Source of the DNA: Vreelandella halophila
GTDB taxonomy: Bacteria; Pseudomonadota; Gammaproteobacteria; Pseudomonadales; Oleiphilaceae
DNA: 64,000 nucleotides
Direction of reading: 5' to 3'
Assembly (NCBI RefSeq): GCF_019903425.1
Contig: NZ_JACHUZ010000011.1
Span: forward strand, 191,141-255,140
The translations under genes were made by a program, and so were the position numbers. A model generated the notes under the pieces. It had not been told where the DNA came from. It searched no databases and saw nothing but the letters and a program-made list of their open reading frames with translations. Positions 1 to 64,000 of this stretch are shown piece by piece. Numbering within the stretch: position 1 is the first letter of the stretch; the number at the start of each line of letters is the position of its first letter.

Positions 1-31
1 CCCGCCTCTCCAATGATAGTATGCGTATCAT

Positions 32-50
32 ATGTTAATGGCATTAACAT
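32..50. promoter_or_regulatory. Perfect palindrome upstream of the SulP gene
   Basis: Arms ATGTTAAT (32-39) and ATTAACAT (43-50) flank GGC, ending 34 bases before the transporter start. A second inverted pair, TGATA (14-18) and TATCA (26-30), lies just upstream, and CCCGCCTCT (1-9) can pair with AGAGGCGGG (65-73). The dyad has the size of a repressor operator; no regulator gene is in view. Function is inferred from position only. Confidence 0.4.
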
Positions 51-84
51 TCAGTGAAATCACCAGAGGCGGGTCCGTTTTCCC

Positions 85-1830
85 ATGACTGTTCGATCGT
101 TGCTGAGGCATGTTCCCGGCATCGCCACTGGCCTGCGTGCCGCCTGGGCACAGGGTTATGGCCTTGCCGATCTGCGCCACGATGTGATGGCGGGGCTGAC
201 CATTGGCACCGTGGCCGTGCCACTGTCCATGGCACTGGCGATTGCCACGGGCGTGGCGCCCCAGCATGGTCTCTATACGGCGATTGTCGCCGGCGCGCTG
301 ATCGCTTTGACCGGCGGTTCACGCTTCAATGTGTCCGGCCCTACTGCCGCCTTTGTGGTGATTCTCTTCCCCATTGTTCAGCAGCATGGGCTGGGTGGGC
401 TTCTGATCGCAACGATGATGGCTGGCGCTATGCTGGTGGCACTGGGCATGGCGCGGCTTGGGCGGTTGATCGAGTTTGTTCCCTATCCGGTGATTCTGGG
501 GTTTACCGCGGGTATTGCCGTGGTCATTGCGGTGCTGCAGGTGCCGGACTTTCTGGGTCTCAGCGTGGGGATGGGGGAGCATTTTCTGGCCAACCTGGGG
601 CGGATACTGTCGGCACTGCCACGCCTTGACCCGGTTGAGCTGGGGATTGGTGTTCTGACGCTTGCGGTGCTGCTGCTGTGGCCACGCCTGAAACTGCCGG
701 TGCCCGCGCCCCTGGTGGGGTTGGTTGTGGGGGCGGCTGCGGCCTATGCGGTTAATCACTGGTTCGCTGCTGGCACAGCGGTGGATACCATTGCCTCACG
801 TTTCACCTGGGAGTCCGGTGGCGAGAGCGGCACCGGGATCCCTCCCATTGCGCCTGCTCTGGTGGCGCCGTGGTCCCTTCCTGGTCCTGACGGCCAGCCG
901 CTGACGGTGGACTTCCAGCTGATCCAGGCGTTGATCGGGCCGGCGCTTGCCATTGCCATGCTTGGCGCCATTGAGTCCCTGCTGTGCTCGGTGGTGGCGG
1001 ATGGCATGACCCGCACCCGGCATGACCCCAATGCGGAGCTGATCGGCCAGGGGCTGGGGAATATCGCGGCGCCGCTTTTCGGCGGTATTACCGCCACGGC
1101 GGCCATAGCCCGTACCGCCACCAATATCCGCAGTGGTGCCCGCTCGCCAATCGCGGCGTTGGTCCATGCAATGGTGGTGCTGCTTGCGGTTGTGGCACTG
1201 GCCGGCGTGCTGGGGATGGTGCCCATGGCCGCTTTGGCGGCGCTGCTGTTTGTGGTGGCCTGGAACATGAGTGAGGCGCGGCTGTTCGTGCGCACGCTGC
1301 GTTCCGCGCCGGCAGGGGATGTGACCATCCTGCTGGTGTGTTTCACCCTGACCGTGGTATTCGACATGGTGCTGGCCGTGGCTGTTGGCGTGGGCCTGGC
1401 CGCCGCGCTGTTCATCCGCCGTATGGCGCTGCTCACGGAGGTGGAGCAGGTTAGTGCCGATGACCATTCCCTGGTGGAGGGGCTGCCTCCGGAGGTGACG
1501 GTCTATGATGTGGATGGGCCCATGTTCTTCGGTGCCGCCGAGAAGGCCGTGACGTCCTTGCGTCTGGTGGATCCGAAGATCCGTATTGTGATCCTGGATA
1601 TGCACGATGTGCCCAGCATGGATGGAACGGCTATCGTGGCACTGGAGACGTTGATCCGGGAAATGCACGAGGACGGTGTCTCCCTGATTCTGGCCGGGCT
1701 GCCCGCGCGCATCATCCTGAAGCTGCGCCGCGCGGGGCTGCGCAGCGTGCAGGGGCGGCTCGGCTACTGTTCCGGGGTGCCCGCTGCGCGTGCACTGGCT
1801 CTGCGCTGGCTTGACACCAATAAAAACTGA
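85..1830 (+). CDS. SulP family anion transporter with C-terminal STAS domain
   Basis: Inner-membrane secondary transporter of the SulP/SLC26 family (sulfate, bicarbonate or dicarboxylate; substrate not deducible). The 581-aa protein has the family's length. The conserved N-terminal signature is visible (VPLSMALAIATGVAPQHGLY near residues 45-64, then NVSGPTAAFVV), followed by many hydrophobic segments to about residue 450. A STAS domain fills about residues 470-565 (VILDMHDVPSMDGTAIVALE). The ATG at 85 precedes the first membrane region by about 35 residues and has only a weak ribosome site. The gene stands alone and is preceded by a palindromic candidate operator. Confidence 0.9.
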   Translation: MTVRSLLRHVPGIATGLRAAWAQGYGLADLRHDVMAGLTIGTVAVPLSMALAIATGVAPQHGLYTAIVAGALIALTGGSRFNVSGPTAAFVVILFPIVQQHGLGGLLIATMMAGAMLVALGMARLGRLIEFVPYPVILGFTAGIAVVIAVLQVPDFLGLSVGMGEHFLANLGRILSALPRLDPVELGIGVLTLAVLLLWPRLKLPVPAPLVGLVVGAAAAYAVNHWFAAGTAVDTIASRFTWESGGESGTGIPPIAPALVAPWSLPGPDGQPLTVDFQLIQALIGPALAIAMLGAIESLLCSVVADGMTRTRHDPNAELIGQGLGNIAAPLFGGITATAAIARTATNIRSGARSPIAALVHAMVVLLAVVALAGVLGMVPMAALAALLFVVAWNMSEARLFVRTLRSAPAGDVTILLVCFTLTVVFDMVLAVAVGVGLAAALFIRRMALLTEVEQVSADDHSLVEGLPPEVTVYDVDGPMFFGAAEKAVTSLRLVDPKIRIVILDMHDVPSMDGTAIVALETLIREMHEDGVSLILAGLPARIILKLRRAGLRSVQGRLGYCSGVPAARALALRWLDTNKN

Positions 1831-1923
1831 TTCCCGCCTGCTGAGGCACAGGTAATCCCACAATTGGCGGCCAAGCCTTTATACTGTTTTCACATTTCGA
1901 TGTGCGGTTACCGGAGTCCGTGA

Positions 1924-2592
1924 ATGCGAGTGCGCTTAGCGACCCTTGCCCTGTTGTCCTCGGTGCTGGTTCTGCCGGCCTGTCAGTTGATGCCGGAGGG
2001 GGCTGAGCCGGCGGATCACCAGCTGCGCTGTGGGGATCGTACCCTCGGTTACAGCCTGGCCGGGGACCGGGTGCAACTGCACCTGGAGGATGGTAAGCGC
2101 GAGCTCAGGCGTGAGGAGAGTGCCACGGGGGCCCTGTATCGGAGCCGTTCTGGTGACACTGAGTTCTGGAGCAAGGGCGAGCGGGTGACAGTGACCCTGG
2201 CCGGGGAGCGCCTCCCCGAATGCCGGCACACGGACCGGGCGAGTCTGGAGCCTCCCCGCTGGCAGGTGGTTGCGGTGGAGGACAATCCAGTGCCGGAGCA
2301 GGCGCGGCCGGTCAGCCTGAATTTCATGCCGGAAGGCCGTCTTGCGGGGCGCTCGGGCTGTAACCACTTCATGGCGGCCTGGGAACGTGTCGGGAATCGC
2401 CTGATCATCGAGCGGGCGGCAATCACCCGGATGGCCTGCCCGCCTTCCGTTATGAACTTCGAGGAAGCGTTTCTTGCGTCTCTGAGCAGGGTTGAGAATG
2501 CTCGTATGGAAGAGGATGGAACCCTGGTGCTTGTCGGCCGTGAGGATAACGGGTTGATCAGGGCCAAGGCGGCCGCGGAGGAAGCCGAATGA
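1924..2592 (+). CDS. Outer-membrane-type lipoprotein with MliC and META (HslJ) domains
   Basis: The 222-aa protein starts with a lipoprotein signal whose lipobox LPAC places the lipidated cysteine at residue 20. Residues about 34-100 resemble MliC, the c-type lysozyme inhibitor fold (paired cysteines, SATGALY, FWSKGERVTV). Residues about 105-205 match the META/HslJ domain (RSGCNHF, ITRMACPP). The stop overlaps the ATG of the next gene by 4 bases. A role in envelope stress or lysozyme tolerance is inferred from the domains. The MliC assignment is from motif recognition and is less certain than META. Confidence 0.8.
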   Translation: MRVRLATLALLSSVLVLPACQLMPEGAEPADHQLRCGDRTLGYSLAGDRVQLHLEDGKRELRREESATGALYRSRSGDTEFWSKGERVTVTLAGERLPECRHTDRASLEPPRWQVVAVEDNPVPEQARPVSLNFMPEGRLAGRSGCNHFMAAWERVGNRLIIERAAITRMACPPSVMNFEEAFLASLSRVENARMEEDGTLVLVGREDNGLIRAKAAAEEAE

Positions 2593-3026
2593 CGGATCGG
2601 ATCAGGACCCGGCGTATCCATGATGCCGTGTCCGATGACGATGGTTACCGCGTGCTGGTGGACCGGGTCTGGCCCCGGGGCATCAGCAAGCAGGCGGCGG
2701 CACTGGATGAATGGTGCCGCGAGCTGGCGCCTTCCACGGAACTGCGTAAATGGTTCGCGCATGATCCGGAACGCTGGCAGGGCTTCCGGGAAGCCTACCG
2801 GGATGAGCTGGCCCATTGCCCAGAGGCGCTCTCCCGGCTTATTGAACAGATGGAGAAGGGCCGCGTGACCCTCCTGTATTCCGCCCGCGACCGCGAGCAC
2901 AACCAGGCGGTGGTACTGGCGGAGGTTCTGGCACAGGAGTGGGCGGAGACCATGAGCCCCAATGAATCCAGTTCACCGGTGTGTTACGCGGACCAGGTCC
3001 GCGACACCGGTGCCAATCGAGGTTGA
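2589..3026 (+). CDS. DUF488 (YeaO-like) family protein
   Basis: A small soluble protein of 145 aa. The family signatures VDRVWPRGISK (residues about 24-34) and LLYSARDREHNQAVVL (about 94-109) are present. DUF488 proteins have no settled function. Start and previous stop overlap (ATGA), so it is probably translated together with the META lipoprotein. The last 30 or so residues are poorly conserved in character. Confidence 0.8.
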   Translation: MTDRIRTRRIHDAVSDDDGYRVLVDRVWPRGISKQAAALDEWCRELAPSTELRKWFAHDPERWQGFREAYRDELAHCPEALSRLIEQMEKGRVTLLYSARDREHNQAVVLAEVLAQEWAETMSPNESSSPVCYADQVRDTGANRG

Positions 3027-3030
3027 ATCG

Positions 3031-4116
3031 TTGTTGACAGCAGATACGAGTCGGGCACTGGCGCTGGCGGCGCTGGTGCTGGTGAGCCTGACGGGATGCA
3101 GTCTCCGCGCACCGGATGTGGAACCGGAGATTGTGCGGGTGGATCAGGCGGCACAACAGAGCGAGCAGTCCCGTGAATCCGAGGGTAAGGCCGCCCGCGA
3201 GCCGGCCTCCGAGGAAAAGGAGGACAGCACGGAAGGCGGTGAGCAGGATGCAAAGCCTTCCTTTGCTGAGAAACGCGAGCAGTTTTCCGGCCCAGCGACG
3301 CTCGAGGAGCCGGAGGCTCTGGGTCAGGCACTGGCGGTGTTCTATCGCATGCGTTCACGGGCCTTCATGGCGCCCGTGGCCAGTCATGTTCAGGGTGCCG
3401 TGAATCTTGGGGGCTCAGGTGGTGATCGCGAGACGCGGCGTTGCCCTGCCGGGGGTGTTTTCCACCTGGAGTGGCAGGGAGCGGACGGTGAGCGCTCGGA
3501 CTCCCGGGACCTGCTGTACCGGTTTGATGAGTGTCGTGGTCACTTCGGGAATGGCCCCATGCTCTCGCTCAACGGTCATTACCGGCGTGACTTCCAGCCG
3601 CTGGTGGGGCGTGAGCAGGTGACCGAGTCCTTTGATGTTCATGGCTACCAGGGAGAAGGCAGCGACCGCCAGCCGATCGCTCTGCGCGGTAAGCAGCGGA
3701 TCCGGCGCCCGGCCGAGGGTGGTGTGGTGCGCAGCACTGAGCACATGGAGATGATGCGGGGCGGGACCTATACGGCTCTCGAGGGGGTGCGTGATGAGAT
3801 CACCCCGGAGGAAGGTGAGGGCGACAGCGACTTTGCCTCCTTCAATACCCGCTTCGTGACCATGATCGAGGGCCGCCTGTTCAGTTCCGAGCTTGGGGGC
3901 TGGGTGGATATTGCCACCGGCATGGGCCTGGTGGAACAACAGGAACCCTGCTCTGCCAGTGGCGTTCTGGCATTCAGCGCCGGGCGTAATGGTGAAGTGC
4001 GCTTCGGGCCCCATACCGGTACCCATCACCGGGTGGCGTTGGAACTGGAAAGCGGCGAGGTGGCCCGGTATGAGCGCTGCTCCAGCTTCGGGGAGGCGTT
4101 CGGCTTCGGGCGCTAG
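3031..4116 (+). CDS. Uncharacterised lipoprotein, TTG start
   Basis: I do not recognise the family. I chose the TTG at 3031 over an upstream ATG at 2962: GAGG sits 8 bases before the TTG, and the resulting protein begins directly with a lipoprotein signal (ALVLVSLTGC, cysteine at residue 23); the ATG would add 23 charged residues ahead of the signal and overlap the DUF488 gene. After the cysteine comes a charged Glu/Lys/Ser-rich linker (residues about 35-85), then a globular region of about 270 residues with few cysteines. Likely anchored in the outer membrane. Its stop codon overlaps the stop of the convergent MCE-operon lipoprotein. Confidence 0.65.
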   Translation: MLTADTSRALALAALVLVSLTGCSLRAPDVEPEIVRVDQAAQQSEQSRESEGKAAREPASEEKEDSTEGGEQDAKPSFAEKREQFSGPATLEEPEALGQALAVFYRMRSRAFMAPVASHVQGAVNLGGSGGDRETRRCPAGGVFHLEWQGADGERSDSRDLLYRFDECRGHFGNGPMLSLNGHYRRDFQPLVGREQVTESFDVHGYQGEGSDRQPIALRGKQRIRRPAEGGVVRSTEHMEMMRGGTYTALEGVRDEITPEEGEGDSDFASFNTRFVTMIEGRLFSSELGGWVDIATGMGLVEQQEPCSASGVLAFSAGRNGEVRFGPHTGTHHRVALELESGEVARYERCSSFGEAFGFGR

Positions 4117-4721
4117 CGTTCCTTCGCCATCCAGTCCAGAAGCTGTTCGGCCATGCGGTCGGTAGCCGTGCCCATGGCTCGGGCTGCGGCCGTAGGGCTG
4201 TTTTCAGCCAGCGGTTCGGCTACCTCGAATCGGCGAGTGGCTCTGGCACCCTCTTCCCGTCTGTCGAGTAGTTGCGCATCGAACCGGATTACGGCTTTCG
4301 GTGTTGGCCCGGTCTGATCCACGAGGAAGGCGCGCAGATGGCCGTTCAGGGTCAGATCCGCGTTCAGGTTGTCATCACGGATGCCCAGTGCGTGGAAGGC
4401 GCCGGTGTTGTGGAAGGCGTCCAACAGCTGGTCGCGCCAGAGTTCCGGAGCCGGGGCGGTCCAGCGGATGCCGGACCAGGCGCTCAGGCGCTGCCCCTCG
4501 CGGAGTACGACCACCCGGTTGCTGCTGGTCAGGTCGTCCGCCCTGGGTGCCTGGATCTCCAGTGTCGTTGCTCCTGACACCGTGCCCTGTTCGCCTAGGC
4601 TGGAGGGCGGCAGCCGGTAGAGTTCGTAGCGATTGGGTTCCGGCAGTATGCTGCAGGCCCCCACCAGGGTGAGAGCGAGCAGCGTCAGAAGCCGTGCGGG
4701 CAGGCGGGCGGTGTGCCTCAT
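4113..4721 (-). CDS. PqiC-like ABC-transport auxiliary lipoprotein
   Basis: Last gene of a four-gene MCE lipid-transport operon. The 202-aa product has a lipoprotein signal (LVGAC, cysteine at residue 23) and the ABC-transport auxiliary (DUF330/PqiC) style: YELYRLPP soon after the signal and an alternating-strand body. Such proteins sit at the inner leaflet of the outer membrane and receive lipids from MCE proteins. The ATG overlaps the stop of the MlaD-like gene (ATGA). Its TAG stop shares the palindrome CTAG with the stop of the convergent gene. Confidence 0.8.
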   Translation of the reverse strand: MRHTARLPARLLTLLALTLVGACSILPEPNRYELYRLPPSSLGEQGTVSGATTLEIQAPRADDLTSSNRVVVLREGQRLSAWSGIRWTAPAPELWRDQLLDAFHNTGAFHALGIRDDNLNADLTLNGHLRAFLVDQTGPTPKAVIRFDAQLLDRREEGARATRRFEVAEPLAENSPTAAARAMGTATDRMAEQLLDWMAKER

Positions 4722-5659
4722 GGCTGGTATTCCTCGAGTTTGTCCCGGTTGAAGAGAGTGCCGGCCGCGTCGGATTCCAGCCGCTGGCTGAGATTACGCA
4801 GCGTGCGCAGGGTGCGGCGCATCTCTTCCAGGGTCGGACCAACCTCGGCCGAGCCCTGCATGGCTTTTTCCAGGGCGTCCCTGTTGCCGCTGACCAGTGC
4901 TTCCACCTCCGTGACCGCCCGGCGCGTGGCCCGCGCGGCTTCGGCGGTATCCGCCAGTGCCTGGGGTGCGTCCTTTTCCAGGATCTTGCGGGTATCGGTG
5001 ATCAGCGCCCGTGCTTCGCGCAGGGTGGTACCGGCCTGCTCGCCGGTCCGGTTCCAGGTCTCCAGGGTACTGCTGATCCGCTCCTGCTGGTTGTTCAGGT
5101 TGTGGGTCAGTTCCGCCATCCCGTTCAGGGTCTGGTCGATGTTCTCCAGGTTCCGTCTGGAGAGCAGGGACTCCATGCGTTTCACCAGCTGGTTGATGTT
5201 GGCAAGAATGTCACCGCTCTGTTCGCGCAGCTGGGAGAAGGGTGAGGGACGGGCAGGAATCTCTGGCGTGGTTCCGGGTTTCGACAGCAGCGCCAGGCTG
5301 CCCGGTGTGCCGCCACTGAGCCGGATATGGGCGGTTCCGGAGAGCAGGCCCGTGGGCTGGATCTGGGCATGGGTATTCTGTTTGACGGGCGTGCTCGGGT
5401 CCACCGCGATGCGTGAAAGCACCCGGCGGGGGTCGCGCGGGTCGAGCTCGAGCTCAGTGACCTGACCCACCGTGATGCCGTTGTATTTGACGTTGCTGCC
5501 AACGGTCAGTCCCGAGACGGCTTCATTGAAGATGATCCGGTACTCGGCCTGTTTCTGCTGCAGGCCGCCTTCCGACAGCCACCATCCGAACAGCAGCACG
5601 CCGGCCAGCATCAGGATGGCAAAGAGCCCGACCAGGATGTGATGGGCGCGGGTCTCCAT
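4718..5659 (-). CDS. MlaD-like MCE domain protein
   Basis: The 313-aa protein has one N-terminal membrane helix (HILVGLFAILMLAGVLLFGW, residues about 6-25), an MCE domain at about residues 38-115 (GLTVGSNVKYNGITVGQV), then a long helical tail (about 150-310) predicted to be coiled. MCE proteins form hexameric rings in the periplasm and bind phospholipid. The tail is longer than in E. coli MlaD, suggesting a periplasm-spanning needle. The gene follows the ATPase directly and overlaps the lipoprotein gene. Confidence 0.88.
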   Translation of the reverse strand: METRAHHILVGLFAILMLAGVLLFGWWLSEGGLQQKQAEYRIIFNEAVSGLTVGSNVKYNGITVGQVTELELDPRDPRRVLSRIAVDPSTPVKQNTHAQIQPTGLLSGTAHIRLSGGTPGSLALLSKPGTTPEIPARPSPFSQLREQSGDILANINQLVKRMESLLSRRNLENIDQTLNGMAELTHNLNNQQERISSTLETWNRTGEQAGTTLREARALITDTRKILEKDAPQALADTAEAARATRRAVTEVEALVSGNRDALEKAMQGSAEVGPTLEEMRRTLRTLRNLSQRLESDAAGTLFNRDKLEEYQP

Positions 5660-6457
5660 TCAGGCGTTCTCCAGGTTGGTGGATGATTGGCGCAGGGCCG
5701 CCCGGCCACGGGCACCGTGGAAGTAGGCCCGGATCCAGTCGTCGTTCGTGTCGGCAACTTCATCAAGGGTGCCGATGGTCATGACGTGGCCCTGGCCGAG
5801 CACGGCTACCCGGTCACATACGCGGTGGAGTGTGTCCAGATCATGGGTCACCAGGAACACGGTCAGGCCCAGGGCATCGCGCAGGGTCAGGATCAGTTCG
5901 TCGAAGGCGGCGGCGCTGATGGGATCAAGGCCGGCCGTGGGCTCATCGAGAAAGAGCAGGTCCGGATCCAGAGCCAGCGCCCGTGCCAGGGCGGCGCGTT
6001 TGACCATGCCGCCGGAGAGGGCTTCCGGGTAGAGTCTGGCGGTCTTGGCCTCCAGGCCGGTGAGCCGGATCCGGGTGAGTGCCAGTGCTTCGGCGTCGGC
6101 TTTTCCGAGGCCCGCCTTTTCCCGCAGGGGCAGCACGATGTTCTCGCACAGGGTAAGCGAGGAATAGAGGGCACCACGCTGGAACAGCACCCCGGTGCGC
6201 CGGGTCAGGCGTGGATCCGGAGCGCCCTGGTGATCCAGGGGGGCGCCCTCCAGGCTGATGCGGCCGGCGCTGGGCTCGTGCAGGCCGATGATGCTGCGCA
6301 GCAGCACCGACTTGCCGGAGCCGGAGCCGCCGACCACGCCCAGGATTTCGCCCCTGTTCAGGCTCAGGTCCAGGTTCTCATGGACCCTGTGCTCCCCGAA
6401 GCGGTTGCTCAGGCCGCTGACCTCGATGAGGGCGCCGTGCGATGTACCCATCACCAT
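5660..6457 (-). CDS. MlaF-like ABC transporter ATPase
   Basis: Cytoplasmic ATPase of the MCE transporter, 265 aa. Walker A GGSGSGKS (about residues 38-45), signature LSGGMVKRAALARAL, Walker B LLFLDEPTAGLDP and the switch histidine in VTHDLD are all present. The first ATG (6457) has GGAG five bases upstream and overlaps the end of the permease gene; an in-frame ATG two codons later is less well spaced. The last segment, FHGARGRAAL, resembles the short C-terminal tail of the MlaF class. Confidence 0.92.
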   Translation of the reverse strand: MVMGTSHGALIEVSGLSNRFGEHRVHENLDLSLNRGEILGVVGGSGSGKSVLLRSIIGLHEPSAGRISLEGAPLDHQGAPDPRLTRRTGVLFQRGALYSSLTLCENIVLPLREKAGLGKADAEALALTRIRLTGLEAKTARLYPEALSGGMVKRAALARALALDPDLLFLDEPTAGLDPISAAAFDELILTLRDALGLTVFLVTHDLDTLHRVCDRVAVLGQGHVMTIGTLDEVADTNDDWIRAYFHGARGRAALRQSSTNLENA

Positions 6458-7572
6458 CCGATCTCCATGAAGTACATGGCCGCCAGGGCATCCAGAAGGA
6501 TCACCACAAAAATCGACTGTACCACGCTGGAGGTGGTGTGTACCCCGACCGAGCGGGCGCTGCCGCCGGCCTTGAAGCCTTCCAGGCAGCCGATGACGGC
6601 GATCAGGAAGGCGAAGAAGGGAGCTTTGACCAGGCCGGCCAGGAAGTGGTTGAGCGGCACTTCACTGATGACGGTGATGAAGCGTGTCATCGGGATATCC
6701 ACCACGGTCAGGGCAATGAGGCCACCGCCGCCAAGGCCGGCGATTACGGCAATGAAGCTGAGCATGGGCAGCACCAGCACCACGGCCAGCACCCGTGGCA
6801 GGACCTCCAGCTCTATCGGATCCAGGCCCTGGGCGCGTAGGGCGTCAAGCTCTTCGTTGGCGTTCATGGCGCCAATGTGGGCGGTGAAGGCGCTGGCGGT
6901 GCGCCCGGCCATGACGATGGCGGTGATCAGAACACCGAATTCCCGCAGAAAGGAGTAGGCGACCAGGTTGATGGTGTAGACGCTGGCGCCGAACTGGCCC
7001 AGCACCGTGGCGCCCAGGTAGGCGATGACGGCGCCCACGGCAAAGGTGAGCAGGGCGACGATCGGCACCGCGTTGAGGCCGGTGGTCTCCATGTGGTGCA
7101 GCAGTGCGGTGAACCGCCAGCGCCGGGGCGAGATCAGGCAGCGGCCGGCGCAGGCAATCACGGCCCCCATGAACCCGATCAGAAGCCGTGCCTTGCCGGC
7201 CGCATCGGTCAGCGCCTTGCCCATGCGGGCGAGAGGCTCCAGCAGGCCCCAGCGGGTTTCCGGTGGCAGCGCGCCACAGTCGGCCATGGCATCCGCCACG
7301 GTGATCAGCAGGGCCCGGCGTGCTTCCGGGAGTTGCGGGCTGTTTTCGGCGATTCGGCGCAGGCGTTCCCCGCCTACCAGTTCCGCCAGAAGGGTGGCGC
7401 CCGCTGTATCCAGGCGCTGGATGCCATCAAGGATCAGGTGGGTCGGGGCATTGGCGCGGGCCCTGGTGCTGCGGCGAAGGGCGCTGTAATGAGCCAGTGT
7501 CCAGTCGCCTGTGGCCCTGAGGGTCTGCCCGTCGTCCCCGCGCTGGAGCTGCCCCGGCTCAGCGCCCGCCAT
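6451..7572 (-). CDS. STAS-MlaE fusion permease of the MCE transporter
   Basis: First gene of the operon, 373 aa. Residues about 10-105 resemble a STAS domain (LRATGDWTL, LDGIQRLDTAGATLLAEL). Residues about 150-370 are an MlaE permease with five or so membrane helices and the conserved LDALRAQGLDPIE loop. In E. coli the STAS partner (MlaB) is a separate protein; here it is fused at the N-terminus, as in several other proteobacteria. It moves phospholipid or a related lipid across the envelope together with the ATPase, the MCE ring and the PqiC-like lipoprotein downstream. Confidence 0.88.
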   Translation of the reverse strand: MAGAEPGQLQRGDDGQTLRATGDWTLAHYSALRRSTRARANAPTHLILDGIQRLDTAGATLLAELVGGERLRRIAENSPQLPEARRALLITVADAMADCGALPPETRWGLLEPLARMGKALTDAAGKARLLIGFMGAVIACAGRCLISPRRWRFTALLHHMETTGLNAVPIVALLTFAVGAVIAYLGATVLGQFGASVYTINLVAYSFLREFGVLITAIVMAGRTASAFTAHIGAMNANEELDALRAQGLDPIELEVLPRVLAVVLVLPMLSFIAVIAGLGGGGLIALTVVDIPMTRFITVISEVPLNHFLAGLVKAPFFAFLIAVIGCLEGFKAGGSARSVGVHTTSSVVQSIFVVILLDALAAMYFMEIGW

Positions 7573-7595
7573 GAGCGCTCCGGGGCTGTGCCCGG

Positions 7596-8396
7596 TCAGT
7601 CGAAGATCTCGTCATAGAAACGCAGGGTCCCTTCCCAGGCCGTTTCCGCCGCGTGTTCGTCATAGCCCACGGGCATGTCGAATTTCCTGGCGTACTGGTC
7701 CGCTTTCGGGTTCATGAAGGAGTGCTGGACACCCGGGAAGCTGCGCAGAACGTAGTCCACATTGGCGGTGTGCATCTCCTGCACGAAACCTGAAACCTGC
7801 TCGGCGGGGACCATCTGGTCGGCACCGCCAGTGTAGGCGCGCACGGCTGCGTCCACCTCACCGGATTCCGCCTCGATGGGGCTGCCCAGGCTGCCGTGGA
7901 AGCTCACCACACCCTCCAGGTCCATGCCCAGGCGGGCCATGTTCAGCACCACGGCGCCGCCGAAGCAGTAGCCCTGGGCGGCAATCTGGTCAGGGTCGAC
8001 GGTATCGTGTTCCTGCAGCTGCTGCATGGCGGTCCGGAAGCGGGCCTGCATCAGGTCCATGTTGCTGCTGGCCTGTTCCATGAATTCTTTGGCCTTTTCA
8101 GGATGGTCGGCGTGTTTGCCCTCGCCATACATATCCAGCGCCAGAGCGGTATAGCCTTCTTCCGCCAGCTTTTCCGCCTGGTTGCGGCTGAATTCACCGT
8201 GGCCCCACCACTCATGAACCACCAGAACCCCGGGGCGTTCCCCGCTGACGCTGTCATCCCAGGCCATGTAGCCTGTGTGGGTCTGACCCTGGACGCTGTA
8301 CTCGATCTCCTGGGTCTGGATGGCCGCTGTTGCCGGCGTGGCGATGAAGGCGGTGAGAAGAAGCGGAATACCCGCACGGGTCAATGTGCCTGTCAT
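7596..8396 (-). CDS. Secreted dienelactone hydrolase family protein
   Basis: Alpha/beta hydrolase of 266 aa with a cleavable signal peptide (ending ATPATAA) and so probably periplasmic. The DLH nucleophile motif is GYCFGGAVV, with Cys as nucleophile, and a histidine in GVQHSFMNP completes the site. I start at the ATG at 8396: GGAG lies six bases upstream, while the longer reading begins with a TTG at 8402. Substrate unknown. It has no obvious functional link to its neighbours. Confidence 0.85.
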   Translation of the reverse strand: MTGTLTRAGIPLLLTAFIATPATAAIQTQEIEYSVQGQTHTGYMAWDDSVSGERPGVLVVHEWWGHGEFSRNQAEKLAEEGYTALALDMYGEGKHADHPEKAKEFMEQASSNMDLMQARFRTAMQQLQEHDTVDPDQIAAQGYCFGGAVVLNMARLGMDLEGVVSFHGSLGSPIEAESGEVDAAVRAYTGGADQMVPAEQVSGFVQEMHTANVDYVLRSFPGVQHSFMNPKADQYARKFDMPVGYDEHAAETAWEGTLRFYDEIFD

Positions 8397-8481
8397 GATC
8401 AACTCCCCTGTTTTGGGCTTGTTTCCGAGACCATACGTCAGATGAGGGGGGTTCGACCAGTCTGACCTCTGGGGTAGGGGC

Positions 8482-8513
8482 TGTCGTCCTCCTGCTGCTG
8501 CAGGAGGACGACA
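8482..8513. other. Perfect 14-bp hairpin between hydrolase and ligase genes
   Basis: Arms 8482-8495 and 8500-8513 are perfectly complementary around TGCT. No T-run follows on either strand, so it is not a textbook intrinsic terminator. It lies 19 bases beyond the stop of the minus-strand ligase gene and may stabilise or help end that transcript. Confidence 0.5.
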
Positions 8514-8531
8514 TGCCGGGGCAGTGTCGGC

Positions 8532-10181
8532 TCAGCCGTTGCTGAGCTGGTCCCGGATCAGTTTCTTGTTCACCTTGCCGACGCTGGTCTTGGGGATGTC
8601 CTCAACGAAGTCGACCCCTTGTGGGATGGCCCATTTGTTGATGGTGCCGTTGTCCACGAAGCCCTGAAGATGGCTCTTGATGGTCTCGGCATCGGCGCTC
8701 TCACCGGGGTTCAGGACCACAAGGGCGTGCGGGCGCTCGCCCCACTTGTCGTCCGGAAGGCCGACGACCGCGGCGGCGGCCACGGCAGGGTGCTGGCTGA
8801 TCAGGTTCTCCAGGTCCAGCGAAGAGATCCACTCGCCGCCGGTCTTGATCACGTCCTTGATGCGGTCCTTGATCACCAGGGTGTTGTCCGGCTCGATGCT
8901 GGCAACATCGCCGGTGTGCAGCCAGCCGCCGGCCCACAGTTCCTCGCCTTTTTCGGGATTCTTGAGGTAGCTGGCGGTCAGCCAGGGTGCCCGGGCCACG
9001 ACTTCGCCCTGGGCCACGCCGTCCTTCGGCAGCGGGTTGCCGTCCTCGTCGTGGATCTCGATCTCCGCCATGGGGACCGGTACGCCGGTCTTGATGCGCT
9101 TGGCGGTCTGCTGTTCGGGCGGCAGCTCCAGATCCTCGGGCTTGAGGTGGGTGGCGGTGAGCAGTGGGCCGGTCTCGGACATGCCGTAGCCGGTGTACAT
9201 GCTGATGCCCATCTTCGCCGCTGCATCGCACAGGCCCTTGGGCAGGGCGCTGCCGCCGATCAGCACGTGCCAGTTGCTCAGGTCCGCGCTCTTGATGCCC
9301 TCGGTGGCCATCAGCATCTGCATGATGGTGGGCACACAGTGGGAGAAGGTCACGTTGTGGGTCTTGAGCAGTTCCACCAGCAGTTCCGGCTCATAGCGGC
9401 CCGGGTAGACCTGCTTTACGCCCATCATGGTGGCGGCGTAAGGCACGCCCCAGGCATGGACGTGGAACATGGGCGTGATCGGCATGTAGACGTCGCTTGA
9501 GCGCAGCAGCGGCTGCTCGTCGAAGTGCGAGAGCGTCCCGGTGGCGACCAGCGTATGCAGCACCAGCTGCCGGTGCGTGAAGAACACGCCCTTGGGATTG
9601 CCCGTGGTGCCGGTGGTGTAGAAGGTGGTGGCAATGGCGTTCTCGTCGAAGTCCGGAAACTCGAAGCAGGGCCTGGCCTTGCTCAACAGGGCTTCGTATT
9701 CTCCGTGGGTTTCCAGCTGGGTCTTCTTCGGGGCGTCGTTGTCCGTGAGCTGGATGGTGCCCTTGACGGTTTCGAGCTGGCCGCTGACTTCCTCGACCAG
9801 CGGCAGGAAGTCATCGTGGATCAGAACCAGGTCGTCTTCGGCATGGTTCATGGTGTAGAGGATCTGCTCCGGCGACAGACGCACATTCACCGTGTGCAGT
9901 ACGGCACCGATCATGGGAATGGCGAAGAAGCATTCCAGGTAGCGCGGGGTGTCCCAGTCCAGTACCGCCACCGTGTCGCCTGGTTTGACGCCGGCATCCG
10001 TGAGCACATGGGCGAGGCGGTGGATGCGCTCGACCAGGTCGGTGTAGGTGTAGCGGCTGCGGTTGGCGTAGATGATCTCCTGGTCCGGGTTGTAGCGCGG
10101 ACCGGAAAGCAGGAGCTGTTTGATCAGCAGCGGGTAACTGTGTGCGTTCTCGGCGGCGGGCAGGGTTTTGGGCTGTGCCAT
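8532..10181 (-). CDS. Fatty-acid/acyl-CoA ligase (AlkK/FadD-like, AMP-forming)
   Basis: The 549-aa enzyme activates a carboxylic acid to its acyl-CoA through an acyl-AMP. The adenylation motifs are in order: YTTGTTGNPKGV (phosphate loop, about residue 190), YGMSETGP (about 330), WLHTGDVASI (about 420), and the C-terminal GGEWISSLDLE with the catalytic lysine of SVGKVNKK near the end. The style matches medium/long-chain ligases of the AlkK group. The gene is monocistronic; its leader can form a stem-loop (10201-10222). Confidence 0.87.
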   Translation of the reverse strand: MAQPKTLPAAENAHSYPLLIKQLLLSGPRYNPDQEIIYANRSRYTYTDLVERIHRLAHVLTDAGVKPGDTVAVLDWDTPRYLECFFAIPMIGAVLHTVNVRLSPEQILYTMNHAEDDLVLIHDDFLPLVEEVSGQLETVKGTIQLTDNDAPKKTQLETHGEYEALLSKARPCFEFPDFDENAIATTFYTTGTTGNPKGVFFTHRQLVLHTLVATGTLSHFDEQPLLRSSDVYMPITPMFHVHAWGVPYAATMMGVKQVYPGRYEPELLVELLKTHNVTFSHCVPTIMQMLMATEGIKSADLSNWHVLIGGSALPKGLCDAAAKMGISMYTGYGMSETGPLLTATHLKPEDLELPPEQQTAKRIKTGVPVPMAEIEIHDEDGNPLPKDGVAQGEVVARAPWLTASYLKNPEKGEELWAGGWLHTGDVASIEPDNTLVIKDRIKDVIKTGGEWISSLDLENLISQHPAVAAAAVVGLPDDKWGERPHALVVLNPGESADAETIKSHLQGFVDNGTINKWAIPQGVDFVEDIPKTSVGKVNKKLIRDQLSNG

Positions 10182-10200
10182 TTGGGCGCCTCTCTAGCTT

Positions 10201-10222
10201 GTTGTTGGATGTGCACCCAACA
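10201..10222 (-). promoter_or_regulatory. 5'-leader stem-loop of the acyl-CoA ligase gene
   Basis: TTGTTGG (10201-10207) and CCAACAA (10216-10222) pair around an 8-base loop, 19 bases before the ATG. A weak promoter-like pair lies upstream on the minus strand. Function unknown; it could affect ribosome access or be an operator. Confidence 0.3.
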
Positions 10223-10280
10223 AGCCTAATACAAAACGCCGTGTATTCACTCCCAATGTAGGGATTTTAATTGCAGTCCG

Positions 10281-11078
10281 TCACCAGAGAACGAGAACCA
10301 GAAGGGCTCCAAGGGCGAGCCGGTAGATGACGTAGGGCATGAACCCGATCCGTTCCAGGAAGCGCAGGAACAGGTGGATGCACAGCAGGGCGCTGATGAA
10401 GGAAAGCACGGTGCCCCAGGCGATGGCGTGCCAGTCCGTGGGGCCGCCTTCGGTCATGAGCTCCAGGGTCTTGAAGGCACCGGCGGCGGCGATCAGGGGC
10501 ATGGACAGCCAGAAGGAGAAGCGTGCGGCGTCGTCCTGGCGCAGGCCCAGAAAGAGGGCGGCGGTAATGGTGATGCCCGAGCGGGACGTACCCGGGATCA
10601 GGGCCAGCATCTGGGCGAGGCCGATGAGCAGGGCGTCTTTCAGGCTCAATGCGCTCAGCGTGCGCTGTCGGGTGCCAGCGGCATCCGACCACCACAGGAG
10701 CAGGCCAAAGCCAATGGTGGTGGCGGCAATGACCCAGCCCGAGCGCAGGTGGTCGGCCACAATATCATTGAACAGAAGTCCCGCCAGACCGGCAGGGATG
10801 GTGCCGAGGATGACGGCCCAGGCAAGGCGGCTGTCCTCGGTGACGGTGAACTGGGCGGTGTCCCGGAACCAGGCTCTGCCCATGCGGACAACGTCCTGGC
10901 GGAAGTAGGTGAGCACAGCACAGAGTGAGCCCACGTGCACGGCCACATCGAAGGCGAGGCCCTGATCCTGCCAGTTGAGCAGAGCGGACGGGAGGATAAG
11001 ATGGGCGGAGCTGCTGATCGGAAGGAATTCCGTCAGACCCTGGATAATGGCCAGTACGATGATATGCCAGAGTTCCAT
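10281..11078 (-). CDS. uppP: Undecaprenyl-diphosphatase UppP (BacA)
   Basis: Integral membrane phosphatase that recycles the lipid carrier for peptidoglycan and other surface polymers; it also confers bacitracin tolerance. The protein is about 265 aa with the family motifs GLTEFLPISSSAHL (near the N-terminus) and PGTSRSGITI (about residue 165). I prefer the ATG at 11078 (MELWHII) because the ATG at 11093 directly abuts the T-run of the tRNA-Met terminator and has no ribosome site; the difference is five residues. No clear promoter lies between the gene and the prophage, so its expression may depend on transcripts leaving the prophage. Confidence 0.93.
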   Translation of the reverse strand: MELWHIIVLAIIQGLTEFLPISSSAHLILPSALLNWQDQGLAFDVAVHVGSLCAVLTYFRQDVVRMGRAWFRDTAQFTVTEDSRLAWAVILGTIPAGLAGLLFNDIVADHLRSGWVIAATTIGFGLLLWWSDAAGTRQRTLSALSLKDALLIGLAQMLALIPGTSRSGITITAALFLGLRQDDAARFSFWLSMPLIAAAGAFKTLELMTEGGPTDWHAIAWGTVLSFISALLCIHLFLRFLERIGFMPYVIYRLALGALLVLVLW

Positions 11079-11093
11079 GGCATGATTACCCAT

Positions 11094-11122
11094 AAAAAAG
11101 CCGCAGCGTCCACTGCGGCTTT
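11094..11122 (-). terminator. Original tRNA-Met terminator, now 9.7 kb from its gene
   Basis: A 10-bp perfect stem (11097-11106 with 11113-11122), loop of 6, followed on the minus strand by six T. It follows the displaced 3' half of tRNA-Met, so it was the tRNA terminator before the prophage inserted. Confidence 0.8.
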
Positions 11123-11177
11123 CTGAATACTGGTAGCAAGGGGCGGATTCGAACCGCCGACCCCGGCATTATGAGTG
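11122..11177. repeat. attL: displaced 3' half of tRNA-Met
   Basis: Identical over 56 bases to 20783-20838; bases 11131-11177 are the 3' 47 bases of the tRNA including the CCA-encoding end. The match breaks at 11178. It is the copy left behind at the far end of the prophage and is not a functional tRNA. Confidence 0.95.
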
Positions 11178-11270
11178 GCCGGAACTAGCTATCAGGATTC
11201 GTAAATAACTGAATTCACGGTTTGCCGCAGCCCGTGAAGCGAGGTTGAACGATAGTGTCCGGTGTTTTGG

Positions 11271-11285
11271 TAGTCAAGTAGTCAA
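11271..11285. promoter_or_regulatory. Candidate integrase arm sites, left end
   Basis: TAGTCAA occurs twice (11271-11277 and 11279-11285), about 95-110 bases inside attL. The same heptamer occurs twice near the right end (20729, 20740). Paired direct repeats on both sides of a tRNA core fit arm-type integrase sites; binding is inferred. A separate inverted repeat, TTCACGG (11214-11220) with CCGTGAA (11232-11238), lies between attL and these sites. Confidence 0.45.
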
Positions 11286-11319
11286 CGGGGGCAAAGCGGG
11301 CTTATTGCCAGTTTCCGGA

Positions 11320-11550
11320 TTACGTTTCCGGGCTGGTTTGACCAGCTTCCGGGATCACTTCCCCAGTCATCAGCCAGTAGGAATACTGCGGATATATCTC
11401 CTTGAGCACTTCCAGTTCTTGGGTGCTCATTCTGATTCCTTTGTATAGAACACTCTTCCATCGGGAGAACCCGATAGAGCTTGATCGAACTAGCGTGTCG
11501 ATGCCTGCTGATTTAATCAGCATTTTTGCTCGATCTTCTATCGATTCCAT
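11320..11550 (-). CDS. Cro-like phage regulator, paralog 1
   Basis: A 76-aa HTH protein and one of three tandem paralogs. The presumed recognition region is FSRWKSVLYKG and the conserved tail reads YWLMTGEVIPEAGQTSPET. I start at MESIEDR (11550), because the other two copies begin at the same residue; a longer reading would include the duplicated 3' end of the neighbouring copy. No good ribosome site precedes it, and it starts 13 bases after the stop of paralog 2, so reinitiation is possible. About three quarters of residues match paralog 2. Probably part of the lysogeny switch. Confidence 0.75.
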   Translation of the reverse strand: MESIEDRAKMLIKSAGIDTLVRSSSIGFSRWKSVLYKGIRMSTQELEVLKEIYPQYSYWLMTGEVIPEAGQTSPET

Positions 11551-11563
11551 ATCGGTATACGCA

Positions 11564-11794
11564 TTACGTTTCCGGGCTGGTTTGGCCTGCTTCTGGTATG
11601 ACCTCACCTGTCATCAGCCAATAGATGTGGTTGGGATAAACCTCCTTCAGCACTTCCATTTCTTCGGTGCTTAGACGTACGTCTTTATACAGGATGTTTT
11701 TCCACCTTGAGCTGCTGATTACGCCTGATCTGACCAGGGTGTCTATTCCAGCCAGGTTGATTAGTAACTTTGCTCGGTCATGGATTGATTCCAT
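11564..11794 (-). CDS. Cro-like phage regulator, paralog 2
   Basis: A 76-aa protein with the same plan as its neighbours: MESIHDRAKLL, presumed recognition region SSRWKNILYKD, tail YWLMTGEVIPEAGQTSPET. It has the best ribosome site of the three (AAGGAG, 11 bases upstream). The last 13 residues are identical to paralog 1, which suggests recent duplication or gene conversion, while the presumed DNA-reading part differs. Likely a repressor or antirepressor acting on the sites at 12164-12227. Confidence 0.78.
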   Translation of the reverse strand: MESIHDRAKLLINLAGIDTLVRSGVISSSRWKNILYKDVRLSTEEMEVLKEVYPNHIYWLMTGEVIPEAGQTSPET

Positions 11795-11877
11795 TCTGTT
11801 GGCTCCTTTGGTTCTGAGTTCAACAAAGCAGCGTTAGCGCCGTCGATACCAGCGGTCCAATACTTCCTTAGTGATGC

Positions 11878-12147
11878 TTATCCCTCGGCGGGTCCCGCTA
11901 ACTTTGAATCTACTGAGTCGTAGTCTGGGCTTGTCTGACCGGCTTCCGGGATGACTTCTCCTGTGATCAGCCAGTATGCGTACTGAGGGAACAACCTTTT
12001 CAGTTCGTCCAGTTCCTCTGTGCTCATTCGGACGTTTTTATAGGTCACGCTGACCCATCTGGAATACGGGATCGCCGTTTCCTTTCCAATCCTGTCCACC
12101 CCGTACTGCTTAATCAGGGTTCTAGCACGGTTCTGGGTTGATTCCAT
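11878..12147 (-). CDS. Cro-like phage regulator, paralog 3 (promoter-proximal)
   Basis: An 89-aa protein and the first gene read from the divergent control region. It shares the fold and tail (YWLITGEVIPEAGQTSP) but diverges most in the middle (YSRWVSVTYKN) and has a 13-residue extension after the tail. Small proteins with this RW...STEEL...YWL.TG...PE.GQ pattern are common as Cro/CI-type regulators in phages of gammaproteobacteria. Being next to the operators and opposite the AlpA-like gene, it is the best candidate for the primary repressor. Confidence 0.8.
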   Translation of the reverse strand: MESTQNRARTLIKQYGVDRIGKETAIPYSRWVSVTYKNVRMSTEELDELKRLFPQYAYWLITGEVIPEAGQTSPDYDSVDSKLAGPAEG

Positions 12148-12163
12148 ATCGATCTAAGCAGAC

Positions 12164-12227
12164 CTTCAAAAAGTGATTTCAATAGTTGAAAGCTCGGCCT
12201 GCGCTTGCTATCTTTCAAATAGTGAAA
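12164..12227. promoter_or_regulatory. Divergent phage control region with three operator-like sites
   Basis: Three related 15-mers: TTTCAATAGTTGAAA (12177-12191, perfect dyad), TTTCAAATAGTGAAA (12213-12227, dyad with 5-base arms) and the weaker CTTCAAAAAGTGATT (12164-12178). Centres lie 13 and 36 bases apart. They sit between the leftward regulator genes and the rightward AlpA-like gene, as lambda-type operators do. Which paralog binds which site is unknown. Confidence 0.65.
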
Positions 12228-12304
12228 TCAAAGATGCAAAGAGCTAAGCCTCACTCAAAACCCGCAAAACGCGGAAAGTGACTGTTAATAAGGCTCCTTA
12301 CGCC

Positions 12305-12526
12305 ATGGTAGATCAAACTTTACCGGAAAGCATTTCTGACCCCGAAAACCGGGACTGGCCCCCTCTCATGGAGTGGCGCGAGTTCGCGGACTGGATCCGT
12401 GTTCGGCGCAGCATCGTGGAAGGCTGGATCCGCCTGGCTTACATCCCGACGTTCAAGATTGGCCGTCATCGCCTGGTGAACGTCGCCCGCCTCATCGAAC
12501 AGATCCAGGAAGGGGAGTTCTCGTGA
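12305..12526 (+). CDS. AlpA/excisionase-like HTH protein
   Basis: First rightward gene of the prophage. The 73-aa reading from the ATG at 12305 has AAGG 11 bases upstream; a GTG at 12278 would add nine residues but its GGAAA is too close. The core EFADWIRVRRSIVEGWIR followed by IPTFKIGRHRLV is a MerR/AlpA-type winged HTH as found in phage excisionases and early activators. It may direct excision with the integrase or act against the repressors. Start uncertain, family fairly clear. Confidence 0.72.
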   Translation: MVDQTLPESISDPENRDWPPLMEWREFADWIRVRRSIVEGWIRLAYIPTFKIGRHRLVNVARLIEQIQEGEFS

Positions 12527-12819
12527 TGACCTTTTTTGAAATGATGCTTCTGCGTGAGGCCAGGTTGCATGCCTATGAGGGGATCACCCTCAAATTTGAA
12601 GGTAATCACCTGGGGGCATCCGGTCGGTTTGATTACCTGCGGGGGATGAAGACTGCCGCATTTTACCTCGATGCCAGGGTGTATCAGGACATTGACCGGG
12701 CCATGGATCTTTATCTGGCTTACTTCGATGACGCCTACCAGTGCACGCCGGATGCCTTCCTCGCCGGTTATGCCATGCAGCCTTTCCGGGGCCTGTGCCA
12801 GCAGGAGGCGGCAGCATGA
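12526..12819 (+). CDS. Small phage protein of unknown function (97 aa)
   Basis: No family recognised. ATG 12526 overlaps the previous stop (TGATG), with AGGGGAG eight bases upstream. The product is soluble and rich in aromatic residues (MTFFEMMLLREARLHAYEG, then FDYLRGMKTAAFYLDAR). Its stop overlaps the next start. It belongs to a chain of four genes with 4-base overlaps, typical of translational coupling in small phages. Confidence 0.65.
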   Translation: MTFFEMMLLREARLHAYEGITLKFEGNHLGASGRFDYLRGMKTAAFYLDARVYQDIDRAMDLYLAYFDDAYQCTPDAFLAGYAMQPFRGLCQQEAAA

Positions 12820-13184
12820 AACGGGTTCAGCCAGTCGCCAGGGAAGGGCAGAGCGTCCACGAGCGCACGGATGCGGCGGAGCAGGTGAGCCTGTCCCCGC
12901 TGCCTCAGACGCCACGTTCTGTGGCTGAACATCAGTGCTCCTGGTTTGTCGCTCCGTCTGGCGAACTCTGGCGCGTCGAGTACTACCGCACGGAATACCG
13001 CTTTTCCGGTTCGATTGCTTTCCCGCTCGTGTCCTGGTGGATCGCGACCAGGGATTGGGATGGTGGTCGAACCTTCCTTTTCCCGGCGCCGGTGGGGATC
13101 GAATACGCCTCGCATGACCTGTGGTGGCTGTTCGACCAGGCATGGCGGGCGCACGTCTTCGGTGATGTGGAGGCAGCGGCATGA
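12816..13184 (+). CDS. Small phage protein of unknown function (122 aa)
   Basis: No family recognised. The ATG at 12816 overlaps the previous TGA and follows GCAGGAGG. The first 40 residues are charged and probably flexible; the rest is strikingly rich in Trp, Tyr and Phe (CSWFVAPSGELWRVEYY, VSWWIATRDWDGG, DLWWLFDQAWRAH), suggesting a compact beta-rich fold. No signal peptide. The stop overlaps the next ATG. Confidence 0.6.
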   Translation: MKRVQPVAREGQSVHERTDAAEQVSLSPLPQTPRSVAEHQCSWFVAPSGELWRVEYYRTEYRFSGSIAFPLVSWWIATRDWDGGRTFLFPAPVGIEYASHDLWWLFDQAWRAHVFGDVEAAA

Positions 13185-13336
13185 TGGATTGCCAGACCAT
13201 GCAGCAGTTAGCCCTGCCATTGCGTTTCTCTCTTTCTGGATCACTTCCCGAGTCAGCGGAAGTGGGTCATTGCATGCCGGAACTGCTCCGGTACTGCCAC
13301 GAATACCAACGGCAAAAGCAGGAGGACCCGTCATGA
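13181..13336 (+). CDS. Tiny phage protein (51 aa), coupled to both neighbours
   Basis: ATG at 13181 overlaps the preceding TGA, and its own TGA at 13334-13336 overlaps the ATG at 13333 of the next gene, so the reading frame is framed on both sides by coupled genes. It begins MMDCQTMQQLALPL and ends HEYQRQKQEDPS. No homology recognised. Support comes only from this coupling, so it is moderately secure. Confidence 0.5.
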   Translation: MMDCQTMQQLALPLRFSLSGSLPESAEVGHCMPELLRYCHEYQRQKQEDPS

Positions 13337-13599
13337 GCCGCATTCCTCCGCGCCAGCAGAACCTGGAAGACCCGGATAAGCGCTTCTATGTCGTCGCGCC
13401 CGCGTCTGTCCGGTTGGCGCTGCAACAGGAGGCATTCCGACGCGATACAGACCTGTGGGATCTCGGTGGTGCGGTGCTGTCCGCCTGGTTGGCGGCAGGC
13501 TGCCCGGATTTCTGTGATTTCCCCCAGGAGTCAGATGGTGATGAGAGCCCGTCCCCGTCATCGTCGCCGCTCGCGGACTCGGAAGGAGGTGAGGCGTGA
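13333..13599 (+). CDS. Small phage protein (88 aa) ending inside a giant hairpin
   Basis: Last of the coupled tiny genes; ATG at 13333 overlaps the previous stop. The body (FYVVAPASVRLALQQEAFRR, DLWDLGGAVLSAWLAAGCPD) is helical and resembles small phage DNA-associated proteins, but I cannot name a family. The C-terminal 20 residues are an acidic/serine tail. Its 3' end is also the left arm of the large inverted repeat beginning at 13573, so coding sequence and DNA structure overlap here. Confidence 0.6.
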   Translation: MSRIPPRQQNLEDPDKRFYVVAPASVRLALQQEAFRRDTDLWDLGGAVLSAWLAAGCPDFCDFPQESDGDESPSPSSSPLADSEGGEA

Positions 13600-13855
13600 G
13601 CCGCGCAAGGCCGCGAAGCGCCGTAAGGCTTGGCCTTGCGCGGCTCACGGCTCGCCTCAGAGTCCGCATAGAGAGCGGCGGCGCTGACGGGGACGGGCTC
13701 CGTCCCTTGATTCCGAGCCGTGAGCACAGGACGGCAAGCGGAGCGCGCAGGGAGCGCAGCGACCGGAGGCGGCAGGGATCGTTACCCGTAAGGGCAACGG
13801 CCTTAGCCGTTGTTGGCCAGGTCACTGGCCAATAGAGCCCGGCCCGAAGGGGCCG
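13573..13855. repeat. Hairpin-packed non-coding region: candidate packaging signal/ssDNA origin
   Basis: No gene is seen from 13600 to 13884. Perfect inverted pairs: 13596-13612 with 13632-13648 (17 bp, lengthened by 13573-13580 with 13660-13667); 13690-13696 with 13700-13706; 13796-13801 with 13806-13811; 13813-13819 with 13826-13832; 13840-13845 with 13850-13855. In addition 13643-13654 is perfectly complementary to 13714-13725, so two alternative folds compete for the same strand. Filamentous phages keep their packaging signal and minus-strand origin in such hairpins. Assignment is by analogy. Confidence 0.6.
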
Positions 13856-13884
13856 CAATCATTAATGAAACCGGAGTATGAACG

Positions 13885-14223
13885 ATGAAACAGACACTTA
13901 CCCTGACAGTCCTCGGTGCGCGTCGTTTCGACATCGACGGGAATAAAATCGGCCAGATTTTCACCATGGAACCGGCCGACCCGGACGATGCCGACCGCAT
14001 CGGTCACGACGTCATGAAGTGGGGCTGTGATTACGACCTGGTTGAGAAGATCGAGCAGTACGCGGATCAACTCCCGTGCGAGTTCGACGCGGAAGCCCTT
14101 ATGAAGGCCGGGAGCCGCCAGTCAGCGCAGTTCAAGCTGCTGAGCCTCGCCAAGCGCCAGATCAGCGGGGGTAAATCCAGTGGCGGCAGCGGCGCCAGTC
14201 AGAGCGCCCAGGCCAGCCAGTAA
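13885..14223 (+). CDS. Phage ssDNA-binding protein (gene V-like)
   Basis: The 112-aa protein is in the position of gpV: just after the structured region and before the coat genes. It begins MKQTLTLTVLGARRFDIDG, a beta-strand start typical of small inoviral ssDNA-binding proteins, and ends in a disordered Gly/Ser/Gln tail like those of ssDNA-binding proteins. In filamentous phages this protein coats the newly made strand and prevents its conversion to duplex before export. Family assignment rests on position and composition. Confidence 0.6.
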   Translation: MKQTLTLTVLGARRFDIDGNKIGQIFTMEPADPDDADRIGHDVMKWGCDYDLVEKIEQYADQLPCEFDAEALMKAGSRQSAQFKLLSLAKRQISGGKSSGGSGASQSAQASQ

Positions 14224-14253
14224 CGGCAGTCTCAAGAAACGGTGATTCCAGTG

Positions 14254-14559
14254 ATGCGCTTAATGCTTCTGTTCCTGGTTTGTGCCTTCTCAGCCCCGGC
14301 GATATCCGGCGGCTGCCTGGTTGAAACCACAAGCGGCGATCTGCGCATCACCACCCAACCGGTTTCCGAATGCTCCGGGTACGTCGTGCTCGACGCCCAG
14401 GAGTATTCCCAGTATCCGACCCTTAAATCGTTGTTCGCATTCCCGGATGCCAAGGATTTGGGGAAGGTGTGGAGCATCGGTGCCGGCTTACCGATGTTCT
14501 CGTACTTGATCGCCTGGGCCTTCGGGTCGGTGATCAACTTTATCAATCCAAGAGAATGA
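14254..14559 (+). CDS. Small phage membrane protein, possible minor coat protein
   Basis: About 101 aa from the ATG at 14254; GTG codons at 14242 and 14251 are alternative starts. The ATG gives a clean signal peptide (MRLMLLFLVCAFSAPAIS). Two cysteines follow (GGCLVETT, SECSGY), then a C-terminal membrane helix (MFSYLIAWAFGSVINFI). Located between the ssDNA-binding protein and the major coat protein, where pVII/pIX-type minor coat genes lie, though those are shorter. Function not established. Confidence 0.6.
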   Translation: MRLMLLFLVCAFSAPAISGGCLVETTSGDLRITTQPVSECSGYVVLDAQEYSQYPTLKSLFAFPDAKDLGKVWSIGAGLPMFSYLIAWAFGSVINFINPRE

Positions 14560-14571
14560 AGGAGGTGCGTT

Positions 14572-14796
14572 ATGCGCATTCGTGCACTGTTCGCGGCGCT
14601 GTCGCTGATGCTGTTTTCAGCGGTGGCAGCAGCATCCGGCGGCGGCGGTGGTGGTGGCTCACTCGACATGTCGGGTGTGACCTCGGCGGTCGATGCTTCA
14701 ACCATCGTCGCCGCGATTTCGTCCATCGCCGCCATCAAGATCCTGCCCGGCGTTGCCCGGTGGGGTTATAACAAGGTGATTGGTTGGTTCAACTGA
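14572..14796 (+). CDS. Major coat protein precursor (pVIII/Pf1 CoaB-like)
   Basis: The 74-aa precursor has a signal peptide (MRIRALFAALSLMLFSAVAA) and a mature part of about 53 residues: a flexible Gly-rich N-terminus (GGGGGGGSLD), an amphipathic/hydrophobic helix (TIVAAISSIAAIKILPGVAR) and a basic/aromatic end (WGYNKVIGWFN) that would face the DNA. Size and layout match the single-helix coat subunit of filamentous phages. A very strong AAGGAGG precedes the ATG and a strong terminator follows, as expected for the most abundant phage protein. Confidence 0.88.
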   Translation: MRIRALFAALSLMLFSAVAAASGGGGGGGSLDMSGVTSAVDASTIVAAISSIAAIKILPGVARWGYNKVIGWFN

Positions 14797-14799
14797 CAC

Positions 14800-14835
14800 A
14801 CACGTATGGCCGGGGCTCCCGGCCATACGTGTTTT
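14800..14835 (+). terminator. Rho-independent terminator after the major coat gene
   Basis: A 14-bp perfect stem (14800-14813 with 14819-14832), 5-base loop, then TTT. Analogous to the strong terminator after gene VIII in M13, limiting expression of the minor coat genes downstream. Confidence 0.9.
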
Positions 14836-14956
14836 GAGGGGCTGACATGTTATGGCTTGGGCTTTTTTTTCTGTCGGGCAGTTTGTGCGGTTTTGCGATC
14901 GTCAAAGGCTTCACAAGTCTTTGAACCTCTTTTCTAGGGGTAAAAGGTGTTTATCA

Positions 14957-16363
14957 ATGACCCGTATTCCCTCGTTATTTGTGCTATTTGCCTTTCTCTT
15001 TTTGTTGCTACTAGTTGATGTAACTAGTCCGGTTTTTTCTGCTCAGGATTCATATACTCCTGAGGTTGTTTGTAGTCAGGCATACTATAGCTCTAGCTAT
15101 AAAAATACAGATCTTTGTTCCGGCCCTAATTCTCGGCAAGATCATCATAACTCAGGCGGTGGTGATTATCCCTGGTCGGGATGGTCTATTGGGTATGCTT
15201 CTTGTAATGAGGGGTATTCTCCTGAATGGTCTGATGTAGGTGTGGCTGATCCACTTCAGGAACAAAAAATGGAATGTGTTGCTGATCAATGTCCTCCTGG
15301 TCAGACTAAGGAAATTTCTTTTGAATCGTCTGAATTAAATGATGGTCAATTTCCCGCCACTACTTGCAATTCTGGTTGTCAGTATTCTTTAGATCCTGGT
15401 CCGGGTGTTATCGGCGATTCCGGTGTAGCGTCTTATACGTCTACCGGTGAGCAGTGTGATTCCTCCGATGATGGTTCAGACGGTGGCTCCGATGGTGGTT
15501 CTGACGGCGGTTCCGATGGCGGCTCGGACGGTGGCTCCGACGACGGCTCTGATGGCGGTTCTGATGGCGGTTCTGATGGCGGTTCTGATGGCGGTTCTGA
15601 TGGTGGCTCCGATGGCGGCTCCGATGGCGGCTCCGATGGCGGCTCCGATGGCGGTTCCGACGGTGGCTCTGATGGCGGTTCTGATGGGGGCTCCGATGGC
15701 GGTTCCGACGGTGGTTCCGATGGTGGCTCCGATGGCGGCTCTGATGGGGGCTCCGATGGCGGTTCCGATGGCGGTTCTGACGGCGGTTTCGATGGCGGTT
15801 CCGATGGCGGTTCCGATGGCGGCTCTGATGGGGGCTCCGATGGCGGCTCTGACGGCGGTTCTGATGGCGGTTCCGATGGCGGCTCTGATGGCGGCTCTGA
15901 TGGCGGCTCTGATGGCGGCTCTGACGGCGGTTCCGATGGCGGTTCCGATGGCGGTTCCGATGGCGGTTCCGATGGTGGCTCCGATGGAGGTTCAGGCGGT
16001 AACGGTGATGGAGATGGAGATGGAGATGGAGATGGTGAAGATGAAGGTGAAGGCGTAGGTACCCCAGGGGTTGATGCGGGTGACTTTTATGAAAGTAAGA
16101 ATCCCGATGGTGTTGAAAAAGTCATGTCCGATTTTAACGCCGAAATCGGGAAAACGGAGTTAATGAAATCCGTTGATGGTTTTTTTGATGTGGACATCAA
16201 TGGGTATTCCTGCCCGGTATGGACCATCCCCAGTGTCATGAAGATGCCCGCGATTACGATTGATCAGCAATGTTCCAGCGCTATGAATCAAATCTGGCCC
16301 GGAATTGCGGCGATTATTATCGCGACCTGTGGGTTTTATGCGTTTCGGATAGCGGTGTTGTGA
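14957..16363 (+). CDS. pIII-like adsorption protein with DGGS repeat stalk
   Basis: The 468-aa protein starts at ATG 14957 (AAAAGG about 10 bases upstream), giving a signal peptide (residues 1-29). Residues 30-170 form a cysteine-rich N-terminal domain (eight Cys), presumably receptor-binding. Residues about 172-346 are a stalk of 43 tetrapeptide units, nearly all DGGS, then an acidic GDGDGD stretch. Residues about 365-468 form a C-terminal domain ending in a membrane anchor (GIAAIIIATCGFYAFRIAVL). This is the pIII plan of two domains joined by glycine-rich linkers, with a far longer linker. The N-terminal part has a much lower GC content than its surroundings, a sign of module exchange. Confidence 0.82.
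   Translation: MTRIPSLFVLFAFLFLLLLVDVTSPVFSAQDSYTPEVVCSQAYYSSSYKNTDLCSGPNSRQDHHNSGGGDYPWSGWSIGYASCNEGYSPEWSDVGVADPLQEQKMECVADQCPPGQTKEISFESSELNDGQFPATTCNSGCQYSLDPGPGVIGDSGVASYTSTGEQCDSSDDGSDGGSDGGSDGGSDGGSDGGSDDGSDGGSDGGSDGGSDGGSDGGSDGGSDGGSDGGSDGGSDGGSDGGSDGGSDGGSDGGSDGGSDGGSDGGSDGGSDGGSDGGFDGGSDGGSDGGSDGGSDGGSDGGSDGGSDGGSDGGSDGGSDGGSDGGSDGGSDGGSDGGSDGGSDGGSGGNGDGDGDGDGDGEDEGEGVGTPGVDAGDFYESKNPDGVEKVMSDFNAEIGKTELMKSVDGFFDVDINGYSCPVWTIPSVMKMPAITIDQQCSSAMNQIWPGIAAIIIATCGFYAFRIAVL
15479..15994 (+). repeat. 43-copy 12-bp coding minisatellite (DGGS)n
   Basis: Forty-three contiguous in-frame 12-base units of the form GAY GGN GGN TCN. Two variants: unit at 15539 gives DDGS and unit at 15779 gives DGGF. 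Third-base changes vary between units, so the array is not a perfect repeat. It is followed by GGAGAT hexamers (about 16011-16035). Gain or loss of units keeps the frame. Confidence 0.97.
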
Positions 16364-16370
16364 GGCTGTT

Positions 16371-16682
16371 ATGGATTGGGTGTCGGATGTACTTGAGTGG
16401 ATAAAAGAGCTGATCAAAGCGATCTTTGATGCCTTCTGGGATTTGCTTTCGGATATCGGCCTGATACTGCTTTCGGCAATACTCGATATTTTTCTTCTGA
16501 TTATCTCGTTTTTGACGTTGCCGTCCTTTTTTGCGGGTGGGCTGTCCGAGTTCCTGGGCGGCATTGATCCGGCCGTGATGTATTTTCTGTCGAAATCAGG
16601 CCTGGGGGCAGGACTTGAGTTGATCGGCGCCGGGGTGATGTTTCGGCTGACGCGCAAACTGTTAACGCTGGGGCAGTGGTAA
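16371..16682 (+). CDS. pVI-like minor coat/assembly membrane protein (DUF2523-type)
   Basis: The 103-aa membrane protein has a long hydrophobic core (IGLILLSAILDIFLLIISFL, residues about 29-48) and a second hydrophobic part ending in LTRKLLTLGQW. The place between pIII and Zot/pI is that of gene VI in all inoviruses. pVI pairs with pIII at the terminal end of the virion. The stop overlaps the Zot ATG by one base (TAATG). Confidence 0.78.
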   Translation: MDWVSDVLEWIKELIKAIFDAFWDLLSDIGLILLSAILDIFLLIISFLTLPSFFAGGLSEFLGGIDPAVMYFLSKSGLGAGLELIGAGVMFRLTRKLLTLGQW

Positions 16683-17824
16683 TGATCATATTTCACGAGG
16701 GCTTGCCTGGGGCCGGAAAAACGTATGAAGCAATGGTCTATCAGGTGCTCCCCGCTATCGAGAAAGGCCGAAAAGTGTATGCCTACATCAATGGGATTGA
16801 TCATAAAAAGATAGCGGGCGTGCTTGATGAATCCGAAGAGCGTGTCCGGTCTTTGCTCATCCCGCTTTCGGAAGACCAGGTCCCGGAAGTGCACAAGCAT
16901 GTTGAAAATGACTCGTTGGTGGTCCTGGACGAACTCCAGAACTTCTTCCCGGCCGGTCGCCAGAAGCTTTCAGACGGCGTCACTCAGTTTGTCACAGAGC
17001 ACCGTCACCGCGGTTTGGACATTCTCGGTATCGGCCAGGATATCCGGGACTGTCACAACCTCTGGAAGCGCCGCGTGTCTCAGAAAGTCGTGTTCACCAA
17101 GCTTGATGCGGTGGGTGCGGCCAGCCGTTACAACTGGACGGTTTACAAAGCGAAAGCCGGCGAGAAGTTCGAGAAGATCCGCAGCGGTCGCCGCAAGTAT
17201 GACCCGAAGTATTTCGGGATTTACGCCAGCCACACGCAGGACACCGAAAACACGGACGACTTCAAGGACGACCGGGCGAACATTCTGAAAACGCCAGGCT
17301 TTAAGTACGGCCTTCCGGCGGCGGTATTGGTTGGGTTTATGGCGGTTAATTACCTGGTGTCGTTCCTCAATGATCCGGGTTTTGTCGAGAAGGAACAAAC
17401 CGAAACGGAGCAACAGCAGGCAGGCAATAAAACCCAGTCGCAAGAAGTCGTGACAGTCAGCCGGGAATCGGATCAGTCAAACAGTGAGCGACGTGATGGC
17501 GTGAATGTGCCCAGGAAAGACAAAGAGCCGGAGCCGCTGGATTACTTCGATCGGATGGCGGACAAGTACCGGCTGCGCCTGTCCGGTGTGGTTGAAAGCG
17601 ATGACAAGTTAGTCGGCCGAGTGCAGGCGCTGGATGGGTCCTACCGGGTCCAGGAGCAGTTCCGATTAACCGCGATTGAGGCGCTGGGGTGGTCCGTTGA
17701 GCGCACGGGTTACGGCCTGAAAGTCGAAAAGACGGATGATCAGCGCACGGTGTCACACGTGGTGCGGCCCTGGCCTGTTGAGCCGTTCGGATCGGTACCG
17801 GACAGCACCAGTGCGAATCTGTGA
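16682..17824 (+). CDS. Zot/pI family morphogenesis ATPase
   Basis: The 380-aa inner-membrane motor extrudes the phage filament. Walker A EGLPGAGKTYEA lies at residues about 7-18 and Walker B LVVLDELQNFFP at about 80-91. A single membrane helix (LPAAVLVGFMAVNYLVSFL, about 213-231) separates the cytoplasmic ATPase from a periplasmic C-terminal domain that would meet a secretin. The ATG at 16682 was chosen because it overlaps the previous stop; a GTG two codons earlier is less likely. No pIV secretin is encoded, so a host secretin is presumably used. Confidence 0.92.
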   Translation: MIIFHEGLPGAGKTYEAMVYQVLPAIEKGRKVYAYINGIDHKKIAGVLDESEERVRSLLIPLSEDQVPEVHKHVENDSLVVLDELQNFFPAGRQKLSDGVTQFVTEHRHRGLDILGIGQDIRDCHNLWKRRVSQKVVFTKLDAVGAASRYNWTVYKAKAGEKFEKIRSGRRKYDPKYFGIYASHTQDTENTDDFKDDRANILKTPGFKYGLPAAVLVGFMAVNYLVSFLNDPGFVEKEQTETEQQQAGNKTQSQEVVTVSRESDQSNSERRDGVNVPRKDKEPEPLDYFDRMADKYRLRLSGVVESDDKLVGRVQALDGSYRVQEQFRLTAIEALGWSVERTGYGLKVEKTDDQRTVSHVVRPWPVEPFGSVPDSTSANL

Positions 17825-17833
17825 GGTGGGCTG

Positions 17834-18382
17834 ATGCGCAACGCTACGCTTGATGCAGCCAGGGCCGCTGGGATCGCGCTGATGATCCTGGATCACGTCG
17901 CAGTGGTGTACGAGTGGCCGCCGATTGTCCGGGACATCACACGCCTGGCGATGCCGCTGTTCATGGTCACGTCCGGGTATCTGTTCACGGGCAAGCTTGG
18001 AAAGCGGTACTGGGATGTATGGACAACAGCGGCGATGACCTGGCCGATGGTCGTCATCCTGGAACTGGCGCTGGTGCATGTACTGATCGTTTATGCCCTG
18101 GTGCTGCCACTGCTCAGGGCCTCCCCCGGAGCGCTGCTTACCCTGGCCTGTGTCGGCCTGCTGCAGACCTACAACTGGCCGATTCCCTGGAACGGCTACC
18201 AGCCCGGCTATCTGCTCGCGTTCCTGGTCCTGGGCCAATTCGCACGCCAGGCCGGCATCCAGATCCAACACCGCGACTGGCCCCAGTGGCTGACCTGGCC
18301 GGGGCGGTATCCACTGACGGCGTATGGGGTTCACTTGGTGGCTCTGGTGGGCCTTACACAGATGCCCTGGAAGCCGGGTTAG
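17834..18382 (+). CDS. TraX-like membrane acetyltransferase carried by the prophage
   Basis: The 182-aa polytopic membrane protein has the TraX/acyltransferase-3 opening: LDAARAAGIALMILDHV, then RLAMPLFMVTSGYLF, and later YPLTAYGVHLVAL. TraX N-acetylates F-pilin, a small helical membrane-inserted subunit made with a signal peptide, as the phage coat protein is. The gene lies nine bases after zot and ahead of rep, inside the morphogenesis block. It is shorter than F TraX. Alternatives: O-antigen acetylation for seroconversion or superinfection exclusion. The family call is from motifs, the substrate is inference. Confidence 0.6.
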   Translation: MRNATLDAARAAGIALMILDHVAVVYEWPPIVRDITRLAMPLFMVTSGYLFTGKLGKRYWDVWTTAAMTWPMVVILELALVHVLIVYALVLPLLRASPGALLTLACVGLLQTYNWPIPWNGYQPGYLLAFLVLGQFARQAGIQIQHRDWPQWLTWPGRYPLTAYGVHLVALVGLTQMPWKPG

Positions 18383-18391
18383 GGAATCAGT

Positions 18392-18449
18392 GCGCCGGTC
18401 GGCATCCCCTTGCGGACCTGCCGGACCGCTAGGGGATGCCGACCGGCGC
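18392..18449. repeat. 19-bp perfect inverted repeat before rep: candidate double-strand origin
   Basis: Arms 18392-18410 and 18431-18449 are perfectly complementary around a 20-base loop that can itself pair GCGG with CCGC. A further pair, AGACGT (18451-18456) and ACGTCT (18466-18471), follows. Position 80 bases before the rolling-circle initiator fits the cruciform at which such initiators nick. No T-run makes it unlikely to be only a terminator. Confidence 0.55.
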
Positions 18450-18528
18450 GAGACGTCCCTGTAACACGTCTTTAAGGAATCCATTAAAACGCCCAAAAGG
18501 CGTCATTAACCGATAGTGAGGTGAGAGG

Positions 18529-19770
18529 ATGAAGAACGCACCGCAGCATTGGGTATCACTGGATAGCATGATGCAGGAGTCCGATGAAGGTCGGCTGTTT
18601 GTGGATCCAGGGAATGCAACGGTTCGGGATATGTCCGATGTTCGGATCTTGTCCTTTCGTCCGGACACGGTGCGCCAGCTCTATCGGGGCAAGTTGAAGG
18701 CGGATGTTCTGGACCTGTTCCATGAACCAGGACTGGTGACGTTCATGGGCAAGCGTTGGCATGCAGGCCGGATCAGCCGGGATTCCGGATACCAGTACAA
18801 GCTCCAGAACGCGGACCTGGGCATTCTGCTGTTGATCAAGTCGTTCCACGCGAATAAGGAAACGGAAGGGAATCACCTCAAGATCGAGCTTTCGCCCCAG
18901 TTCCTGCACTCGTATTCCGAACAGGAGGTGCAGCAGCGCATAGATGAACTGGCGCAGGGGGTTCTGGAGAACTGGTGTCATGGCGGCTGTGCGGTCCATA
19001 TAGCGGCGGACGTTCAGGGCTGGGAGCCGCCGAGCGATTTTGAAGCCAGGCTTCACTGTCGCTCCAAGAAGGTGCGCACGTATAACGGCCTGGATGAATG
19101 GGACATAGACAGTCACGCGGTCCGTTACGGCCGGGGGGAATCCTTCCTTTTTGGAGCACCGAACCAGACCCAGTTGGCGGTCTACAACAAGACGGACGAG
19201 GCCAGGGCAGGGGATAAGCTGGATTACTGGCGCAACGTCTGGAATCAGTCCGGTGAGTATGACCCGGAAGAAGCGGTGTATCGGATCGAGATCCGTTATC
19301 ACCATAACGTGGTGAATCAGTTCGCCAGGGCAACGGTGGACCATGAGACCGGGGAGCTGTTTGATCTGACCAGCTATGAGGGCCTGTATCCGCACCTGAC
19401 GGGCCTGTGGGGCTATGGTTTCCGGTCGTTCCGGTATCTGGCGCGTCCTGGTTGGTTTGATCCGTTCTGGACGATTCTGACGCGGCTCAGGATGCCTGAG
19501 CATTCGGACACGGTGGAATATCGGCGCGGGTACAAGTCGGCGGACGGGTTCAGTGGCAAGAACATAGAATTGCTCCTGGGGAACTTCGTCAGCTGCTGTG
19601 CCCGTTGGAATCTGAGCAAGAACAAGAGCTGGCAGGCCCTCCAGGATATGCCGTTCTTCGATATGATCCGGGAGCACTACGCTAACAAGGGTAAGGGTGA
19701 GCGTGAGCTAAGGAACCATATGCGAAAGCTCCTTGAGGAGCGATGGGTACGGTACGGGCGCGCTGTATGA
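18529..19770 (+). CDS. Rolling-circle replication initiator (Rep_trans-type)
   Basis: The 413-aa protein is in the place of gene II. Features of phage/plasmid rolling-circle initiators are seen: NHLKIELSPQFL (about residue 120), QLAVYNKTDEARAGD (about 220) and YRIEIRYHHNVVNQF (about 250). It would nick the plus strand at the origin and start leading-strand synthesis; the nicking tyrosine cannot be fixed without alignment. GAGGTGAGAGG precedes the ATG. The stop overlaps the integrase ATG by four bases, so replication and integration genes are translated together. Confidence 0.78.
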   Translation: MKNAPQHWVSLDSMMQESDEGRLFVDPGNATVRDMSDVRILSFRPDTVRQLYRGKLKADVLDLFHEPGLVTFMGKRWHAGRISRDSGYQYKLQNADLGILLLIKSFHANKETEGNHLKIELSPQFLHSYSEQEVQQRIDELAQGVLENWCHGGCAVHIAADVQGWEPPSDFEARLHCRSKKVRTYNGLDEWDIDSHAVRYGRGESFLFGAPNQTQLAVYNKTDEARAGDKLDYWRNVWNQSGEYDPEEAVYRIEIRYHHNVVNQFARATVDHETGELFDLTSYEGLYPHLTGLWGYGFRSFRYLARPGWFDPFWTILTRLRMPEHSDTVEYRRGYKSADGFSGKNIELLLGNFVSCCARWNLSKNKSWQALQDMPFFDMIREHYANKGKGERELRNHMRKLLEERWVRYGRAV

Positions 19771-20849
19771 TCAAGAAGTATGAAAACGGCTGGATGGTGG
19801 ATTTCTACCCGGAAGGCAAATTCGGCCCACGGGTGAGAAAGCGGGGATTCCGGACCAGGATTGACGCGCTTAACTATGAGCGGAACTACTTCAATCAGCC
19901 CACGGCCCCAAAGCGTCGGCTCCTGGATCTCGTGCGGCTGTGGTACGACTTGCATGGTAATGGCCTCAAGGATCACCAGGACCGGTTCTCCAAGACCATG
20001 GCGATCGCGCAGCGCCTGGGGAATCCGCGGGTGAAGGATTTCAAGACGTCGGATTGGGCTGAGTACCGGACCAGGCGTCTGGAAGCAGTGAAGCCAGCGA
20101 CCGTGAATCATGAGCAGCGGTACCTGTCGGCGGTGTTCTCCGAGATGCGCCGCCTTGGCTACTGTGACCATAACCCGCTGGCCGATGTCCGTCAGATCCA
20201 GGTGGACGAAACCGAATTGACCTTCCTTAGCTTGGCGCAGTGCCAGCAGCTGCTCCAGGAGTGCCAGCGTAGCAGGAACACTCATGCTTACCCGGTCGCG
20301 GTGATCTGCCTGGCGACGGGTGCCCGTTGGGGCGAAGCTGAGGCGCTGACGCATTCCAGGTGGCTACCGGGCAAGGTCGTGTTCAGCGGGACGAAGAACG
20401 GCAAGACCAGGACGGTTCCGATTGATCCGGATCTACAGGCGCAGTTGACCAGGATGGCGTTCCCTGGAACTGGGAGGATGTGGGATTCGTGCCGTGCGGC
20501 ATTCCGGAAGGCTTACGAGCGGTGTGGTTTCAATACGCCAAAGCAGCTCACGCACATTCTGCGCCATACCTTCGCCAGTCACTACATGATGGCCGGGGGT
20601 GACCTGCTGTCGCTACAGCGGATCCTGGGGCATTCGAACATCCAGATGACTATGCGCTACGCGCACCTGTCGCCGGATTACCTGGAATCAGCGGTGCGGC
20701 TGTCGCCGTTGGCCCAGATGGGCGAGAGTAGTCAAAAGGTAGTCAAGGAAGGGGGCGAGGGTCAGGGCGAAGCCCGTAACCCTCTGAATACTGGTAGCAA
20801 GGGGCGGATTCGAACCGCCGACCCCGGCATTATGAGTGCCGTGCTCTAA
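19767..20849 (+). CDS. int: Phage tyrosine integrase, 3' end inside tRNA-Met
   Basis: The 360-aa recombinase integrates the phage into tRNA-Met. I start at ATG 19767 (MIKKYENGWMVDFYPEG), which overlaps the rep stop, rather than the ATG at 19743. Catalytic residues: Arg in TGARWGEAEAL, His-x-x-Arg in LTHILRHTFASHYMM, His in LGHSNIQMTMRYAHL with the nucleophilic Tyr. From residue about 340 the frame runs through attR antisense to the tRNA; the stop (20847-20849) lies outside the 56-bp repeat in host DNA. In the excised circle the frame would read three other residues and stop at TAG (11186-11188), giving the same length. Confidence 0.93.
   Translation: MIKKYENGWMVDFYPEGKFGPRVRKRGFRTRIDALNYERNYFNQPTAPKRRLLDLVRLWYDLHGNGLKDHQDRFSKTMAIAQRLGNPRVKDFKTSDWAEYRTRRLEAVKPATVNHEQRYLSAVFSEMRRLGYCDHNPLADVRQIQVDETELTFLSLAQCQQLLQECQRSRNTHAYPVAVICLATGARWGEAEALTHSRWLPGKVVFSGTKNGKTRTVPIDPDLQAQLTRMAFPGTGRMWDSCRAAFRKAYERCGFNTPKQLTHILRHTFASHYMMAGGDLLSLQRILGHSNIQMTMRYAHLSPDYLESAVRLSPLAQMGESSQKVVKEGGEGQGEARNPLNTGSKGRIRTADPGIMSAVL
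20729..20746. promoter_or_regulatory. Candidate integrase arm sites, right end
   Basis: Two TAGTCAA heptamers (20729-20735, 20740-20746) lie 37-54 bases from the right core repeat, inside the integrase gene. They match the pair at 11271-11285 near the other end. Confidence 0.45.
20757..20784 (-). terminator. Stem-loop directly downstream of tRNA-Met, supplied by the phage
   Basis: GAGGGT (20757-20762) pairs with ACCCTC (20779-20784), with inner GGGC/GCCC around GAA. On the minus strand it lies 7 bases after the tRNA CCA. It lacks a clear T-run. It may replace the lost terminator or guide 3' processing. Confidence 0.35.
20783..20838. repeat. attR core repeat within the intact tRNA-Met
   Basis: Identical to 11122-11177. 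It provides the 3' half of the working tRNA, from the anticodon stem to eight or nine bases past CCA. The chromosomal 5' half begins at 20839. Confidence 0.95.
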
Positions 20850-20868
20850 CCAACTGAGCTACCTTGCC
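20792..20868 (-). tRNA. Elongator tRNA-Met (CAU), phage integration target
   Basis: A 77-base cloverleaf with encoded CCA; anticodon CAT in the loop CTCATAA, and T-arm GGTTCGAATC. It resembles the elongator tRNA-Met of E. coli, not the lysidine tRNA-Ile. The first acceptor pair is G-U. Its 3' 47 bases now come from the phage but are unchanged in sequence. Promoter at 20910-20938. Confidence 0.95.
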
Positions 20869-20909
20869 GCAAACCCATGCAACGCCTGACCTTCGGCGTT
20901 GAGGCGCGT

Positions 20910-20938
20910 ATTCTCTGGATTTTTCCCCGGGGTGTCAA
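20910..20938 (-). promoter_or_regulatory. tRNA-Met promoter with GC-rich discriminator
   Basis: On the minus strand TTGACA (20938-20933), 17-base spacer, GAGAAT (20915-20910), then ACGCGCC. The consensus -35 and the GC-rich discriminator are typical of stringently controlled stable-RNA promoters. A perfect 11-bp inverted repeat (20925-20935 with 20940-20950) overlaps the -35. Confidence 0.65.
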
Positions 20939-20970
20939 GACACCCCGGGGACTGCGGCCGGAACGGCCGA

Positions 20971-22326
20971 TCAGCCTGAGTGCCCCTCAGCACCCTCTTT
21001 GGCGAAGTGCTCCTTGGTAATAGCGAACACCGTGCCGGAGAGGGCGAGCAGTGCGATCAGGTTGGGGATGGCCATCAGGGCGTTGAGCACGTCCGCGATC
21101 AGCCAGATCAGTTCCAGGTTGGCGACTGCGCCCACGACAAGAAGGACAACCCACAGGTAGCGGTAGGGCATGATGACCTTCACGCCGAACAGGAACTCCG
21201 CGCTGCGCTCACCGTAGTAGCTCCAGGCGACGATGGTGGTGAAGGCGAAGAAGATCATGCCGAAGGTGACCACCCAGTTACCGCCAGGGATGCCCTGGTT
21301 GAATGCCATGGAGGTGAGGGCCGCGCCGGACTCGCCAGTCTCCCATGCCCCGGTCAGCACAATCACCAGGGCCGTCATGGTGCACACCACGATGGTGTCG
21401 ATGAAGGTCCCCATCATGCCCACTGTGCCCTGGCGTACCGGGCTGTTGGTCTGTGCCGCCGCGTGCGCGATGGGCGCTGAGCCCAGGCCGGCCTCGTTGG
21501 AAAAGACGCCGCGTGCCACACCGAACCGGATCGCCGCCCATACAGCAGCTCCGGCAAAGCCGCCCGTGGCTGCCGTTCCGGTGAAAGCCCCGGTGACAAT
21601 GTTCGCGAGCGCGCCGGGTACCTCGGGAAGGTTCCAGAGGATGACGGCGAGTGCGCCGAGGATGTAGATCACGGCCATCAGCGGAACCACCTTCTCGGTG
21701 AGCTGGGCGATGCGGCGGATCCCGCCGATGATCACCAAGAATACCAGCACGGCCAGTACGACACCGGTTACCCAGGCGGGCACTGAGAGGTTGGTCTCCA
21801 CGACGTCCGCCACGGCGTTGGCCTGGACTGTATTACCGATCCCGAAAGCCGCCACCATGGCAAAGAATGCGAACAGGATCCCCAGCCAGTGCCAGTGGGC
21901 ACCCAGGCCGTTCTTGATGTAGTACATGGGCCCGCCGACATAGCGTCCGTCCTCATCAACTTCGCGGTACTTCACGGCGAGGACGGCCTCCGCGTACTTG
22001 GTGGCCATGCCCACCAGTGCTGTCATCCACATCCAGAACACGGCGCCCGGCCCACCCAGTGCAATGGCCGTGGCCACGCCGCCGATATTGCCGGTACCGA
22101 TGGTTGCGGAAAGGCTTGTGGAAAGGGCCTGGAAGGGCGTGATCTCGCCCTCATCCTTGGATTGACGGCCCAGGAGTATCTGCCGGAAGCCGTAACCGAT
22201 CCGGCGTATGGGCATGCCGCGCAGCCCCAGCGTGAGGTAAAGGCCGGTGCCAAGCAGCAAAGCCAGCATCGCGGGTCCCCAGACGACGCTGCTGATGCTG
22301 CTCAGGATGTTCATTACTGTTTCCAT
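20971..22326 (-). CDS. Sodium:alanine symporter (AGCS family)
   Basis: The 451-aa inner-membrane transporter takes up alanine or glycine with sodium. Family signatures are visible: TGNIGGVATAIALGGPGAVF (about residue 75), FGIGNTVQANAVAD, FSNEAGLGSAPIAHAAA and FAFTTIVAWSYYGER. About ten membrane helices. It is the second gene after alanine dehydrogenase, 41 bases apart, so uptake and oxidation of alanine are probably co-expressed. Sodium coupling fits a salty habitat. Confidence 0.92.
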   Translation of the reverse strand: METVMNILSSISSVVWGPAMLALLLGTGLYLTLGLRGMPIRRIGYGFRQILLGRQSKDEGEITPFQALSTSLSATIGTGNIGGVATAIALGGPGAVFWMWMTALVGMATKYAEAVLAVKYREVDEDGRYVGGPMYYIKNGLGAHWHWLGILFAFFAMVAAFGIGNTVQANAVADVVETNLSVPAWVTGVVLAVLVFLVIIGGIRRIAQLTEKVVPLMAVIYILGALAVILWNLPEVPGALANIVTGAFTGTAATGGFAGAAVWAAIRFGVARGVFSNEAGLGSAPIAHAAAQTNSPVRQGTVGMMGTFIDTIVVCTMTALVIVLTGAWETGESGAALTSMAFNQGIPGGNWVVTFGMIFFAFTTIVAWSYYGERSAEFLFGVKVIMPYRYLWVVLLVVGAVANLELIWLIADVLNALMAIPNLIALLALSGTVFAITKEHFAKEGAEGHSG

Positions 22327-22367
22327 GTAATCCTCCAGCTTCTGGTGCTTCTGTGGGAATGACGGCC

Positions 22368-23483
22368 TCAGCCGAGCATTTCTTCAGGGGAGGTGGCGTT
22401 CCGCCCCTGGCTTTGCGCCACCGGTACGCAGGTCAGTGCGCCATTCGCTATGTTCAGGCCATTGCGCAGGTTGGGATCCGCCCGCAAGGCTTCGCGCCAC
22501 CCCAGATCCGCAAGGCGAAGGACATGCGGCAGTGTGGCGTTGGTCAGAGCAAACGCGGAGGTCCTGGGAACGGCACCTGGCATGTTGGCCACGCAGTAGT
22601 GAACGACGCCGTCCACCAGGTAGGTGGGGTCAGCATGGGTCGTGGGCTGACTGGTCTCGAAGCAGCCGCCCTGGTCGATGGCAACATCCACTAACACCGC
22701 ACCGCTGTGCATACGACTCACCATATCCCTGGTAACAAGCTTGGGAGCGCCGGCTCCACTGACAAGGACAGCGCCGATCACCAGGTCACTGTCCAGAACA
22801 GCGCCCTCAAGACCGGTCCCTGTAGCATAGAGCGTTTTCAGGGCAGGGCCAAATTGATGGGACAGGCGCTCGAGAACCTCCGGACTGCGATCCAGGACCG
22901 TGACGTCCGCGCCCATACCGAGCGCGATCTGGATGGCATTCTGCCCCACCACGCCACCTCCAATAACGGTTACCCGAGCGGGCATTACACCGGGCACACC
23001 TCCCATAAGCAGGCCACGGCCACCGAATACACTCTCCAGAGCCTGTGCCCCGGCCTGGACGGACAGCCTGCCGGCTACCTGGGACATTGGGCGCAGAAGT
23101 GGCAGGCGCCCATGGTCATCCGTGACTGTTTCATAGGCGATACAGGTGGCGCCGGAATTCATGAGGGATTCGGTCAGCGCCCGGTCCGGTGCCAAATGGA
23201 GATAGGTGAACAGTATGTGCTGTGGCCCCAGCAGCTCACATTCACTGGGTTGGGGCTCTTTGACCTTAACGATGAGTTCCGCCGTGCTGAATACTGCCTC
23301 AGCATGGGGCAGGATATGAGCGCCTGCCTGCTGGTAGTGCTCGTCGCTGGCGCCAATACCCTGCCCGGCGCCGGTCTCCACGTACACGTGATGCCCGTGC
23401 GCTGCCAGTTCCCCTACGGCTTCTGGCGTCAGCCCAACCCGAAACTCCTGGCTCTTGATTTCCCTGGGAACCCCAATATACAT
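22368..23483 (-). CDS. ald: Alanine dehydrogenase
   Basis: The 371-aa enzyme interconverts L-alanine and pyruvate plus ammonia with NAD. It begins MYIGVPREIK, has LIVKVKEPQPSEC near residue 75 with the conserved catalytic lysine, a Rossmann motif VTVIGGGVVGQNA at about 170-182 and DVAIDQGGCFETSQPTTH at about 270. Length and motifs match the family fully. It heads a two-gene operon with the alanine symporter. A near-perfect palindrome lies 37 bases upstream of the ATG. Confidence 0.95.
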   Translation of the reverse strand: MYIGVPREIKSQEFRVGLTPEAVGELAAHGHHVYVETGAGQGIGASDEHYQQAGAHILPHAEAVFSTAELIVKVKEPQPSECELLGPQHILFTYLHLAPDRALTESLMNSGATCIAYETVTDDHGRLPLLRPMSQVAGRLSVQAGAQALESVFGGRGLLMGGVPGVMPARVTVIGGGVVGQNAIQIALGMGADVTVLDRSPEVLERLSHQFGPALKTLYATGTGLEGAVLDSDLVIGAVLVSGAGAPKLVTRDMVSRMHSGAVLVDVAIDQGGCFETSQPTTHADPTYLVDGVVHYCVANMPGAVPRTSAFALTNATLPHVLRLADLGWREALRADPNLRNGLNIANGALTCVPVAQSQGRNATSPEEMLG

Positions 23484-23519
23484 GTTGTCGCCCTCGGTTC
23501 TCTGGCATGGGAGCCTTCA

Positions 23520-23541
23520 TGCTAATGCGTTTGCATAAGCA
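23520..23541. promoter_or_regulatory. Palindromic candidate operator upstream of ald
   Basis: TGCTAATGC (23520-23528) and GCATAAGCA (23533-23541) form 9-base arms with one mismatch around GTTT. Lrp/AsnC-type regulators commonly control ald genes; the match to such a site is only by architecture. Confidence 0.4.
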
Positions 23542-23593
23542 ATGTCTCTGCCAAAAAACAAGCTTATAGCGGAGGGGAATGCAAGGAGTGCTG

Positions 23594-23622
23594 AAAAAAA
23601 GGAACCGGCGGGGGTTGCCGGT
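23594..23622 (-). terminator. Intrinsic terminator downstream of ychF
   Basis: On the minus strand a stem ACCGGC/GCCGGT (23604-23609 with 23617-23622) is followed by TCCTTTTTTT. It separates the rplY-pth-ychF group from ald. Confidence 0.75.
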
Positions 23623-23623
23623 A

Positions 23624-23657
23624 CCGGGTCTGGCAACGGGGGTGATGCCAGACCCGG
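23624..23657. other. Second hairpin between ychF and its terminator
   Basis: An 11-bp perfect stem (23624-23634 with 23647-23657) and 12-base loop, ten bases past the ychF stop and directly before the terminator. Probably adds to termination or protects the 3' end. Confidence 0.5.
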
Positions 23658-23666
23658 TGGGCAGAT

Positions 23667-24758
23667 CTAGACGTTGAAGCGGAAGTGGATCACGTCGCCG
23701 TCCTGGACGATGTATTCCTTGCCTTCCAATCGCCACTTGCCGGCTTCCTTGGCGCCGTGCTCGCCGTTGTAGGCGATGAAGTCCTCGTAGCTGACCACCT
23801 CGGCCCGGATGAAACCGCGCTCGAAGTCCGTGTGGATCACCCCGGCCGCCTGGGGAGCGGTGGAGCCTTTGGGGAAGGTCCAGGCGCGGACTTCCTTTGG
23901 ACCGGCGGTGAAGTAGGTCTCCAGCCCGAGGAGGTTGTAACCGGCGCGAATCACGCGGTCCAGGCCCGCTTCCTCCATGCCCATCTCGGCGAGGAATTCG
24001 GTTTTCTCCTCGTCCTCGAGCTCGGCGATCTCGGATTCGATTTTGTTGCAGATCGCAACCACGCCGGCGCCCTCGCGTTCGGCAATGGCATTGACGGCGT
24101 CCAGGTGCGGGTTGTTCTGGAAGCCGTCCTCGTTGACGTTGGCGATGTAGACCGTGGGCTTGGCCGTGAGCAGGTGCAGCTCGCGAATCAGGGCGTGATC
24201 GTCCTCGGACAGCTCCATGGAGCGTACCGGGTCACCCTGGTCGAGCACCGGCTTGATGCGCTCGAACAGTTCCAGTTGGGCCTTGGCGGTCTTGTCGCCA
24301 CCCTTGGCGGCGCGCTCGGTCTTCTTGGTGGTGTTCTCGATGGTGGCCAGGTCCGCCAGCGCCAGCTCGGTGTTGATCACCTCGATGTCCGTGGCCGGGT
24401 CGATGCTGTTGGAGACGTGCATGATGTCCTCGTCCTCAAAGCACCGAACCACATGGGCAATGGCTTCCGTCTCGCGGATGTTGGCCAGGAACTGGTTGCC
24501 CAGGCCTTCGCCCTTGGAGGCGCCGGAGACCAGGCCTGCGATATCGACGAATTCCATGGTGGTGGGAATGGTCTTTTCCGGCTTGACGATCTCCGCGATG
24601 CGATAGAGGCGCGGGTCGGGTACGGAAACCACGCCGGCGTTGGGCTCGATGGTGCAGAACGGGAAGTTCTCCGCGTCGATGCCCGCGCTGGTGAGTGCGT
24701 TGAAAAGCGTGGACTTACCCACGTTGGGCAGTCCGACGATGCCGCATTTGAATCCCAT
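23667..24758 (-). CDS. ychF: Redox-regulated ATPase YchF (OBG family)
   Basis: The 363-aa P-loop protein binds ribosomes and hydrolyses ATP. G1 [15 protein letters not shown] (about 8-22), G3 [20 protein letters not shown], the altered G4 NKIESEI that favours ATP, and a C-terminal TGS domain ending [13 protein letters not shown]. Full length. It follows pth on the same strand, the common pth-ychF pairing. Confidence 0.97.
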
Positions 24759-24796
24759 AGCCTGTGATCCCTAACGGAGTTCGTGATGAATGATGG

Positions 24797-25387
24797 TTAT
24801 TCGTGGCGGAACGCGTGCAGGCGGTTCATGGCCGCGCTCCAGTCCCCGCGGAGGGCGTCCGGCAGGGCGCGCACGGTCTCGTCCAGTGCCGCCTCGATCG
24901 CGTTCATTTCCCGCTTGCCGGCGTTGCTGAGCACGTAGTTGATGACCTGCTTGCTGTCGCCGGGGTGACCCACGCCCACGCGCAACCGGTGGAAGTCCGA
25001 ACTGCCGAGATGGCTGATGATGTCCCGCAGCCCGTTATGGCCACCATGGCCGCCGCCTTTCTTGAACCGTGCCGTGCCCGGAGGCAGGTCCAGCTCGTCA
25101 TGGGCGACCAGAATGGATTCAGGGGGGATACGGAAGAAATCACTCAGCGCCTTCAGGGAGCGGCCGCTGTGGTTCATGTAGGTCGTGGGGAAGAGCAGGT
25201 GGAGATCCTGCCCCTGCCAGATCACCTTGCTGTGGTAACCCAGGAACTTGCGCTCCTCGCGCAGGGGCTGCCCGGCTTCCCGGGCGAGCATCTCCACCAG
25301 CCAGGCCCCGGCATTGTGGCGGGTTCCGGCGTATTTGGGCCCGGGGTTGCCGAGCCCGGCAATGAGCCTGACCGCATCGGATGCCAT
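24797..25387 (-). CDS. pth: Peptidyl-tRNA hydrolase
   Basis: The 196-aa enzyme releases peptides from dropped-off peptidyl-tRNA. Catalytic elements: AGLGNPGPKYAGTRHNAGAW (His about 24), FPTTYMNHSGRS (Asn), VAHDELDLPPG (Asp) and GGGHGGHNGLRDI. Standard length. It lies between rplY (21 bases upstream) and ychF, a translation-related operon. Confidence 0.97.
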   Translation of the reverse strand: MASDAVRLIAGLGNPGPKYAGTRHNAGAWLVEMLAREAGQPLREERKFLGYHSKVIWQGQDLHLLFPTTYMNHSGRSLKALSDFFRIPPESILVAHDELDLPPGTARFKKGGGHGGHNGLRDIISHLGSSDFHRLRVGVGHPGDSKQVINYVLSNAGKREMNAIEAALDETVRALPDALRGDWSAAMNRLHAFRHE

Positions 25388-25408
25388 AGCGGGGCCTGAA
25401 AGGGCGGC

Positions 25409-26065
25409 TTAGTTCTCGCCGCCTTCCTCTTCGTCGCTGTCGTCGGAGCTGCCGCCGCCGTTTTCCTCGGCCTTCTTGCCCTTGGGCTTGTGCACGGAGA
25501 CAACCGGCTGGTCGTGGTCTTCGCCATGCTGCAGGGCAACGATCTCAACGCCCTTGGGCAGCTTGAGGTCCGACAGGTGTACGATCTGCTCGAGTTCCAC
25601 CTTGGTCATGTCCACTTCGAGGTATTCGGGCAGGTCGTCCGGCAGACAGGTCACTTCGACTTCCATGGCGTCGTGGGAGACGACACCGCCCTCAAGCTTG
25701 ATGGCAGGCGCACTTTCCTCGTTGAGGAAGTGGACCGGGACCGTGACGTTGATCTTGTGACCTTTTTCAACGCGCTGGAAGTCGGCGTGGGTCAGGATCG
25801 GCTTGTAGGGATGACGCTGCAGATCCTTGATGATCACGTCTTCCTTTTTGCCGTCGATGCTCAGGGAAATGATGTGCGTGAAGAAGGCTTCGTTCTCGAT
25901 CGCCTTTTTCAGGTCATTGTGCCAGAGCGTGATCGGCATCGGCTCCTTGCCTTCACCGCCGTAGACGATGGCCGGGATCTTGCGCTCAACGCGACGCAGG
26001 CGGCGGCTCGCACCCTTCCCTTTGACGTCGCGCTGGAATGCTTCAAGTTCAAATGCTTGTGCCAT
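25409..26065 (-). CDS. rplY: Ribosomal protein bL25 (Ctc/TL5 long form)
   Basis: Binds 5S rRNA in the large subunit. The 218-aa protein has the N-terminal L25 domain (KGASRRLRRVERKIPAIVYG, about 15-34) and the C-terminal TL5 beta domain (about 95-185), so it is the long form and not the 94-aa E. coli type. A very acidic tail (DDSDEEEGGEN) follows. Confidence 0.96.
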   Translation of the reverse strand: MAQAFELEAFQRDVKGKGASRRLRRVERKIPAIVYGGEGKEPMPITLWHNDLKKAIENEAFFTHIISLSIDGKKEDVIIKDLQRHPYKPILTHADFQRVEKGHKINVTVPVHFLNEESAPAIKLEGGVVSHDAMEVEVTCLPDDLPEYLEVDMTKVELEQIVHLSDLKLPKGVEIVALQHGEDHDQPVVSVHKPKGKKAEENGGGSSDDSDEEEGGEN

Positions 26066-26179
26066 GGTTCCTCCTGGGCATCCACGGGGCCCGCGACCAG
26101 GCTCTGGTCCGTGGACGGTTCGAATCGGCCCTTTTGGGCCTGTTAACAGTCAATAACGCCGTACGACCACGGCACCGAA

Positions 26180-27136
26180 TCACTCGATGTTGTAGTCGAA
26201 CATGGCGCTGATGGATTCCTCGTTGCAGACCCGGCGAATGGACTCCGCGAGCAGGCCCGACATATCGAGGGAGCGGATTTTACCACACTCAGCGCCTTTG
26301 TCACTCAGCGGGATGGTATCCGTGACGACGAGCTCATCCAGCTGGGAAGCCTGGATGTTGTCGATGGCGGGACCCGAGAGGACCGGGTGCACGATGTAGG
26401 AGCGCACACTGGTGGCGCCGTGCTCCTTGAGGGCGTTGGCGGCCTTGCACAGGGTGCCGGCGGTATCGACGATGTCGTCGACCAGGATGCAGGTCTTGTC
26501 CTTCACATCACCGATGATGTGCATGACCTGTGAGTCGTTGGCACGCGGGCGGCGCTTGTCGATGATCGCCAGGTCTGCATCCAGCAGCTTGGCGATGGCG
26601 CGGGCCCGGACCACGCCGCCGACGTCCGGCGAGACGATCACGTAGTCCTCGTTGATGTGCTGGCGTTCAATGTCGTCCAGCAGCACCGGCGTGGCGTAGA
26701 TGTTATCCACCGGAATGTCGAAGAAGCCCTGGATCTGGTCCGCGTGCAGGTCGACGGTCAGAACGCGGTCGATACCAGCGCTGGTGACCATGTCCGCGAC
26801 GAGCTTGGCGGTGATGGAGACGCGGCTGGAACGCGGGCGGCGATCCTGGCGCGCGTACCCGAAGTAGGGCACAACGGCCGTGATGCGTGCCGCCGAGGCG
26901 CGACGCAGGGCATCCACCATGACCAGCAGTTCCATCAGGTTGTCGTTGGTCGGGGCGCAGGTGGACTGCAGGATGAAGACGTCACGGCCACGTACATTCT
27001 CGTTGAGTTCGACCGTGGTTTCGCCATCACTGAACTTCGCGACGGTGGCGTCACCGAGCGGGATATTCAGGCGTTTTGAGACATTGCGGGCCAGTCGGGG
27101 ATTGGCATTCCCCGCGAACACCATCAGGTTGGACAC
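26180..27136 (-). CDS. prs: Ribose-phosphate pyrophosphokinase
   Basis: Makes PRPP from ribose-5-phosphate and ATP for nucleotide, His and Trp synthesis. The 318-aa protein has [35 protein letters not shown] and the PRPP loop [14 protein letters not shown] chose the GTG at 27136: GAGG stands nine bases upstream, and it gives four residues before [10 protein letters not shown] as in E. coli Prs; the ATG at 27124 lacks a ribosome site, and longer readings run through tRNA-Gln. Confidence 0.96.
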
Positions 27137-27191
27137 GATTGAATCCCTCTGCGGTTCGTCTGAGCGTTCGTGCGGTTCGGAAGGGGGAAGA

Positions 27192-27266
27192 TGGCTGGGG
27201 TGGCAGGATTCGAACCTGCGAATGACGGGATCAAAACCCGCTGCCTTACCACTTGGCGACACCCCA
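27192..27266 (-). tRNA. tRNA-Gln (UUG)
   Basis: A 75-base cloverleaf with encoded CCA; anticodon TTG in the loop after CGGGT. Lies between ispE and prs on the same strand, as in many gammaproteobacteria. Confidence 0.96.
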
Positions 27267-27285
27267 TCTGATCGTTTATACGGCA

Positions 27286-28134
27286 TCAATCCAGTTCACC
27301 CAGTTGCGTGTACAGTGGAGACCGGTTTCTGCTCTGGGCGATGAAACCGTTGATGCCTGAGGGTTTCTCCGCGTGTGCGTCAATGGCTGCGGATTGTGTC
27401 TCGAAAGGACAGAAAACGCAACCCCCTGTGCCCGTGAGCCGGGCTTCGCCGTATTGGCCAAGCCATTCAAGGGCCTGGTCCACGGCCGGGTAGAGCTGAC
27501 GCACAATGGGTTCGCAATCGTTGCGGAACCCGTCGCTACCCTCAAAAGCGGTGCGTATTCTGCGTCTCGGGGTGTCCCGTGTCAAGTCGGGATGGCTAAA
27601 GATTCGGGCGGTACTGACCTCCACCTCCGGCACCAGCACGAGATACCAGCGTTCCGGCGGCAGAACCGGGGTGAGCTGCTCGCCCACGCCTTCGCCCCAG
27701 GCGGCAACACCATGGATGAACACGGGCACGTCGGCCCCCAGCTCCAGACCCAGTGTGGCCAGTTGCGGCCGGCTCAGGCCGGTCTCCCAGAGATGGTTGA
27801 GGCCCACCAGGGCGGTGGCCGCATCGGAGCTCCCGCCACCCAGGCCGCCGCCGGTAGGCAGGATCTTGGTCAGCTCGATATCCGCACCCAGGCCGGTGCC
27901 GGCGCGTGCCCGGAGGTGTTCTGCGGCGCGCGTGATGAGGTTGTCGCCGGGTGGCAGCCACTCCGGCCCGTGGACCTGGATACGACCGTCACTGCGGGGG
28001 GTGATCCGCAGCCGGTCGCTGTGGTCCAGGAACTGGAATAGGGTCTGGAGCTCGTGATAGCCGTCATCCCGGCGTCCGGTGATGTGCAGGAAGAGGTTGA
28101 GTTTGGCCGGAGCCGGCAGGTCCAGGGTGTTCAT
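27286..28134 (-). CDS. ispE: 4-diphosphocytidyl-2-C-methyl-D-erythritol kinase
   Basis: GHMP kinase of the MEP isoprenoid pathway, 282 aa. Begins with [21 protein letters not shown] and has the ATP loop [17 protein letters not shown] (about 95-111) and the C-terminal LTGTGGCVF. The ATG at 28134 overlaps the lolB stop (ATGA); the longer start at 28152 is not needed. tRNA-Gln and prs follow. Confidence 0.96.
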
Positions 28135-28766
28135 CCGGGGGCAGGGTTCCACTGGGTGATGACCAGCCGCAGCCGCAGTTCGTCGCGGGTCGCCGTGAGG
28201 CTGTGAGGCACCTCTTCCACGCCGGCCAGGGTGGCGTAGTTGCCGTAGTGGATCTCCCAGCCCCGCTGGCGCAGGTGGCTGATCCGGCCCTGTTCATCGA
28301 AGAATATGTCGGAAGGGCTGTCCTGCAGGGGCAGGCCACGTACCCAGACGTACAGCGCTTCGACCGGCAGTGACCATCCCAGGGTCTTGCGGATCAGGGC
28401 GTCCGGATCGTCGGAAAGGTACTGCTGGCCATCGGAGTCCGTAATGGTCAGGAAGGTGGGGGAGCCTTCCAGGCGGACGCTGCCCATGCCCATGAAGGCG
28501 GAAGACATCTCGATCAGGAACTGATCGCCGTTCTGGACCCACTCGCGGATGACCGCGGAGTCGTTGCCCTGCTCATGGCGCACGGCCACCTTGCCCTGGA
28601 GGGTCCACTGGTTGAGGTCGCGCAGTTCGGCCTGGCGGGCCTGCCAGCCTTCCGGTTGTTGGCGGGTCAGGCTGTCATCAGGGGCTGGCGCCGGGGGCGC
28701 GGTCATACAGCCATGGAGCAGAAGCCCCAGGACCGCCATCCCGAGCAGGCGTGGGGCCCGTTTCAT
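28131..28766 (-). CDS. lolB: Outer-membrane lipoprotein receptor LolB
   Basis: Inserts lipoproteins carried by LolA into the outer membrane. The 211-aa precursor has a lipobox LLHGC (cysteine at residue 20) and the LolB pattern: QWTLQGKVAVRH, LIEMSSAFMGMGSVRLEG and WSLPVEALYVWVRGLP. Full length. It overlaps both the TPR gene upstream and ispE downstream by four bases. Confidence 0.94.
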   Translation of the reverse strand: MKRAPRLLGMAVLGLLLHGCMTAPPAPAPDDSLTRQQPEGWQARQAELRDLNQWTLQGKVAVRHEQGNDSAVIREWVQNGDQFLIEMSSAFMGMGSVRLEGSPTFLTITDSDGQQYLSDDPDALIRKTLGWSLPVEALYVWVRGLPLQDSPSDIFFDEQGRISHLRQRGWEIHYGNYATLAGVEEVPHSLTATRDELRLRLVITQWNPAPG

Positions 28767-30583
28767 TGCAGCGCCTCCGGGTCGAGATCCAGTTCCTCAA
28801 GGATCTCGAGGAGCGGCTTCAGTGCCTCCGTGCTTTCCGTCTCCTCCAGGGTGCGGCGCCACAGGGTGCGCGCTTCTTCCCGGCGGTCCACCGCCCATAG
28901 CACCCGACCGAGGTGGGCCGCGATCTCCGGGTCCTGGAGGCGTTCATAGGCTTTGCCCAGATACTCCAGGGCTTCCTCATGCTGGCCCCGGTGGTAGTGG
29001 ATCCAGCCGGCGCTGTCGAGGATGGCCGGATTGTCCGGATCCAGTTCAAGCGCCTGCATGATCAGCTTTTCCGCCTCGTCATAGCGTTTGGTGTGCACGG
29101 TCAGGGTGTAGCCCAGTGCGTTCAGGGCCACGGCATTTTCTGGCTCGGCTTCGAGCACCTGACGGAGGTCGGATTCCATGCCTTCAATGTCACCGGTGCG
29201 CTCGCGCAGCATGGCGCGAGTGTAACGGATCTCGGTGTTGTCCGGGTTCTGTTCGAGGGCATTACTGGCAACGCCCAGAGCCTTCTCCGGGCTGCCGAGA
29301 TCCAGCAGGAGGTTGATCTCCATCTGCCATAGTCGGGCGCTCTGGTCCGGCAGTTGCGAGCGGAGGTTCTCCAGGTTGCTGCGCACCGCCCCCAGCTCAC
29401 CCTGATCGGCCCGGATGTAGCTGGCTCGGGCCAGCGCCTGGAAGAAATGGTTGCCGCCCTCCACCTGGGCGTAGTGGTGCAGCGCCTCGTTGGGGGTGTC
29501 GCGCTGGTCCGCGAGCCGGCCCAGGTAGAAGTGCGCCTGATTGGTGTGAACCCCTTCGGTAAGGAGTTCATTGAGGAGGGTCTCGGCGGTGTCCGGGTGA
29601 TCGTTCTCCAGTGCCACCAGCGCCCGAGAGAGTTTGAGGCCGGTGGCTTCAGGGAAGCGCCCCATCAGTGCCTCGAATTCATCCTCCGCGGCCTGCAGCT
29701 TACCTTCGTTGACCAGGACGCGGGCGTAGAGCGTGCCCAGGCGGCGGTTGTCCGGGAAGCGCCGGGCCTGCTCGCGCAGGTAGTCGATGGCCTCTTCGCC
29801 CCGGTCCAGGTCATAGAGGAGCTTGCCCTTGAGGGTGACGGCGGGCTGGTAGTTGCTCTCTTTCGCCAGCAGTGATTCCGTCAACTCCAGGGCGCGTTCG
29901 CTGTTGCCGGTGTTGTCGTTGAGCAGCGCCAGGCTGTAGGTGATGCCGCTGGCGTCGGGGTGACGTTCGTGCATGCGCCCGTAGAGCTCCAGCATCTGTT
30001 GCTGCTGCTCGGCCGGGAGCGCGCGTGCCTGGTTGGCGAGGGTGTCGAACTGGGCTTCGCCGCCCTGTTCATGGAGCTTCTCCAGGTAGGCCAGTGCCTG
30101 CTCCAGGTTGCCCTCGCGCAGTTCTGCCAGTGCCGCAATGCGCAGAGCCTGGGGGTGGTCGGGTTCCTTCTTGAGCCAGACTTCGGCGATCTGGCGTTGG
30201 GCATTGGTGGCATCCAGGGCCTGAGCGATCTGCATGGCACGGCGGATGACTGCAGGGTCCTGGGTGTCGGCGGCGGACTGGGCGTAGTTCATTAGCGTGA
30301 CGTCGTAGCGGCCGCGCTGGGCGGCCAGCTCCGCGCTCAGTAGGGCAAAGAGTACATCCGGTGGGAAATCCCGGTACTCGATCTCCTCGGAGTCCATGAC
30401 CGCGGATTCCACGGATTCCTCTGTGGTCCCATCAGTATCACCAGTACCACTGCCGGAGGAGTCGGCGGGTTGCTCTTCGCGGGAAGTGTCCCCCTCTCCG
30501 GGATCGGTGGCCAGGCCGGAGCAGCCCCCGAGGATGAGGGTCAGTGCAAGGGCGGGGACATGGAACCAGGCGAGTTTCTGCAT
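28763..30583 (-). CDS. TPR-repeat lipoprotein
   Basis: The 606-aa protein starts at ATG 30583, giving a lipoprotein signal (LALTLILGGCSG, cysteine at residue 19); longer readings would bury the signal. After a Glu/Ser/Thr-rich linker come many tetratricopeptide units from about residue 65 to the end (for example YDEAEKLIMQALELDPDNPA and HYHRGQHEEALEYLGKAYER). Such TPR lipoproteins next to lolB are common in gammaproteobacteria and probably scaffold envelope assembly. No enzymatic domain is seen. Confidence 0.88.
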   Translation of the reverse strand: MQKLAWFHVPALALTLILGGCSGLATDPGEGDTSREEQPADSSGSGTGDTDGTTEESVESAVMDSEEIEYRDFPPDVLFALLSAELAAQRGRYDVTLMNYAQSAADTQDPAVIRRAMQIAQALDATNAQRQIAEVWLKKEPDHPQALRIAALAELREGNLEQALAYLEKLHEQGGEAQFDTLANQARALPAEQQQQMLELYGRMHERHPDASGITYSLALLNDNTGNSERALELTESLLAKESNYQPAVTLKGKLLYDLDRGEEAIDYLREQARRFPDNRRLGTLYARVLVNEGKLQAAEDEFEALMGRFPEATGLKLSRALVALENDHPDTAETLLNELLTEGVHTNQAHFYLGRLADQRDTPNEALHHYAQVEGGNHFFQALARASYIRADQGELGAVRSNLENLRSQLPDQSARLWQMEINLLLDLGSPEKALGVASNALEQNPDNTEIRYTRAMLRERTGDIEGMESDLRQVLEAEPENAVALNALGYTLTVHTKRYDEAEKLIMQALELDPDNPAILDSAGWIHYHRGQHEEALEYLGKAYERLQDPEIAAHLGRVLWAVDRREEARTLWRRTLEETESTEALKPLLEILEELDLDPEALQ

Positions 30584-30727
30584 CTCTAATCCACTGCGGT
30601 GAAAGGCTTCCAATAATGGCACAGCCCGGCCTCTACGCCCAAGTGCGTACAGGTGCATCAGTAGCACTCAGGCCCGTCGATCGTTACACTAGGCAGCGTA
30701 CATTCAGAGGGGGCTGAATACCAGTCT

Positions 30728-32077
30728 ATGGCGTTGTGGGTCCTGGGCATAAACCACCGCACGGCAAGTGTGGAAAAGCGCGAGCGCGTGTCCTTTCCGG
30801 AGAGTGAAATGGCACCGGCGCTGCAGAATGCGTTGCAGCTCCCTGGTGTTCATGAACTTGCGGTCATGTCCACCTGCAACCGCACCGAGTTCTACGTGGT
30901 CGGCGATGAGCACATCAACCGCCAGTCACTGGTGGAGTGGTGGGGCGCCTGGCTGGACGTGGAGCCGAGCAGCTTTGATGAATGCGTCTACCTCCACGAG
31001 GAACAGCACGCGGCCCAGCATGTGATGCGGGTCGCCTGTGGGCTGGATTCCATGGTGCTGGGCGAGCCCCAGGTGCTGGGCCAGCTCAAGGAGGCCTATA
31101 ACCAGGCCTACGCCGCCGGCACCACGGGCACTATCCTCTCCCGCCTGTTCGAGCATGCCTTCTCCGTGGCCAAACGGGTGCGCACCGATACCGCCATTGG
31201 CGAGAACCCGGTATCCGTGGCTTACGCGGCGGTGTCCATGTCGCGCCATATTTTTTCCGACATGCGCCGCAAGTCGGCCCTGCTGATCGGCGCCGGTGAG
31301 ACCATGGAGCTTGTGGCGCAGCATCTGTCCCAGGCCGGTATTCGCGATCTGACCGTGGCCAACCGGTCCATCGAGCGGGCCGAACAGCTGGCATCACGCT
31401 TTGAGGGCAGGGCGGTTTCACTGTCTGCTGTGCCGGATGAGCTTCCGGGCGCGGATATCGTGATCGCCTCCACCGGCAGCCAGCTGCCCATTCTGGGCAA
31501 GGGCGCGGTGGAGCATGCGATCCGCCGGCGCAAGCACAAGCCCATTTTCATGGTGGATCTGGCCGTACCCCGGGACATTGAACCGGAGGTGGGCGAACTG
31601 GATGACATCTTCCTCTACACCGTGGACGACCTGCACAGCGTGATCGAGGAGAACCGGCGCTCCCGCGAAGGGGCGGCGCAGGAGGCAGAGCACCTGGTAC
31701 AGGAGGGCGCCTCCGAGTTCATGTATCAGCTGCGGGCCCTGGATGCCGTGGCCACGCTCAAACAGTTCCGTGGCGAGGTGGAGTCGGTGCGTGACGCGGA
31801 GCTGGATAAGGCTCTGCGCTCACTGGCCTCCGGGGGCGACCCTGAAACCCTGCTGCGCAGCATGGCGCGGACACTGACCAACAAGTTCCTGCACCATCCC
31901 ACCGTCCAGGTGCGCAAGGCCACCGCCGAAGGGCGTGTCGAGGTGACCGACTGGCTGCGCGAGCTCCACGGCATGGAGCCCATCTCCGGGGAGACCGAGA
32001 ACGCCGGTACTGGTGACGGCTCATCACAGAGCGCATCTGTTCCCTCAACCGAGTCCAGCACCCGGAACCCATCATGA
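30728..32077 (+). CDS. hemA: Glutamyl-tRNA reductase
   Basis: First step of tetrapyrrole synthesis from glutamyl-tRNA. The 449-aa enzyme has [15 protein letters not shown], the catalytic cysteine in [11 protein letters not shown] (about residue 50), [17 protein letters not shown] for NADPH and a C-terminal dimerisation domain; the last 35 residues are a Ser/Thr tail. It is divergent from the TPR gene and overlaps prfA by four bases. A TACACT hexamer about 35 bases upstream may be its -10. Confidence 0.97.
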
Positions 32078-33165
32078 AGGAATCCATCGCGCGGCGACTC
32101 GACCAGCTGGTGGAGCGCCACGAGGAGATCAGTGCCCTGTTGGCGGACCCCGCCACCATTAGTGACCAGAAACAGTTCCGCAACCTTTCCCGCGAATACG
32201 CGGAGATCGAGCCCGTTGTCGAGGCCTACCGGGAGTACCGGCAGGTGAAGGAGAACATGGCCGAGGCCGAGGCACTGCAGAACGACGGTGACCCGGACAT
32301 GCGCGAGATGGCGGAAGACGAGCTGCGCCGTGGGCGCGAGCGGCTGGAAGAGCTTGAGACCTCCCTGCAGACCCTGATGCTCCCGCGCGACCCGAATGAG
32401 CGCAACAACGCCTACCTGGAGATCCGTGCTGGTGCCGGCGGGGACGAGGCGGCCCTGTTCGCCGGCGACCTGTTCCGCATGTATTCGCGTTACGCCGAGA
32501 ACCAGGGCTGGCGGGTGAGCGTGCTCAGTCAGAGCCCGGGCGAGCACGGGGGTTACAAGGAGCTGATTGCGCTGGTGGAAGGCGAGGGCGTCTACGGCCA
32601 GCTACGCTTTGAATCCGGTGGTCACCGCGTCCAGCGCGTGCCCGAGACCGAATCCCAGGGGCGCATTCACACCTCGGCCTGTACCGTGGCCGTTCTGCCG
32701 GAGGTGGATGAACCCGAGGACGTCACCCTCGATAAGAACGACCTGCGGGTGGATACGTTCCGCAGTTCCGGTGCCGGCGGCCAGCACGTGAACACCACGG
32801 ACTCCGCCATCCGCATCACGCACCTGCCCACGGGGCTGGTGGTCGAGTGCCAGGAGGAGCGGTCCCAGCACAAGAACCGTGACCGGGCCATGAGCTTTCT
32901 CCAGTCCCGCCTCCAGCAGATGGAGCAGGACAGGCGCGCCGCCGAGGAGGCGGACACCCGTCGCAACCTGGTGGGCAGCGGCGACCGCTCGGAACGCATC
33001 CGCACCTATAACTTTCCCCAGGGCCGGGTGACGGACCACCGCATCAACCTGACCCTGTACCGGCTGGACGAGGTGATCCAGGGCAACCTGAGCGAGATCA
33101 TCGGGGCACTGCAGCAGGAGCACCAGGCCGACCAGCTTGCCGCCCTCGGAGCCGAATCGGCATGA
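32074..33165 (+). CDS. prfA: Peptide chain release factor 1
   Basis: Reads UAA and UAG and triggers peptide release. The 363-aa protein contains [20 protein letters not shown] and the universal GGQ in [18 protein letters not shown]. Standard length. It overlaps hemA and prmC by four bases each, the classic hemA-prfA-prmC operon, in which PrmC methylates this GGQ glutamine. Confidence 0.98.
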
Positions 33166-34010
33166 ACGGGGCGGATCGGGTGGACGCGCTGCTGGATGAC
33201 GCGGCGTGCCGGCTTGAAGCCGCCGGGGTCATCAACGCGGCGGGAGAGGCCCGGATGCTGCTGGCGCACCAGCTTGACTGCAGCCCGAGCCGCTTCCGCA
33301 TCTGGCCCGAGGCCCTGGTCGGGGACGACGACGCCGAAACCTTCCGCAGCCTGGTGGCGGCTCGCGCCGGTGGCAGGCCGCTGGCCTACATCACCGGCGA
33401 ACGTGAGTTCTGGTCCCTGCCTCTGAAGGTTACCCCCGATACCCTCATCCCCAGGCCGGATACCGAAACCCTGGTGGAGGCTGCGCTGGCCTGCCCGCTG
33501 CCGGAGTCGGCGCGGGTTCTGGACGTGGGTACCGGCAGCGGTGCCGTGGCTCTGGCGCTGGCCCGGGAACGCCCGGGCTGGCATATCACGGCCAGTGAGA
33601 CGTCCAGTGAGGCTCTGGCGGTGGCGGCAACGAATGCGCGTGCCCTGGGGCTGGACCTGGCGTGCGTGGAAGGGAATGGACTGGCACCTTTTGAGGGTGA
33701 ACACTGGGATCTCATCGTTTCCAATCCGCCGTACATCCCCGAGGATGACCCGCATCTCTCCGAGGGGGATCTGCCCTATGAGCCCCGGGGAGCACTGGCG
33801 GCCGGCAAGGATGGGCTGGACGTGATCCGGCCGTTGATTGCTGGAGCGCCGGCCCAGCTCAACCCGGGCGGCTGGCTGCTCCTGGAACACGGTTACGACC
33901 AGTCGGCGACGGTGGCGGAACTGCTGGCAGAAGCGGGCTTCCGGGACTGTTTCATGCAGCGCGACCTGGCGGGTAATCCCAGGGTGAGCGGCGGACGCCG
34001 GGAGGAGTGA
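33162..34010 (+). CDS. prmC: Release factor glutamine methyltransferase
   Basis: SAM-dependent enzyme that methylates the Gln of the GGQ motif of release factors. The 282-aa protein has the SAM loop [15 protein letters not shown] (about 120-134) and the NPPY catalytic motif in [14 protein letters not shown]-terminal helical domain for factor binding. Coupled to prfA by ATGA overlap. Confidence 0.97.
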
Positions 34011-34014
34011 CGGC

Positions 34015-34767
34015 ATGGATTCACTGACTGACAGGGATCTGGAGCGCTACAGCCGCCAGATCCTGATGCCCGAATTCGATGTGGCCGGCCAGCAGGCGCT
34101 GGCGGACAGCCGTGTTCTGGTGGTGGGCGCCGGCGGACTGGGCTGCCCGGTGGTGCTTTATCTGGCGGCCGCCGGCGTCGGCCACATTGAAGTCGTGGAC
34201 GACGATCATGTGGAACTGGCCAACCTCCAGCGCCAGATCGCTTTTACTGAGGCGGATATCGGCCGCCCCAAGGCACAGGCGCTGGCTGAGCGGGCGATGG
34301 CGCTGAACCCGGGCGTCACTGTTGAACCGGTGGAGGGGCGGGCCAGACAGCGCTGGCTTTCCCGTGCCGCGACCCGTAACCACCTGGTCCTGGACGCCAC
34401 GGACAACTTCCAGACCCGGTTCGCCGTGAACCAGGTCTGTGTGGATGCCTCCGTGCCGCTGGTTTCCGGCGCCGCCATCCGCGCCGAAGGCCAGGTGGCG
34501 GTGTTCGACAGCGGTCAGAAGGGGGCACCCTGCTACCAGTGTCTGTACGCGGACGTGGGCGAAGCCACGCTGAGCTGTTCCGAGGCCGGTGTTATCGGGC
34601 CCCTGGTGGGCATGATCGGGGCCGCTCAGGCCATGGAAGCCATCAAGCTTCTGGCGGGTGTGGGCCAATCTCTCACCGGCCGTCTTCTGCTGCTGGATGC
34701 CTGGCGCATGCAGTGGCGTGAGATCCGTGTTCCCAGGGACCCTGCCTGCCCCATCTGCGGCGACTGA
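34015..34767 (+). CDS. moeB: MoeB/ThiF/HesA family adenylyltransferase
   Basis: E1-like enzyme that adenylates the C-terminus of a ubiquitin-like sulfur carrier (MoaD or ThiS). The 250-aa protein has VVGAGGLGCPVVLYLAAAG, DDHVELANLQRQIAF, the catalytic Asp in LDATDNFQTRF, and zinc cysteines (CYQCLY and CPIC at the end). Fourth gene in line after prmC, four bases away. MoeB is favoured by its length without a rhodanese domain; ThiF cannot be excluded. Confidence 0.88.
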   Translation: MDSLTDRDLERYSRQILMPEFDVAGQQALADSRVLVVGAGGLGCPVVLYLAAAGVGHIEVVDDDHVELANLQRQIAFTEADIGRPKAQALAERAMALNPGVTVEPVEGRARQRWLSRAATRNHLVLDATDNFQTRFAVNQVCVDASVPLVSGAAIRAEGQVAVFDSGQKGAPCYQCLYADVGEATLSCSEAGVIGPLVGMIGAAQAMEAIKLLAGVGQSLTGRLLLLDAWRMQWREIRVPRDPACPICGD

Positions 34768-34779
34768 TCCGGGAGTGGC

Positions 34780-36171
34780 TCAGCCCTTCCCCAGGCTCTT
34801 GAAGCGCTCGATTGCCCGCTGCCGGCTTTCCTTGAGGTCCACGATGGGGGCGGGATAACCCGCCACCGCCCCATTCGGGTTGAACAGTTTCTTTCCCTGA
34901 AGATGGGCGATTTCCGGCACCCAGTGCCGGATGAAGGTGCCTTCCGGATCAAAACGCTCGCTCTGGGTCACCGGATTGAAGATGCGGAAGTAGGGCGCCG
35001 CATCCGTGCCGGTCGAGGCGCTCCACTGCCACCCGCCATTGTTCGAGGGCAGGTAGCCGTCCACCAGCTGCTGCATGAAGTACTGCTCGCCCAGCCGCCA
35101 GTCCACGAACAGGTTCTTGGTCAGGAACATGGCGGTGACCATGCGCAGGCGGTTGTGCATCCAGCCGGTGGCGTTGAGCTGTCGCATGGCGGCGTCCACC
35201 AGCGGGATGCCGGTCCGGCCGGCCTTCCAGGCCTCCAGTTCTTCTCCCGCGGGCTCCCAGGGCAGGGCCTCGGTTTCCGGCTTGAAGGCCTGGTGACGGG
35301 AAAGGCGCGGGAACTGGTAGAGCAGCTGGATGTAGAAGTCCCGCCAGGCGATCTCGCTGAGCCAGGTACGGGCGGCGCTGGCCGGCGATTCCGTGCCCGT
35401 CCGCTGCTGCACTGCGACCAGGCACTGGCGGGGCGAGAGCACGCCCAGCGCCAGATAGGGGGAGATCTGGCTGGTGGCCGGGCTTGCGGGGTAATCCCGC
35501 TGATCCGCATAGGCGCCGAGACGCTGGTCGATGAACCGTTCCAGCATCATGTGGGCGGGTCCTTCGCCGCCGGCCAGCCAATCGGTCTGGCCGCTGCGCC
35601 ATCCGGTCAATTCCGGGATCTTCGGAGGGGGCAAGGGGTTCCCTCTGGGTGCCGGCGCAGGATACAGCCGGGGTGGGTGGCTTTCCACCCAGCGCCACCA
35701 CTGGCGGGAGTATGGAGTGAAGACGGTATAGGGCGTGCCGTTGCCGGTTTTCAGCTGATCCACGGGGACCACGGTCTGGTCCCGGTAGATATTGAGCGTG
35801 ATGCCCTGCTGCCTGAGCTCCCGGGTCAGCCGGTGATCCCGCGCGCGTTCATTGACGGCGTACTCCTCATTGGCGTGAACCTGCGCGATCCCCCGCTCCC
35901 GGCACAGTTCCCGCAGTGCGGTGTCCGTTTCATCGAACCGGTCAATGGTGCGGATGTGCAGGGGAATACCCAGATCCGCCAGTGCCTGCCCCAGGCTCTC
36001 CAGACTGCGCAGAAGCAGGTCGGTGCGGTTGGGCGACCAGTCGTGTGACTGCCACTGGCCGGGGGCGGCCAGGAAACAGGCTTCTACCGGCGTATCGCCG
36101 GCGCAGGCGGCGGCCAGGGCAGGGTTGTCGCCGAGGCGGAGGTCGTTGCGGAACCAGACGAGTTCGGTCAC
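34780..36171 (-). CDS. phrB: Deoxyribodipyrimidine photolyase (class I)
   Basis: Repairs cyclobutane pyrimidine dimers with blue light. The 463-aa protein starts VWFRNDLRLGDNPAL, typical of the antenna domain, and carries the FAD-binding domain with MRQLNATGWMHNRLRM and NNGGWQWSASTGTDAAPYFR. GTG start at 36171 with only a weak ribosome site. Full length. Convergent with moeB, divergent from the DUF432 gene. Confidence 0.95.
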   Translation of the reverse strand: MTELVWFRNDLRLGDNPALAAACAGDTPVEACFLAAPGQWQSHDWSPNRTDLLLRSLESLGQALADLGIPLHIRTIDRFDETDTALRELCRERGIAQVHANEEYAVNERARDHRLTRELRQQGITLNIYRDQTVVPVDQLKTGNGTPYTVFTPYSRQWWRWVESHPPRLYPAPAPRGNPLPPPKIPELTGWRSGQTDWLAGGEGPAHMMLERFIDQRLGAYADQRDYPASPATSQISPYLALGVLSPRQCLVAVQQRTGTESPASAARTWLSEIAWRDFYIQLLYQFPRLSRHQAFKPETEALPWEPAGEELEAWKAGRTGIPLVDAAMRQLNATGWMHNRLRMVTAMFLTKNLFVDWRLGEQYFMQQLVDGYLPSNNGGWQWSASTGTDAAPYFRIFNPVTQSERFDPEGTFIRHWVPEIAHLQGKKLFNPNGAVAGYPAPIVDLKESRQRAIERFKSLGKG

Positions 36172-36267
36172 GGGCGTCTCTGTGTCGTTGTGTTGGTGAT
36201 GCTGGTTTGTTCGCTGAGCGCCGCGCTTTGGATTATAGTGATCCGCAATTCGCGTTCAGGAGCCTGT

Positions 36268-37098
36268 ATGGCCCCGACCCAGACAAACCCTGACAGTACC
36301 GCTGCCGCCTGGGGCGAGGCAGTTGCACTGGCATCCGGCCAGACGCTGTGTAACGGTCTCAGTGACCTGACCCTGGCCGTGACCCTTCTGGACCATGAAT
36401 GGCAGGTGCGGGTGGCGCGTCACCCCTCACCCGGGGAAGAAGCGGTCTGGCGCCAGTGGCTCGAGTCCGGTGTCCCGGACCATGATGAGGGGCTTGAGCG
36501 CTTTGCACGCGGTGGCGAAGCTGAAACCCTGACGCTTCGCCCGGCCCTGGCGGACCGCCCGCTGGTGATCCGTCCGAATCACCCCCTGCATCTTCCTCCG
36601 GGCACGGATACCACCATCTATGTGAGTACGCTGCTCTGGCTCCAACTGGTGGTGGGCAATGACCGCATGCTGATGGAAGTGCCGGTGCATCGACCATCCT
36701 GGACCTGGATGGGGGCGGATACCATGGGCGGGGAGGTCTGTTACGCCAGTCAGACCTCGGCCCGCCTTGAACATGAAACACTGCCTCGCCGGCCGTGGCG
36801 CGCGCTTTCAGCGGTGCAGTTCCGCCATGAGGGCAGTGATTACCTGACGCTGGAGCGCTTCAGTTTTCCCGCTCCCATGATGCCGCTGTTCCGCCAGACA
36901 GAGCCGGATGCGGAGGGTGTGCATTCTCTCTGGACGCCCACGCTCAGCATCCGGTGTGAGCAGGACCTGACAACCGCTTCCCTGAAAGTGGCGTCCGCGC
37001 CGCCGCGCGAGGCCGGTTCCTGTGCATCGCTGGCCCCGGCGCGTCAGCCAGTGGAGCGCAATCATCTGGTGCGCACCATGGACCGGATATTTGGATAG
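36268..37098 (+). CDS. DUF432-like protein preceding an MscS channel
   Basis: The 276-aa protein starts at ATG 36268 after CAGGAG; a longer reading adds a spurious hydrophobic leader. It lacks a signal peptide and membrane helices. Style and position (immediately before a mechanosensitive channel) match DUF432 proteins, whose function is unknown. Features: RPNHPLHLPPGTDTTIYVST in the middle and a C-terminal basic stretch. It heads an operon with the channel, a retropepsin-like protease, RimK and an M14 deacylase. Confidence 0.6.
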   Translation: MAPTQTNPDSTAAAWGEAVALASGQTLCNGLSDLTLAVTLLDHEWQVRVARHPSPGEEAVWRQWLESGVPDHDEGLERFARGGEAETLTLRPALADRPLVIRPNHPLHLPPGTDTTIYVSTLLWLQLVVGNDRMLMEVPVHRPSWTWMGADTMGGEVCYASQTSARLEHETLPRRPWRALSAVQFRHEGSDYLTLERFSFPAPMMPLFRQTEPDAEGVHSLWTPTLSIRCEQDLTTASLKVASAPPREAGSCASLAPARQPVERNHLVRTMDRIFG

Positions 37099-37107
37099 GA
37101 TGCTGCC

Positions 37108-37938
37108 ATGCCTGAATGGATGACACTGGAAACCCTGGGGCTCTGGTTACGGCCCCTGATATGGATTGTCCTGGGCCTGACCCTGGCGACGGTGCTGGGG
37201 CGACTGGTGGAGCGCATGGGGCAGCAGCGCCTGACCCGGCACCAGAGGGTTCTGTTCCGGCGCCTGGTGTTCTATACCATTCTGGGTGTGACCGTGGCCC
37301 TGGCCCTGCAGCAGTCCGGTTTCCAGATCGGTGTGCTGCTGGGGGCGGCGGGCATTCTCACGGTAGCCCTGGGTTTTGCCTCCCAGACCTCCGCCAGCAA
37401 TGTGATCAGTGGCCTGTTCCTGCTCGCGGAGCGGCCGTTTGAGCTGGGGCATTTTATTGAGGTGGATAGTGTCCGGGGTGAAGTCGTCGGCATTGACCTG
37501 TTGAGCGTGAAGCTCCGGAGCCTGGACAACCTCTACATCCGGGTGCCGAACGAGACCCTGATCAAAACCCGGGTGACCAACTTCACCCGTTTTCCGGTGC
37601 GGCGTCTGGATCTGTCCATCGGCGTGGCCTATGGCGAGGATCTGGACCGGGTGCAGCGGGTCCTGCTCGGCCTGGTGCACGACAATCCCGACTGCATGGA
37701 AGAGCCCGAGCCTTTTGTCTATCTGCTGGAATTCGGGGCCTCGTCGGTCGATCTTCAGCTTTCATTCTGGGTGCGGGCGACCGATCTCCGCCAGGTGCGC
37801 AGTGATGTGATGTTTGGTGTGAAGAAGGCCTTTGACCGCGAGGGCATCGAAATCCCATTCCCGCACACCACGCTTTACGCCGGTCAGCATTCGGCACCGA
37901 TACCGGTCTCCATTCACCACAATCAGGATAAACCATGA
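37108..37938 (+). CDS. MscS family mechanosensitive channel
   Basis: The 276-aa inner-membrane protein has three N-terminal helices, the pore-lining helix with [20 protein letters not shown] (about 70-89) and the MscS beta domain after it ([20 protein letters not shown]), then a cytoplasmic alpha/beta domain. Small MscS homologs release solutes on hypo-osmotic shock. Nine bases after the DUF432-like gene; overlaps the next gene by four bases. Confidence 0.92.
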
Positions 37939-38393
37939 CGGACAGGGCTGAGACGCAGGGCCTACACTGGGTTGGCTGGCGCGAGTGGGTCAGTCTGCCG
38001 GATCTTGGCATACCGCGCCTGCGGGCCAAGGTCGACACTGGAGCAAGGACCTCCTGCCTCCATACCTTTGACCTGGAGGCCTATGAACAGGGGGGCGAGC
38101 GCCGGGTGGCGTTCTCAATCCATCCGAGTCGCCGCAACCTGAACCGGGTGATCCACTGTGACGCGCCCCTGCTGGATGAGCGTGTTGTCACCGATTCCGG
38201 GGGACACCGGGAAATGCGCTATGTCATTCTGACGCAGATGCGCATGGGGCCCTGGTGCTGGCCCGCCGAGATGACGCTTACCAATCGCGATACAATGCGC
38301 TTTCGTATGCTGATCGGTCGCACTGCCATGAAGGAGCGTCTGTTGGTGGATCCATCCGCTTCGTTCCTGGCCGGTAAACCGCGTGAGGAGTAA
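37935..38393 (+). CDS. Retropepsin-like 'ATP-dependent zinc protease' family protein
   Basis: The 152-aa soluble protein has the motif [20 protein letters not shown] at residues about 32-51, the single aspartate half-site of retropepsin-like proteins, and ends in a second conserved stretch [20 protein letters not shown]. This family regularly neighbours rimK and is sometimes named RimB; enzymatic activity is not well established. Coupled to the channel gene (ATGA) and three bases before rimK. Confidence 0.85.
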
Positions 38394-38396
38394 TCA

Positions 38397-39305
38397 ATGA
38401 AAATCGCCATCATGTCGCGCAACAAGCGCCTCTATTCCACCCGTCGTCTGGTGGAGGAGGCCAAGAAACGCGATCACGAGGTACAGGTGCTGGATTTCCT
38501 GCACTGCTACATGAACATCACGCCGGCCAGCCCGACCATGCATTACCGGGGTGAGAAACTGCCCGAATTCGATGTGGTCATTCCCCGGATCGGTGCCTCG
38601 GTGACCTTCTACGGTGCCGCCGTGCTGCGCCAGTTCGAGATGATGGGTGTGTTCCCGGCGAACGAGTCGGTGGCGATCACCCGGTCCCGCGACAAACTGC
38701 GCTCGCTGCAGCTGCTGGGCCGCAAAGGCCTGGGCATGCCGATCACGGGCTTCGCCAGCAAACCGGACGATGTGCCCGACCTGATCCGGATGGTGGGCGG
38801 CACGCCGGTGGTCATCAAGCTTCTGGAAGGCACCCAGGGCATCGGTGTGGTCCTGGCCGAGACGCGCAAGGCGGCGGAAAGCGTGATCGAGGCCTTCATG
38901 GGGCTGAAGGCGGACATCCTGGTGCAGGAGTACATCAAGGAGTCAGCGGGCGCGGACATCCGCTGCTTCGTGATCGGCGACAAGGTGATCGCGGCCATGA
39001 AGCGCCAGGCCGGGGAAGGGGAGTTCCGTTCCAACCTGCACCGGGGCGGCCAGGCTTCGCTGGTGCGTATCACGCCCACGGAGCGCAAGACGGCGGTGAT
39101 GGCGGCCAAGGCCATGGGCCTGAACGTGGCCGGCGTGGATCTGCTGCGTTCCAGCCGTGGGCCGCTGATCATGGAGGTGAACTCCTCGCCCGGTCTGCAG
39201 GGCATTGAAGCGGCCACCAACAAGAACGTCGCCGGTATGATCATCGACTTCATCGAGAAGCGGGCCCGCCCCTGGCGTACCGCCACCAAAGGGGCAAGGG
39301 GCTGA
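38397..39305 (+). CDS. rimK: RimK-type ATP-grasp glutamate ligase
   Basis: Adds glutamate to the C-terminus of ribosomal protein S6 in E. coli; related enzymes make poly-glutamate or N-acetylated dipeptides. The 302-aa protein has the RimK N-terminus ([20 protein letters not shown]), the ATP-grasp loop [15 protein letters not shown] and metal ligands in [13 protein letters not shown]. Full length. Its neighbours (protease before, deacylase after) suggest a cycle of addition and removal of amino acids. Confidence 0.95.
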
Positions 39306-39307
39306 GC

Positions 39308-40402
39308 ATGGTAAAACGTGCGGCCTTCCGCCTCGGCGGTGAGCGGATTCCGGCGGGTGAGCGCCTTCAGGTGGAGGTGCCCATAGGGCGCCTGTACACT
39401 CAGACGCCGCTGCACATTCCGGTGGAGGTGATCCATGGGCGCCGGCCGGGGCCCACGCTGCTGGTCTGTGGCGCTATTCATGGTGACGAGATCAACGGCG
39501 TGGAGATCGCCCGCCGGCTGCTTCGGACCTCCGGTCTCAAGCGCCTGCGGGGGACGCTTCTGGTGGTGCCCATCGTCAACGTGTTCGGGTTCCTGCACCA
39601 GTCACGCTACATGCCGGACCGCCGCGACCTGAACCGTTGCTTCCCGGGCACCGAGAAGGGCTCGCTGGCCGGGCGTATCGCCTACCTGTTCCGGACCCAG
39701 GTTCTGGAGCAGGCCACCCATGTGATTGACCTGCATACCGGGGCCAGTCACCGCTTCAACCTGCCCCAGATCCGGGCGGAACTGCGGAACCCGGTGACGG
39801 CGGACATGGCCGAGACCTTCGCCGCGCCCATTGTGATCAACGCCTCCCTGCGCGAGGGCAGCCTAAGGGCCTGTGCGGATGCGGCAGATGTCCCCGTGAT
39901 CACCTATGAGGCCGGCGAGGCGTTGCGGTTCGACGAGGTGGCCATCAACACCGGGGTGCGGGGTATCCTGCGGGTCATGCGCATGCTGGAGATGCTGCCC
40001 AGCCGCCGGCGCGGCCGGCACCGGCCCGCGAAGCGCTCTGAAGTGGCTTCAAACTCCACCTGGATGCGCGCCGAAACCGACGGCATCATGCGCCCCATTG
40101 CGGGCATTGGCCACCGGGTGAAGGAAGGGCAGAGACTGGCGGTGGTCGCGGATCCCTTTGGTCGGCTGGAGTCCTCTGTGACCAGCAGCGTCAATGGCAT
40201 CGTCATCGGTATGAACAACCTGCCCATGGTCAATGAGGGGGAAGCCCTTTACCACGTGGCGCTGTTCGATGAGCTGGATGAGGCCATGAAGACCATGGAC
40301 GCCTTCCGCGACCGCTACAAGCCGCTCCAGGGCGAGGAGCCCATGGCGGACCATCCCTGGGACAATGACCTGGGCCAGGAGAGCAACAACAGCGACTCCT
40401 GA
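39308..40402 (+). CDS. Succinylglutamate desuccinylase/aspartoacylase family (M14) protein
   Basis: The 364-aa zinc hydrolase has the metal motif CGAIHGDEINGVEIARRL (about 56-73) and DLHTGASHRFNLPQIR for the other histidine. Family members remove acyl groups from N-acyl amino acids. A C-terminal beta domain (ADPFGRLESSVTSSVNGIV) is like those of AstE relatives. Last of five operon genes, two bases after rimK. Substrate unknown; a glutamylated or acylated product of RimK is plausible. Confidence 0.88.
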   Translation: MVKRAAFRLGGERIPAGERLQVEVPIGRLYTQTPLHIPVEVIHGRRPGPTLLVCGAIHGDEINGVEIARRLLRTSGLKRLRGTLLVVPIVNVFGFLHQSRYMPDRRDLNRCFPGTEKGSLAGRIAYLFRTQVLEQATHVIDLHTGASHRFNLPQIRAELRNPVTADMAETFAAPIVINASLREGSLRACADAADVPVITYEAGEALRFDEVAINTGVRGILRVMRMLEMLPSRRRGRHRPAKRSEVASNSTWMRAETDGIMRPIAGIGHRVKEGQRLAVVADPFGRLESSVTSSVNGIVIGMNNLPMVNEGEALYHVALFDELDEAMKTMDAFRDRYKPLQGEEPMADHPWDNDLGQESNNSDS

Positions 40403-40417
40403 CCCGGGGTGGCGTGG

Positions 40418-41803
40418 CTACAGGTGTTCCTCGGCGTATTCCGCCAGCGGCGAGCGGGGAACGCCCTGCAGGTGGATGTGGCCGCCGTGCTTGAAGCCCT
40501 TGAAGCGTTCGGTCATGTAGGTGAGGCCGGAACTCAGGGGGTTGAGGTAGGCGGTATCAATCTGCGAGAGGTTGCCCAGGCACACCACCTTGCTGCCCGT
40601 GCCCGCCCGCGTGATGATCGTCTTGAGCTGGTGCGGGGTCAGGTTCTGGCTTTCATCGATGATGATCAGGCTGTGCTGGAAGCTTCGGCCCCGGATGTAG
40701 TTCAGTGACTTGAACTGCATGGGAACCTTGCTGAGGATGTAGTCCACGCTGCTGGTCATGTTCTCGTCATCCTCGTGCAGCGCCTCGAGGTTGTCCACGA
40801 TCGCGCCCAGCCAGGGTTCCATCTTTTCGGATTCGGTACCCGGCAGAAAGCCGATGTCTTCATCCAGCCCCTGGGTACTGCGGGTGGTGATGATGCGCTT
40901 GTAGGTCTTGCTCGCAACGGTCAGCTCGATCGCGGCCGCCAGAGCCAGGATGGTCTTGCCGGAGCCGGCGGAGCCGGTGAGGTTCACCAGGTGTACATTC
41001 GGATCCATCAACAGTTCCAGCGCCAGCCCCTGGTAGATGTCGCGGGGTGACAGGCCCCAGACCTGCTGGTGCATGAGGTCGTCCTGGAACAGGTCCTCCA
41101 CCACCAGCCGCTCCGGTTCAGTTTCCGTGATCCGGCCGATAAACCCCTGCTGGTCCAGGATGAACTCGTTGATCTGGTAATCCGCCATGGCTTCGGTGCG
41201 CGGGATCAGGTGTTCGGTGATGCCCTCGCGCTGGACCGTTTCCACCTTCTCCACACCGTCCCAGAAGGACCCTTCGAACTCGTGGTAGCCCGTGGGCAGG
41301 TAGCGCACGTCGTCCACCAGCTGGTCGGTCTGGTAGTCCTCGGCCTCCAGGCCGCAGCCGCGCGCCTTGAGGCGCATGTTGATGTCCTTGCTCACCAGGA
41401 TGATGGGCTTGTCGCGGTGCTGGCGCTGGAGCCGGGCGAGCAGGTTGATGATGCGGTTGTCGTTGAGATGGTCCGGCAGGCCGTGCTCAACGTCGTCCTG
41501 CCCGCCCATGGCAATGGAGAGGGTACCCAGTGGCTCCGATTTCTCGCCGCGGCGGATGGGCACGCCGTTGTCGATGTCATGCGGGTCCGCGTCGCCGATC
41601 AGCCGGTCGATGGTGCGTATGGCCTGGCGGCAGTCGGCGGCCACGGCCTGCTTGCCGTTCTTCAGCTGGTCCAGCTCTTCGAGCACGGTCATGGGGATGA
41701 CCACGTGGTGCTCTTCGAAATTGAGGACGGCGGTGGGATCGTGGATCAGGACATTGGTGTCGACGACGTAGGTCTTGATCTGGGACTCGTCTTCCCGGGG
41801 CAT
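40418..41803 (-). CDS. PhoH2-type PIN domain/PhoH ATPase
   Basis: The 461-aa protein fuses an N-terminal PIN RNase domain (TYVVDTNVLIHDPTAVLNF, about 7-25) to a PhoH helicase-like ATPase with Walker A GSAGSGKTILALAAA (about 278-292) and LIIIDESQNLTPHQLK. Such fusions unwind and cleave RNA. It converges with the M14 gene and precedes a CBS-domain gene by 33 bases on the same strand. Confidence 0.93.
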   Translation of the reverse strand: MPREDESQIKTYVVDTNVLIHDPTAVLNFEEHHVVIPMTVLEELDQLKNGKQAVAADCRQAIRTIDRLIGDADPHDIDNGVPIRRGEKSEPLGTLSIAMGGQDDVEHGLPDHLNDNRIINLLARLQRQHRDKPIILVSKDINMRLKARGCGLEAEDYQTDQLVDDVRYLPTGYHEFEGSFWDGVEKVETVQREGITEHLIPRTEAMADYQINEFILDQQGFIGRITETEPERLVVEDLFQDDLMHQQVWGLSPRDIYQGLALELLMDPNVHLVNLTGSAGSGKTILALAAAIELTVASKTYKRIITTRSTQGLDEDIGFLPGTESEKMEPWLGAIVDNLEALHEDDENMTSSVDYILSKVPMQFKSLNYIRGRSFQHSLIIIDESQNLTPHQLKTIITRAGTGSKVVCLGNLSQIDTAYLNPLSSGLTYMTERFKGFKHGGHIHLQGVPRSPLAEYAEEHL

Positions 41804-41836
41804 GGGCTTGGTTACCTCAGGGCCGGTTGCTGGGCG

Positions 41837-42346
41837 TCAGGTGGGGGTGCCGGAGTCGTCGGCATCGAGACAACGCCGGGTCAGTTCCGGTTCCGCCACC
41901 AGCTTGAGCATGTCATAGGTGGTGATGATGCCGGTAATGGTCTCCTTTTCCGTCACGAAGATGCGGTGCAGGTGCTCCGCCATCATGATGTCGGCGATGG
42001 TCCGGACACTGGTGTCCGAGCTTACGGACATCACACTCGGGGTCATGATGTCACGAACTTCCACGGGCATGCGAGTCATGCCCTCGAACATCATCTGCCG
42101 GATCTGGCGGGCCTGTTGTTTCTCGTCGTCCGACAGTTCCTTTTCCGGCTCGCCGCTGACCTGGTTCCAGCGGAATTCAGCAATGTCTTTGAGGGTGACG
42201 ATGCCGATGATGCGCTCGCTGTCATCGCAGACCGGGCTGCCGGTGATCTCGTTTTCCGTAAGGAATTCCGCCAGTTGCTGCATGGTCCAGTCCTGGGGCA
42301 CAGCCTTCACGCTGGGGGTCATGATGTCTTGTGCGGTTACGGCCAT
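41837..42346 (-). CDS. Two-CBS-domain protein
   Basis: The 169-aa protein is a Bateman module with two CBS repeats: ITAQDIMTPSVKAVPQDWTM at the start and VRDIMTPSVMSVSSDTSVRT at about residue 97. Both repeats share the DIMTPSV start, suggesting internal duplication. CBS pairs bind adenine nucleotides and act as energy sensors. It lies three bases after the START-domain gene, and may be co-transcribed with it and the PhoH gene. Confidence 0.9.
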   Translation of the reverse strand: MAVTAQDIMTPSVKAVPQDWTMQQLAEFLTENEITGSPVCDDSERIIGIVTLKDIAEFRWNQVSGEPEKELSDDEKQQARQIRQMMFEGMTRMPVEVRDIMTPSVMSVSSDTSVRTIADIMMAEHLHRIFVTEKETITGIITTYDMLKLVAEPELTRRCLDADDSGTPT

Positions 42347-42349
42347 GGG

Positions 42350-43051
42350 TCAGCCTTCTTCCGGGGGGATGACGTCCACGAGCCGGCCTTGTTCATCGAA
42401 CGCCAGTTCGTGGCCCTGGTAGCGCTCTTTCTGGACCACGTCGTTGAGCGTGCGCAGGGATTCGTAGGGAATATCCGTAGCCAGGCGGTTGACCAGCCAG
42501 TTGGGTAGGGAACCGCCTGGCGCCGCGTGCTGGTACCAGACAAGCCGGGTTCGGTTATCATCCCGACGGAAGAGCTCGTAGACCGTGGAGGATTCCGGCA
42601 TCCGGACGTAATCGTCCTTCTTTTCGACCCTGCCATCCACGGATTCCATCTCGATGATGATGTGGTCCCGGTTCCTGCCGGTGTGCGTCCGGATATGCAG
42701 CACATAGTCGCGGTCGCTGACCGGCCAGGGCATGTCGTTGATGGAGTAGGCGTAACGGTCCCTGAAGCTGCCGCCCTCAAGGTTTTCGGCGTGCGAACAC
42801 TGGTGGACCCATTCCATGCAGGATTCCGGTTTGGCCATTACCGCCATGACGGCTTCCAGTGGGGCGTCCAGCACCGTCTCCGCGCGGAAGGCATCGATTC
42901 TTGAGTCCTCGAGGTTGCGGGTGTGGATCTCGATTCCGTCCGAGTTCAGGGCCTGTTCCCAGTTCTCGTCATTGGTCGGGACTTCCGCGTGGAGGCTGGT
43001 GGCGGTCAGTACAAGGACCAGTGTCTGAAGAGCGGTCAGTACGGTTCGCAT
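42350..43051 (-). CDS. Periplasmic START-domain protein
   Basis: The 233-aa protein starts at ATG 43051 with a signal peptide (MRTVLTALQTLVLVLTATSL, cleaved after HA). The rest matches a START/Bet v1 lipid-binding fold: GIEIHTRNLEDSRIDAFRAE, EAVMAVMAKPESCMEWV, PWPVSDRDYV. START domains bind hydrophobic ligands; ligand unknown. It might work in envelope lipid handling. Start preferred over an upstream codon, which would put 26 residues before the signal. Confidence 0.85.
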   Translation of the reverse strand: MRTVLTALQTLVLVLTATSLHAEVPTNDENWEQALNSDGIEIHTRNLEDSRIDAFRAETVLDAPLEAVMAVMAKPESCMEWVHQCSHAENLEGGSFRDRYAYSINDMPWPVSDRDYVLHIRTHTGRNRDHIIIEMESVDGRVEKKDDYVRMPESSTVYELFRRDDNRTRLVWYQHAAPGGSLPNWLVNRLATDIPYESLRTLNDVVQKERYQGHELAFDEQGRLVDVIPPEEG

Positions 43052-43153
43052 GGGCGCATCCGGACAGTGAGAGAGGACCCTGATGATGGCAGGGACACCG
43101 TACCGGTTCTGCCGATTCTTCCGCAGCATGGCCAGCCGGTGCCCTGTGCCGTC

Positions 43154-43420
43154 CTACTGGGGATCGGTGATCTCCTCGGGCAGGGTGACGTTGAGTTCCA
43201 GCACTGAACAGCTGTCGTTGCGGTCGAGCTGCACCTGGACCTGGTCGTCGTCGATCTCCACATAGCGCCGGATCACCTCGAGCAGCTCCTGCTGGAGCGC
43301 GGGCAGGTAGTCCGGTTGGTCCCGGGTGTTGCGTTCGTGCGCGACGATGATCTGAAGTCGTTCCTTGGCGACGGACGCGGACGACTTCTTCTTGGTCTTG
43401 AAATAGTCAAAGAAACTCAT
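43154..43420 (-). CDS. minE: Cell division topological specificity factor MinE
   Basis: The 88-aa protein activates MinD ATPase and keeps MinCD off midcell. [20 protein letters not shown] is the membrane-targeting and MinD-contact start, then [12 protein letters not shown]. The starting ATG at 43420 is two bases after minD stop. Third gene of minCDE. Confidence 0.96.
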
Positions 43421-43421
43421 C

Positions 43422-44231
43422 TCAGCCCCCGAACATGCGCTTGAGGAAGCCTTTCTTCTGCCCGTCGAGAAACCGCAGGGGGCGTTCCTCGCCGAGAAGC
43501 CGCGCCACGGCATCCGCGTAGGCGCCGCCGGCTTCGCTGTCGTCCTCCAGGATGACCGGGGTGCCCTGGTTGGAAGCATTGAGCACGGCCTGTGATTCCG
43601 GGATGACGCCCAGCAGGGAAATGCTGAGGATGTCGTTGACGTCTTCGAGCGAGAGCATCTCGCCGCGCTCGACCCGTTCGTTGTTGTAGCGGGTGAGCAG
43701 CAGATGCTCCTTCACCGGTTCCCTGCCTTCTTCCGCGCGGCGGGACTTGCTCTGCAGGATGCCGAGGATCCGGTCGGAGTCGCGCACGGAGGACACTTCC
43801 GGGTTGGTGACCACGATGGCCTCGTCCGCGTGGTAGAGCGCCATCAGGGCGCCGTGTTCAATGCCCGCCGGGGAGTCGCACACGAGGTAGTCGAAGGTTT
43901 CGCTCATCTCATCCAGGACCTTCTGAACCCCCTCCGCGGTGAGCGCTTCCTTGTCCCGGGTCTGGGAGGCGGGAAGGATGAAGAGGTTTTCAACCCGCTT
44001 GTCGCGGATCAGGGCCTGATTGAGGGTGGCCTCGCCCTGGATGACGTTGACGAAGTCGTAGACCACACGACGTTCGCAGTTCATGATCAGGTCCAGGTTG
44101 CGCAGGCCCACATCGAAGTCGATGACGGCTGTCTTGTAGCCGCGCTGCGCAAGGCCGGTGCTGATGGAGGCGCTGGTGGTGGTCTTGCCCACCCCGCCCT
44201 TGCCGGATGTCACTACTATGATTCGTGCCAA
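43422..44231 (-). CDS. minD: Septum site-determining ATPase MinD (TTG start)
   Basis: The 269-aa ATPase carries the deviant Walker [17 protein letters not shown] and the C-terminal amphipathic membrane helix ([14 protein letters not shown]). The best start is TTG at 44231 with AGGA eight bases upstream, since [13 protein letters not shown] is the family start. Oscillates pole to pole with MinE and recruits MinC. Confidence 0.97.
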
Positions 44232-44264
44232 GGTTGTCGTCCTGTTGGTTGTGCTGTCGTTCCG

Positions 44265-45020
44265 TTAACGGGTCAGTGGGTCCACTGTCAGTACGTCACC
44301 CTCAAGCCGGACCCGGGCCGGGGTCCGCCAGTCATCGCCCTGCAGATCCTCGGAGATTTTATAGTGCCCGGCCACGGACACAAGCTCCGCCTCCAGTGAC
44401 TGGCAGAAAATGCTCGCGCTGGTGTCGCCGTGCACGCCGGCGAGCGCCCGCCCGCGGAGCGGGCCATAGATGTGGATATGGCCGGCTGCGAGCACTTCCG
44501 CCCCGGCGCCAACCGGCGCCATGATAATGAGATCACCTTCAGGGGCATAGACCTGCTGGCCGGAGCGTACCGGCTGTGTAACCAATCGACCGGCACCGGT
44601 ACTGGTGGTCTCCGGGGCGCTTTCCTCCGTGTTCTCCGCCGTTTCCTGTTCGGGGTCGGGAACGGGCCTGGGAGCGCTAGTCTGGCCGCCAGGAAGCCAG
44701 GCGAGGGCAGCGTTGCGGGCGAGGCGGCGGATATCGTCGTCGCCCCCGCGGACCCCCAATACCTGGATGGAGTGCGTACGGCAGATGCCGATCAGCTGGA
44801 AAAAGTCCAGATCGGCCGCATTGCCCTCGTAGTGATCCAGGCCGATCACCAGCGGCAGGTCGCGGAAGAAGTTCGGGGCCTGTCGGATCTTGTCGCGCAG
44901 ATCCCGCTCCAGAGCATCCGGGTCGAAATGGTGCAGTTCCATTACGGTCAGCGTCTGGCTGGCACCGCGCAGTTCAAAGCAGGCGCGGTTCTCGGTCGCC
45001 GTGGCGGCGGGTTCGCTCAT
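44265..45020 (-). CDS. minC: Septum site-determining protein MinC
   Basis: Inhibits FtsZ polymerisation. The 251-aa protein has the MinC N-domain (LRGASQTLTVMELHHFD) and the C-terminal beta-helix with repeating glycines (VYAPEGDLIIMAPVGAGAEV and GRALAGVHGDTSASIFCQSL). The ATG at 45020 was preferred; a longer reading is antisense to the dinB promoter region. Starts the minCDE operon. Confidence 0.95.
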   Translation of the reverse strand: MSEPAATATENRACFELRGASQTLTVMELHHFDPDALERDLRDKIRQAPNFFRDLPLVIGLDHYEGNAADLDFFQLIGICRTHSIQVLGVRGGDDDIRRLARNAALAWLPGGQTSAPRPVPDPEQETAENTEESAPETTSTGAGRLVTQPVRSGQQVYAPEGDLIIMAPVGAGAEVLAAGHIHIYGPLRGRALAGVHGDTSASIFCQSLEAELVSVAGHYKISEDLQGDDWRTPARVRLEGDVLTVDPLTR

Positions 45021-45120
45021 CGGGCTATCCTTTATAGGGTTGATCGCTGTCCTGACACGGGCTCCATGGCGCCCTAAGATACAGCCTGCACTGAATCCAC
45101 GGCAACTCCGGAGACGCCCT

Positions 45121-46320
45121 TTGAGCCGCAAGATCATCCATTGCGACGCGGACTGCTTCTATGCCGCCGTGGAAATACGGGACAATCCGGCCCTGGCGGG
45201 CCGCCCGATCGCGGTGGGTGGGGCCACCGGACGCGGTGTTGTGGCCACCTGCAGCTACGAGGCGCGGGCCTTTGGCGTGCGCTCGGCCATGCCGGTTTCC
45301 GAGGCCCTGCGCCTGTGCCCGCACCTGGAGCTTCTGCCCACGGACATGCCCCGCTACCAGGCGGTTTCGCGCGAATTCATGGCCATCCTGCGCGAGACCT
45401 CGCCGATCCTGGAGCCGCTCTCCCTGGACGAGGCCTACCTGGATGTTACCGGCATTGACCACTTCCAGGGCAGTGCCACGCGCATGGCCGAGCACATCCG
45501 GGCCCGGGTGCGGGATGAACTGGGTATTACGGTTTCTGCAGGTGTGGCCCCGAACAAGTTCTTGGCCAAGATTGCCAGCGACTGGCACAAGCCGGATGGC
45601 CTCTGCGTGATCACGCCCGAGGATGTGGCGGCGTTCGTGCCCCGTTTGCCGGTTACCTCGTTGCATGGCGTGGGGCCACGGACCGCGGAAAAGCTGCACG
45701 GACTGGGTATCCATACCTGTGCGGACCTCCGGGAATGGTCGGAACTGGCGCTGCGCGAACGCTTCGGGCGTTACGGCGCCCGCCTGTACGGCCTGGCCCG
45801 GGGTGAGGACGACCGGCCGGTGCAGGTGACGCGGCCACGCAAGTCGATCAGCGTGGAGAACACCTACCGCCAGGATCTCGAGACGCTCGCCGAATGCCGG
45901 CGTGCCCTGGACGGACTGGTGTCGGACCTGCAGCGGCGGATGCGGCGCAAGGGCCTGGATAGTGCCGATGCGGGCCAGTTTGAGAAGCTGTTCGTGAAGC
46001 TGCGTTTTTCCGATTTCGAGACCCATACCCGCGAGATGGTCTGGCGGCGCCCTGAACAGCCGGAAGTGGCCGACTTCACGCCTCTTCTGGATACCCTCTA
46101 CGGCGATGTGCCCCGCCCCGTGCGGCTGCTCGGGCTGGGCGTGCGGCTGCCCGAGGTCAGTCGCGGTGGCCGCCAGCTGGCCCTGTTCGATGCCGGCGGC
46201 CGGCCCGTTATGCCGCGTTCAGGTGGGCAGCAGCGGGAGCAGGGCGATGAGTGCGGGGGAGAAGTGCAGGGCGATGAAAGCGCACCCAGCCCCGATGAGG
46301 CTGCCGGCGAGGACATCTGA
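45121..46320 (+). CDS. dinB: DNA polymerase IV (DinB), TTG start
   Basis: Y-family translesion polymerase. TTG at 45121 has GGAG seven bases upstream and gives SRKIIHCDADCFYAAVEIR, the expected start with the metal aspartates; SLDEAYLDV carries the catalytic acidic pair. The little-finger domain spans about 240-355. At 399 aa it is 40-50 residues longer than usual: the Gly/Glu/Asp-rich tail (from about residue 363) lies in DNA that is also the 3' end of the opposing PAP2 gene. Confidence 0.93.
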   Translation: MSRKIIHCDADCFYAAVEIRDNPALAGRPIAVGGATGRGVVATCSYEARAFGVRSAMPVSEALRLCPHLELLPTDMPRYQAVSREFMAILRETSPILEPLSLDEAYLDVTGIDHFQGSATRMAEHIRARVRDELGITVSAGVAPNKFLAKIASDWHKPDGLCVITPEDVAAFVPRLPVTSLHGVGPRTAEKLHGLGIHTCADLREWSELALRERFGRYGARLYGLARGEDDRPVQVTRPRKSISVENTYRQDLETLAECRRALDGLVSDLQRRMRRKGLDSADAGQFEKLFVKLRFSDFETHTREMVWRRPEQPEVADFTPLLDTLYGDVPRPVRLLGLGVRLPEVSRGGRQLALFDAGGRPVMPRSGGQQREQGDECGGEVQGDESAPSPDEAAGEDI

Positions 46321-46794
46321 GGGGTAGTGCAGCCCAAGCACCACGCGTGAGGCCAGCACTGCCAGAGAAAACGGCAGCACCGCCCATCCCAACAGCGGCA
46401 TGCCATGGAACAGAAGAACCGTGAAGCAGACCGCATGCAGGCTGTGGCCAGAGGGGAAGCTACCCCGATCCAGCGGCGGCGAGCCGCAGTGGATCGCCGG
46501 GAAGCTGATGAAGGGGCGCTCGCGCACAAGGTGGGTCTTGAGGAGCTTGTAGAGAAGGGTGCAGGCGGCGCCGGTGAGCGTCATCAGGGCTGCAAGCGCC
46601 CAGCCCTGGAGGCCATTGATGGCCGGCAGTGCCAGGATGAGGGCGTACCAGAGCCAGCCGTCTCCCAGCCGGCTTACAACCCGGAAGAAGGGCGTGACCG
46701 CCGGAAAGGCGAGACTGCGGTTCAGGCGCAGGCACCAGCGCAGTTCACTGTGATCAATACGGGTGAATACCCGCGACAGGCGTTGCGGACTCAT
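46219..46794 (-). CDS. PAP2 family membrane phosphatase
   Basis: The 191-aa polytopic protein has all three PAP2 motifs: KTHLVRERPF, PSGHS and SRVVLGLHYPSDVLAG. Acts on lipid phosphates such as phosphatidic acid or undecaprenyl diphosphate. It overlaps the upstream glycosyltransferase gene by 41 bases and the convergent dinB tail by 102 bases. Together with the glycosyltransferase it may modify a glycolipid. Confidence 0.9.
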   Translation of the reverse strand: MSPQRLSRVFTRIDHSELRWCLRLNRSLAFPAVTPFFRVVSRLGDGWLWYALILALPAINGLQGWALAALMTLTGAACTLLYKLLKTHLVRERPFISFPAIHCGSPPLDRGSFPSGHSLHAVCFTVLLFHGMPLLGWAVLPFSLAVLASRVVLGLHYPSDVLAGSLIGAGCAFIALHFSPALIALLPLLPT

Positions 46795-47944
46795 GGCGAG
46801 CAGCCTCCTCTGTAGGGCCCAGAAGGACCTGTTCGAACCGTTCCGCGAGTACGGACCAGTCCAGTGTTTCCGCGTGGGCTCTGGCGTTGTCGCCTATCTG
46901 GCGGCGCAATCCGGGTCTGTCCGCCAGTTCGAGCGCGGCGGTGGTGAAGCCTTCGGCGTCCCCGGGCGCCACTTTCATGCCGTTGACCCTGTTCCGGATG
47001 TGTTCCCGGGCGGCCGCCTGATCAAACGCCACCACGGCCAGGCCCGAGGCCAGCGCTTCCGTTACCACATTGCCGAAAGTGTCCGACTCGCTGGGGAACA
47101 GGAAGATATCCGCGGAGGCAAAGTGGCGAGCCAGGTCCTGGCCGCGGCGGGCTCCACGGAAGATGAACTCCGGGTGGGCCTGTTCCAGGCTCTGCCGCAT
47201 CGGTCCGTCACCGACCAGCACAAAGCGGGCGGAGGGGTGGCAGTCGCGCAGACGCTCAAAGGTGGTGACGGCCTGCATCAGGTTCTTCTCCGCCGCCAGC
47301 CGTCCAACGTAAAGCACCACTGGGGCGTCGTCCGCGCCCCACTGTTTCCGGAAAGTTCGGCTGCGCCGCTCCGGGCTGAACAGTTGGCTGTCGACGCCAC
47401 GGCTCCAGCGGTGGGTATTGCGGATGCCCCAGTTCGCGAGCTGCTGGCAGAGGCCGGTGGTGGGAGCGAGGGTACCTCCGGTGCGGTTATGGAAGGCTAC
47501 CAGGTAGCGCCGGATCAGGGGTTCCAGAAAACCGGCCCGATAGTAGCTGCTGTATTGGTGGAAGTTGGTGTGGAAGCCGGAGAGGCAGCGGATGCCCAGT
47601 TCCTTTGAGACGGCTGCGGCGCTCCAGCCCAGTGGCCCCTGGGTGGCCACGTAGACCGCGTCCGGGGGGCTGTGGCGCCAGAGCCTGCGCAGCCGGCAGC
47701 GTGCTCCCAGGCCGAAGCGCAATTCCGGGTAGCCGGGCAGGGGCAGGCCCCGTACGTGCAGGGTCCGTTCACCAAACAGTGGTGTGTGACCCCGGGGCGG
47801 TTCATTGCGCTGGCTGGGGCGGATGATGGTCAGCCGGTGGCCGCGCCGGGCGAGCTCCCGGCAGAGGTTGCCCAGGGTGCCCGCGACGCCGTTGATCTCG
47901 GGCGGGAAGGTCTCGGTGACCAGTGCAATGTGTTGTGCCGGCAT
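46754..47944 (-). CDS. GT4-family glycosyltransferase (mannosyltransferase-like)
   Basis: The 396-aa enzyme has a GT-B fold: N-terminal domain ITLVTETFPPEINGVAGTL-like start (residues 5-22 read ALVTETFPPEINGVAGTL) and the C-terminal donor domain with VVLYVGRLAAEKNL and the E-x7-E motif FPSESDTFGNVVTEALASG. It resembles MgtA-type glycolipid mannosyl/glucosyltransferases, which use nucleotide sugars to build membrane glycolipids. Paired with a PAP2 phosphatase. Confidence 0.88.
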   Translation of the reverse strand: MPAQHIALVTETFPPEINGVAGTLGNLCRELARRGHRLTIIRPSQRNEPPRGHTPLFGERTLHVRGLPLPGYPELRFGLGARCRLRRLWRHSPPDAVYVATQGPLGWSAAAVSKELGIRCLSGFHTNFHQYSSYYRAGFLEPLIRRYLVAFHNRTGGTLAPTTGLCQQLANWGIRNTHRWSRGVDSQLFSPERRSRTFRKQWGADDAPVVLYVGRLAAEKNLMQAVTTFERLRDCHPSARFVLVGDGPMRQSLEQAHPEFIFRGARRGQDLARHFASADIFLFPSESDTFGNVVTEALASGLAVVAFDQAAAREHIRNRVNGMKVAPGDAEGFTTAALELADRPGLRRQIGDNARAHAETLDWSVLAERFEQVLLGPTEEAARHESATPVAGIHPY

Positions 47945-48099
47945 GCTTGCTTCTCCGGGGCTGAACGGACAGTGCCAGTGTCACCGGTGGGCGTTACCGT
48001 TTTCTGACATTGGTGTGATGTTCTGATGACGGCCGGTGGCATTGCGGTGACCCCGGGATGGACTTAGCATGCGGGGACAACCAGCAGGAGGTGACTGTA

Positions 48100-49134
48100 A
48101 TGGAGAAGCGCCAGCTAGGCCGGACGGGTATAGACGTGAGTGTGATCGGCCTCGGGACCATGACCTGGGGAGAGCAGAACACCGAACAGCAGGCCTTTGA
48201 ACAGCTGGATTACGCGGTGGATCAGGGGATCAACCTGATTGACGCCGCCGAGATGTATCCGGTGCCGCCACAGGCCGAAACCCAGGGGCTCACCGAGACC
48301 TACCTGGGGAACTGGCTGAAGCAACGCGGCAAGCGGGATGACCTGGTGATCGCCACCAAGGTGACCGGGCGCAGCGACATGGACTACATCCGTGGCGGGC
48401 CGCGCCTGACCCGGGAGCAGATCCACCAGGCGGTGAACGACAGTCTCAAGCGGCTCCAGACCGACTACATCGACCTCTACCAGGTGCACTGGCCCGAGCG
48501 TAAGGCCAATTTCTTCGGTAAGCTCGGCTATAACCCAGTGGAGGATTCTGACGCCGTGCCCATCGAGGAGACCCTCGAGGCGCTGAATGAGCTGGTGGAA
48601 GCTGGCAAGGTCCGTCACATCGGCCTCTCGAACGAGACAGCCTGGGGTGCGATGACCTGGCTGAAGGAGGCTGAACGCCGGGGCTGGACCCGGCCGGTGA
48701 GCATCCAGAACCCCTACAGCCTGCTGAACCGCTCCTACGAAGTGGGCCTTGCCGAGGTGTCGCTGCGCGAGGACTGCGGACTTCTGGCCTATTCACCACT
48801 TGCCTTCGGGGCCCTGAGCGGCAAGTACCTTGGTGGACAGAAGCCAAGCGGGGCGCGGCTCACCGAGTTCTCGCGCTTTACCCGTTACACCTCCGAGCAG
48901 GCCCAGGAGGCCACCCAGGCGTACGTGAACCTAGCGGGTGAGCACGGGCTGTCTCCGGCACAGATGGCGCTGGCCTGGGTGAATTCGCGCCCCTTCCTGA
49001 CCAGCAACCTGGTGGGGGCCACGACCATGGAGCAGCTTTCCGAGAACATCGGCAGTGCCAGCATCCAGCTTTCCGACGAGCTGCTGGATCGGATCGAGGC
49101 GCTGCACCAGCGCTACACCTACCCCTGTCCGTGA
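48100..49134 (+). CDS. tas: Aldo/keto reductase Tas
   Basis: NADP(H)-dependent oxidoreductase, 344 aa. ATG 48100 follows CAGGAGGTGA. The sequence closely follows E. coli Tas: LGLGTMTWGEQN-type start (VIGLGTMTWGEQNTEQQ), DAAEMYPVPPQAETQGLTET with the catalytic Asp and Tyr, Lys in IATKVTG and His in VHWPE. Physiological substrate unknown. Followed by the acetyl-CoA hydrolase gene after seven bases. Confidence 0.92.
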   Translation: MEKRQLGRTGIDVSVIGLGTMTWGEQNTEQQAFEQLDYAVDQGINLIDAAEMYPVPPQAETQGLTETYLGNWLKQRGKRDDLVIATKVTGRSDMDYIRGGPRLTREQIHQAVNDSLKRLQTDYIDLYQVHWPERKANFFGKLGYNPVEDSDAVPIEETLEALNELVEAGKVRHIGLSNETAWGAMTWLKEAERRGWTRPVSIQNPYSLLNRSYEVGLAEVSLREDCGLLAYSPLAFGALSGKYLGGQKPSGARLTEFSRFTRYTSEQAQEATQAYVNLAGEHGLSPAQMALAWVNSRPFLTSNLVGATTMEQLSENIGSASIQLSDELLDRIEALHQRYTYPCP

Positions 49135-49141
49135 GCTGCCC

Positions 49142-51334
49142 ATGAACGAGGAACGCGCAGGTACGCATTTCCGTCAGGCGGAGCGGTGTGCCGGGGAACT
49201 GATCCGGCGCCTGGGGGGCGATGTCCGGATTGCCCTGCCGCTGGGGCTGGGAAAGCCGGTGCATCTGATCAACGCCCTCTACCGGCGTGCCTGTGAAGAC
49301 CCGAAGATCCGGCTGCACATCATGACGGCGCTGTCGCTGGAGAAGCCCGGTGGCGGGAGCTCCCTGCAGAAGCGCCTGATGGAACCCTTTGTGGAGCGGG
49401 TCTTTGAGGGTGTGCCGGAGCTTGACTACGCGAAGGCGGTAAGCCGCGGTGAGCTGCCGGAGAACGTGACCGTTACCGAGTTCTTCTTCAAGGCGGGCAG
49501 CCGCCTGGGGAATTCGGACCAGCAGCAGCGCGTGGTGCTGACCAACTACACTCATGTGGTGCGGGATCTGATGGCGCTTGGGGTCAATGCGGTGGGGCAG
49601 ATGCTGGCGCCGGATGGCGAGGGGCGCCAGGTGAGCCTGAGCTGCAATCCGGACCTCACCCTCGACATCCTGCCGGAGCTGCACAAACAGCGCGAATCCG
49701 GACAGGCGGTTGTGATCGCCGGGGAGCTCAATCCGGAGCTTCCCTGGTTCGGTAATGACGCCGCCCTGGATCGCGACACCTTTGATCTCATGCTCGAGCC
49801 CCACAACCAGCCCATGCGCCTGTTCCCGGTGCCGGATCTGCCGGTGGAGCCGGCGGACTACCTGATCGGGTTCTACGCCGCCAACCTGGTCCGCGATGGC
49901 GGTACCCTGCAGGTGGGCATCGGCGCCCTGGGCTCGGCGGTGGTGTACAACATCCTCTTCCGGCACCGGGATAATGGGCTGTTCAACGAGCTTTCCCGGC
50001 GCCTGGATGCCCAGGCGCGCTTCCCGGAGCTTGCGGAGATCGGCGGTACCGGGCGTTTCGAAGAGGGGCTCTACGGCTGCAGCGAAATGATGGTGGAGGG
50101 TTTCCTGCACCTCTACCAGGCGGGCATCCTGAAACGTCAGGTGGTGGCTGACCGGGTACTGCAGCAGCTGCTGGATGACGGACTCATTCCGGATCCACTG
50201 GATATCACCGCCCTGGACCGCCTGTGCGAGGCGGGCTGTATTGATAATGTGCTGAAGGCACGCGACGTGCAGTGGCTGGTGCGCTTCGGTGTCTTCGATG
50301 AGGTGTGCGAGCTCAAGGGCGGGCGCCTGACCCTGGGCGAGGAGGCGGTGCGCCCGGATCTGGGCGACGAACAGGCGCGTGCGCTGATCGAGCAGCATGC
50401 CCTCAGGGAACGGCTGGAGGGCGGCGTGGTCATGCATGGCGGCTTCTTCCTGGGGCCGGAACGCTTCTATCAGGGGCTGCGGGAGCTGGACGACTCGCAG
50501 CGCGCCCGCTTTGACATGACCAGTGTCGGGTTCGTGAACCACCTCTACGACCACCCACTGGGCGATCAGGCGCTCAAGACCGTCCAGCGCCGCCGCAGCC
50601 GTTTCATCAACTCGATCATGATGCAGACCCTGAACGGCGCTGCCGTTTCCGATGGGCTCGAGGACGGTCGCGTGGTCAGTGGTGTGGGCGGGCAGTACAA
50701 TTTTGTGGCCATGGCCCATGAGCTGCCCGAGGGGCGTTCGATACTGACGCTGCGGGCAACGCGCATCAGCGCCGGGCGGCCGGAATCCAACATTCGCTTC
50801 AGCTATGGTCACTGCACCATACCGCGCCATCTGCGGGACATTGTAGTTACTGAATACGGTATGGCCGATGTGCGTGGGCAGCCCGATGCGGAAGTCTACA
50901 GACGGTTGATCTGCATCGCGGACTCACGCTTCCAGAACGAGCTCATGCGTGAGGCGAAGAAGGCCGGCAAGATCCCGAAGGAATGGAAGGTTCCCCGGGC
51001 GCACCGCAATAACTACCCGCAGCGCATCGCAGAAGCGGTGGCGCCGCTGCGGGATCACCACCAGCTGTTTCCGGCGTTTCCCTTCGGGACGGACTTCACG
51101 GAGGTGGAGCAGGGGCTGGTCCAGGCCCTCCAGTGGCTGCGCGACGCGACCGGCTCAAGGCGTGGTCTGCTGGCGGTGCTGTGGCGCGCCCTGCGCCAGT
51201 CCGCCCCGGGAGCGGCGGAGCGGCCGGCACTGGAGCGCATGGGGCTGACGCAGCCCGGCGGATGGCGCGAACGGCTGGAACAGCGGCTTGTCATACACGC
51301 ACTGCGGGTCACCGGGGTGACCCGCACACAATGA
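49142..51334 (+). CDS. Acetyl-CoA hydrolase/transferase family protein
   Basis: The 730-aa protein is longer than the usual 430-640 aa of this CoA-transferase family. N-terminal half begins with RIALPLGLGKPVHLINALYR; the C-terminal AcetylCoA_hyd_C domain has GVGGQYNFVAMAHELPEGRS, IVVTEYGMADVRGQPDAEVY. It probably transfers CoA between acids or hydrolyses acyl-CoA; the catalytic Glu cannot be fixed without alignment. ATG 49142 chosen because upstream codons are within tas. Confidence 0.87.
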   Translation: MNEERAGTHFRQAERCAGELIRRLGGDVRIALPLGLGKPVHLINALYRRACEDPKIRLHIMTALSLEKPGGGSSLQKRLMEPFVERVFEGVPELDYAKAVSRGELPENVTVTEFFFKAGSRLGNSDQQQRVVLTNYTHVVRDLMALGVNAVGQMLAPDGEGRQVSLSCNPDLTLDILPELHKQRESGQAVVIAGELNPELPWFGNDAALDRDTFDLMLEPHNQPMRLFPVPDLPVEPADYLIGFYAANLVRDGGTLQVGIGALGSAVVYNILFRHRDNGLFNELSRRLDAQARFPELAEIGGTGRFEEGLYGCSEMMVEGFLHLYQAGILKRQVVADRVLQQLLDDGLIPDPLDITALDRLCEAGCIDNVLKARDVQWLVRFGVFDEVCELKGGRLTLGEEAVRPDLGDEQARALIEQHALRERLEGGVVMHGGFFLGPERFYQGLRELDDSQRARFDMTSVGFVNHLYDHPLGDQALKTVQRRRSRFINSIMMQTLNGAAVSDGLEDGRVVSGVGGQYNFVAMAHELPEGRSILTLRATRISAGRPESNIRFSYGHCTIPRHLRDIVVTEYGMADVRGQPDAEVYRRLICIADSRFQNELMREAKKAGKIPKEWKVPRAHRNNYPQRIAEAVAPLRDHHQLFPAFPFGTDFTEVEQGLVQALQWLRDATGSRRGLLAVLWRALRQSAPGAAERPALERMGLTQPGGWRERLEQRLVIHALRVTGVTRTQ

Positions 51335-51359
51335 TCCATACAGGGGAAAGCACGACAGC

Positions 51360-51818
51360 ATGGCGGAACAACGGGTTTATCGACTGGGCTATCAGCTGAA
51401 GAATCGCGAGGGCGAGGTAGTGGACAGCTCCGCGGGAGCGGAACCGCTGCACTTTGTCAGCGGCTGCGGGCAGATGATCGAGGGCATCGAACGCGCCGTG
51501 GACGGGCGCGAAGTGGGCGAGTGCCTGGAAGTGACCATTCCGCCGGCCCTGGCCTACGGCGAACACCAGCCCGAGAAGGTCCGGAAGATGCCGCGCAGCA
51601 TGTTCCAGGGCGTGGAAAAGCTTGAGGAGGGCATGAAGTTCCAGACGGATTCCGGCGACGAGGCCCAGGTGGTGAAAGTCGTGGGCTTCGAGGACGATCA
51701 GGTGCTGGTGGATGCCAATCATCCCCTGGCCGGGATCACCCTCTATTTTGATCTGGAAATACTGGAAGCCCGGGATGCCAGCCCGGAGGAAATCGAGGCT
51801 GGCGAGCCGCTGGCCTGA
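51360..51818 (+). CDS. SlyD-type FKBP peptidyl-prolyl isomerase
   Basis: The 152-aa protein has the FKBP pattern interrupted by an IF chaperone domain: FVSGCGQMIEGIERAVDGRE, PPALAYGEHQPEKVRKM, then ADANHPLAG-type return (VDANHPLAGITLYFDLEIL). It lacks the His/Cys-rich metal tail of E. coli SlyD. Assists folding in the cytoplasm. It precedes the two-component genes by about 105 bases. Confidence 0.9.
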   Translation: MAEQRVYRLGYQLKNREGEVVDSSAGAEPLHFVSGCGQMIEGIERAVDGREVGECLEVTIPPALAYGEHQPEKVRKMPRSMFQGVEKLEEGMKFQTDSGDEAQVVKVVGFEDDQVLVDANHPLAGITLYFDLEILEARDASPEEIEAGEPLA

Positions 51819-51853
51819 AGTCAGCGCTGACATGCAAACTCCCATTCAGTGTG

Positions 51854-51871
51854 TATACTTGTGTTACACAA
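51854..51871 (+). promoter_or_regulatory. Promoter and palindrome of the two-component operon
   Basis: A -10 hexamer TATACT (51854-51859) preceded by GTG suggests an extended -10. It runs into the perfect dyad TTGTGTTACACAA (51859-51871), which covers the expected start site. A position for autorepression or activation by the response regulator is plausible. Confidence 0.5.
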
Positions 51872-51923
51872 TGTTTGATGTACGACCCGGCGCCTGCGCC
51901 TCAATCCCGCGACAGGACTGACA

Positions 51924-52694
51924 ATGGAAACAACAACGAACGAGACGGATGCCGTGGAACAGACCAGTGAAGCCTCCCGTGTTCTCATTGTTGAGGACGA
52001 TGAGCGACTGGCGGAGCTGACCCGGGATTTTCTGGAGAAGAACGGTCTGGTGGTGTCGCTGGAAACCAACGGCGCCCATGCCGTGGAGCGGATACGGGAT
52101 GAAACCCCGGATCTGGTGGTTCTCGACCTGATGCTCCCGGGGGAGGATGGCCTGGCCATCTGCCGCCGTGTTCGCCCGTTCTACAACGGGCCTATTCTGA
52201 TGCTGACCGCCCGCACGGATGACCTGGATCAAGTGCTGGGGCTGGAGATGGGGGCGGACGACTACATGTCCAAGCCCGTGCGCCCGCGGGTGTTGCTGGC
52301 CCGGATCCGGGCCCTGCTGCGCCGCATCACTGAGCCGTCCGCCCAGGCCGGTGGTGGGTCGGCCAAGTCCGGCGGCGACAGTGCGCCGGAACGGCTGGTC
52401 TTCAACAACCTGGTTGTGGATCACTCCATGCGCGAGGCTTGGCTGGACGATGAGAGCATTGACCTGACCAGTGCCGAGTTCGACCTGCTCTGGCTGCTGG
52501 CCAGCAGCGCGGGGCGTGTGCTCAGCCGTGAGGAGATCTTTACCTCCCTGCGTGGCATTGAGTATGACGGCCAGGATCGTTCCATCGACGTACGCGTATC
52601 GCGCATCCGGCCCAAGATCGGTGACGATCCGGTGCACCCGCGCCGCATCAAGACGGTGCGCAGCAAGGGGTACCTGTTCGTTCGCGACGTCTAG
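51924..52694 (+). CDS. OmpR-family response regulator (RstA-like)
   Basis: The 256-aa DNA-binding regulator has a receiver domain (about 15-125) with the phospho-acceptor Asp in LVVLDLMLPGEDG, Thr in MLTARTDD and Lys in YMSKPVRPR, then a winged-helix output domain (about 155-252; SAEFDLLWLLASSAGRVLSR). The linker is long and Gly/Ser-rich. It is six bases before its sensor kinase gene. Confidence 0.92.
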   Translation: METTTNETDAVEQTSEASRVLIVEDDERLAELTRDFLEKNGLVVSLETNGAHAVERIRDETPDLVVLDLMLPGEDGLAICRRVRPFYNGPILMLTARTDDLDQVLGLEMGADDYMSKPVRPRVLLARIRALLRRITEPSAQAGGGSAKSGGDSAPERLVFNNLVVDHSMREAWLDDESIDLTSAEFDLLWLLASSAGRVLSREEIFTSLRGIEYDGQDRSIDVRVSRIRPKIGDDPVHPRRIKTVRSKGYLFVRDV

Positions 52695-52700
52695 GCATCA

Positions 52701-54293
52701 ATGTCTCTTGGGCGCTACTACCTCCGCGTCTACGGTGCCCTGATCCTTGTGGCGCTCGGCGTCACTCTGGTGGGTGCCGCACTGGTGGTGACCATCAACG
52801 GTGTGCGGGAGCAGGCATTTCTCGAACACCATCCCCGGCCGGTTCTGGACTGGCTGGCCGAGCATCCCCGGGTGGTTGATCCCCTCAACGCCCGTACAGC
52901 GTCCTCCCGGCTGCGCCTGCTGCCCAGACAGGCGGTCTCCCTGAACGATGTGGCGCGGGAGCGCCTTGAATACGGCCAGGTGCTGGCCCAGCGCCGGGGG
53001 GATGCGGTCTATTTCTACCGTCTGGCGCCGGATGCCGGGGTGCTGGAGCTGCGCACCGAGGATCCCTACCGGCATGTTTCGGAACTGGCAGCCAGGACGC
53101 TGGTTTATGTGGCTGAGCGCTCACGCGGCTCGGATCCCGCCGCGATGGGGGCCGCTCTGGGGATGCATGTAACCCCGCTGGAGAGTGCTGGGCAGCTGCC
53201 GGGGACGTCGTCACTGAACCGGATTGCCAACGGCGGCATTGTCTACCATCAGCCCAGGCCCCGTGAGGCTGCTCACAGCTACGCCGCGCTGGGCGACGGG
53301 ACCCTGGTCTCGATCGCCCATCCGCCGCCCTTCCATTACTGGTCCTGGCCGCTGGCACTGGTGCTGGCAGGGCTGGTGGCCGCGGTTCTGGGCGCGGTGG
53401 TCTACTACCTTCTGGCTGGCCTGCACCGGCGCCTGCGTGGCATCGAGGGGGCGGTATCGCGTATCGCCCGTGGAGAGCTGGATGCCCGCGTCAGTGAGGA
53501 GGGGGATTACCTGGGCGGGCGGCTTGCCGGCGCCTTCAACCGCATGGCGGATCATATCCAGCGGCTGGTCAGCGTCCAGAGTGAAATGATCCACGGCGTC
53601 TCCCATGAACTACGCACGCCGGTGGCCCGGATCCGTTTCGGGGTCCAGATGATCGAGGACTGTGAGGACCCGGAGATGCTGCGCTCCCAGCTTGGTGCCA
53701 TTGACGGGGATATCCAGGAACTGGATGAGCTGATTGATGAGATCCTGACCTACGCCCGCCTGGAGCAGGGCGGGCCCATCATGGCGGTGCAGCGGCTCGA
53801 TATCGCCGAGATCGTGGATCAGGTGGTCGAGGAACAGCAGAGTATCCGCCCGGAACTGCAAGTGGAGGCCGACATCCCGGAGGCGTCGCGGAGCCACGCG
53901 GAGGCGGATGCGGAACCCCGCTACATACACAGGGCCATACAGAACCTGGTGGGCAACGCCACCCGCTACGCCAGTGAGCGGGTTCTGGTGGCCTGCCATT
54001 TCGAGGACCAGACCATGCGCATTGACGTCCAGGATGACGGCAAGGGCATTCCCGAGGAGGACTGGGACAAGGTGTTCACCGCCTTTGCCCGGCTGGACGA
54101 CAGCCGCACGCGCAGCTCCGGGGGGTATGGCCTGGGCCTGTCGATTGTCCGGCGCATCCTTTACTGGCACGGTGGCCAGGCGTTTGTGGGGCGTTCGGAT
54201 GCTCTGGGCGGGGCCTGTTTCACGCTGGTCTGGCCACGCCACCAGCCCCGGGATCAGCATGAGGGCAGCGCGCGAACGGAGGATCCGTCATGA
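52701..54293 (+). CDS. Sensor histidine kinase (RstB-like)
   Basis: The 530-aa membrane kinase has a first helix at about 8-30 ([19 protein letters not shown]), a periplasmic sensor of about 180 residues, a second helix at about 215-238 ([20 protein letters not shown]), HAMP, the phospho-acceptor His in [17 protein letters not shown] box [11 protein letters not shown]1 [10 protein letters not shown] and G2 [12 protein letters not shown]. It is about 100 residues longer than E. coli RstB, mainly in the sensor. The stop overlaps the glpK ATG. Confidence 0.92.
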
Positions 54294-55771
54294 CCCGAAT
54301 ACTCGCCATTGACCAGGGCACCACCAGCTCGCGGGCCATCCTGTTCGATGAAGGCGGTCAGCCCCGCCAGATCGCCCAGCATGAGTTCCAGCAGTTCTAC
54401 CCGGGGGATGGCTGGGTGGAGCACGATCCGCTGGAGATCTGGAACACCACCCACAGGGCCTGCCTGGAAGTGCTGCAGCAGGAGGGTATTTCGGCCCGTG
54501 AGGTGGCCGGTATCGGCATCACCAACCAGCGCGAGACCACCATCGTCTGGGACCGGGCCACGGGCGAGCCCATCCATCGTGCCATTGTCTGGCAGGACCG
54601 CCGGACCACGCCCCAGTGCGAGACGCTCAAGCGCCAGGGCTGGGAGTCAACGCTGGTGGAGCGCACCGGTCTGCTGATGGATCCCTATTTCTCGGCCACC
54701 AAACTGAGCTGGATCCTGGATCACGTTGAGGGCGCGCGGACGCGGGCCGAACGCGGTGAACTGGCATTCGGTACCATCGACACCTGGGTTCTCTGGAATC
54801 TCACCAATGGCCGTGTGCACGCCACCGACGCCACCAATGCCTCGCGCACGGCCCTGTTCAACATCCACGAGCAGCAGTGGGACGAGCACCTTCTGGAGCT
54901 TTTCCGGATCCCCGCCTCCTTATTGCCGGAGGTGCAGGACAGTGCCTCGGACTTCGGGCGCACGGATCCCTCGGTTCTGGGCGAGGCGGTCACCGTGGGC
55001 GGCATCGCCGGGGACCAGCAGGCCTCACTGTTCGGCCAGACCTGCTTTGAGCGCGGTATGGCCAAGAGTACCTACGGTACCGGCTGTTTCCTGATGCTCA
55101 ACACCGGCAGCGAAGCCATCCGCTCCGAGAACCGGCTCCTGACCACCGTCGGCTACCGGCTGGAAGGGCAGACCACCTACGCCATGGAGGGCAGCATCTT
55201 TGTGGCCGGCGCGGCCATCCAGTGGCTGCGGGATGGCATCCGGCTGATCCGGAGTGCGGATGAGTGCGAGGCCATGGCGGAGTCCGTGGGTGTGGAGAAT
55301 CCGGTCTACCTGGTGCCCGCTTTCACCGGCCTGGGCGCCCCCTACTGGGATCCGCACGCCCGTGGCGCCATCCTGGGCCTGACCCGGGATACGGGCATCG
55401 AGGACATCGTTACTGCCGGTCTGCAGTCGGTGTGCTACCAGACCAAGGACCTGGTCCGGGCCATCCAGAACGATGGCGCGCCGTTGGAGGAGCTGCGCGT
55501 GGACGGCGGCATGGTGGTGAACAACTGGTTGATGCAGTTCCTGGCCGATATCCTCAACGTGGCCGTGGACAGGCCCGCGATCACCGAAACCACGGCCCTG
55601 GGCGCAGCCTGTCTGGCCGGGCTCCAGACCGGTGTGTACGACGGGCTGGACCGCATCCGCGAGCGCTGGCATGTGGACCGCCGGTTCGAACCGGCCATGG
55701 CCCCGGCGGTGCGTGAGCGCGCCTACCAGGGCTGGCTGGATGCGGTGGAGAAGGTGACGCGCTCGCGCTGA
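54290..55771 (+). CDS. glpK: Glycerol kinase
   Basis: Phosphorylates glycerol to sn-glycerol-3-phosphate. The 493-aa enzyme has the ATP-binding start [42 protein letters not shown] and [18 protein letters not shown]. Full length and intact. No glpF or glpD is adjacent; instead it overlaps the sensor kinase gene by four bases, so its expression is tied to the two-component operon. Glycerol use, or a link to glycerol lipids under osmotic control, is possible. Confidence 0.96.
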
Positions 55772-55776
55772 GGGGC

Positions 55777-56697
55777 TCAGTCGAGCCGGTCGAAGCCCAG
55801 GATCAGGCCCTCGAGCAGTGCCTTCTGGGCATGCAGCCGGTTTTCCGCCTCGTCCCAGACCACGCTGCTGCGGTGCTCCAGCATGTGCTCCGAGATCTCC
55901 TCGCCACGGTGGGCCGGGAGGCAGTGCATGAAGAGCGCATCCCTGTCCGCACGCTCCATCAGCTCCGGTGACACCTGGTAGCGGCTGAAGTCCCTCAGGC
56001 GTTTCTGCTGTTCCTCCTCCTGGCCCATGGAGGCCCAGACGTCGGTCACCACCAGGTTGGCGTCGCGGACCGCCTCTTCCGGGTCGTTCACGATCCGCAC
56101 CCGGTCCTGGTTGGCTGCCACCAGGGCGCTGTTGGGCTCGTAGCCCTCGGGGCAGGCCACCACCAGCTCGAAATCGAACTGCAGGGCGGCGTTGATGTAG
56201 GAGTTGCACATGTTGTTGCCGTCGCCCACCCAGACGACTTTCGCCCCCTTTATGGAACCCCGGTGTTCTCGCCAGGTCTGCATGTCCGCCAGCAGCTGGC
56301 AGGGGTGGAAATCATCGGTCAGCGCGTTGATGACCGGTGTGCTGGAGAAGGTGGCAAAGCGCTCGAGCGTCTCGTGACTGAAGGTGCGGATCATGACCGC
56401 GTCCACCATGCGCGAGATGACGCGCGCGCTGTCCTCCACGGGCTCGCCGCGGCCAAGCTGGGTATCCCGGGGGGAGAGGAAGATGGCGCCGCCGCCGAGC
56501 TGGGTCATGCCCGCCTCGAAGGAGACACGGGTCCGGGTGGAGGACTTCTCGAAGATCATACCCAGGCTGCGGTTGTGCAGGGTGTCCCGCTGGAGGCCCT
56601 GGTCACGCTCCCGGCGCAGGGCCGTTGCGTGGTCCAGTACACGCGTCAGTTCATCGGTGTCCAGATCCAGCAGTGTCAGGAAGTGTCGGACGGTCAT
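55777..56697 (-). CDS. argF: Ornithine carbamoyltransferase
   Basis: Makes citrulline from ornithine and carbamoyl phosphate. The 306-aa enzyme has the carbamoyl-phosphate motif STRTRVSFE (about 53-61), [11 protein letters not shown] and the ornithine motif [10 protein letters not shown]. Standard length. It follows argD by 27 bases in an arginine operon and converges on glpK. Confidence 0.97.
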
Positions 56698-56724
56698 GCT
56701 GTTTTCCCTTGTTGGCAGGCAGCG

Positions 56725-57924
56725 TTACTGGCGCGGGCGGTCACGGTCATCGGCGGCGTACAGCTTGATGATCCGGATGACCTGGTCCGCCAGGTAATCC
56801 GCTTCGTCGTCGGTCATGGTCAGTGGTGGCAGCAGCCGGATCACCCGTTCCCGGGTGATGTTGAGCAGGATGCCCTGGACCTTGGCCAGCAGCACCAGTT
56901 CCGAGCAGGGCTCGGTGAGCTCGATGCCCAGCATCAGGCCCTGGCCCCGGATGTCGTGTATGTATTCAGCCCCTTCCAGATGCTCCCGGAAACGGTCGAG
57001 CAGCCGTTGGCCAAGAACCCGAGCGCGGTCGGTGAGCGTATCCTGTTCAATGGCGTCCAGAACGGCCAAGGCGGCGGCACATCCCAGGGGGTTGCCGCCA
57101 AAGGTGGAACCGTGGCTGCCGGGCCCGAAGACCTGCGCGGCCTCGCCACGGGCCAGGCAGGCCCCGATGGGGTAGCCATTGCCAAAGCCCTTGGCCAGGG
57201 TGACCACATCCGGCTCAACCCCGGCCTGCTGGCAGGCGAGGTAGGTGCCGGTGCGGGCGTTGCCGGTCTGGACTTCGTCCAGCATCAGCAGCCAGTTGTT
57301 GCGGTCGCAGATGGCGCGCAGCCCGGGCAGGTAATCCGGGTCCGGAATGGCAACGCCGCCTTCGCCCTGGACGGGTTCGACCAGTATGGCGACTACGTCA
57401 TGATTGGCCTCCGCGATGGCCTCGACCGCCGCCAGATCATCAAAGGGGGCACGCACGAAGCCGCTGACCAGTGGCTCGAAGCCGGCCTGGACGCGACGGT
57501 TGCCGGTTGCCGTCAGGGTGGCGAGGGTGCGCCCGTGAAAGGCGTTTTCCATCACAATGATGCTGGGATTGGTTACGCCACGCTGGTGGCCGTAATGGCG
57601 GGCCAGTTTGATGGCGGTCTCGTTGACCTCGGCGCCGGAGTTGGCGAAGAAAGCGCCATCCATGCCGGTCAGGTTGCAGACGCGGTGCGCCAGCTCCTGC
57701 TGGAGCTTGCAGTGGAACAGGTTTGAACAGTGGGTCAGGCGTTCCGCCTGCTGGCTGATGGCGCCGGCGACTCCGGGATGGCTGTGCCCAAGACCGCATA
57801 CAGCGATCCCCGTGAAGGTGTCCAGGTAGCGCTGGCCCTCGGTATCGTAGAGCCACATCCCGCGACCGTGTTCAAAGACCACGGGCAGGCGACCATAGGT
57901 GTTGAGCAATGGCTGATTCGCCAT
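56725..57924 (-). CDS. argD: Acetylornithine aminotransferase
   Basis: PLP enzyme of arginine synthesis, 399 aa. The catalytic lysine is in TLAKGFGNGYPIG (about 245-257); HGSTFGGNPLGCAAALAVLD and LDEVQTGNARTG are typical. The ATG at 57924 has GAGG nine bases upstream; an ATG at 57939 follows the T-run of a terminator-like hairpin and has no ribosome site. The short leader contains that hairpin, which suggests attenuation. Confidence 0.95.
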   Translation of the reverse strand: MANQPLLNTYGRLPVVFEHGRGMWLYDTEGQRYLDTFTGIAVCGLGHSHPGVAGAISQQAERLTHCSNLFHCKLQQELAHRVCNLTGMDGAFFANSGAEVNETAIKLARHYGHQRGVTNPSIIVMENAFHGRTLATLTATGNRRVQAGFEPLVSGFVRAPFDDLAAVEAIAEANHDVVAILVEPVQGEGGVAIPDPDYLPGLRAICDRNNWLLMLDEVQTGNARTGTYLACQQAGVEPDVVTLAKGFGNGYPIGACLARGEAAQVFGPGSHGSTFGGNPLGCAAALAVLDAIEQDTLTDRARVLGQRLLDRFREHLEGAEYIHDIRGQGLMLGIELTEPCSELVLLAKVQGILLNITRERVIRLLPPLTMTDDEADYLADQVIRIIKLYAADDRDRPRQ

Positions 57925-57945
57925 GGCAGAGGGCCTCATTGAAAC

Positions 57946-57971
57946 AAAAAAGGCAGCCTTAAAAGCTGCCT
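57946..57971 (-). terminator. Terminator-like hairpin in the argD leader
   Basis: On the minus strand AGGCAGC (57971-57965) pairs with GCTGCCT (57957-57951), loop of seven, followed by six T and G-TTT. No minus-strand gene lies upstream to be terminated; the hairpin sits between the argD promoter and its ATG. It may attenuate argDF, or protect the 5' end. Confidence 0.65.
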
Positions 57972-57984
57972 CCGTCTGGAACCA

Positions 57985-58013
57985 ATACTAGCGTTAAACT
58001 CGGGGACTGGCAA
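57985..58013 (-). promoter_or_regulatory. Predicted argD promoter
   Basis: On the minus strand TTGCCA (58013-58008), 17-base spacer, TAGTAT (57990-57985). Five and four matches of six to the sigma-70 consensus. The predicted start near 57978 is only about seven bases before the terminator-like hairpin. Confidence 0.55.
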
Positions 58014-58053
58014 ACCGCACACCGGCTGAACGCCCGCCGGCAGGGCGAAGCGA

Positions 58054-58078
58054 ATAACCCAGTACAATGGTCAGGTAT
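58054..58078 (+). promoter_or_regulatory. IscR type-1-like site upstream of grxD
   Basis: The 25-base site starts ATAACC and ends GGTCAGGTAT. By hand it agrees with the published E. coli IscR type 1 consensus at 20 of 25 positions. It overlaps the predicted -35 of grxD, as expected for repression by iron-sulfur IscR. Confidence 0.6.
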
Positions 58079-58097
58079 GGGTATATTCTGTAGAATA
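58068..58097 (+). promoter_or_regulatory. Predicted grxD promoter
   Basis: TGGTCA (58068-58073), 17-base spacer, TAGAAT (58091-58096). The -10 lies within the perfect dyad TATTCTGTAGAATA (58084-58097). The ATG follows 40 bases after the -10. Confidence 0.55.
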
Positions 58098-58136
58098 GGA
58101 TCCGGTAACGATCAGCGTGTTCCAGCTGGAGGATCA

Positions 58137-58475
58137 ATGGACATCAACGACACCATCAAGCAACAGCTCAGCGAAAACCCCATTCTGCTGTATATGAAGG
58201 GAACGCCCCAGGCGCCCCAGTGCGGGTTCTCGGCCAAGACGGTCCAGGCCCTGATGGCCTGCGGCCAGCGTTTCGCCTATGTGAACATTCTCGATAACGA
58301 CGAGCTGCGCGAAGCGCTCAAGGTCTATTCCAACTGGCCAACCTATCCGCAGCTGTACGTCAACGGTGAGCTGGTCGGTGGCTGCGACATCATTCTGGAG
58401 ATGCACGAAAGCGGTGAACTCCAGGAAGTGGTGGACGGCGCTGCCGAGGCAACCGAGGACAGCTCCGGCGGCTGA
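58137..58475 (+). CDS. grxD: Monothiol glutaredoxin Grx4
   Basis: The 112-aa protein is a CGFS-type glutaredoxin: KGTPQAPQCGFSAKTVQAL at about 20-38, then WPTYPQLYVNGELVGGCDII. CGFS glutaredoxins bind a [2Fe-2S] cluster with glutathione and pass it to target proteins. Start at ATG 58137 after GGAGG; the longer reading crosses the promoter. The acidic C-terminal tail (EATEDSSGG) is short. Control by IscR fits its role. Confidence 0.95.
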   Translation: MDINDTIKQQLSENPILLYMKGTPQAPQCGFSAKTVQALMACGQRFAYVNILDNDELREALKVYSNWPTYPQLYVNGELVGGCDIILEMHESGELQEVVDGAAEATEDSSGG

Positions 58476-58477
58476 GA

Positions 58478-59245
58478 TCACTCCGGTCGGGCCGGCTCGA
58501 AAATGAGCCGGACACTGAAGCGGCGGCGCCCCTCCGGGGGTTCCGGGAAGGGGGTTGCCGCCAGGGCGGCCTCCCGGGCAACCCCGTCAAGCTCCGGGAT
58601 TCCCGAGGAGGTGCTCACCTGTGCCCGCCTCAGGGCGCCATTGACCATCAGCCTCAGATTCAGCACCACCTCTTTGGGCCCTTCCAGTTCCGCCAGCAGC
58701 GGCGTGTACTCCACTTCCCGGGCAATCCGTTCCCACAGGGCGATTTCGTAGTCTGAGCGCTCACGCCTGTCGTTCTGGCTGAGCCGGGTGACTGGCGTAT
58801 TCGTGTCGGTATCGGATTCAGGCGCATCCGTGCCGGCAGTGGTGGCCGGTGCCGTCCTGGGGGTGGACGTCCGGGGCTGACGGCTGGTCTCCGGGGGGAG
58901 GCGCTGTTCGCTGGTTTCTCCCTCTGATGCGGCTACCGGCTCTGCGGACCTCTCCGTGTCACCCTGCGTATTGGCGTCCGCTCTGGGGGCGCTGGATTCC
59001 GCGGGCTCCCCTGGCCGGGCTTGCCGCTCCGTCTTCCGGGGCACAGGGTTGGAGTGCACTGGTGAGGGTTGGGGGCTGCTTCCGGAAGGCGCGATGCGGA
59101 CGCTGACAGCCGGTGTGGGATTATCGGGAGTCGGCAGGGAAAGCCACGCATTGACCAGGGTGCCCAGGACCACATGGATAAAGAGGGCCACCGACAGCGC
59201 CAGTATAAGCGGGTAAGGGGTCTGTTGGTTCGGGGGCTCCGTCAT
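58478..59245 (-). CDS. TonB-family energy transducer
   Basis: The 255-aa protein has one N-terminal membrane helix (PLILALSVALFIHVVLGTLV, about 12-31), a long Pro/Ser/Thr/Glu-rich periplasmic spacer (about 45-165) and a TonB C-terminal domain (about 170-255; LNLRLMVNGALRRAQVSTSS). It would transmit proton motive force to outer-membrane transporters. No exbBD is adjacent. It converges with grxD, two bases apart. Confidence 0.9.
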   Translation of the reverse strand: MTEPPNQQTPYPLILALSVALFIHVVLGTLVNAWLSLPTPDNPTPAVSVRIAPSGSSPQPSPVHSNPVPRKTERQARPGEPAESSAPRADANTQGDTERSAEPVAASEGETSEQRLPPETSRQPRTSTPRTAPATTAGTDAPESDTDTNTPVTRLSQNDRRERSDYEIALWERIAREVEYTPLLAELEGPKEVVLNLRLMVNGALRRAQVSTSSGIPELDGVAREAALAATPFPEPPEGRRRFSVRLIFEPARPE

Positions 59246-59274
59246 GTACTCCAGGGCCGTTGGCCGCCCGTGCT

Positions 59275-61425
59275 CTAGCCGGCCTTGCGGTTCAGGCCTC
59301 CGACAACGGCATGCAGTGCCCGGTCGATCAGTGCGCCCTGCTCGAGCAGGGCCATACGTCCGCGTCTGAGCTCGTGGGCCAGTTCAGAGCGGCTTTTCTC
59401 CGCCACCTTCAGGCCCATGCGGTTGACGAACACAAAGCTGTCGGCATCCTCAATAACTGCGGACAGCTTACAGCGGAAGTGGGTACCGTTGACAAGGTGA
59501 AACTCCACCCAGTCACCGATGCCGATGGTTTCCAGTGTCTCGTAGTGTTCTGCCATGGCGGCGTCCTCGACGGCCTGGCTCTTCTTGACTGCTGTCTGCA
59601 CAAGCGGTTCCGGAGGCGGGCCATCCTCGGCCGCTTCCGCCAGGGCCTGCTGGCGAAAGGCCTGTGTGAGCTCGCGCTTGAGGCTGGTCATGGTCTCGTC
59701 CAGACGGCTGGCATTATAGGAGACCTCCTCCAGTCCGGCGCGGATGGTCTTGATCAGGGTGGGGACGAGGCGTACCCACTGCTCACGGCCATTGCTTTCC
59801 GGTTGCGGACGCAGGCACCACAGGAGGTCGTCAACAACTCTTACTGTGTGGGCCCAGCGGTGCTCGTTATCGTCCCGTAGATAGGCCAGGAACATGACCC
59901 GGCTCCAGCCCTGGGTCAGCAGCTGGTGCACGTTTTCCGGGACGTCGCGGCCATTCAGTCGTTCCCGCAGGACCTGGTCGACCGTCTCCTGTGCGCGACG
60001 GGACTTGATGCGGCCTCTTTCGGATTCCCGTGTGCGCTGCTCAACCAGGGTAGCCTTGCGGGTCTCGCGCTGTAGGAACTGTTCGAACTCGTCATAAAGC
60101 GACTCGAAGAGGGCGATATCGCCGTCGTATTCCGCCAGGATCCGCTGCACCACCCGGTGGATCTCGTTGTACAGGCGGTCCCGGTTTTTCTCGCTGTGGT
60201 CGCTCCAGCCGATCCCGGCCCGCGCGAGGGCGTTGAGCAGCTTTCGCGCCGGGTGGGAGGGGTTGCTGAGAAAGGAGCGGTCACGCACCACCACCTTGAG
60301 CACCGGAATCTGGAGTCGGCTGATCAGTGCCTGGATCGGGGTCGACAGGTTGCGGTCGTCGAGTATGAACTCGAACAACAGAGCGACCAGGTTGATCAGG
60401 TCCTCGTCCATGGTCTCGAGCGCGGCCTGATTGCCCTGCGTCTCGGACTGGCGGTCCAGTAGTTCGCCCACCAGGCCGCGCAGGTCGGGGCGGTCCGGGG
60501 CGCCTTGGGTCAGGTCACTTCGGGGCTGAGGGTGGGGGATTCTAGAAAGCAAATCGTACAATTCCCTTTTGGATACGATATGGAAGGAGTCTGAGGGCGC
60601 GTTGCCCATGGCGTCGGTACTGTAGCGGCGGTAACCGGACATCATCGAGCTGATGCTCGACAGGAATTCCCTGGCCTCGTCGCTGGCTTCCTGCTCCGAA
60701 CGGTATCCGGGTTCCTGGCTGGCCCGGGTGTGGACCTCGTAGCGGAAATCCGGGATCACGCCGGCCTGGATCAGGATGCGGTTGGCTTCATCGATCACGA
60801 TGCCCAGGCTGGCGAGCAGGTGCCGGTCGAAGTGCTTGAGCAAAATAAGCCGTTCCCGGATCTGGATGTCCAGGTCGGAGCAGGCGTCCCGGAACGCGCC
60901 ACACAGGTGTTCCGGAGCCAGCGGGTTCACCGGGTGGTCACTGTCATGACCGGGGTATAGGGCTGTGAGGCGTGTCTGGAGCTGGAGCAGGGTGCCCTGG
61001 AAGCTGACCGTCGCCTTGGTGATCATGGCATTGATGGCAACCTGTTCCTCAAGGGCGTCATTGTCGACCAGTGACAGGCTGTCGGCATCGACGCTCTGTG
61101 GCTCGTCTCCGGTTTCCTCGGCATTGCTCCCGGGAGGTGCCCGGAACAGGTTGGCCAGTGCCTCGCGGAACTGCTTCTCTATGCCCTTACGCTTGATGCG
61201 GATCTCGCGCATGGTCTCGAAATAGCGATTCTGGTCGTTGTTGCTGCGTGCGCCGTTGGCGAGCTCGAACAGGGCATCATCAATGGCGTCGAAGGTGCCA
61301 CACAGCAGCTCGCAAAGTCCGGGCATCACCGTATCGCGGACCTGGCGGATCTCTTCGGGAAGGGAGCTGCCGTCACTACGACCCTGACCGGGCGGAACGG
61401 GATGAATGCCGGATTGTTCGTTCAT
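59275..61425 (-). CDS. DUF1631 family protein
   Basis: A large soluble protein of 716 aa without recognised catalytic motifs. It matches the DUF1631 style: LCELLCGTFDAIDDALFELA near the start, IHRVVQRILAEYDGDIALFE in the middle and a C-terminal PilZ-like region (YETLETIGIGDWVEFHLVNG, FVFVNRMGLKVAEKSRSELA). Members are often annotated as thymidine-phosphorylase-like, which the sequence does not support. The C-terminal similarity to PilZ raises the possibility of cyclic-di-GMP response, but the Rxxx-R motif is not evident. ATG 61425 is preferred for its GGGGA. Confidence 0.78.
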   Translation of the reverse strand: MNEQSGIHPVPPGQGRSDGSSLPEEIRQVRDTVMPGLCELLCGTFDAIDDALFELANGARSNNDQNRYFETMREIRIKRKGIEKQFREALANLFRAPPGSNAEETGDEPQSVDADSLSLVDNDALEEQVAINAMITKATVSFQGTLLQLQTRLTALYPGHDSDHPVNPLAPEHLCGAFRDACSDLDIQIRERLILLKHFDRHLLASLGIVIDEANRILIQAGVIPDFRYEVHTRASQEPGYRSEQEASDEAREFLSSISSMMSGYRRYSTDAMGNAPSDSFHIVSKRELYDLLSRIPHPQPRSDLTQGAPDRPDLRGLVGELLDRQSETQGNQAALETMDEDLINLVALLFEFILDDRNLSTPIQALISRLQIPVLKVVVRDRSFLSNPSHPARKLLNALARAGIGWSDHSEKNRDRLYNEIHRVVQRILAEYDGDIALFESLYDEFEQFLQRETRKATLVEQRTRESERGRIKSRRAQETVDQVLRERLNGRDVPENVHQLLTQGWSRVMFLAYLRDDNEHRWAHTVRVVDDLLWCLRPQPESNGREQWVRLVPTLIKTIRAGLEEVSYNASRLDETMTSLKRELTQAFRQQALAEAAEDGPPPEPLVQTAVKKSQAVEDAAMAEHYETLETIGIGDWVEFHLVNGTHFRCKLSAVIEDADSFVFVNRMGLKVAEKSRSELAHELRRGRMALLEQGALIDRALHAVVGGLNRKAG

Positions 61426-61475
61426 GGCGAGTCCCCACTGGCTCTCGTGGCTCACTGGGCGTGTGATGTATGCTC

Positions 61476-61504
61476 AGTGTACAAACACTAAACCGGAATA
61501 ACAA
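61476..61504 (-). promoter_or_regulatory. Predicted promoter of the DUF1631 gene
   Basis: On the minus strand TTGTTA (61504-61499), 17-base spacer, TACACT (61481-61476), each four of six matches. The 83-base gap between the CorB stop and the DUF1631 start is AT-rich and holds AGTGT/ACACT inverted repeats. Confidence 0.4.
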
Positions 61505-61508
61505 AGTG

Positions 61509-62816
61509 TTACTTGTTCAAATTCTCATTTTCTGATTGAGGTTGACTTGTGGGAAGCTCGATCGGGTGGATGCGGACCGTACGGATGACGTTGTCCTTGA
61601 TCTGGAGGGTTTCCAGCCGCATGCCGTGCAGTGCCAGGCAGAGGTTGCTTTCCGGGATGGATTCCAGATAGTCCGTGATCAGACCATTGAGGGTCTTGGG
61701 GCCGTCGGTGGGCAGGTCCAGGTTCAGTGCGCGGTTGAGGGTCCGGATGGGGGTGGTGCCGTCGACAATGGTGGTGCCGTCACTCTGGGGCAGGATGTCC
61801 TGGCTGCTGCTGGAGGCGAAGTCCGTGGTGAACTCGCCCACAATCTCTTCGAGGATGTCCTCAAGGGTAGCGATACCGAGCACGTCACCGTATTCGTCCA
61901 CCACGATGCCGATGCGGCGGCGTTCCTTCTGGAAATTGAACAGCTGGGTGTGCAGGGGGGTGCTCTCCGGGATGAAGTAGGGCTCCCGGCAGAGCTGCAT
62001 CAGCATGGCCTTGTTGATCTCGTCAGTGTGCAGCAGCCGGCTGACGTTGCGCAGGTGAAGAATGCCCACGGTGTTGTTGATATCGCTGCGGTAGACCGGC
62101 AGGCGCGTGTGCTGGCTGCCGCGAACGAGTCTGAGAATCTCATCCATGGGGTCATCCAGGTCGATGCCCACAATCTCATTACGCGGAACCATGATGTCGT
62201 TCACCGTGACCTTTTCCAGGTCCAGAATGCTGAGCAGCATGTCCTGGTGGCGCCCCGGCAGCATGGAGCCGGATTCATTGACCAGTGTGCGCAGTTCCTC
62301 CCGGCTCAGGTGGTCGCTGCCCTGGTCACCTTCCAGTCGTACCCCCATCAGGCGCAGCAGGTTGTTGGTGATCAGGTTGAGGATCCACACCACCGGGTAG
62401 AGCATTTTCAGCAGCGGGCCGAGTGCGTGCGAGGCGGGGAAGGCGATTTTCTCCGGGTACAGGGCCGCCAGCGTCTTGGGCGTTACTTCGGAGAAGATCA
62501 GGATGACGATGGTCAGGCCGATGGTGGCGATGACCACGCCCGCGTCGCCCCAGATGCGGACCGCGATCAGGGTGGCGATGGCCGAAGCCAGGATGTTGAC
62601 GAAGTTGTTGCCGATCAGAATGACGCCGATCAGCTGGTCCGTGCGCGCCAGAAGCCGGTCCGCGCGAAGAGCGCCGCGATGGCCGGTCCGGCTCAGATGG
62701 CGCAGTCGGTACCGGTTGAGTGCCATCATTCCGGTTTCGGAGCTCGAGAAGAACGCCGAGAGAATGATCAGCAGGATCAGAATCGCGCTGAGCGTGGTTA
62801 GCGAGGCTTCGTTCAA
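61509..62816 (-). CDS. CorB/CNNM-type membrane protein with CBS pair (HlyC/CorC family)
   Basis: The 435-aa protein has an N-terminal DUF21 (CNNM) domain with about four membrane segments (ILILLIILSAFFSSSETGMM, residues about 12-31), a CBS pair (about 205-330; VNDIMVPRNEIVGIDLDD) and a C-terminal CorC_HlyC domain. Linked to magnesium/cobalt efflux or resistance. The start appears to be TTG at 62816, as no in-frame ATG precedes the first helix; the ribosome site is weak. It follows the CcsA/YpjD-like gene, as in E. coli. Confidence 0.92.
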   Translation of the reverse strand: MNEASLTTLSAILILLIILSAFFSSSETGMMALNRYRLRHLSRTGHRGALRADRLLARTDQLIGVILIGNNFVNILASAIATLIAVRIWGDAGVVIATIGLTIVILIFSEVTPKTLAALYPEKIAFPASHALGPLLKMLYPVVWILNLITNNLLRLMGVRLEGDQGSDHLSREELRTLVNESGSMLPGRHQDMLLSILDLEKVTVNDIMVPRNEIVGIDLDDPMDEILRLVRGSQHTRLPVYRSDINNTVGILHLRNVSRLLHTDEINKAMLMQLCREPYFIPESTPLHTQLFNFQKERRRIGIVVDEYGDVLGIATLEDILEEIVGEFTTDFASSSSQDILPQSDGTTIVDGTTPIRTLNRALNLDLPTDGPKTLNGLITDYLESIPESNLCLALHGMRLETLQIKDNVIRTVRIHPIELPTSQPQSENENLNK

Positions 62817-62846
62817 GGCTGTGGGTCCATGTCCATACGGTGTTCG

Positions 62847-63641
62847 TCAGAGGATGACGTCAATGACCAGGCGGCTGCCGAAGTAGCCCAGGGCCAGGAG
62901 TATGCACCCGGCCAGGGTCCAGCGGCTGGCCACTGCGCCGCGCCAGCCCCGGATCTGGTGTCCGAGGATGAGCGCGGCGAATACCAGCCAGGCGAGCAGT
63001 GTGAACACGGTCTTGTGGGCCAGCTGCTGGCTGAAGAGATCCTGGACGAAGATGGCACCAGTGATGATCGCCAGGGTCAGGATGGCAACCCCGGTGTGAA
63101 TCAGTCCGAACAGCAGGGCTTCCATGGTCTCCAGGGGCGGCAGGGCGCGCACCAGAAAGCCGTTGTGATGGGCCTTCAGGTGATGGTGCTGGAAGTAGAG
63201 CAGGACTGCCTGGATTGCGGCCAGTGCCAGCAGGCTGAACGCGGTGATCGCCAGGCTGACGTGCAGCAGTACGCCCAGATTGGAGCCATCAATGATGCGG
63301 GGGCCGGTATAGAATGCCAGCTTGACCAGAATGCTCAGAAGGGCGATCGGGTAGGCGATCAGCAGCAGCGGCTGCATTGGGTAGCGCAGTGACAGGATCA
63401 GCACCAGCGCCGCCAGGAGCGCGGCTATGGCGGTGCCGGCAACCAGCACGGAAAGGTTGACGCCACCCTCGAGAACCATGAAGCGCAGGGCGAAACTGAG
63501 GTGGGCGGCAACGGCCAGAACCCCGGTGAACTGGGCCAGCCAGCCGGCGCGCTGGTTGTCCGAACGGATCCGCAGTGCCTGCAGCAGTGTTCCCGCACCG
63601 TAGAGGATGACAGCGGTGAAGGCGATGATGGTCGTGCCCAT
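62847..63641 (-). CDS. CcsA/YpjD-like cytochrome c assembly membrane protein
   Basis: The 264-aa polytopic protein has about eight membrane helices and the histidines typical of the CcsA/CcmC heme-handling family (HVSLAITAFSLLALAAIQAV; GHQIRGWRGAVASRWTL). In gammaproteobacteria this YpjD-like gene is found next to ffh and corB, as here. A tryptophan-rich WWD motif of true CcsA proteins is not seen, so a direct role in cytochrome c assembly is uncertain. Confidence 0.87.
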   Translation of the reverse strand: MGTTIIAFTAVILYGAGTLLQALRIRSDNQRAGWLAQFTGVLAVAAHLSFALRFMVLEGGVNLSVLVAGTAIAALLAALVLILSLRYPMQPLLLIAYPIALLSILVKLAFYTGPRIIDGSNLGVLLHVSLAITAFSLLALAAIQAVLLYFQHHHLKAHHNGFLVRALPPLETMEALLFGLIHTGVAILTLAIITGAIFVQDLFSQQLAHKTVFTLLAWLVFAALILGHQIRGWRGAVASRWTLAGCILLALGYFGSRLVIDVIL

Positions 63642-63730
63642 GTGTGTCGGTATGACCGGCTCCGGTTCGTCTCCAAGCGCTCAGTCTGGTTATAATGGCG
63701 TTAAACATCAACCGACAATTGCGGGCGTCC

Positions 63731-64000
63731 ATGTTTGATAATCTGACCGATCGGCTCTCCGGGAGCCTCCGCAAGATCTCCGGCCAGGCGAAGCTGACCG
63801 AGAACAATATCAGTGAAACCCTGCGCGAAGTGCGCATGGCGCTGCTCGAGGCGGACGTAGCCCTGCCAGTGGTCAAGGACTTCGTCGAGAACGTACGCCA
63901 AAAGGCCATGGGCCAGGAGGTGATGCGCAGCCTCACGCCCGGGCAGGCGTTCATCAAGCTTGTCCAGAGCGAGCTGGAAGCGGTCATGGGGGCTGCCGAG
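63731..64000 (+). CDS. ffh: Signal recognition particle protein Ffh, 5' part
   Basis: The first 90 codons run off the end of the window. MFDNLTDRLSGSLRKISGQA and NISETLREVRMALLEADVAL are the N domain of SRP54, which precedes the GTPase G domain. It binds 4.5S RNA and signal sequences for co-translational targeting. Divergent from the CcsA-like gene, 89 bases away. Confidence 0.97.
   Translation, partial: MFDNLTDRLSGSLRKISGQAKLTENNISETLREVRMALLEADVALPVVKDFVENVRQKAMGQEVMRSLTPGQAFIKLVQSELEAVMGAAE

What the first reader, a model, noticed from the sequence alone, without database searches (positions are those of the whole stretch)
17834..18382. TraX-like acetyltransferase inside a filamentous-phage morphogenesis block
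TraX acetylates the N-terminus of F-pilin. The phage coat protein is made in a very similar way (signal peptide, single membrane helix) and its cleavage region is Ala-rich, so its mature N-terminus may be Ala, as in F-pilin. The gene may modify the virion surface; alternatively it changes host surface sugars to block superinfection.
Basis: partly seen in the sequence, partly recalled or inferred. Interest (0 to 1): 0.7.

Follow-up and report, generated by a model that had tools for sequence, protein, structure and literature searches.

The report
Likely coat-capping enzyme in filamentous phage
A filamentous phage integrated in a Halovibrio-like bacterium carries a small membrane acyltransferase-type gene directly behind its virion-assembly gene, and because glycine-run coat tips turned up only in phages with such a gene wherever that spot could be read, the enzyme likely puts an acetyl cap on the tip of the coat protein, which would make these two parts a matched pair that shapes the virion surface.

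Summary
The 182-aa ORF at 17834-18382 is real and under purifying selection (dN/dS 0.055-0.113 among three copies in this genome). It lies 9 nt after zot, in the morphogenesis cassette of a 9.7-kb inovirus prophage. By profile it is an unusually short acyltransferase-3 (AT3) type protein, not Pfam TraX (18.2 bits, cut-off 25). Still, TraX is a good guide: TraX genes sit in the same slot behind zot in named filamentous phages (Cf1c, XacF1, SMA6), and 81 of 91 viral-contig TraX ORFs, taken from their first start codon, overlap the zot stop by 4 nt.

New here: the enzyme goes with the coat tip. At least 3 Gly in a 4-residue window near the mature coat N-terminus occur in 56 of 68 distinct coats from phages with an AT3/TraX gene and in 0 of 49 without. 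In the window's own coat family, as sampled, only its lineage has the S-G7 insert, and only it has the gene. I infer transmembrane N-acylation (probably acetylation) of the mature coat N-terminus. Three AT3-bearing relatives have no long Gly run, independent events are few, and nothing is tested biochemically. Surface-glycan or pilus modification remains the main rival.

The parts
11122..20838 (.). integrated inovirus (filamentous phage) prophage, attL to attR
   Evidence: 56-bp exact direct repeat 11122-11177 / 20783-20838; the right copy lies in the 3' part of tRNA-Met
13885..14223 (+). 112-aa protein of PHROG 22642, in the ssDNA-binding-protein position
   Evidence: E 2e-17, family without named function; role inferred from position
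14242..14559 (+). 105-aa small protein of the morphogenesis block
   Evidence: PHROG 969 E 4e-13, unknown function
14572..14796 (+). major coat protein precursor with leader peptide
   Evidence: PF25631 Inovirus_capsid E 1e-19
14635..14661 (+). Ser-Gly7-Ser run (coat residues 22-30) between the leader cleavage region and the coat core; proposed substrate tail
   Evidence: sequence; absent from 83 of the 84 coat homologues listed, the exception being a 93%-identical cluster
14852..16363 (+). pIII-like adsorption protein with a DGGS repeat linker (true start may be 14957)
   Evidence: PHROG 10432 E 6e-39, no named function; role inferred from place and a weaker hit to a receptor-binding PHROG (1698, E 0.011)
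16371..16682 (+). pVI-like minor coat protein
   Evidence: PHROG 974 E 1e-21
16676..17824 (+). Zot/pI assembly ATPase
   Evidence: PF05707 E 2e-32
17834..18382 (+). short AT3-type (TmAT superfamily) membrane acyltransferase, 182 aa
17852..17896 (+). DxxR-x10-H motif (D7, R10, H21)
   Evidence: invariant in 13 of 13 aligned sequences; motif as described in PMC12423673
17960..17977 (+). TMH2 FxxxxG motif (F43...G48)
   Evidence: F43 invariant; motif as described in PMC12423673
18194..18208 (+). GYQPG motif (residues 121-125) of the short family
   Evidence: invariant in 13 of 13 rows of A1; GYEPG in L003 and not kept in L005
18323..18334 (+). Y164 ... H167 of the last helix; inoviral TraX has YYVGHL there
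18392..18449 (.). hairpin after the gene, 27-nt arms (packaging signal, origin part or terminator; role not tested)
   Evidence: I3, 93% complementary; DNA fold -37 kcal/mol, z -9.4
18529..19770 (+). gene in the replication-protein position (PHROG 1159)
   Evidence: E 1e-144; PHROG without named function; role inferred
19743..20849 (+). tyrosine integrase, overlapping attR
   Evidence: PF00589/PF24624

Best explanation
The gene at 17834-18382 encodes a short AT3-type membrane protein that is predicted to pass an acyl group, likely acetyl, from cytoplasmic CoA through the inner membrane onto the free N-terminus of the phage's own major coat protein, likely after the leader is cut off and before Zot-driven assembly. 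Shown: family and catalytic motifs, place behind zot, purifying selection, and that Gly-run coat tips go with AT3/TraX genes across the phages sampled. Inferred: the orientation (DxxR on the cytoplasmic side, H21 towards the periplasm, as described for the superfamily), the acyl group, the coat as substrate, and the amine rather than a hydroxyl as the acceptor (because predicted first residues vary among Ser, Ala, Thr and Gly). The Gly run would be a flexible arm that lets the tip of a membrane-anchored subunit reach the active site; the result would be a virion with capped, less positively charged tips.
Against: No biochemical or mass-spectrometric data. AT3-bearing L003 (EGGPS), L004 (ETTTG) and L024 (SDGSG) have no Gly run of 3, and L005's coat was not found, so for AT3-type genes the coat link rests on the window's lineage. 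Twelve of 68 AT3/TraX coats fail the criterion. The link may partly reflect shared ancestry: it covers about four coat families, so few independent events, and the phages with the gene were mostly sampled by TraX, those without by Zot. Phages without the gene also have predicted leader-cleaved coats (28 distinct), so capping is not generally needed, and one TraX-free coat of the Xf-like family has a short Gly tail (L249, TTGG). The protein is shorter than described AT3 proteins (7 long helices predicted, against 10), and the AT3 proteins described in PMC12423673 act on sugars. TraX is not needed for F-pilus assembly, so an effect on the virion could be small. Foldseek alone found no PDB or viral match at E <= 1e-3.
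Confidence: 0.58

Rival explanations
1. It acylates a host surface structure (LPS/O-antigen, capsule, or the pilus used as receptor), altering adsorption or excluding superinfection, as a phage-encoded O-acetylase of phage D3 does.
For: AT3 proteins described in PMC12423673 O-acylate sugars (abstract and opening text); phage D3 O-acetylase changes LPS and blocks phage binding (PMC11436027 passage); the XacF1 authors suggested that its TraX-like ORF9 may modify type IV pili (PMC4076744 passage); weak hits to an O-acetyltransferase PHROG (E 0.014) and NolL (E 0.006).
Against: The gene is part of the late morphogenesis cassette, in relatives often overlapping zot; it tracks the coat tip; the protein is shorter than described AT3 enzymes.
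Confidence: 0.25
2. It modifies another virion or assembly protein in the inner membrane (105-aa protein, pIII, pVI or Zot), not the major coat.
For: These are encoded in the same cassette; the reasoning for a leader-cleaved N-terminus could apply to others too.
Against: The co-occurring feature found is in the major coat tip; the other proteins were not examined for such a feature.
Confidence: 0.1
3. A decayed or inactive fragment of a longer AT3 enzyme carried as a passenger.
For: 182 aa against a 326-position Pfam model; the best matching stretch is residues 4-64.
Against: dN/dS 0.055-0.113 in three copies; the 12 homologues listed are 176-222 aa with a conserved C-terminal part (GYQPG, G157, P160-L161, Y164, H167); confident compact model.
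Confidence: 0.04

Closest known systems
Acyltransferase-3 family (PF01757), e.g. OafB, OacB, OatA
   Same: Profile match over the cut-off; DxxR-x10-H, FxxxxG, TMH3 Arg and a late-helix Tyr
   Different: 182 aa with 7 long helices predicted instead of 10; second Arg of RxxR not conserved; own GYQPG motif; lies in a phage morphogenesis cassette
TraX (PF05857), F-pilin N-acetylation factor, and inoviral TraX of Cf1c, XacF1, XaF13, SMA6
   Same: Profile-profile match (prob 94.9%); position behind zot as inoviral TraX; same kind of putative substrate (leader-cleaved membrane subunit)
   Different: Below the PF05857 cut-off; Arg where TraX usually has Lys; shorter
HGSNAT (heparan-alpha-glucosaminide N-acetyltransferase)
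   Different: 16-18% identity, far larger; His where HGSNAT has Asn (statement from PMC12423673)
Alteromonas phage phiAFP1
   Same: Best-ranked named phage for the Zot (40%) and the only phage hit for the coat
   Different: Coat annotated without leader or Gly run, and no AT3/TraX found next to zot in either record

Membership tests
Acyltransferase-3 (PF01757) | Pfam profile score over the gathering cut-off | tested here: met
   49.3 bits, cut-off 31
Acyltransferase-3 (PF01757) | DxxR-x10-H in helix 1 | tested here: met
   D7, R10, H21 invariant in 13 of 13 rows; motif
Acyltransferase-3 (PF01757) | RxxR motif in helix 3 | tested here: inconclusive
   R58 invariant, but the fourth residue is Asp here (RYWD)
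Acyltransferase-3 (PF01757) | core of 10 transmembrane helices | tested here: not met
   AF2 model shows 7 helices of 12 or more residues plus two short ones in 182 residues; hence filed as a short AT3-like variant, not a canonical AT3 enzyme
TraX (PF05857) | Pfam profile score over the gathering cut-off | tested here: not met
   18.2 bits, cut-off 25; relatives L024, L005, P0008, P0009, P0011 do pass TraX (25.7-28.6 bits)
TraX (PF05857) | Lys usually in place of the helix-1 Arg | tested here: not met
   R10 invariant; inoviral TraX has K10; rule from PMC12423673
TraX (PF05857) | N-acetylates a leader-cleaved membrane pilin/coat subunit | not testable with these tools
   needs mass spectrometry
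TmAT superfamily fold | structural match to HGSNAT/AT3 | tested here: inconclusive
Inoviridae-type prophage | inovirus coat, pIII-like, pVI-like and Zot genes in order, with integration site | tested here: met
   PF25631, PF05707, PHROGs 10432 and 974, 56-bp att repeat

The most novel reading that the evidence does not exclude
Filamentous phages have repeatedly built a two-part tip-capping system: a Ser/Ala-Gly(n) tail spliced onto the coat protein just after the signal-peptide site, plus a transmembrane acyltransferase (AT3-type here, TraX in Xanthomonas/Stenotrophomonas phages) wired behind the assembly ATPase, so that the coat subunits of the virion carry an acylated N-terminus.
Probability: 0.5. 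Interest if true: 0.78.

Novelty: new variant of a known kind. Interest (0 to 1): 0.62.

Why it matters
A cap on a filamentous virion's coat would change its surface charge, protease resistance and adsorption, and would give TraX-like phage genes, in print since 2014 (XacF1) with no test of their role in the papers I found, a substrate. It would extend transmembrane acyl transfer to a viral structural protein and gives a concrete prediction (+42 Da on the coat for acetyl) for phages that already exist in culture. It would also matter for phage display, which uses coat N-termini.

Tried and rejected
Membership in Pfam TraX: rejected on score. Ala at mature position 1 as the rule: not held; predicted first residues vary and Glu occurs. 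First-residue identity as the discriminator: small first residues also occur without the gene (AGE-, GEL-, AEG-), so the Gly run was used; this measure was chosen after seeing the coats. The first coat and cleavage finders mis-placed cleavage in some coats; still does in some, so searches count Gly in a window that does not need the exact site. Rows dropped: zot ORFs with no coat found (30 without the gene, 17 TraX, 8 AT3); 25 distinct coats with 700 nt or less beyond zot set aside as undetermined (3 have the Gly run); L259 dropped for lack of the VDV anchor. L001 and L007-L017 were set aside: 14 Zot queries found no Zot ORF of 180 aa or more in them; ORFs were read only for L001 and L007. A scan of viral contigs with P0007-P0012 found no relative. 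The AF2 model of inoviral TraX was poor (pLDDT 63) and not used. Foldseek against PDB and viral models gave no match at E <= 1e-3. A1 matched 1 of 369 class genomes (this one), 2 of 163 family genomes. Matching AT3 proteins to coats or Zots by longest-contig length, by eye on the rows listed, gave no pairs (120 of 474 Zot rows listed). Xf109, a TraX-free control I wanted, was not held (accession recalled). Papers: searches; titles and abstract starts listed show no test of coat acylation in filamentous phages, and XacF1 is the only paper whose passages I saw that names a TraX-like phage gene (search 108 listed 15 of 19).

Full report
WHAT IS THERE. The ORF at 17834-18382 (+) is 182 aa in a 9.7-kb prophage whose ends are a 56-bp exact repeat, 11122-11177 and 20783-20838, the right copy lying in tRNA-Met. 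Gene order: repressor-like genes (-), ssDNA-binding-position protein, 105-aa protein, coat (PF25631), pIII-like, pVI-like, Zot (PF05707), this ORF, a hairpin, replication-position gene, integrase. The genome is grouped in one genus with Halovibrio salipaludis: G002:C4 and contig12 of that species have the same length, 50,716 bases, and the hit at nearly the same place. Two further places of the genome carry the gene between zot and rep: C13 and the 4.7-kb contig C3. The C13 prophage shares the cassette from inside the 105-aa gene to just past the hairpin at 96.0% (14333-15010) and 89.6% (15612-18471) DNA identity, with part of pIII between these unaligned; its rep and integrase differ. Purifying selection: dN/dS 0.055, 0.064, 0.113 for the three pairs.

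THE SLOT BEHIND ZOT. Other inovirus-like sequences with AT3-type genes: L003 (5.9 kb, after zot with a small ORF between, end overlapping rep), L004 (7.1 kb, after zot with a small ORF between), L024 = H. salipaludis prophage (between pVI and zot, inferred start overlapping the pVI stop by one base, end overlapping the inferred zot start by 4 nt) and L005 (with a different rep and a transposase, between pVI-like and Zot). TraX sits in that slot in named phages: XacF1 ORF9 (PF05857 157.9 bits), Cf1c ('transfer protein', 99.5%), SMA6 ('trbP-related', 57%), XaF13 (59%, one ORF between). The XacF1 paper noted the TraX similarity and suggested pilus modification (PMC4076744, one passage). A scan of viral contigs with an alignment of three such TraX proteins found 143 relatives, 79 loci kept; of 91 TraX ORFs in them, 81, taken from the first start codon, overlap the zot stop by exactly 4 nt (some loci overlap one another on the same contig, and in XacF1 the annotated start gives an overlap of 1 nt). 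AT3 profile A1 and TraX profile A6 align over 172 columns, prob 94.9%, E 4.7e-8.

THE COAT TIP. The window's coat precursor reads ...FSAVAAA-SGGGGGGGS-LDMSGVTSAVDASTIVAA... Close coats lack the insert: P0015 and P0016 read ...AGNASA-ALDMSGVTGAVDAATIVAA... and phiAFP1's annotated coat starts MDFTNVTSAVDASTIVAA... without a leader. Of 84 coat homologues listed from the protein database one has the Gly run, P0014, a 93%-identical cluster that may hold the window's own kin. Of 78 other loci sampled by Zot of this clade, 0 have an AT3/TraX hit; 58 of the 78 show at least 700 nt beyond zot; 62 are in the coat table and 0 have the run. TraX-bearing phages have tips such as SGGGGVDV, AGGGGVDV, TGGGGVDV, GGGGGVDV, SGGGGDFDG, SGGPAEAI. 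Overall: >=3 Gly in a 4-residue window in 56 of 68 distinct coats with AT3/TraX, 0 of 49 without, 3 of 25 undetermined (contig ends near zot); predicted leader-bearing only, 55 of 66 against 0 of 28. The Fisher P values printed there ignore relatedness and are not used; the measure was chosen after the coats had been looked at.

TESTS AGAINST SHARED ANCESTRY. (a) Coat-sampled scan of the Xf-like family (80 loci): 63 with TraX, 3 without, 8 cut, 6 without visible zot. Of the 62 TraX loci with the anchor (40 distinct coats) all have at least 2 Gly in 4 before the core; of the 3 TraX-free ones, L262 and L267 go straight from the predicted cleavage site to AVDV and L249 has TTGGVDV, which meets this laxer criterion. 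(b) L034 holds a TraX-free phage whose rep (85%) and ssb (99%) match XacF1, with zot (28% to XacF1's) followed after 35 nt by a relative (59%) of the gene that follows TraX in XacF1; its coat tip is QAAGPGEAITTEIT against SGGPAEAITAEIT in TraX phages with the same membrane segment. (c) The window's own family, above. So a like tail appears after the signal-peptide site in unrelated coat families, each with one of two TmAT families behind zot. These are few independent events, and three AT3-bearing phages lack a Gly run of 3 (L003, L004, L024), so the AT3 half is the weaker half.

MECHANISM (inferred). In this superfamily acyl-CoA enters from the cytoplasm and is used on the outer face (PMC12423673). 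The coat, after leader cleavage, presents its N-terminus to the periplasm (general knowledge of inovirus coats). TraX is required for N-acetylation of F-pilin and not for pilus assembly (PMC7555446, passages). By analogy the AT3 protein would cap the coat amine before Zot-driven extrusion. N-acylation fits better than Ser O-acylation because predicted first residues vary among Ser, Ala, Thr and Gly. The acyl group and acceptor are untested.

RIVALS. Surface glycan or pilus acylation with superinfection effects is the main one (0.25); it has a precedent in phage D3 (PMC11436027 passage) but does not explain the coat link. Other virion proteins as substrate (0.1). Dead fragment (0.04), contradicted by selection and conservation.

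PRIOR ART. TraX-like genes in filamentous phages are in print and in annotations. Searches for inovirus+acyltransferase, filamentous phage+acetyltransferase+superinfection, TraX+pilin+acetylat, filamentous phage+coat protein+N-terminal acetylation, filamentous phage+TraX listed no paper on coat acylation or on the Gly-tail link that I could recognise from titles and abstract starts; only open-licence full texts are covered. Of two further co-mentions opened, neither concerns a phage acyltransferase (passages). In PMC6813254 the terms acyltransferase, acetyltransferase and TraX have 0 occurrences in the main text.

Noticed in passing
window 18392-18449: Hairpin with 27-nt arms (93% complementary) between the AT3 gene and rep (DNA fold -37 kcal/mol, z -9.4); a candidate inovirus packaging signal or origin element. 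The homologous cassette of the C13 prophage ends just beyond it.
   Followed up: partly
window 11320-12147 (-): Three tandem paralogues (62 and 70% DNA identity to the reference copy) of a small repressor-like protein at the left end of the prophage; the C13 and H. salipaludis prophages show one hit each.
   Followed up: no
window 15463-15996: More than 40 copies of a 12-nt repeat coding for DGGS in the pIII-like protein, a very long linker; the protein is 503 aa here and 467 aa in the C13 copy.
   Followed up: no
window 13545-13700: Two long inverted repeats (27-28 nt arms) upstream of the ssDNA-binding-position gene.
   Followed up: no
L005 2386-2985: An inovirus-like contig with a different replication gene and a long integrase/transposase-like ORF also carries an AT3-type gene, wedged between pVI-like and Zot genes.
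   Followed up: partly
L187, L194, L202, L205 and the TraX-free phage of L034 (coat genes): Several coats of phages without AT3/TraX are predicted to start with Gln after leader cleavage, which could cyclise to pyroglutamate, a self-made N-terminal cap.
   Followed up: no
window 17834-18382 and the copy on contig C3: Synonymous divergence of the AT3 gene between window and C3 (dS 0.274) is about four times that of the adjacent zot (0.065), so the two genes have partly separate recombination histories.
   Followed up: no
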